From a bacterium (lineage in GTDB: Bacteria > ARS69), in the NCBI GenBank assembly GCA_025774805.1, contig JALGZR010000103.1, forward strand, positions 1 through 19,938: a stretch of DNA of 19,938 bases. The letters run 5' to 3'. A program made the translations under genes and the position numbers. Of this stretch, positions 1 through 19,938 are shown piece after piece. Within the stretch, counting starts at the first letter, position 1. The number at the start of each line of letters is the position of its first letter. The notes beneath the pieces are model-generated. The model worked only from the letters and a program-made list of their open reading frames with translations, was not told the DNA's origin and did no database searches.

Positions 1-1291
1 TCTTCCCGTACTCGCCTTTCAGGTAACCGAGTTTGGCCGCGCTCCGACCGCGATCGGTCAGCGCCCGCTCGCGTTCCAGCTCGAACTCCAACAGCGTGCG
101 CTGTGCTTCGATGACATCGAGGAAGGCGCCCTGCCCCGTGCGATACGCCGTGTCGAGCGCCTTGTACGATTCGCGGGCCTTCGGAAGCAGCGCACTTTGG
201 TACAGATCCAGACGACGATCGGCATCCCGCCACTCGAACAGGATGCCTTCCGCGCGGGCGAGAAGTTCATCCTCCTCTCCGCTCAGACTGGCCTGGGCGG
301 CGGCAAAGCGCTCCTCCGCGGCGCGGGCGGGCGCGTCCCATTTCCCCCGGAAGAGCGGGACGCTCACGGAGAGGCTCACGACGAACGGGTCCTTTCCACT
401 GTCCTCCAGATCCGGATTCAAGGCCTCGCCCGTCCGGATCCAGTCGGCCCCCACCATCCAGTCGGGCCAGCGGGTCCGGCCGGCCAGGCGCCTCGCCGCC
501 TCGGCCTGGGCAACTCTCCTCTCCCGCTCCCGGAGTCGCGGGGATCCTTCGCGAACCGCGTCGAGTACCCTGGCGGCCTCCGGGGCGCTCTCCCACTCGG
601 GGAGCTCCGTCGGTATGGGTACGGAAGCGTTCTCCGGACGATGCAGGAGAGCATTCATGCGGGCGACGGCGGGGCGCAGGCGATCCTCGTACGACCGCAG
701 GCGGTTCTCCACGACTCCGAGCTCGACCTGCACTCGGATGAGATCCGCGTGTGCCACACGACCGATGCGATATCTCTCGCGGACCACCCGCTCCAGGTTG
801 ACCAGTAGCTCGAGGTTCTCCTCCGTGAGCACCTCCGCCTGTCCCAGCCAGTAGAGGTCGAGCCACGCGAGCGTCACGTCGCGGCGCAACTCGAGACGCC
901 GATCGCGGTATCGCGCCCGCGCCGCCCCCGCCCCTTCCTTCGCGGCGTCTTCGCGGAGACCCAGGGTCCCGAACCAGGGAAGGCGCTGGCGTACGGACAC
1001 ACGCTGCTTCTGAGGCCCGACCCGCGTCTCCACCTCCTCCGCGTACCAGGCAAGGGACACCTGCGGATCGGGGAAGGACCCTGCCGCATCCACGGCTTCG
1101 GCCTCGGCGCGCCAGAGCCTCCGGCTGGCTTCCAGGTCGGGGCTTCGCAGCTCCGCCACGCGGACGAAGTCATCGAGGGTCGGGGTGTCCGGAAGATCCG
1201 GCGCATCCTGCGCTCGCGTCATCAACGGCAGCAGGATCAATGCGATTCCCAATCCCGGCAGGCTCGGCCCAGCCGGCCGTCGCGTATTCAT
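1..1291 (-). CDS. TolC-family outer-membrane efflux protein (3' end cut by window edge)
   Basis: Outer-membrane channel component of a tripartite efflux system, or a related TolC/CusC-type protein. The reading frame is open from the ATG at 1291 to the left edge, 430 codons, so the C-terminus is missing. Residues 1-27 look like a signal peptide (Arg-rich start, hydrophobic LGIALILLPL, then TRAQ). The rest has the long amphipathic helices of the family: two repeats with motifs such as ELRSPDLEASRRLWRAEAEA, VSVRQRLPWFGTL, YRIGRVAHADLIRVQVELG, and in the second half VSLSVSVPLFRG and YRTGQGAFLDVIEAQRTLLE. The start is supported by AAGAGGAGAGA upstream. A cysteine-rich secreted protein lies just upstream on the same strand, so a metal-efflux (CusC/CzcC-like) role is possible, but that is inference; the partner pump genes would lie beyond the edge. 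The family call is strong and the substrate is unknown. Confidence 0.88.
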   Translation of the reverse strand, partial: MNTRRPAGPSLPGLGIALILLPLMTRAQDAPDLPDTPTLDDFVRVAELRSPDLEASRRLWRAEAEAVDAAGSFPDPQVSLAWYAEEVETRVGPQKQRVSVRQRLPWFGTLGLREDAAKEGAGAARARYRDRRLELRRDVTLAWLDLYWLGQAEVLTEENLELLVNLERVVRERYRIGRVAHADLIRVQVELGVVENRLRSYEDRLRPAVARMNALLHRPENASVPIPTELPEWESAPEAARVLDAVREGSPRLRERERRVAQAEAARRLAGRTRWPDWMVGADWIRTGEALNPDLEDSGKDPFVVSLSVSVPLFRGKWDAPARAAEERFAAAQASLSGEEDELLARAEGILFEWRDADRRLDLYQSALLPKARESYKALDTAYRTGQGAFLDVIEAQRTLLEFELERERALTDRGRSAAKLGYLKGEYGK

Positions 1292-1394
1292 CGAATCGTC
1301 TCTCCTCTTCTTGATCGGCCCCAGGCGAATCGGTGAGGGGCAGGACGATCGGCGGCCAGCGCGCCGACGCGCTGCGTGCCCATCGCGATTGAAT

Positions 1395-1422
1395 GCTGAC
1401 CAGGCGCACCTCGCCTGTCAGC
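1395..1422 (-). terminator. Stem-loop between the cysteine-rich protein and the TolC gene
   Basis: GCTGACCAGGCG (1395-1406) pairs with CGCCTGTCAGC (1412-1422), giving 11 pairs with one bulged C and a 5-nt loop. It lies 28 bases past the stop of the cysteine-rich gene and about 100 bases before the TolC start, on the transcribed minus strand. There is no U-tract, so it could be an attenuator or an mRNA-processing structure instead of a terminator. Confidence 0.35.
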
Positions 1423-1449
1423 GCTGGTCGCGTTGCGAGAAGAGGACGA

Positions 1450-1860
1450 TCAGCAGAGGAGGACGGAGAGCGTCCGGTAGAGAGGCCTCTTGGGTGGCGG
1501 GTCGGGAATGTGGGGACGAGGTGCGCGCTCTCCAGTGGAGTAAACGACCGCGTACTCTATCTGCAGCGCGATTCCATCGGAGTCCGGAGCGGGACCCGGC
1601 AGCAGTGTGCCGCCCGAACTGCCGGCGGTCAGGGCCGCCTCACGCACCGGGCAATCGCAGTCCGACTCGTCCGTGTCGATCGGCGAGGATTGGCCTCGAT
1701 CGGGGGGAGCCGGATCGCTCGGGCAACACGGATGGGTCGGCTCCGCAGGCGTCGCCGCTGCCGCGGCATCCGTCTGCCCGAGCAGGCAACAGCAGAGGCC
1801 GCCGGCTCCCAAAGGAACCGCGACGAGCAGCGAGATGATGATGTGGAATGCTCTGATCAT
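1450..1860 (-). CDS. Small cysteine-rich secreted or membrane-anchored protein, possibly metal-binding
   Basis: A 136-residue protein with no family I can name. Residues 4-22 form a hydrophobic signal or anchor segment (AFHIIISLLVAVPLGAGG), followed directly by C23-C24-C25. A Pro/Ala/Asp-rich low-complexity stretch then carries HPCC (43-46) and CDC (68-70), and the last residue is C136, for eight cysteines in all. No canonical lipobox is present. The ATG at 1860 was chosen over an in-frame TTG at 1920 because the signal segment starts right there and AGGA lies about 8-12 bases upstream. It sits 158 bases upstream of the TolC-family gene in the same direction. Clustered Cys and His residues beside an efflux gene suggest periplasmic metal (copper-like) binding; this is inference only. 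The overlapping plus-strand frames look like GC-rich shadows. Confidence 0.6.
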   Translation of the reverse strand: MIRAFHIIISLLVAVPLGAGGLCCCLLGQTDAAAAATPAEPTHPCCPSDPAPPDRGQSSPIDTDESDCDCPVREAALTAGSSGGTLLPGPAPDSDGIALQIEYAVVYSTGERAPRPHIPDPPPKRPLYRTLSVLLC

Positions 1861-2022
1861 CGGGTGATCCTGCCGACTACCGGTCAGAATGAGTATCGGC
1901 TCGGGGGTCTCTTCGGTCAATGGTCGAGCCCACTAGAAATGCAACCCTTCCGCCGAAAGCGTGTTCCGGGCGGTCCCCGGCCCATGAGGACCGCCGGCGG
2001 CTGACGACGGGGGGTGACCCAG

Positions 2023-2054
2023 GGCCGGTGGCCTCTCGTGTCGGGGCCACGGCC
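2023..2054 (-). terminator. Stem-loop downstream of the methyltransferase gene
   Basis: GGCCGGTGGCC (2023-2033) pairs with GGCCACGGCC (2045-2054), ten pairs with one bulged G and an 11-nt loop. It starts 10 bases past the stop of the minus-strand methyltransferase gene, the right place for a terminator, but no U-tract follows. The surrounding gap 1861-2064 holds nothing else I can support. Confidence 0.4.
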
Positions 2055-2064
2055 TCTCCTGGCA

Positions 2065-2643
2065 TCACACGAGACGCATCTGCTCCGGCCTCTCCGCCAC
2101 GGCACAGCCCTCGTGCCGCAGGAGCCACTGCTTGCGCTCGAGCCCGCCCCCGAACCCGGTCAGTCTCCCGTCCGACCCGACGACCCGGTGGCACGGGATG
2201 ACGATCGGGATCGGGTTCGCGCCGACCGCGCCCCCCACCGCCCGCGCGGAGCCGGGATGATCGACGGAGGTCGCCAGATCACCGTACGTCTTCGTCTCTC
2301 CCGCGGGAATCGCCCGGAGCGCGCTCCAGACCGCGGCCTGGAACCCGGTTCCCCCCGGATCGACCCCGATACCGTCGATCGCGCCGAGATCGCCGGCGAA
2401 GTACGCCGCGAGCGCGCGCATCGGGGCGGCGTCGCGAGCCCCGCGGACGATCTCCGCATCGTCGAATCGAGCAGCGAGGTACTTCTTCAGATGCTCCATC
2501 GGCTTTCCCGCCACGTACTCGGTCTCCCAGGTCGTGCGGCTCTCGGCAATGTCCATATGGATGCCGACGATCGTCTCGTCGTCCGTCCAGGCGACGGCGA
2601 GCCGACCGACCGGGGACGTCGTCGTGGCCGTGTGAATCCTCAT
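2065..2643 (-). CDS. ogt: O6-alkylguanine-DNA alkyltransferase (MGMT/Ogt)
   Basis: Suicide DNA-repair protein that moves the alkyl group from O6-alkylguanine (and O4-alkylthymine) to its own cysteine. It has 192 residues, normal for Ogt. The C-terminal catalytic domain is complete: FQAAVWSALRAIPAGETKTYGDLA (101-124), the helix-turn-helix GSARAVGGAVGANP (131-144) with the base-flipping Arg134, and the active-site IPCHRVV with acceptor Cys151, followed by GFGGGLERKQWLL. The N-terminal half (TTTSPVGRLAVAW) is the usual variable domain. The start ATG at 2643 overlaps the Ada-AlkA stop codon by one base (TGATG), so the two are almost certainly translationally coupled in one alkylation-response operon. 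This supplies the methyltransferase activity that the upstream Ada fusion lacks. Confidence 0.95.
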   Translation of the reverse strand: MRIHTATTTSPVGRLAVAWTDDETIVGIHMDIAESRTTWETEYVAGKPMEHLKKYLAARFDDAEIVRGARDAAPMRALAAYFAGDLGAIDGIGVDPGGTGFQAAVWSALRAIPAGETKTYGDLATSVDHPGSARAVGGAVGANPIPIVIPCHRVVGSDGRLTGFGGGLERKQWLLRHEGCAVAERPEQMRLV

Positions 2644-4127
2644 CACGTCTTCCTCGGTTTCGGGGGAGGGGTCGTCCACAGGTGAAGCGTCGCGTACGCC
2701 CGCCAGGGCCTCCACGTCTCGGCACGGCGCGACACCTCGCGTGGCGAGGGCAATTCGCCGACGTCCGCCGCCAGCGCCCGTCGTGCCCCGAGGTCGCCGG
2801 CCGGGAACGCGTCCGTCTGGCCCAGCCCGCGCATGGCGATGTAGTCCGCCGTCCACTCGCCGACTCCGGGAACGAGGAGCAGCGCGTCGCGGGTCTCCTC
2901 CGGACACCCTCCCCAGGAAAGGGGAAGTCGTCCCGAGGCCACGCGACGGGCGAGCTCGCGAACCGCGTCGGCGCGCTGTCGCGGCATTCCGATCCTCGCG
3001 ACGTCGGCTTCCGCGAGCGCCGCGGCCGACGGGAAGAGCCGGTCCGGTCCCGGGGGCGCACCCTCTCCGCCGGGGATGGGGTCGCCGAATGCCTCGACCA
3101 GGCGACCGGCCAGCGTCGTCGCGCCCTTCACCGAGATCTGCTGTCCGAGAATCGCGCGGACGGCGAGCTCGAACGGGTCCCACGCCCCCGGGACCCGGAG
3201 ACCGGGACGGGCGCGCACGCGCGGTTCGAGCCAGGGATCGGCGGAAAGGGACCGCGCGATCCGGGCGGGATCGGCTCCGAGATCGAAGATCCGCCGGATG
3301 CGCTCCGCCACCGTGAGCAGATCGCGCCGGACGTCGCCCGTCACCCGGGCGACGAGAAACGGTCGGCCCTCGGGGTCCGGCCGCACGGACACGCCGCCCG
3401 AGCGACCGTCCACGCGGAACGTGCGTCGATAGACTCCTCCCTCGGTGGCTTCGACCCGCGGCACGGCGCGGCGGGCGAGGTGCTCGAGAATGCCGTCCCA
3501 GTCGTATGGGGGGCGGTAGGGGAGCCGCAGGACGAGACCCGTTCGCGCGGCGGCTCGCTCACCGTTGCGGACGAGCTCGCGCAGCGCGGACGGTGGGAGC
3601 CCGAACGTCGACCGCACGGCGGTGTTGAAGCGCCTGACGCTCGAGAACCCCGCCCCGAACGCGACGTCCTGCATCGGCAGGTCCGTGCGGTCGAGAAGCT
3701 CGCGGGCGAAATGGACGCGCCTCGTCTGTGCGACGGAGACGGGGGACGCGCCGAGGTGACGGGCAAAGAGCCGGCGAAGGTGGCGGCCGCCCACGCCGAG
3801 CCGGACCGCGAGGTCCTCCACTCCGCCCTCGTCCAGGGCTCCGTCCGCGATCAGCCTCAGCGCCCGCGACACCGTGGTCGAGGACCCGACCCAGGCGGGG
3901 GTACCCGGGGCCGTCTCGGGTCGGCAGCGCCGGCACGGCCGGTATCCGGCGCCCTCCGCCGCGGCCGCACACTCGAAGAACTCCACGTTCCGGCGCCGGG
4001 GCGTGCGGGCGGGGCAGATCGGCCGGCAGTAGACGCCGGTCGACTTCACGCCGACGAAGAACGTGCCGTCGAAACGGGCATCCCGCGTCTCGAGGGCTCG
4101 ATAGCGGAGGGCCGAGGAAGGATCCAT
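2643..4127 (-). CDS. Ada-AlkA fusion: methyl-sensing AraC-type regulator with 3-methyladenine DNA glycosylase
   Basis: A 494-residue protein joining the Ada N-terminal regulator to AlkA. Residues about 8-75 are the Ada zinc domain with C34, C38, C65 and C68 (YCRPICPAR then YRPCRRCRP); C34 matches the methylphosphotriester acceptor of E. coli Ada. Residues about 85-185 are an AraC-type double helix-turn-helix (GVEDLAVRLGVGGRHLRRLF; DVAFGAGFSSVRRFNTAVRS). Residues about 195-490 are AlkA: the N-terminal fold (LPYRPPYDWDGILEHLARR), then the helix-hairpin-helix LLLVPGVGEWTADYIAMRG (417-434) with the catalytic aspartate at D445 in FPAGD. Such fusions are known, for example in actinobacteria. The ATG at 4127 matches the family's usual N-terminus; the frame stays open upstream to 4337, but that stretch does not look like protein and would cross the divergent promoter. 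No Shine-Dalgarno precedes the start, and CATACT (4139-4134 on minus) ends six bases before it, so a leaderless message is possible. Confidence 0.93.
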   Translation of the reverse strand: MDPSSALRYRALETRDARFDGTFFVGVKSTGVYCRPICPARTPRRRNVEFFECAAAAEGAGYRPCRRCRPETAPGTPAWVGSSTTVSRALRLIADGALDEGGVEDLAVRLGVGGRHLRRLFARHLGASPVSVAQTRRVHFARELLDRTDLPMQDVAFGAGFSSVRRFNTAVRSTFGLPPSALRELVRNGERAAARTGLVLRLPYRPPYDWDGILEHLARRAVPRVEATEGGVYRRTFRVDGRSGGVSVRPDPEGRPFLVARVTGDVRRDLLTVAERIRRIFDLGADPARIARSLSADPWLEPRVRARPGLRVPGAWDPFELAVRAILGQQISVKGATTLAGRLVEAFGDPIPGGEGAPPGPDRLFPSAAALAEADVARIGMPRQRADAVRELARRVASGRLPLSWGGCPEETRDALLLVPGVGEWTADYIAMRGLGQTDAFPAGDLGARRALAADVGELPSPREVSRRAETWRPWRAYATLHLWTTPPPKPRKT

Positions 4128-4266
4128 GCGGCGAGTATGACACGCCGCCGGGACGCCGCTGGCCGTTTTCGGACCTGGTGGTCGCGCCCTCCCGGCGCCC
4201 TCTCGGGCGCTGTCGGGCCCTTTCCGCGCGGCCGGGAGAAGCCGGGAGAAGGGGGAGAGGTGCCGT

Positions 4267-4297
4267 ACTTGACAGGAATCTCTATCAAGTTTACGCT
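4267..4297 (+). promoter_or_regulatory. Leaderless sigma-70-type promoter with an inverted-repeat operator for the MerR-iscA-moeZ operon
   Basis: A consensus -35 TTGACA (4269-4274) is followed by a 17-bp spacer and TACGCT (4292-4297) as a weak -10. The predicted transcription start falls at or next to the ATG at 4304, and no Shine-Dalgarno is present, so the mRNA would be leaderless. A perfect inverted repeat ACTTGA (4267-4272), 12 bp, TCAAGT (4285-4290) covers the -35 and spacer, the usual place for a MerR-type operator. It resembles the HspR half-site CTTGA/TCAAG, but with spacing one base longer than the published HAIR element. Autoregulation by the following gene is inferred. Confidence 0.6.
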
Positions 4298-4303
4298 GTA
4301 CCG

Positions 4304-4807
4304 ATGAGTGTTCCGAACCGACGGAACCGGAGAACACCCCCGGTCGAGCGGTCCTCGGAGGGCCGGCTGCGACCGATCGGCGAGGCCGCCGGGGCTCTGG
4401 GGGTCCATCCCCGGACGTTGATGGCGTACGAGCGGATCGGGATCGTGAAGCCGGGCCGCCGTTCGAACCGCCGGGTGTATACTGACGATGAGATTCAATG
4501 GGTCGGGTGCGCCCAGGATCTCAACCGCCGGGGTGGGATCAGTCTCCACGGGCTGGCCGCGCTCCTCCGCTTCGTTCCCTGCTGGGCCGTCCGGAGCGCG
4601 GCCGGGAGCCGCGGACCGAAGGAGAGCGGGCTGCCGGAGTTCCCGGCGGGTCCCTGCCTCGAGCGGGTGCATCGCGCCTACGACGGGGAAGCCCCCGAGC
4701 CGTGCGTCTCGTGCGGGGTGTTCCTCAAGAACCGCAACGCGAGTCGAATCGCCCTCGAGCGGACCGTCCTGGAGGAAGGTTCCGTCCGGGGCGAGCCGCG
4801 AACATAG
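4304..4807 (+). CDS. MerR/HspR-like transcriptional regulator with a cysteine-containing C-terminal domain
   Basis: DNA-binding regulator of 167 residues. Residues 22-62 form the MerR winged helix (LRPIGEAAGALGVHPRTLMA, YERIGIVKP, then RRVYTDDEIQ), closest in style to HspR (VHPRTLMAYERIGIV). A short linker helix (GGISLHGLAALLRF) leads to a domain with PCW (C93), C118 and a terminal CVSC pair (C134, C137) followed by GVFLKNRN; a further cysteine is C69. Four well-spaced cysteines suggest a bound Fe-S cluster or zinc. The start ATG lies 7 bases past a promoter with no ribosome site, so the gene is probably leaderless. It is followed nine bases later by an A-type Fe-S carrier whose ribosome site overlaps this stop codon. 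The setting suggests a sensor of Fe-S or redox status controlling this operon; the family is clear and the signal is inferred. Confidence 0.85.
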   Translation: MSVPNRRNRRTPPVERSSEGRLRPIGEAAGALGVHPRTLMAYERIGIVKPGRRSNRRVYTDDEIQWVGCAQDLNRRGGISLHGLAALLRFVPCWAVRSAAGSRGPKESGLPEFPAGPCLERVHRAYDGEAPEPCVSCGVFLKNRNASRIALERTVLEEGSVRGEPRT

Positions 4808-4816
4808 GAGATCGAG

Positions 4817-5161
4817 ATGAGCGACACCCGAGAGCAGACGATCGACGTGACCGAAACGGCGTCGGCGAAGATGTACGAGATCCTCCAGCAGGAAAAGTCG
4901 TCCGACCGAGGGGTCCGCATCTACGTGGAAGGCGGAGGCTGCTCCGGGTTCCGCTACGGCTTCGCGTTCGACGATCCCCGCGACAACGACGTCCGCATTC
5001 CGATGAAGGAGGGTTTCGAGATCCTGGTCGACGTCTTCAGCATGAACTACCTGAAGGGCGCGAGCGTCGATTTCGTGACTTCGCTTCAGGGTACCGGATT
5101 CAAGATCACGAACCCGAATGCGACCACGACCTGCGGCTGCGGCGATTCGTTCTCGGCCTGA
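4817..5161 (+). CDS. A-type iron-sulfur carrier protein (IscA/ErpA/SufA family)
   Basis: Small (114-residue) cytoplasmic carrier that helps deliver Fe-S clusters to target proteins. The full HesB fold is present: VTETASAKMYEILQ near the N-terminus, VRIYVEGGGCSGFRYGFAFD (33-52) and the C-terminal TTCGCGDSF. The three conserved cysteines are C42, C106 and C108, spaced as in IscA/ErpA. The ribosome site AGGAG (4806-4810) overlaps the stop of the MerR gene and lies six bases before the ATG, which implies coupled translation. It stands alone, without iscS, iscU or suf genes in view, as ErpA-type carriers often do. The subfamily (IscA, ErpA or SufA) cannot be settled by eye, so no symbol is given. 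Confidence 0.93.
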   Translation: MSDTREQTIDVTETASAKMYEILQQEKSSDRGVRIYVEGGGCSGFRYGFAFDDPRDNDVRIPMKEGFEILVDVFSMNYLKGASVDFVTSLQGTGFKITNPNATTTCGCGDSFSA

Positions 5162-5306
5162 GGAACCCGGCCGGACCCGGATGAACCCGGAGTGGGGGCG
5201 TCCGCCGAGACGGGGACCCAACAGCTTCCGCCGCCTCCTACCCTGAGAGATGCAAGCCAAGCTTCGGGCGGGAGCCCTCCTTGATCGGAGCCGGGGAGGA
5301 CACTTC

Positions 5307-6473
5307 GTGAGTCGACTGACCCCCGACGAGATCCGACGCTACTCCCGTCACCTGATCCTGCCCGAGATCGGCATGGAGGGGCAGGAGAAGCTGAAGGACG
5401 CGCGGGTTCTCTGCATCGGGGCGGGGGGGCTCGGCTCTCCCCTGGCTCTCTACCTCGCGGCCGCCGGCGTCGGGAGGATCGGGCTCGTGGATTCCGACGC
5501 GGTCGACGAATCGAACCTGCAACGGCAGGTCCTTCACGGGACCTCCGACCTCGGCCGCCCGAAAGTGGAGTCCGCCCGGGAGACGCTCACCGACGTCAAT
5601 CCCCAAGTGGACGTCCTCGTCCACGAGGAGCGGTTCACGGCCGCGAACGCCCGAGACCTGCTCGCGGGATACGACGTCGTCGCCGACGGCACGGACAACT
5701 TCCCCACGCGCTACCTCGTCAACGACGCCTGCGTTCTGCTCGGCAAGCCGAACGCCTACGGATCGATCTTCCGGTTCGAGGGGCAGGCGTCCGTGTTCGG
5801 CCATCCCGACGGTCCCTGTTACCGCTGTCTCTATCCCGAACCGCCGCCCCCGGGGCTCGTGCCGAGCTGTGCGGAGGGGGGGGTCCTCGGCGTTCTCCCC
5901 GGCATCATCGGGCTCGTTCAGGCGACGGAGGCCCTGAAGCTCGTTCTCGGGATCGGTGAGCCGCTCGTGGGTCGACTCCTGCTCTACGACGCCCTCACCA
6001 TGCGGTTTCGGGAGATGCGGGTGACCCGCGATCCCCGGTGCCCCGTGTGCGGAGAGAACCCGACGATCACGGAGCTCGAGGACCGGTCCGAGCTGTGTGC
6101 CGGATCCACCGCGGAGTCCGGGGCGCCGGCGGCGGCGGGCGAAGGGGCCAACGGGGTCCCCGAGATCGAGCCGAGCGAGCTGTCCCGCCTGGTCGATACC
6201 GGGGAGGACGTTCTGCTCCTCGACGTGCGATATCCCGAGGAGTTCCGAATCTGCCGGATCCGGGGGTCGGAGCTCATCCCGCTGCCCCTGCTCACCCGGG
6301 AGGCCGGCCGCCTCGACCCGGCCCGCCGGACCGTCGTCGTCTGCCACGTGGGAATCCGCTCGGCCCAAGCCGTCCGCTACTTGCGCGGCCTCGGATTCCG
6401 GCGGGTGGAGAACCTCCGGGGGGGGATCGACGCCTGGTCGGTCGAAGTGGATCCCTCGATTCCCCGGTACTGA
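5307..6473 (+). CDS. moeZ: MoeZ-type E1-like adenylyltransferase with C-terminal rhodanese domain
   Basis: Sulfur-activation enzyme of 388 residues. The E1 domain adenylates the C-terminal Gly of a ThiS/MoaD-like protein, and the rhodanese domain passes on a persulfide to give the thiocarboxylate used in molybdopterin, thiamine or cysteine synthesis. It opens with the family signature LTPDEIRRYSRHLILPEIG. The nucleotide-binding loop is GAGGLG (38-43), followed by DxDxVDxSNLQRQ (62-74) and DGTDNFPTRYLVND (127-140). Zinc pairs are C171/C174 and C245/C248; C188 (VPSCAEGGVLG) matches the E1 cysteine. The rhodanese domain (about 285-388) has LLLDVRYPEEF and the loop CHVGIRS with catalytic C346. 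The GTG at 5307 was chosen because GGGGAGGA lies six bases upstream and the family motif starts just after it; an in-frame ATG at 5250 has a poor ribosome site. It is probably co-transcribed with iscA, 145 bases upstream. Confidence 0.93.
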   Translation: MSRLTPDEIRRYSRHLILPEIGMEGQEKLKDARVLCIGAGGLGSPLALYLAAAGVGRIGLVDSDAVDESNLQRQVLHGTSDLGRPKVESARETLTDVNPQVDVLVHEERFTAANARDLLAGYDVVADGTDNFPTRYLVNDACVLLGKPNAYGSIFRFEGQASVFGHPDGPCYRCLYPEPPPPGLVPSCAEGGVLGVLPGIIGLVQATEALKLVLGIGEPLVGRLLLYDALTMRFREMRVTRDPRCPVCGENPTITELEDRSELCAGSTAESGAPAAAGEGANGVPEIEPSELSRLVDTGEDVLLLDVRYPEEFRICRIRGSELIPLPLLTREAGRLDPARRTVVVCHVGIRSAQAVRYLRGLGFRRVENLRGGIDAWSVEVDPSIPRY

Positions 6474-6499
6474 CCCCCGGCACGGAAAGGCTCGGACGA

Positions 6500-6519
6500 T
6501 CCGGAGCTGCAACTCCGGA
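6500..6519 (+). terminator. Perfect stem-loop after moeZ
   Basis: TCCGGAG (6500-6506) and CTCCGGA (6513-6519) form a perfect 7-bp stem with a 6-nt loop, starting 27 bases past the moeZ stop. There is no U-tract, so this is a candidate terminator by position only. It ends just before repeat copy 1. Confidence 0.4.
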
Positions 6520-6523
6520 GCCG

Positions 6524-6705
6524 CGAGCCCGCATCTCTCCCCCGGCTCGTCGAGAGGCAGCGGATCATCGTGTCTGGCGCGGAGTTGCGTGGCTTTCGCC
6601 CGCGGCGGGGCCGTAGGCCCGTCGCAGGGCGCAAGCCCCGCAACGACGAAGCCAGCCTCGGTTTCGCCGCCGCGGCGGCAGAGAGTGTCGGGATCGGCGG
6701 GCTAG
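6524..6705 (-). repeat. Dispersed MITE-like repeat, copy 1 (about 182 bp)
   Basis: This intergenic stretch aligns end to end with the reverse complement of 14475-14655. The left end CGAGCCCGCAT...GGCTCGTC matches that copy's right terminus, and the right end GGGCTAG (to 6705) matches its left terminus. The core 6591-6653 (GGCTTTCGCCCGCGGCGGGG through CAACGACGAAGCC) is the best-conserved part. On the minus strand it contains the stem-loop CGGGCC-TACG-GCCCCG (6621-6606) with one C-C mismatch. It has no coding potential I trust. With the hairpin at 6500 it fills most of the 301-base gap between moeZ and the receiver gene. Confidence 0.75.
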
Positions 6706-6774
6706 ACGTTCCCACACCCTCGGTCCCCGGGTATACTCCCTCTCGGGAATTGCCCTCATGGAAGGGAGAGCACG

Positions 6775-7161
6775 GTGGCTCGCATACTCGTCATCGACGA
6801 CGACATCCAGGTTCGGGAAATGCTCCGTGAGATGCTCGAGCGCGTCGGTCACGAAGTCGTGGACGCGTCGGACGGGACCGAAGGCATGAAGGTGTTTCGG
6901 AAGAGCCCCACCGATCTCGTAGTGACCGACATCTTCATGCCGGACAAGGACGGAATCGTCACGATTCAGGAGCTCAAGAACGAGTACCCGGAGGTCCCGA
7001 TCATCGCGCTCTCCGGCGGCGGAGGCTTCAAACGATTCGACTTCCTCGAGACGGCGCGGCGCCTCGGCGCATCCGCCCTTCTCCGCAAACCGGTCGACTG
7101 GGAAGAACTGACCGAAACCGTGAGCGAGATGCTCCGCAATCCCGACTGCCAGCCCCAGTAG
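6775..7161 (+). CDS. Single-domain response regulator (CheY-like receiver)
   Basis: A stand-alone receiver of 128 residues with no output domain, probably relaying phosphate from a histidine kinase encoded elsewhere. The acidic pocket is D8-D9-D10 (LVIDDD), the phospho-acceptor is D52 (VVTDIFMPDKDG), the switch residue is S80 (IIALSGGG) and the conserved lysine is K105 (LLRKPVDWEEL). The length matches a bare receiver. The GTG start at 6775 is preceded by AAGGGAGAG at 6762-6770; a nearby ATG at 6758 is out of frame. TATACT (6732-6737) is a possible -10 but I see no good -35. No kinase gene lies in the window, so the partner and pathway are unknown. Confidence 0.93.
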   Translation: MARILVIDDDIQVREMLREMLERVGHEVVDASDGTEGMKVFRKSPTDLVVTDIFMPDKDGIVTIQELKNEYPEVPIIALSGGGGFKRFDFLETARRLGASALLRKPVDWEELTETVSEMLRNPDCQPQ

Positions 7162-7201
7162 TCCGTCGACCCGGACGCCCGCTCCGCGGCCCGTCGGCCG
7201 A

Positions 7202-7221
7202 GGCGGGCCCTTGAGCCCGCC
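7202..7221 (+). terminator. Perfect stem-loop after the receiver gene
   Basis: GGCGGGC (7202-7208) pairs perfectly with GCCCGCC (7215-7221) around a 6-nt loop, 40 bases past the receiver stop. No U-tract follows. The 12-mer GCGGGCCCTTGA that forms its left arm and loop recurs at 7252-7263. Confidence 0.4.
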
Positions 7222-7259
7222 CACCGCCTCGCGACGAGCCTGCCGAGCAAAGCGGGCCC

Positions 7260-7302
7260 TTGACGACTCGATACCAATATGATATCATAATGGTATTAAT
7301 AC
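7260..7302 (+). promoter_or_regulatory. Promoter with triple 11-bp repeat operator for the SPFH/ribbon-helix-helix operon
   Basis: TTGACG (7260-7265), a 17-bp spacer and TATCAT (7283-7288) form a good sigma-70-type promoter in front of the SPFH gene. Laid over it are three consecutive 11-mers: GATACCAATAT (7270-7280), GATATCATAAT (7281-7291) and GGTATTAATAC (7292-7302). Read as inverted repeats, 7271-7296 is a near-perfect 26-bp palindrome centred on TGATATCA, and GTATTAATAC (7293-7302) is a perfect one. The block is strikingly AT-rich for this DNA. Phasing of one helical turn is typical of cooperative ribbon-helix-helix operators, and such a protein is encoded in the same operon; autorepression is inferred. 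Confidence 0.7.
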
Positions 7303-7345
7303 TGCCCGAATCGAAAGGAAATCGAAAGGAGGAGGTGGTCGGTCC

Positions 7346-8212
7346 ATGACCCGCGAAATCACGCGCAAGCCCGCTCCGGGCGCCATGATGCTCATCCTCA
7401 TCCTCGCCCTCTTCGCCCTCTCGCTCTTCATGCTGATCGGGGGCGCGGCCGACGGGGCCCTCGGACCCATTCTGCTGGGTGTCGCCGGCATCGTGATCTC
7501 GGTGGTCCTGTCGATCGGGTTCTTCATCGTGAATCCGAACGAGGCCGCAGTGCTCGTGTTCTTCGGGAGATACACGGGATCGGTGAAGAGGAACGGCTTC
7601 TTCTGGGTGAACCCGTTCACCGTCAAGACCAAGATCTCGCTGCGCGCCCGGAACCTCAACGGAGAGAAGCTCAAGGTCAACGACCAGGCCGGGAACCCCA
7701 TCGAGATCGCCGCCGTCGTGGTGTGGGAGGTCGAGAGCACCGCCCAGGCCCGCTTCGACGTCGACGACTACGAGGAATACGTCCAGACGCAGAGCGAGTC
7801 GGCCGTACGGCACCTTGCGACGAGCTATCCGTACGACTCGCGCGAGGACGGAGAGCCCTCGCTTCGCGGAGACATCGAGGGCGTGAGCGAGCAGCTCGAG
7901 AAGGAGCTCGGCGACCGGTTGGGCCGCGCCGGCGTGCGGGTGATCGAGGCTCGGCTCTCGCACCTCGCGTACGCGCCCGAGATCGCGGGGGCGATGCTCC
8001 AGCGGCAGCAGGCCGACGCGATCATCGCCGCGCGCGCCAAGATCGTGGAGGGCGCCGTGGGAATGGTCGAGCACGCGCTCGAGGATCTGAGTCGCCACGA
8101 GGTCGTCCAGCTCGACGAGGAACGGAAGGCCACGATGGTCTCGAACTTGCTCGTGGTCCTCTGCAGTCACCAGGAGGCGCAGCCCGTCGTGAACGCCGGC
8201 AGCCTCTTCTAG
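7346..8212 (+). CDS. SPFH (band 7/stomatin-like) domain membrane protein
   Basis: Integral-membrane scaffold-type protein of 288 residues. Two transmembrane segments lie at about 14-32 ([19 protein letters not shown]) and 43-62 ([20 protein letters not shown]), followed by an SPFH domain starting [20 protein letters not shown] and [10 protein letters not shown], with [25 protein letters not shown] in its centre. The C-terminal half is a charged helix ([20 protein letters not shown]...[21 protein letters not shown]) typical of the family's oligomerising coiled coil. SPFH proteins form large membrane assemblies and often regulate proteases or membrane stress; the job here is unknown. The ribosome site AGGAGGAGGT (7327-7336) lies 9 bases upstream. 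It is followed by a small ribbon-helix-helix protein, and the pair shares one promoter and operator. Confidence 0.9.
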
Positions 8213-8222
8213 TCCGGGCTAG
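8209..8222. repeat. 14-bp direct repeat CTAGTCCGGGCTAG, copy A
   Basis: CTAGTCCGGGCTAG overlaps the TAG stop of the SPFH gene. An identical copy lies at 8571-8584, so the two copies bracket the ribbon-helix-helix gene. The motif is close to palindromic (CTAG at both ends around YCCGGR). Confidence 0.7.
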
Positions 8223-8234
8223 TTCCGGCCCTCC

Positions 8235-8258
8235 GCCACCGCGCCACCGCGCCACCGC
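8235..8258. repeat. Three tandem 8-bp repeats GCCACCGC
   Basis: GCCACCGC occurs three times head to tail (8235-8242, 8243-8250, 8251-8258), then decays into GCCGCGCCGCGG. This is a small simple-sequence tract in the 101-base gap between the SPFH and ribbon-helix-helix genes; its copy number may vary between strains. Confidence 0.75.
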
Positions 8259-8313
8259 GCCGCGCCGCGGGGCGGCCGGCGGCGTTCATCGCCTCTCCGT
8301 TCCGGGGGACCGC

Positions 8314-8550
8314 GTGCCGAAGAGAAAGGCGTTCCTGTTGCGGATATCGCCCGATCTCTGGGAGGAGATCAGCGGGTGGGCGGCCGACGAGCTGCGCAGC
8401 GTAAACGGTCAGATCGAGTTCCTGCTCCGTCAAGCCGTTCGCCGGCACCGGACGGGAAAGCGCCAGGGATCCGGCGCGAGACCGCCCGGCCGAAGCGCGC
8501 GGGGACGCGCCCGGGACGACCGCGCCGCCGATTCGGAATCGAAGGGCTGA
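8314..8550 (+). CDS. Small ribbon-helix-helix (Arc/CopG-like) DNA-binding protein
   Basis: A 78-residue protein. Residues 3-47 form a ribbon-helix-helix: the beta strand RKAFLLRI, helix [15 protein letters not shown] and helix [18 protein letters not shown], with the usual N-G-Q/E-I hydrophobic pattern at helix B. The remaining 30 residues are an Arg/Gly/Ser-rich basic tail that looks disordered. The GTG at 8314 is preceded by GGGGGA (8304-8309) and places the beta strand at the N-terminus as expected. It is 101 bases downstream of the SPFH gene on the same strand. In this family the protein usually represses its own operon, and the three 11-bp repeats at 7270-7302 are a fitting site. No toxin-like gene is adjacent, so it need not be an antitoxin. 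Confidence 0.85.
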
Positions 8551-8570
8551 TCTCGGGATCGAAATGCAGG

Positions 8571-8584
8571 CTAGTCCGGGCTAG
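8571..8584. repeat. 14-bp direct repeat CTAGTCCGGGCTAG, copy B
   Basis: Identical to 8209-8222. It is preceded by AATGCAGG, so AATGCAGGCTAG (8563-8574) equals the right terminus of the dispersed repeat at 14475-14655. It overlaps the stop codon of the convergent lipoprotein gene (8581-8583). Confidence 0.65.
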
Positions 8585-9486
8585 AGGTCTTCGCAGGGGT
8601 TGCCGAACTCGGGATCCAGCATGTCCGCATTGCAGGTGCGCCCCTCCACCACGAACGTCACGCCGCCGGCCCCGTCGAAGAAGACCGACGCGGGGAACCC
8701 GAGCTGGAATCCGCCGACGGGTGATCCGAACATGGCGATCTCGTAGGCTCCGCCCGGCCAGTCGGCGTAAACCGGCTCGCGTCCCTCGTCGTAGTCATAC
8801 TCGAGGGCGAGCTCCTCGATGATCAGGAAGGGGACGTCCTCGTCGCCGATGCGAACCGTCCCGGTGACGTCCATCCTCCCGCCCGAAGCGCGCGTTCCGT
8901 CCAGCTCGTATGTGAGAACCCCGTCGGGCGCGTAGCCCAGCTCGAAGTCCTCGGGGCAGAACATCGGAGTGCCCGGCGTCTCGATCTTCAGGAGGAGACT
9001 CTCGAACGCCGGCACCTGAATCGAGAGCCCCTGGCTGCCCGCCGGATCACAGTGATTGAACGGGAAGCGGACCGTGAAACGGAGACCGGGGTCGGTCTCC
9101 TCGAAAAACATGACCACCTGGCCGTTGAACACGAGGGGGAGGAAGTCGTCGCAGCCCACCACGAACTCGAGAAAGGTCATCGTCGCCGCGCGCCCGGACT
9201 CGTCCAGGGAGATCGACATCGTTCCCGGCCCGGTGCAGCTCTGCACGAACTCGGGAACGTCCAGCCCCCGGTCGACGGCGTCGAGAGCGCGAACGGCGAT
9301 CTCGTGCGTGGCCTGCATGAGATACGCCGAGATCAGGGCGCTGTTGTAGAAGCCGTCGCCGTCCAGGTTCCCCGTGCTGGGGGGCTCGACCGGGCCGCGG
9401 TCGTCGTCACATCCGACCGCGAGCAGGAATCCGGCGAGAGCGCCGCCCAAGAGCCATCGGCGGGGCGGCAGACGGGAAGTAGACAT
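8581..9486 (-). CDS. Lipoprotein of unknown function
   Basis: A 301-residue protein with a type II signal peptide: basic RLPPRR, hydrophobic WLLGGALAGFLLAVG and a lipobox L22-A-V-G-C26, so C26 would be lipidated. D27-D28-D29 follow the cysteine; in E. coli an aspartate there can keep a lipoprotein in the inner membrane, which may not hold in this lineage. The mature part is acidic, rich in beta-type sequence (LSIQVPAFESLLLKIETPG; RMDVTGTVRIGDEDVPFLII) and carries six further cysteines that could form disulfides. I recognise no domain. GGAG precedes the ATG at 9486; the frame stays open upstream to 9687 but there overlaps repeat copy 2, so the ATG is preferred. It converges on the ribbon-helix-helix gene with only 30 bases between stops. 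Confidence 0.85.
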   Translation of the reverse strand: MSTSRLPPRRWLLGGALAGFLLAVGCDDDRGPVEPPSTGNLDGDGFYNSALISAYLMQATHEIAVRALDAVDRGLDVPEFVQSCTGPGTMSISLDESGRAATMTFLEFVVGCDDFLPLVFNGQVVMFFEETDPGLRFTVRFPFNHCDPAGSQGLSIQVPAFESLLLKIETPGTPMFCPEDFELGYAPDGVLTYELDGTRASGGRMDVTGTVRIGDEDVPFLIIEELALEYDYDEGREPVYADWPGGAYEIAMFGSPVGGFQLGFPASVFFDGAGGVTFVVEGRTCNADMLDPEFGNPCEDL

Positions 9487-9531
9487 CACGGACTCCTCGG
9501 TCGATTCGTCGGTCGATTCGGGGGACCCGAT

Positions 9532-9731
9532 GCTGACCGTTCCCACCAGATTTAGCAAAGGGGATCCCGGATGTCCAGCGAGGGGGCTCGCCGGACCGCA
9601 CCCGGCATCGTCGCGGCGGGGGTTTCGCCCTACGACGGGGCTCCGGCCCCGCTCCGGACGAAGACCCCCGGTCTCCCCGCCGGGCACGCCTCTCCGCGGC
9701 CTCAGGACGGATCTGGTGAGATATACAGGCC
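9532..9731 (+). repeat. Dispersed MITE-like repeat, copy 2 (about 200 bp)
   Basis: Same family and same orientation as 14475-14655. Inner termini CCCACCAGA (9542-9550) and TCTGGTGAGA (9712-9721) are inverted repeats; the right end reads on as TATACAGGC, matching the other termini with few changes. The core holds the perfect stem-loop CGGGGC-TCCG-GCCCCG (9636-9651). Both ends are less well preserved than in the other copies, and the CTAG tips are lost, so the outer limits are approximate. It fills most of the 325-base gap between the lipoprotein and deformylase genes. Confidence 0.65.
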
Positions 9732-9811
9732 CGGCGGGGACGGGCTAAACTCGGCAGGCCCCGATATCGACCCCGACCCCGCTCCGGCGAAAGAGAGCCA
9801 CGAGAGGCGGC

Positions 9812-10354
9812 ATGGCGATCCTCAAGGTGGCCCGCATGGGCCATCCGGTGCTGGTACGGAAGGCGGATCCGGTGGACCCGTCTCACGTGCCCCGTCCGGA
9901 GTTTCAGCGCTTCATCAACGACATGATCGAGACGATGCGGGACGCCCCCGGGGTGGGCTTGGCGGCCCCCCAGGTCCACGTTCCCCTCCGGCTCTTCGTG
10001 ATGGACCCCGGGCCGACGGAGGCCGGCCGCGAAGGGCTCGCCGTCGTCGTCAATCCGGAGCTCACGTTTCCCGGCCCGGAGAAGATCCGCCTCTGGGAGG
10101 GATGCCTCTCCGTGCCGGGCATCCGCGGGCTCACCGAGCGGTGGGCCGAGGTCGAGGTTCGCTGTCTCGACCGGGACGGGCGGGAGCGAACGCACTCGCT
10201 GGAGGGCTTCCCGGCCGCGGTCGTGCAGCACGAGACGGATCATCTCGACGGGCTCCTCTTCCTTTCGCGGATGCCCGATCTGACGGAGGTCGCGTTCGAA
10301 GAGGAGTACGCGCGCTACCGGGCCGAGAACGACAGCCCGCCCTCCGAGGACTGA
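9812..10354 (+). CDS. def: Peptide deformylase
   Basis: Metal-dependent hydrolase that removes the formyl group from the N-terminal methionine of new proteins. It has 180 residues with all three family motifs in order: GVGLAAPQ (47-54), EGCLS (96-100, metal ligand C98) and QHETDHLDG (139-147, metal ligands H140 and H144, catalytic E141). The ATG at 9812 is preceded by GAGAGG and places ILKVARMGHPVL, the usual deformylase N-terminus, at the start. It is not followed by fmt, its frequent partner. Its TGA abuts the convergent stop of the phosphodiesterase gene with no gap. Confidence 0.96.
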   Translation: MAILKVARMGHPVLVRKADPVDPSHVPRPEFQRFINDMIETMRDAPGVGLAAPQVHVPLRLFVMDPGPTEAGREGLAVVVNPELTFPGPEKIRLWEGCLSVPGIRGLTERWAEVEVRCLDRDGRERTHSLEGFPAAVVQHETDHLDGLLFLSRMPDLTEVAFEEEYARYRAENDSPPSED

Positions 10355-12553
10355 TCACCGGATGTAGCCGAGGGCCCGCAGCTCCTCGCGGATCTTCTCG
10401 TCCGCCTCCGTCGGAATCGCCTCGGTCGACTCCTGCTCCCGAAGCCCGTAGCTCTCCACGTAACGGATCGGATGCTCTTCGAGCCAGTCGGGTTCGAAGA
10501 GGCCGGTCAGGACGACCCCCTCCATGTCCCGGCCGGCGGGAGCGCCCAGAACGTGGAGCACGGTCGGAGCGACGTCGAGCGCGTGCGCTCTCAGGATCTC
10601 CTCTCCCGACCGGAAGGGGGGACCGCTCGCCACGATGAGGCCGTTCATCCGGTGATCGCCGGAGTGCCCCTCGGGAATCCGGAAGTCCGAGAACGGGACC
10701 CTCCTTCCCGCGATGCGGGCCGTTCGCCCCGCGACGTCGACCGCAAAGACCACGCGGAGATACGGGCCATTCTCGTCCTCCCCCGTCTCCAAGGATCGGA
10801 ACAGAGGCGCCCCGGCGTCGGAACGCGCTCCCGCCAGCACCTCACGGGCGCTCTCCAGCGCCTCCTCGGGGGCGGCGGCCGCGGCTCCCGCCCGGAGCCG
10901 GCGGCGCGGGTCGACCGAGGGGGCCTCCTCGTCGAGAACTTCGCTCGCCGCCGGGTCGGCGAGGCCGCCCTCTCCGGGGAGAAGCGTGCAGAGTCCCGCC
11001 TCGGCCAGGAGGCGATTCGGATGGTACCAGCGGCTGCGCTCGTTGTTCGTCAGGAAGCCGTGGTCCGAGAGGATGATCACCGCCGTGCCCGGCTCGAGAA
11101 GCGCGAGCGCCTCGCCCAGCATCTCGTCCATGGAGTCGTAGTAGCGGTCGACGACGGGGCTCAGGAGCCGCATGTCCTCCTCGGAGATGTCCTCGTAGAG
11201 CCGGTTCGCGAGGTTCCCCGGATCCCGGGCCGCCAGCCGGTATTTCCAGTAGAGGTGCTGCGTGTTGTCGTTGCCCCGGAAGTAGAGGGCGGTGAGGTCG
11301 GGCTGGCCGTCGCGAAGCGCCTCGCGCGCCGTCTCCAGCGTGACGAGATCGTGACGGATCACGTCGTCGAGGATTCCCAGCGCCCGGCGAACCTGACCCC
11401 ATCGATTCGCGCGCCACTCCTCGAACGCCGGGCCGATACGCGTGAAGCGCGCCGCGTCGCGGTCGGGACGGACCTCGGCGCGGGCCCGCGCGGAGTCGAT
11501 GCGCGGCGTGAGATCGCGAGGCCACACCCGCCGGTCGAGACCGTCGAAGTCGACGCGATCGGAGATCATCACCCCCGGAACTTCCTCCGCGGGCCAGGTC
11601 ACGTACCAGTTCACGAACGCCACCGTGAAACCGACGGCCTTCGCCATGTTCCAGAGCGCGGGAGATCGGCGGAGATTGCCCGTCACCGGCACGCTCTCTC
11701 CGCCCCGGCGCACGACGAATCCGGTGATCCCGTGCTGCCGGGGGAGCATGCCGGTCGCCATCGAGGTCCACACGACGGGCGACATCGGCGGACGAATCGA
11801 GCGGAGGTCGCCGCGGGTCCCCTCGGCGATGAGCCGGGCGAGATTCGGGAGGCGACCTTCCGCGATCGCCTCGTCCACGAGGACCCCATCGAGGCCGTCG
11901 ACGCCGAGAAGAGCCACTTTGAGATCCGTCGGGGCGCGGCGCGGGTAGGCGAGCGTCCGTCCCTCCGGTCTCGCCGGTCCCCGCACCGCGGCGAGGACGA
12001 TGCCGATTCCCGTGAACGCGGTGACGAGAGGCAGGACGAGCGCGAGGCCGGCCAGTCTCCGGGGAGGGAGGAGACGGGGAAGGACGAGACCGGCCATCCC
12101 CGCCGCCCCGAGGGCGGCGGCCGCCGACACTCCGACCAGTGTCGCCCCGACGAAGTAGGAGAGGCCCCGGTGCCGCCACACCGCGCCGAAGACGAGGGTG
12201 TCGAAGACGAAGAGGAGCCCGGCCACCGCCACCCAGCGGAGTCCGGCCGGCAGGGAGCGGCCTCCCGGTCGGATCGCGCCCAGCCCGGCTCCGAGGATCG
12301 TCCCCAGGATCGCGTGCCCACCGACGTAGGCGGCCATCGCGACCCCTTCGGTGTCGAGCCGGATCAGGGACGCCTGGTCCAGTCGCCCGGAGAGAAACCG
12401 GAACGCGCGGTTCAGCACGTCGGCGAGCACGTGGTACGTCGGCGACCGCTCCAGGATCGTCAGGACGGCCCCGGCCGCTCCGCCCGCGAAGAAGCCCTCG
12501 AGCGAAGCGCGAGGGAGAGAAGAGGAAGAGGAGGAGAGGCGGTTCGCGCTCAC
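10355..12553 (-). CDS. Membrane-anchored alkaline-phosphatase-superfamily phosphodiesterase (type I phosphodiesterase/NPP-like)
   Basis: A 732-residue protein: about five hydrophobic N-terminal segments (roughly 20-33, 75-93, 104-126, 131-158, 168-190), then an extracytoplasmic catalytic domain from about 210. By pattern alignment with nucleotide pyrophosphatase/phosphodiesterases the metal ligands are all present: D219 (LLGVDGLDG), D429 and H433 (GNDNTQH), D497-H498 (ILSDHGF) and H634 (GDHRMNG). S258 in PPMSPVVWTSMATG aligns with the nucleophile. It probably hydrolyses a phosphodiester or phosphoester on the outer face of the membrane; the substrate is unknown. No ATG lies near the N-terminus. 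The GTG at 12553 is the best candidate but lacks a clear ribosome site, so the start is uncertain. It is the last gene of a minus-strand run M42 peptidase, unknown protein, phosphodiesterase. Confidence 0.88.
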   Translation of the reverse strand: MSANRLSSSSSSLPRASLEGFFAGGAAGAVLTILERSPTYHVLADVLNRAFRFLSGRLDQASLIRLDTEGVAMAAYVGGHAILGTILGAGLGAIRPGGRSLPAGLRWVAVAGLLFVFDTLVFGAVWRHRGLSYFVGATLVGVSAAAALGAAGMAGLVLPRLLPPRRLAGLALVLPLVTAFTGIGIVLAAVRGPARPEGRTLAYPRRAPTDLKVALLGVDGLDGVLVDEAIAEGRLPNLARLIAEGTRGDLRSIRPPMSPVVWTSMATGMLPRQHGITGFVVRRGGESVPVTGNLRRSPALWNMAKAVGFTVAFVNWYVTWPAEEVPGVMISDRVDFDGLDRRVWPRDLTPRIDSARARAEVRPDRDAARFTRIGPAFEEWRANRWGQVRRALGILDDVIRHDLVTLETAREALRDGQPDLTALYFRGNDNTQHLYWKYRLAARDPGNLANRLYEDISEEDMRLLSPVVDRYYDSMDEMLGEALALLEPGTAVIILSDHGFLTNNERSRWYHPNRLLAEAGLCTLLPGEGGLADPAASEVLDEEAPSVDPRRRLRAGAAAAAPEEALESAREVLAGARSDAGAPLFRSLETGEDENGPYLRVVFAVDVAGRTARIAGRRVPFSDFRIPEGHSGDHRMNGLIVASGPPFRSGEEILRAHALDVAPTVLHVLGAPAGRDMEGVVLTGLFEPDWLEEHPIRYVESYGLREQESTEAIPTEADEKIREELRALGYIR

Positions 12554-12602
12554 GGCAACCCGGGAAGGGGAGGAGCCGCTTGGGCCGCGACCCCTCTCCG
12601 GC

Positions 12603-13310
12603 TCAGGGAGCGGGCCGGCGACCGGTGGAGGTCTCGCGTTCCACCGTGTCGGGCGTCTCCGGCGTCTCGATCGGGCGTGGCTCCTGCGGAAGCAGGAGTC
12701 CGCGCAACTCGGTCGCATCGAAATCGGGGAGGGCCGGGTACGTGTCGCGCAACTCCTCGGGGAGCTTCTCCAGAATCTCCGCGATCGCCCGTCGCCCCCG
12801 CCCGGTCCGGATCACGACGTGGGGGGCGCGGCCGCCGAGGTCTTCCCGGGCAATGAAGGGCCAGCCCATGCGAAGGAACGTCTCCGCCACCTCACGACCG
12901 CTGAGCTCCCGCTCGTCGAGCTCGTGAATCGGCTGCATGAGCACCGCGGGACGGTTCAGCGCCTCTTCGATCGGAACGACGCGGATCTCGTCGGGAGTGA
13001 CCCGCACCGCGTTCAGGTCGTTCACGCGGCTGCGAAGGGCCTTCATGCGCTCTTCGCCGAAGGCCTCCAGCAGGACCCCCCCGGGGTGGACGACGACCCG
13101 ACCGAGGGGGAAGAGGCTCGGGTCGCTCTCACTCGAGTAACGGATCCACTCTCCCCGGGCGCACCGGTCGATCCGCGCCACGGCGAAGAGCGGGCTCCGC
13201 TCCAGTGGCTCGACCAGCGTCGAGGCGTCGGGGGTGAAGGTCGACGACTGGAGAATCGCGACGGCTTCGGGGTCCAGGCGGAGAGGATCGAGGGGTGGAG
13301 CCTTCGGCAT
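12603..13310 (-). CDS. Conserved-looking hypothetical protein, 235 residues
   Basis: I recognise no family. It is a soluble, charged protein without signal peptide or membrane segment. The central part has an even alternation of hydrophobic and charged residues (LGRVVVHPGGVLLEAFGEER; VTPDEIRVVPIEEAL; AVLMQPIHELDERELSGREV), and GWPFIAREDLGGRAPHVVIR follows before a helical segment (RRAIAEILEKLPEELRDTYP) and a Pro/Glu-rich tail. It contains no cysteine. The ATG at 13310 has a strong GGAGGAG seven bases upstream. It starts 17 bases after the M42 peptidase stop and ends 49 bases before the phosphodiesterase start, so the three genes probably form one transcript. Confidence 0.8.
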   Translation of the reverse strand: MPKAPPLDPLRLDPEAVAILQSSTFTPDASTLVEPLERSPLFAVARIDRCARGEWIRYSSESDPSLFPLGRVVVHPGGVLLEAFGEERMKALRSRVNDLNAVRVTPDEIRVVPIEEALNRPAVLMQPIHELDERELSGREVAETFLRMGWPFIAREDLGGRAPHVVIRTGRGRRAIAEILEKLPEELRDTYPALPDFDATELRGLLLPQEPRPIETPETPDTVERETSTGRRPAP

Positions 13311-13327
13311 GGAAACTCCTCCGTCCG

Positions 13328-14392
13328 TCAGAAGTCGATCGGCACCCGGTGCGCTTGCCCGATGAAAGCGGCCAGGAGGTCGATCGACGCCTGGATGTCC
13401 TTACGGTGGCACATCTCGATGACGGAATGCACGTACCGGCACGGTACCGAGATGCACCCGGCGGGGACTCCTCTCCCGGCGCGCTGAATGGCGGCGGTGT
13501 CCGTGCCTCCCTTCGGCAGCACCTCCATCTGGTGCGGAATCTTCTTCGACTCGGCGACGGAGCGAAGCGCATCGACGACGCGGAAGTCACTGATCACGCT
13601 GCTGTCCATGATCTTGATCGCGGCACCCTTTCCGAGCTCGGACACCCGGTCCTGATTCGCGGCTCCGGGGACGTCGTTCGCGAGGGTGACGTCGAGGGCG
13701 ATTCCGAGGTCGGGCTCGAGACGGCGCGCCGCCACCTCGGCGCCCCGGATGCCGACCTCCTCCTGTGTCGTCGCGACGGCGATCACCTCGACCCCGTGCG
13801 CCCGCGATTTGCGGATCGCTTCGATCATCACGAAGACGCCGACGCGATCGTCGAGGGACTTCGTGGACACCGCGTCTCCGACCTCGACGAAATCGCGCTC
13901 GCGGGTCGCCAGGTCGCCGATCCGCACGACCTTCTGCACCTTGGATCGCGGCATTCCGAGATCGATGAAGAACGTCTCGATCTTCGGCATCTTCGACCGT
14001 TCTTCGTCGGTGAGGAGATGGATGGGCTTGGACCCGATCAGCCCGATCACGTCCTTTCTTCCGTGCACGATCACGCGCTGCGCGGAGAGCGTCTTCGGAT
14101 CGAAGCCGCCGAGCGTCGTGAACCGGAGAAAACCGTTCTCCTCGATGTGCGTGACCATGAGGCTGATCTCGTCCATGTGAGCGGAGAGCATCAGTCGTCG
14201 GGGGGCGCCCTTCTTGGGGACGGATCGACCCCGACCCCGGGGGGAACGCGTGGCGACCAGGTTGCCCAGGCGATCGATCTCGATCGTGTCCGTGAGGGGG
14301 GCGAGCTCGCGAGTCACGACCTCTCGGACCCGTTCTTCCCGGCCCGGGCCACCGCCGGTCCGACAGAGTTCGCTCAGCAGTTCGAGGTTCAT
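13328..14392 (-). CDS. M42-family metallo-aminopeptidase
   Basis: Cytoplasmic di-metal aminopeptidase (FrvX/YsdC/TET-like, M42) of 354 residues that trims N-terminal residues from peptides; family members usually form large dodecamers. Expected ligands and catalytic residues are visible: H72 and D74 (SAHMDEIS), D181 (TKSLDDRVG), E211 (general base) and E212 (TTQEEVGIRGAEVA), D234 (ALDVTLAND) and H322 (YVHSVIEM). PKGGTDTAAIQRAGRGVPAG is the usual C-terminal motif. The ATG at 14392 is preceded by GAGGAGG; the frame stays open six codons further, but the family N-terminus (MNLELLSELC) fits this start. It leads the operon with the unknown protein and the phosphodiesterase. The 410-base gap upstream holds repeat copy 3. 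Confidence 0.94.
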   Translation of the reverse strand: MNLELLSELCRTGGGPGREERVREVVTRELAPLTDTIEIDRLGNLVATRSPRGRGRSVPKKGAPRRLMLSAHMDEISLMVTHIEENGFLRFTTLGGFDPKTLSAQRVIVHGRKDVIGLIGSKPIHLLTDEERSKMPKIETFFIDLGMPRSKVQKVVRIGDLATRERDFVEVGDAVSTKSLDDRVGVFVMIEAIRKSRAHGVEVIAVATTQEEVGIRGAEVAARRLEPDLGIALDVTLANDVPGAANQDRVSELGKGAAIKIMDSSVISDFRVVDALRSVAESKKIPHQMEVLPKGGTDTAAIQRAGRGVPAGCISVPCRYVHSVIEMCHRKDIQASIDLLAAFIGQAHRVPIDF

Positions 14393-14474
14393 GGATCCTC
14401 CTCGGAGCACGTGCCGGCAGGGGGAGGGAGGGCACGCACTGAGAATGGATGGTAACGTTCCGTGGGAAGAGGGA

Positions 14475-14655
14475 CTAGCCTACAATTCTCACCAGCCTCT
14501 GCTGCGGCAGCGGCTCGCCGCGCCTGGCTTCGTCGTTGCGGCGCTTCCGCCCTGCGACGGGGCTACGGCCCCGCCTCGGGCGAAAGCCCCCCATCTCCTT
14601 GCCAGACAAGGCGATCCACAGCCTCGCGACGAGCCTGGTGAGGAATGCAGGCTAG
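14475..14655 (+). repeat. Dispersed MITE-like repeat, copy 3 (181 bp, best-preserved ends)
   Basis: Both ends begin with CTAGCCT and carry CTCACCAG about 13 bases in; the two 25-bp termini (14475-14499 and the reverse complement of 14631-14655) match at 21 positions. The core has a perfect stem-loop CGGGGC-TACG-GCCCCG (14558-14573) inside a longer imperfect stem (GGCTTCG...CGAAAGCC). It is non-coding in any convincing frame. Length, terminal inverted repeats and intergenic position fit a miniature inverted-repeat element moved by an enzyme encoded elsewhere; I see no clear target-site duplication beyond the CTAG tips. Confidence 0.8.
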
Positions 14656-14710
14656 CGATTTCCTGCGGTGCCGGTTCTCATCCGCCGGGACGCGGAGAGC
14701 GTGAGCGCCC

Positions 14711-14730
14711 CGACGAGCCGCCGCTCGTCG
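14711..14730 (-). terminator. Perfect stem-loop downstream of the second AP-superfamily gene
   Basis: CGACGAGC (14711-14718) and GCTCGTCG (14723-14730) form a perfect 8-bp stem with a CGCC loop, 73 bases past the stop of the minus-strand gene ending at 14803. No U-tract follows on the minus strand. The rest of 14656-14802 shows nothing else I can support. Confidence 0.4.
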
Positions 14731-14802
14731 CCGACACCTGGGCAACGTGCTCGTGCTCCCTGGGGAAGGTCGAGGAGGCGTGATCCGGGACGATTTCCGT
14801 CG

Positions 14803-16710
14803 CTACCGATCGTACGTCGCCACGACGCCGGGAATGCGATCCCTCAGATCCGGCTCGAGGGCCTCGTGGATGACGTCGCCGGGCAGATCGGCCGCGAGGT
14901 CGAGACCGTTGAGCACGAGAACGGTGGGAACGAGATCGAGGAGATGCGCCTTCTCGATCCGCCGTCCCGGCGTCACCCCCTCCCCGGACAGGACCAGTGC
15001 GCCGGTCTCCTTCATCTGGGCGCTCTCCTGGAACTCCACCGCGCGAACGACGCTGGCGAGCGAACAGCGGCCCCCCTGAAACAGAAGCGTGTCGTCGAGG
15101 TGCCGGACCGCGTCCTGGTTCACGGTCACGACGACATTGCCCCACTCGTCGACCCTTGCGTGGAACGGGTTCGCTCCGCCGTGCGCGAGACGGGTCCGGA
15201 GAAAGAGGCGCCGCACGCGATCGCGGTCGTCCTCGTGGCCGGGGATCATGCGCAGATACGTACGCGCCCCGAGATTCGTCGCCACCACCGCGCCCTTCAG
15301 ACGCATCTGCTTCAGCATCGGCTCCAACCGGAGCGTGAGGGTGTTCCGAGAGTCCTCGGAGGCGGCCTCCGCCCCGTGATCGGAGACGAGCACCACGAGG
15401 TCGTTCTCCGTGGTGTCGTCCAGAATCCGCCCGAGGAATCCGTCGGCGATGCGGTACGCGTCGTGAACGCTCTCCCCGTAGCGGGCGATCTCCTCGGGCT
15501 GGACCCCCTCGAATGCGGCCGGCTCGTGGTACTTCCAAAAGTACGCCTGGGCCACGTGGACGATGTTCGTGTAGAAGGCGGCGAAATCCACGGGGTGGCG
15601 GCGTCTCAGCTCCACGAAGTAGTCGCAGTTGAGCTTCGCCCGCAGCTTCCTCTTCGCGAAGAGCCGGGCCGCGTCGAGGGAGCGTCCCCGCAACGGATCG
15701 AACAGGATCTCTTCGGTCGCCTCGATGAGCGTGCTCAGGCGCGCTCCGTAGTGGATGCCGAGGTAGGCGAATCTCAAGTACCGGCCCCACGTCCGCTGCC
15801 GGCGCGTCTTTTCCCGCATCGCGAGCTCACGGATGAAATTGAGCTCCCCCGGATGCGTCTCCGTGCCCACGTCGGAGACCGCCGGCACCACGAAACCGTC
15901 GAACTCGGAGGGGGGCCAGGTCACCGGCCACCCGAAAACGCCGACCGACCAGCCGCGGTCGTCGAGGATCTCCCAGAGCCGGCGGCTCTTCACCTGATCG
16001 GCCGTGGCGTCGAAGCTCAGCACGCCGTGGTCTTCCGATAACTTGCCGGTGGCGACGGAGGTCCAAATGATCGGCGTCAGGAGCGGCTTCGGCGTCTGGA
16101 CGTCTCCCCAGGCTCCCCGCGCGCGCAGGCGGGTCAGGTTCGGCATCTCGCCTCTCTCGATCAGATCCTCCGCCACGCTCCAGGACATGCCCGGCAGCGC
16201 GAGCACCAGCATGTTGGAGCCGGGAGCGCGTCCCCGGGTAATGCTACCCAGGACCACCGCGGCGAGCGGAAGCGTGAGCAGCAGCGGCCAGACCCAGGCC
16301 CGGAACCGGTGGGCCTCGCGCCGTATCGTGATCGCCCCCAACCAGGTGAGCCCGCCCGCCAGGAGGAGCGCCACTCCGTACCGAACCGTCTCGGAGTCGG
16401 AGTACACGCCCATGAAGGCGGGAACGAAAAGCATCGTTCCGCAGAACGTGGTGAACCCCGTGACCGTGGCCCAGAGGTACTCGAGCGCGCGAACGGGATC
16501 TTCGTTCGTGCCGATCTCCGCGAGGCGACGGAGCGGTCGGCCGAGGAGGACTCCGACGAGCGCGCCGACCGCGACCGGGACGACGATGAAGATCAGGAGA
16601 CCGACGGAAAGGCGATCGACGAAGCGCGTGTTGAGGATCAGGGTGAGCGCGGCGGCGATCGAGACGAAGAACAGAGAGGCGGCGATCCCCGTCCGCACGA
16701 GCATCGTCAT
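14803..16710 (-). CDS. Membrane-anchored alkaline-phosphatase-superfamily protein, probably catalytically degenerate
   Basis: A 635-residue protein with five predicted membrane segments (about 4-26, 35-57, 79-101, 109-128, 139-156) and a superfamily domain from about 165. The overall pattern matches the neighbouring phosphodiesterase: MPNLTRLRARGAWGDV, PLLTPIIWTSVATGKLSEDH, FGWPVTWPP, YFWKY, LVSDHGAE, LLDLVPTVLVLNG. However, only T212 (nucleophile position) and D444-H445 survive. The metal aspartate is P173 (ALPGMSW in place of GVDG), the D/H pair is H385/A389 (IVHVAQAY), and the last histidine is M566 (SAQMKETG). The frame is intact, so it is not a decayed gene. Loss of most metal ligands suggests a pseudoenzyme with a binding or structural role, or very unusual chemistry. 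GGAGA precedes the ATG at 16710; the frame stays open upstream to 16764. Confidence 0.85.
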   Translation of the reverse strand: MTMLVRTGIAASLFFVSIAAALTLILNTRFVDRLSVGLLIFIVVPVAVGALVGVLLGRPLRRLAEIGTNEDPVRALEYLWATVTGFTTFCGTMLFVPAFMGVYSDSETVRYGVALLLAGGLTWLGAITIRREAHRFRAWVWPLLLTLPLAAVVLGSITRGRAPGSNMLVLALPGMSWSVAEDLIERGEMPNLTRLRARGAWGDVQTPKPLLTPIIWTSVATGKLSEDHGVLSFDATADQVKSRRLWEILDDRGWSVGVFGWPVTWPPSEFDGFVVPAVSDVGTETHPGELNFIRELAMREKTRRQRTWGRYLRFAYLGIHYGARLSTLIEATEEILFDPLRGRSLDAARLFAKRKLRAKLNCDYFVELRRRHPVDFAAFYTNIVHVAQAYFWKYHEPAAFEGVQPEEIARYGESVHDAYRIADGFLGRILDDTTENDLVVLVSDHGAEAASEDSRNTLTLRLEPMLKQMRLKGAVVATNLGARTYLRMIPGHEDDRDRVRRLFLRTRLAHGGANPFHARVDEWGNVVVTVNQDAVRHLDDTLLFQGGRCSLASVVRAVEFQESAQMKETGALVLSGEGVTPGRRIEKAHLLDLVPTVLVLNGLDLAADLPGDVIHEALEPDLRDRIPGVVATYDR

Positions 16711-16763
16711 GGTTTCTCCAAGATGCGATCCGGCGGGCGGGCCGGGGGTCCAGTACCGAATCA

Positions 16764-16793
16764 AGCCTACCGAAACGGCGGATCGAGAGTCAA
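16764..16793 (-). promoter_or_regulatory. Candidate promoter of the degenerate AP-superfamily gene
   Basis: On the minus strand, TTGACT (16793-16788), an 18-bp spacer and TAGGCT (16769-16764) form a plausible sigma-70-type promoter, about 54 bases before the ATG at 16710. The -35 is good and the -10 is weak. The rest of the 183-base gap to sppA shows nothing clear. Confidence 0.4.
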
Positions 16794-16893
16794 GCCGACC
16801 GGACGCCGATCGCCGATCCCGCGCGTCCCCGGGAAGGGAACCTGTCTCACAACCCGTTGAATGGATGGATGTTACGAAGTCCGAATCCGCGCC

Positions 16894-18591
16894 TCACTCG
16901 AGGCGGATCGGCTCCCAGCGCAGCCCGGTGGGGGGAGAGGGACCCCTCCGCCCGAGCGCGCTCCGAGCGCTCCGCACGATCTCGCCGAAGACCGCCGGAC
17001 CGAAATCCCCCGACAGGAGGATCTCGATCGGCGAGCGCTCCCGCGGGAAGTGCTCGAGTGCGACCCTCCTGTCGGGATCGAGCTCGAACGCGTCGTCGAA
17101 GCCGCCGATCCGATCCACGAGATTGCGCTCGAGGGCCTGACGTCCCGTCCAGACGCGTCCGCGCCCCGCCGCGTCGACCTCCTCGAACGCGAGATTCCGG
17201 TCCCGCGCGACCTCCTCGATCCACCGGTTGTAGCCGGCCCAGTGATCCTCCTCGATTCGCTCCCACTGGGACTCGGTGAAATCGTGCAGCGGAGAGTAGA
17301 GAAAGGCGTTGGGTCCGAAGGGGATGTCGTCGAACGTGAGGCCGAGCATCTCCCAGAGTCCGCGGACGTTGAACTTCCCGGTGATGGAGCCGATCGACCC
17401 GACGAGCCCGTTGCCGGGGCAGACGATCAGGTTCGCGGGGTGGCTCATCATGTAGCCTCCGGATGTGGCGTCGTCGGCGATCGAGACCACGACCGGCTTC
17501 TCCTCCCGGGCGCGAGTGACGGCACGGGCGATCTGCTCGGAGCCGACGATCGTCCCTCCCGGGGTATCCCAGCGCAGGAGGATCGCCTTCACGTCGTCTC
17601 GCTCCCGGACCTCCTCCAAGTCGGCGATGACCCGGTCGACCCCCATCGTCAGCCCCCAGACCGTGTCATAGCGGTCTTCCCCTCCCATGCCGATGAACCC
17701 TTGGGCATGGACCACCGCGATCTTGGGCTTTCCGGAGACGCCGACTTGCTTGCGATCGACATCCGCATAGTCGGCCGAGGAGACCGACCGGAGGTCGTCC
17801 CGCGGACCCCGGAGGCGATCCGTCAATTCGTCCCACCAGAGGAGCTCGTCGACGACGCCCGCGTCCACCGCCGCCTCCGGTCCGAGAATGGCGCGCTCCC
17901 GGAGCTCCGACAGATTCTCGGGGGTGAGCCCGGTGTTCGCCGTAAGCACCGAATCGGCGGCCGCGCTCATGTCCCGCACGAGCCAGTCCACGTTCTCGAG
18001 CGTCTCCTTCGAGGCCCGTTCGGTGGTGAACTGCTCCGTGGCGCTCTTGTAGTCCTCGATCCGGTGGAGCTGGGGTCGGATGGAGAGCTTGTCCAGCGTT
18101 CCCTTCAGGTGCTCGAGGATCACCCCCGGGCCGGTCAGGAACACGCGTCCCTTGGGATAGAGAAACGTGGAGTCGCACTCGCTTCCGAGGTAGACGCCGC
18201 TGTTGTCGAGATAGGTGCCGTGCGCGTACACGGGTTTTCCCGCGGCGCGCACCCTGCGAATGCCGGCGCGAATCTCGTCGAGCTTGCCGAGCCCGGCCGA
18301 GAACATGTCGAGCCGGAAGATCACTCCCTCGATTCGATCGTCGACGGCCGCCTTCTCCAGGTTCTCCGTGATCTCCATGAGGCAGGGGGGCGGATCCTCG
18401 AAGAACGTCCGGAACGTGGGAGGGCCGTAGTACTCCAGGAGCGATTCGGAGAGCCGGATCGTGAGCCAGGAGTGCGGTCTCGGGCCTTCGTCCCCGAGCG
18501 TCGCCACGATGAGCAACATGAGCAGCGGCATGGTGACGAAGAGCCAAAGAGCCAACGTCACGGCGGCGAACGTACGAAGAAACGCAAGCAT
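16894..18591 (-). CDS. sppA: Signal peptide peptidase SppA, long (67K) form
   Basis: Inner-membrane serine protease that digests cleaved signal peptides and is linked to envelope stress. It has 565 residues, a little short of the 618 of E. coli SppA, with the same tandem layout. An N-terminal membrane anchor (about 5-32, LRTFAAVTLALWLFVTMPLL) is followed by a first domain carrying the general-base lysine K182 (EDYKSATEQFT) and a second domain with the nucleophile S377 (DDATSGGYMMS). Further family motifs are LLRWDTPGGTIVGSEQI (338-354) and GLVGSIGSITGKFNVRGL. The ATG at 18591 is preceded by AGGAG eight bases upstream. It is transcribed toward the degenerate AP-superfamily gene, with 183 bases between them. 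Confidence 0.95.
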   Translation of the reverse strand: MLAFLRTFAAVTLALWLFVTMPLLMLLIVATLGDEGPRPHSWLTIRLSESLLEYYGPPTFRTFFEDPPPCLMEITENLEKAAVDDRIEGVIFRLDMFSAGLGKLDEIRAGIRRVRAAGKPVYAHGTYLDNSGVYLGSECDSTFLYPKGRVFLTGPGVILEHLKGTLDKLSIRPQLHRIEDYKSATEQFTTERASKETLENVDWLVRDMSAAADSVLTANTGLTPENLSELRERAILGPEAAVDAGVVDELLWWDELTDRLRGPRDDLRSVSSADYADVDRKQVGVSGKPKIAVVHAQGFIGMGGEDRYDTVWGLTMGVDRVIADLEEVRERDDVKAILLRWDTPGGTIVGSEQIARAVTRAREEKPVVVSIADDATSGGYMMSHPANLIVCPGNGLVGSIGSITGKFNVRGLWEMLGLTFDDIPFGPNAFLYSPLHDFTESQWERIEEDHWAGYNRWIEEVARDRNLAFEEVDAAGRGRVWTGRQALERNLVDRIGGFDDAFELDPDRRVALEHFPRERSPIEILLSGDFGPAVFGEIVRSARSALGRRGPSPPTGLRWEPIRLE

Positions 18592-18682
18592 GGTCTCGCT
18601 CCTGCCCGGAATCCGGCACCGCCCTCCGGCGGCCGGCCGGATCGATCATACCGGGTCAATCCGATTCCCGTTACCCCATCCT

Positions 18683-18703
18683 GACGTCCGCTCCCCGGAC
18701 GTC
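18683..18703. promoter_or_regulatory. Perfect inverted repeat in the divergent sppA/pseudopilin gap
   Basis: GACGTCCG (18683-18690) and CGGACGTC (18696-18703) form a perfect 8-bp inverted repeat around CTCCC. It lies 92 bases upstream of the sppA start and 145 bases before the pseudopilin ATG, between divergent genes. That position favours an operator over a terminator. No regulator in the window is an obvious match. Confidence 0.45.
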
Positions 18704-18847
18704 GGCTTCGCCGTCAAGGCTCCCTCTCCCCGGCCGATACCTCTGGCAGACCGCTCGGACCGGCCCGGGTCGCCTCCTCGCTCCGGCCCCGCCCGAACCG
18801 GAGCCTCGAGCGGTCGCGAAGAGTGAACGCCCTGATCGGAGAACACC

Positions 18848-19525
18848 ATGCGCGGCACTCGGCCTCACGATCGGCGGGCGGACGTCGGTCTCACGGTCTT
18901 CGATCTCATCGCGGGCGTGGCGTCGATCGCCATTCTCACCGCCGTTCTCACCCCCCTGGTCCGGAACGCCATCGAGGACTCCCGCGTCGCCCGGGCCCGG
19001 GAAGACGTGGCCTCCATCGCGACCGCGGTCTCCGCACTGTACCGGGACACGACGCGGTGGCCGATCACGAATGCCGACGGCCCGAGCGGGACCGTCGACC
19101 GCGTGATCACCTCGGATCGAGTGCCCATCGTCGCGGCGGCGGCGGCCGGCCCCGGGGCCGCGAACTGGGGGACCCTCGGCACGACGAAGCACCTCGGCGA
19201 TTTCCTCTATTGGAACAACCCGGACGACAACTCGAGCGCGAACGGCACCGGATCGAACCAGATTCGGCAGGACTTCCCGATCCGCGGCGGGCAGGCTTGG
19301 AGAGGGCCCTACGTCGACTCCTACGATCAGGAGGATCCGTGGGGCCATGCCTACGTCATCAATGCCCGGTATCTGCCCGGAGGCGCCTACCGGGGAAACG
19401 GATACCACGAGGTGATCGTTCTCAGCGCCGGTCCGGACGGACAGTGGTCCACTCCGTTCGACGACGGGACGCCCGAGGCCATCCGGGGCGACGACATCGG
19501 CCACATCATCCACGTCCCCCGGTGA
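18848..19525 (+). CDS. GspG-like type II secretion/type IV pilus pseudopilin
   Basis: A 225-residue prepilin-like protein. A basic leader (RGTRPHDRRADVG) precedes the N-terminal helix LTVFDLIAGVASIAILTAVL; prepilin peptidase would cut after the Gly, leaving mature position 5 as Asp where most pilins have Glu. The C-terminal half has the major-pseudopilin (GspG) pattern: WRGPYVDSYDQEDPWGHAYV, then VIVLSAGPDGQWSTPFDD, where acidic residues in GspG bind calcium. The region between (AAAAAGPGAANWGTLGTTKH) is longer than in standard GspG. GGAG (18839-18842) lies just upstream of the ATG. No other secretion genes are present, so it may be a stand-alone pseudopilin or a distant part of a scattered system. 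It converges on the ABC permease with 10 bases between stops. Confidence 0.82.
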   Translation: MRGTRPHDRRADVGLTVFDLIAGVASIAILTAVLTPLVRNAIEDSRVARAREDVASIATAVSALYRDTTRWPITNADGPSGTVDRVITSDRVPIVAAAAAGPGAANWGTLGTTKHLGDFLYWNNPDDNSSANGTGSNQIRQDFPIRGGQAWRGPYVDSYDQEDPWGHAYVINARYLPGGAYRGNGYHEVIVLSAGPDGQWSTPFDDGTPEAIRGDDIGHIIHVPR

Positions 19526-19535
19526 GGCGGGCTCG

Positions 19536-19938
19536 CTAGCGGGCCGTCACCCAGCGGGCAACCTCCGGGAGGTTCGGCCGCTTCCCGTACATCAGGATCC
19601 CGATCCGGAACACGCGGGCAGCCGCCCAGAACATGGCGACGGTGCTCGCGAGCAGCGTTCCCCACGTCGCGGCCACTTCCCAGAGCGGGGGCTCCTTGAT
19701 CGCGATGCGGAACATCATCAGGCTCGGCGTGAGAAAGGGGACGAAGGAGAGGATGCGGGAGACGAGGTGGTCCGGGTTCTGGGCGATCGCGATTCCCATC
19801 ATCACCGGGAAGATGAGGACGAGGGAGATCGGCGTGAGGAAGGGCTGGGCCTCCCGCTCCGAGTTGCAGATGGAGCCGATCGAGCCGAGCAGGGCCGCGT
19901 AGAGGAAGTACCCCGGAAGGAAGTACATGACGAAGAAG
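19536..19938 (-). CDS. ABC-2 type transporter permease, NatB-like (5' end cut by window edge)
   Basis: C-terminal 133 residues of an integral-membrane ABC permease; the frame is open through the right edge, so the start lies outside. It matches the end of NatB-type ABC-2 permeases: FLPGYFLYAALLGSIGSICN, SEREAQPFLTPISLVLIFPV, AQNPDHLVSRILSFVPFLTP with MMFRIAI, and the closing RVFRIGILMYGKRPNLPEVARW. Four hydrophobic segments are visible. NatB-type permeases export sodium or other substrates with a NatA ATPase, which would be expected upstream, beyond the edge. An in-frame ATG at 19928 is internal to the conserved region and is not the start. Confidence 0.9.
   Translation of the reverse strand, partial: FFVMYFLPGYFLYAALLGSIGSICNSEREAQPFLTPISLVLIFPVMMGIAIAQNPDHLVSRILSFVPFLTPSLMMFRIAIKEPPLWEVAATWGTLLASTVAMFWAAARVFRIGILMYGKRPNLPEVARWVTAR

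Follow-up and report, generated by a model that had tools for sequence, protein, structure and literature searches.

Dimers of the ribbon-helix-helix (RHH) repressor Arc of phage P22 bind in a row over a promoter, to sub-sites with a spacing of about 11 bp, and the residues of Arc that contact bases include Q9 and N11. The omega repressor of inc18 plasmids, MetJ and CopG also place RHH dimers side by side on short repeats over their own promoters, with site spacings of 7, 8 and 9 bp, respectively. The heptads recognised by omega read NATCACN (PMC4803016). Among the genes for SPFH membrane proteins, those of the NfeD-SPFH operons (QmcA/YbbJ, FloT/YuaF) come with a small partner gene that is constant (PMC2636767). 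In the standard survey of SPFH proteins in prokaryotes, NfeD partners were assigned to three subfamilies, and the other SPFH subgroups were reported to have neither NfeD neighbours nor accompanying genes shared with known SPFH operons (PMC2636767). According to a Psp survey, a PspA/CesT-Tir membrane-maintenance operon ends in some cases with a gene for an RHH transcription factor (PMC11237479).

Here we analysed a stretch of bacterial DNA of 19,938 bp (the window), in which an SPFH gene is followed by a gene for a small RHH protein and preceded by a putative operator made of TGATATCA-like boxes. No NfeD gene adjoins the SPFH gene of the window, which places it outside the NfeD-associated class (SPFH1, SPFH2, SPFH5). 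Neither the SPFH/RHH pairing nor the TGATATCA site was found described in the literature searched, which included few subscription papers.

Features of the locus

The elements of the promoter region and the two genes have the following positions in the window.

7260-7265, + strand: -35 hexamer TTGACG from the promoter scan, here at -20 from the core box
7269-7276, no strand assigned: putative left operator box CGATACCA, matching TGATATCA at 6/8 positions, 11 bp before the core box
7271-7296, no strand assigned: 26-bp dyad ATACCAATATGAT/ATCATAATGGTAT, which takes in the core box and the greater part of each flanking box
7280-7287, no strand assigned: putative core operator box TGATATCA, palindromic and also part of the extended -10 (TGA-TATCAT, 7280-7288)
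7283-7288, + strand: -10 hexamer TATCAT from the promoter scan, inside the core box
7291-7298, no strand assigned: putative right operator box TGGTATTA, matching TGATATCA at 6/8 positions, 11 bp after the core box
7346-8212, + strand: gene for an SPFH/Band 7 membrane protein of 288 aa (Pfam PF01145, E=4e-24), the putative regulated gene
8314-8550, + strand: gene for an Arc-like RHH protein of 78 aa with a GTG start (Pfam RHH_5, E=1e-6), the proposed reader of the operator

The promoter region at 7260-7302 reads TTGACGACTCGATACCAATATGATATCATAATGGTATTAATAC. An earlier note on this DNA had described three adjoining 11-mers in an AT-rich block, and these were found at 7270-7280, 7281-7291 and 7292-7302, a span (7270-7302) with the highest AT content of any 33 bp in the window (lowest GC counts, 7-8/33). 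The period of 11 bp stood, but the register had to be corrected, as the units that matter are TGATATCA boxes, palindromic and each starting one base earlier than the corresponding 11-mer. The site consists of three 8-bp boxes with exact 11-bp spacing, CGATACCA-ata-TGATATCA-taa-TGGTATTA. Three direct 11-bp repeats alone are at chance level, with 14 equally good places in the window and 2-18 in Markov shuffles. The 26-bp dyad, with 13-bp arms that pair at 12/13 positions and no spacer, is near-perfect, lies over the -10 and exceeds chance, since the window contains a single dyad of this quality and 20 shuffles yielded none; the smaller palindrome GTATTAATAC (7293-7302) lies outside the conserved site. 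As GTATTAATAC was not seen in the aligned promoters of the closest relatives (L003-L005), we place the end of the site at about 7298. What really proves the block is its conservation.

The promoter TTGACG-17-TATCAT is present, with the repeats over its spacer and -10 as had been claimed, and it is one of two promoter-like matches in 5 kb, where 0.2 would be expected from shuffles of the region. A TG one base before TATCAT makes the latter an extended -10. The RHH gene had been placed two gene-lengths downstream; instead it adjoins the SPFH gene, 102 bp after the SPFH stop codon. Around the SPFH gene the window has a CheY-like receiver gene, the RHH gene and an opposite-strand gene without a Pfam match. 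The product of the upstream CheY-like gene (6775-7161) was rejected as a binder of the site, because it consists of a receiver domain only and has no DNA-binding domain. Other repeats were also present in this region. A perfect tandem AATCGAAAGGA x2 lies in the leader at 7309-7330, just 5' of the SPFH ribosome-binding site, and an CCGCGCCA-like 8-bp tandem repeat lies between the SPFH and RHH genes (8231-8265). An imperfect 26-bp duplication (7189-7214 and 7238-7263) has GCGGGCCCTTGA at its end, and its second copy runs into the -35 TTGACG.

Conservation of the three-box site

The SPFH protein (PF01145) has hundreds of relatives, and the best 80 were taken for comparison. Nearly all of these loci, contig permitting, carried an RHH gene like that of the window, and TGATATCA was found shortly 5' of the SPFH start. 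When 82 promoters were aligned on TGATATCA, the core was invariant or nearly so and two flanking boxes were conserved, with little else in common. After thinning to 76 non-redundant sites, secondary boxes with at least 6/8 matches to TGATATCA were counted at offsets from -44 to +44. They were found at -11 in 44 sites and at +11 in 58, in comparison to 0-2 boxes at each of the other offsets, except for 5 at -22; the site is therefore made of three boxes with an 11-bp period. This confirms statistically, as an exact 11-bp box period in the 76 non-redundant homologous sites, the spacing of one helical turn that had been suggested. The earlier note had also staked its proposal in advance on the recurrence of the 11-bp pattern upstream of homologous SPFH-RHH pairs, and the pattern was conserved in nearly every pair.

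With an automatic criterion, the site score exceeded that of all 50 shuffles in 170/175 loci with an RHH gene, and the core box was exact in 136/175. Of the five automatic failures, L016 and L156 have an exact box in the promoter alignments, L017 tied its shuffle maximum with an exact box present in the alignment, L258 is truncated where its contig stops, and only L259 is a genuine absence. The motif TTGAC is found at a distance of 19-21 bp 5' of the core in 17/76 sites, as compared to 0-2 at other offsets. In a further promoter type TAnnTTTG, the Bacteroidota -7 promoter element, starts 8 or 6 bp before the core (9 of 76 sites). In both promoter types the region contacted by RNA polymerase is covered by the site.

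The relatives come, with labels as deposited, from Latescibacterota, Acidobacteriota, Planctomycetota, Gemmatimonadota, Hydrogenedentota, Bacteroidota, Armatimonadota, Chloroflexota (SAR202), Pseudomonadota, Kryptoniota and an Omnitrophota bin, and Deinococcota and Bacillota were added from plasmid records. The three-box site is a deeply conserved, putative DNA switch before the SPFH gene in more than 10 phyla. Only two good boxes were seen in Lysobacteraceae-like loci, and in one lineage both flanks have changed in concert, from GATATCA/TGATATC to GATATAA/TTATATC. Symmetric positions of the left and right flanks were found to covary at several positions.

Occurrence of the site with the SPFH and RHH genes

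Of 148 Bacteroidota genomes, first searched with only the RHH protein as query, 33 carried RHH. SPFH was present in 32 and both genes in 32, and no genome had SPFH only. All 32 loci having both genes carried the site 5' of SPFH. The Bacteroidota RHH gene without SPFH (L167; G063 C52) has a degenerate triple box before its own start (p ~0.012). In 396 Pseudomonadota genomes, RHH was found in 54, SPFH in 56 and the adjacent pair in 53, with three genomes having SPFH without RHH; in 53/53 pairs, one or more boxes with a match of 7/8 or higher stood 5' of SPFH. Over all sets, RHH shares its strand with SPFH and is located downstream of it in 170/170. As far as gene order is concerned, this is the layout of an autoregulated operon, with the regulator gene behind the putative operator on the same strand. 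Apart from the RHH gene, no linked DNA-binding gene was found to be always present, and SPFH is the only constant partner of RHH in the window and most relatives.

Several of the operons contain additional genes. In one locus the RHH gene is followed, about 1.2 kb further downstream, by a second, weaker copy (G104 C15:95411-95530, within L160). Several Bacteroidota encode an extra protein of about 165 aa between SPFH and RHH (L014 3848-4339, L072 4008-4526, L142 2233-2745) with the shared stretches TRID..GIH..F.PF and YGGWG, and some of these operons also encode an alpha/beta-hydrolase-like protein. Phage and plasmid records held few relatives and no sign of a mobile-element system. The SPFH-RHH pair of L258 comes from an 'unverified phage' record from faeces (MT836356.1), which is probably bacterial DNA.

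No RHH gene was detected in ten SPFH loci. Two of these (L038 and L039) stop short of the expected RHH position, and both have the site. In the other eight, which have complete flanks (L257, L261, L262, L264, L267, L268, L269 and L270), the site was above shuffles in 0/8. The hypergeometric probability of this result is 6e-12 with 172/175 RHH-containing loci taken as positive, a figure that the relatedness of the loci makes too optimistic. Because five of these loci encode more distantly related SPFH proteins (36-49% identity), part of the absence may reflect another subfamily. L264, L267 (Deinococcus, 56%) and L268 (54%) lack RHH yet lie within the SPFH family. Among Deinococcus plasmids, those of NW-56 and QL22 have RHH and the site, whereas those of radiophilus and proteolyticus have neither. 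The plasmid loci L256 (Bosea) and L259 (Rhizobium) encode a divergent RHH protein without the conserved Trp, and the operator is weak or absent there; these RHH proteins possibly have a changed specificity. Operator distances correlated with RHH distances when corrected for SPFH distances, to a small extent (partial r 0.13, p 0.002), whereas no correlation was found between operator and SPFH distances corrected for RHH (r -0.01, p 0.58).

The full site (at most 3 mismatches) occurs in 1 place in the 5.1-Mb host genome. It was found exactly once in each of 12 of the 23 other genomes, always in the SPFH promoter, and a control with the reversed pattern gave 0. By these counts the putative operator is dedicated, not global.

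The RHH protein

In a search with a profile of 30 RHH members, P22 Arc was the best solved relative, with weak matches at the top of the list (1u9p, E 0.0019; 1arq, E 0.037). The Pfam family Arc was matched by 17/30 members, and PHROG gave an Arc-like repressor. The AF2 model of the protein (pLDDT 91) has the beta-alpha-alpha topology of RHH proteins, with helices at 13-25 and 30-49. Its nearest folds included AmrZ, Arc and CopG, with TM of about 0.66-0.8 and Foldseek E of only 0.17 and up. The invariant residues K5, R10, R28, S29 and N31 lie in the N-terminal strand and where the second helix begins. In the alignment, R10 corresponds to R13 of Arc, a base-contacting residue, and the RSxN motif is common to both proteins. 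The family shares with Arc-like repressors the fold, a sequence relation to Arc and promoter sub-sites at a fixed helical spacing. The comparative evidence points strongly to the RHH protein as the predicted binder of the three-box site.

Discussion

We propose that 7269-7298 is very probably the operator of a dedicated autoregulatory loop, in which an array of the Arc-like RHH protein on the extended -10 represses the SPFH and RHH genes. An RHH dimer would insert its two-stranded sheet into the major groove at the palindromic core TGATATCA and recruit one or two more dimers to the weaker boxes, which flank it at exactly one helical turn (11 bp). Two or three dimers would then be aligned on one face of the DNA. 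We infer that binding of the dimers is cooperative. Since the core box is at the same time the (extended) -10, the bound array would shut out RNA polymerase and both genes would be repressed. The second gene of the operon would in this way set its own level in a negative feedback loop. Release may come from a membrane-related signal, for example if the SPFH scaffold titrates the RHH protein; this hypothesis is modelled on PspA, which titrates PspF.

Repression is the likely sign of the regulation, to judge from the position of the site. That the RHH protein binds there and activates, or switches between repression and activation, is unlikely; some RHH proteins such as AmrZ and NikR act both ways, but in GC-rich lineages the -10 lies under the site and in Bacteroidota TAnnTTTG is next to it, and an operator over the -10 or adjoining a promoter element has the position typical of repression. 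It is very unlikely that the site is the operator of another, unlinked regulator and that the RHH protein has a different role such as that of an antitoxin. One relative was named 'HicB family antitoxin' by NCBI. However, the full site is present once per genome, it goes with the linked RHH gene and is missing from loci without this gene, and no toxin gene was recognised alongside. A type II toxin-antitoxin or defence system was rejected, as PADLOC gave no match for either protein and no linked toxin gene was recognised. The reading of the conserved core as merely an extended -10 (TGnTATAAT-like) in AT-rich promoter DNA, although TGATATCAT fits TGn-TATnAT and TTGAC lies at the right distance in 17/76 sites, is hardly tenable and as the sole explanation was rejected on the evidence of the +11 and -11 boxes, which are as specific as a binding site, of the same core in Bacteroidota, often with TAnnTTTG just before it, and of the lack of the core in homologues without RHH.

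We suggest, tentatively, that the module of RHH, three TGATATCA boxes and SPFH could have moved or been kept as a unit in more than 10 phyla with its 30-bp operator almost unchanged, and that SPFH might sense the membrane and control the repressor, which would make this a new one-operon membrane-stress response like Psp. An uncharacterised, widespread SPFH subfamily gains a candidate regulator and a putative 30-bp operator, and the latter could serve directly as a reporter in the search for the inducing signal, and hence for the function. The about 170 operator/repressor pairs, with their natural losses, are an unusually deep set for the co-evolution of RHH proteins and DNA.

In comparison to the NfeD-SPFH operons, the constant partner is here a predicted DNA-binding protein and not a membrane protein. 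The PspA/CesT-Tir operon is made of other genes, and no operator is described for it in the parts of the survey consulted (PMC11237479). The RHH protein of the window shares fold and family with P22 Arc, as indicated by the profile matches to 1u9p and 1arq, but the box is here a palindromic TGATATCA and there are three boxes instead of the two of Arc. At the positions of Q9 and N11 of Arc the family has mostly A/S/P and L/A/V/P, and the RHH gene belongs to a cellular SPFH operon, whereas Arc belongs to a phage immunity region. With omega, MetJ and CopG the locus would share RHH dimers side by side on short repeats over their own promoter, although the spacing is here 11 bp and the targets are unrelated. 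By analogy, the SPFH/RHH operator would work like those of Arc, omega, MetJ and CopG, and its breadth is unusual.
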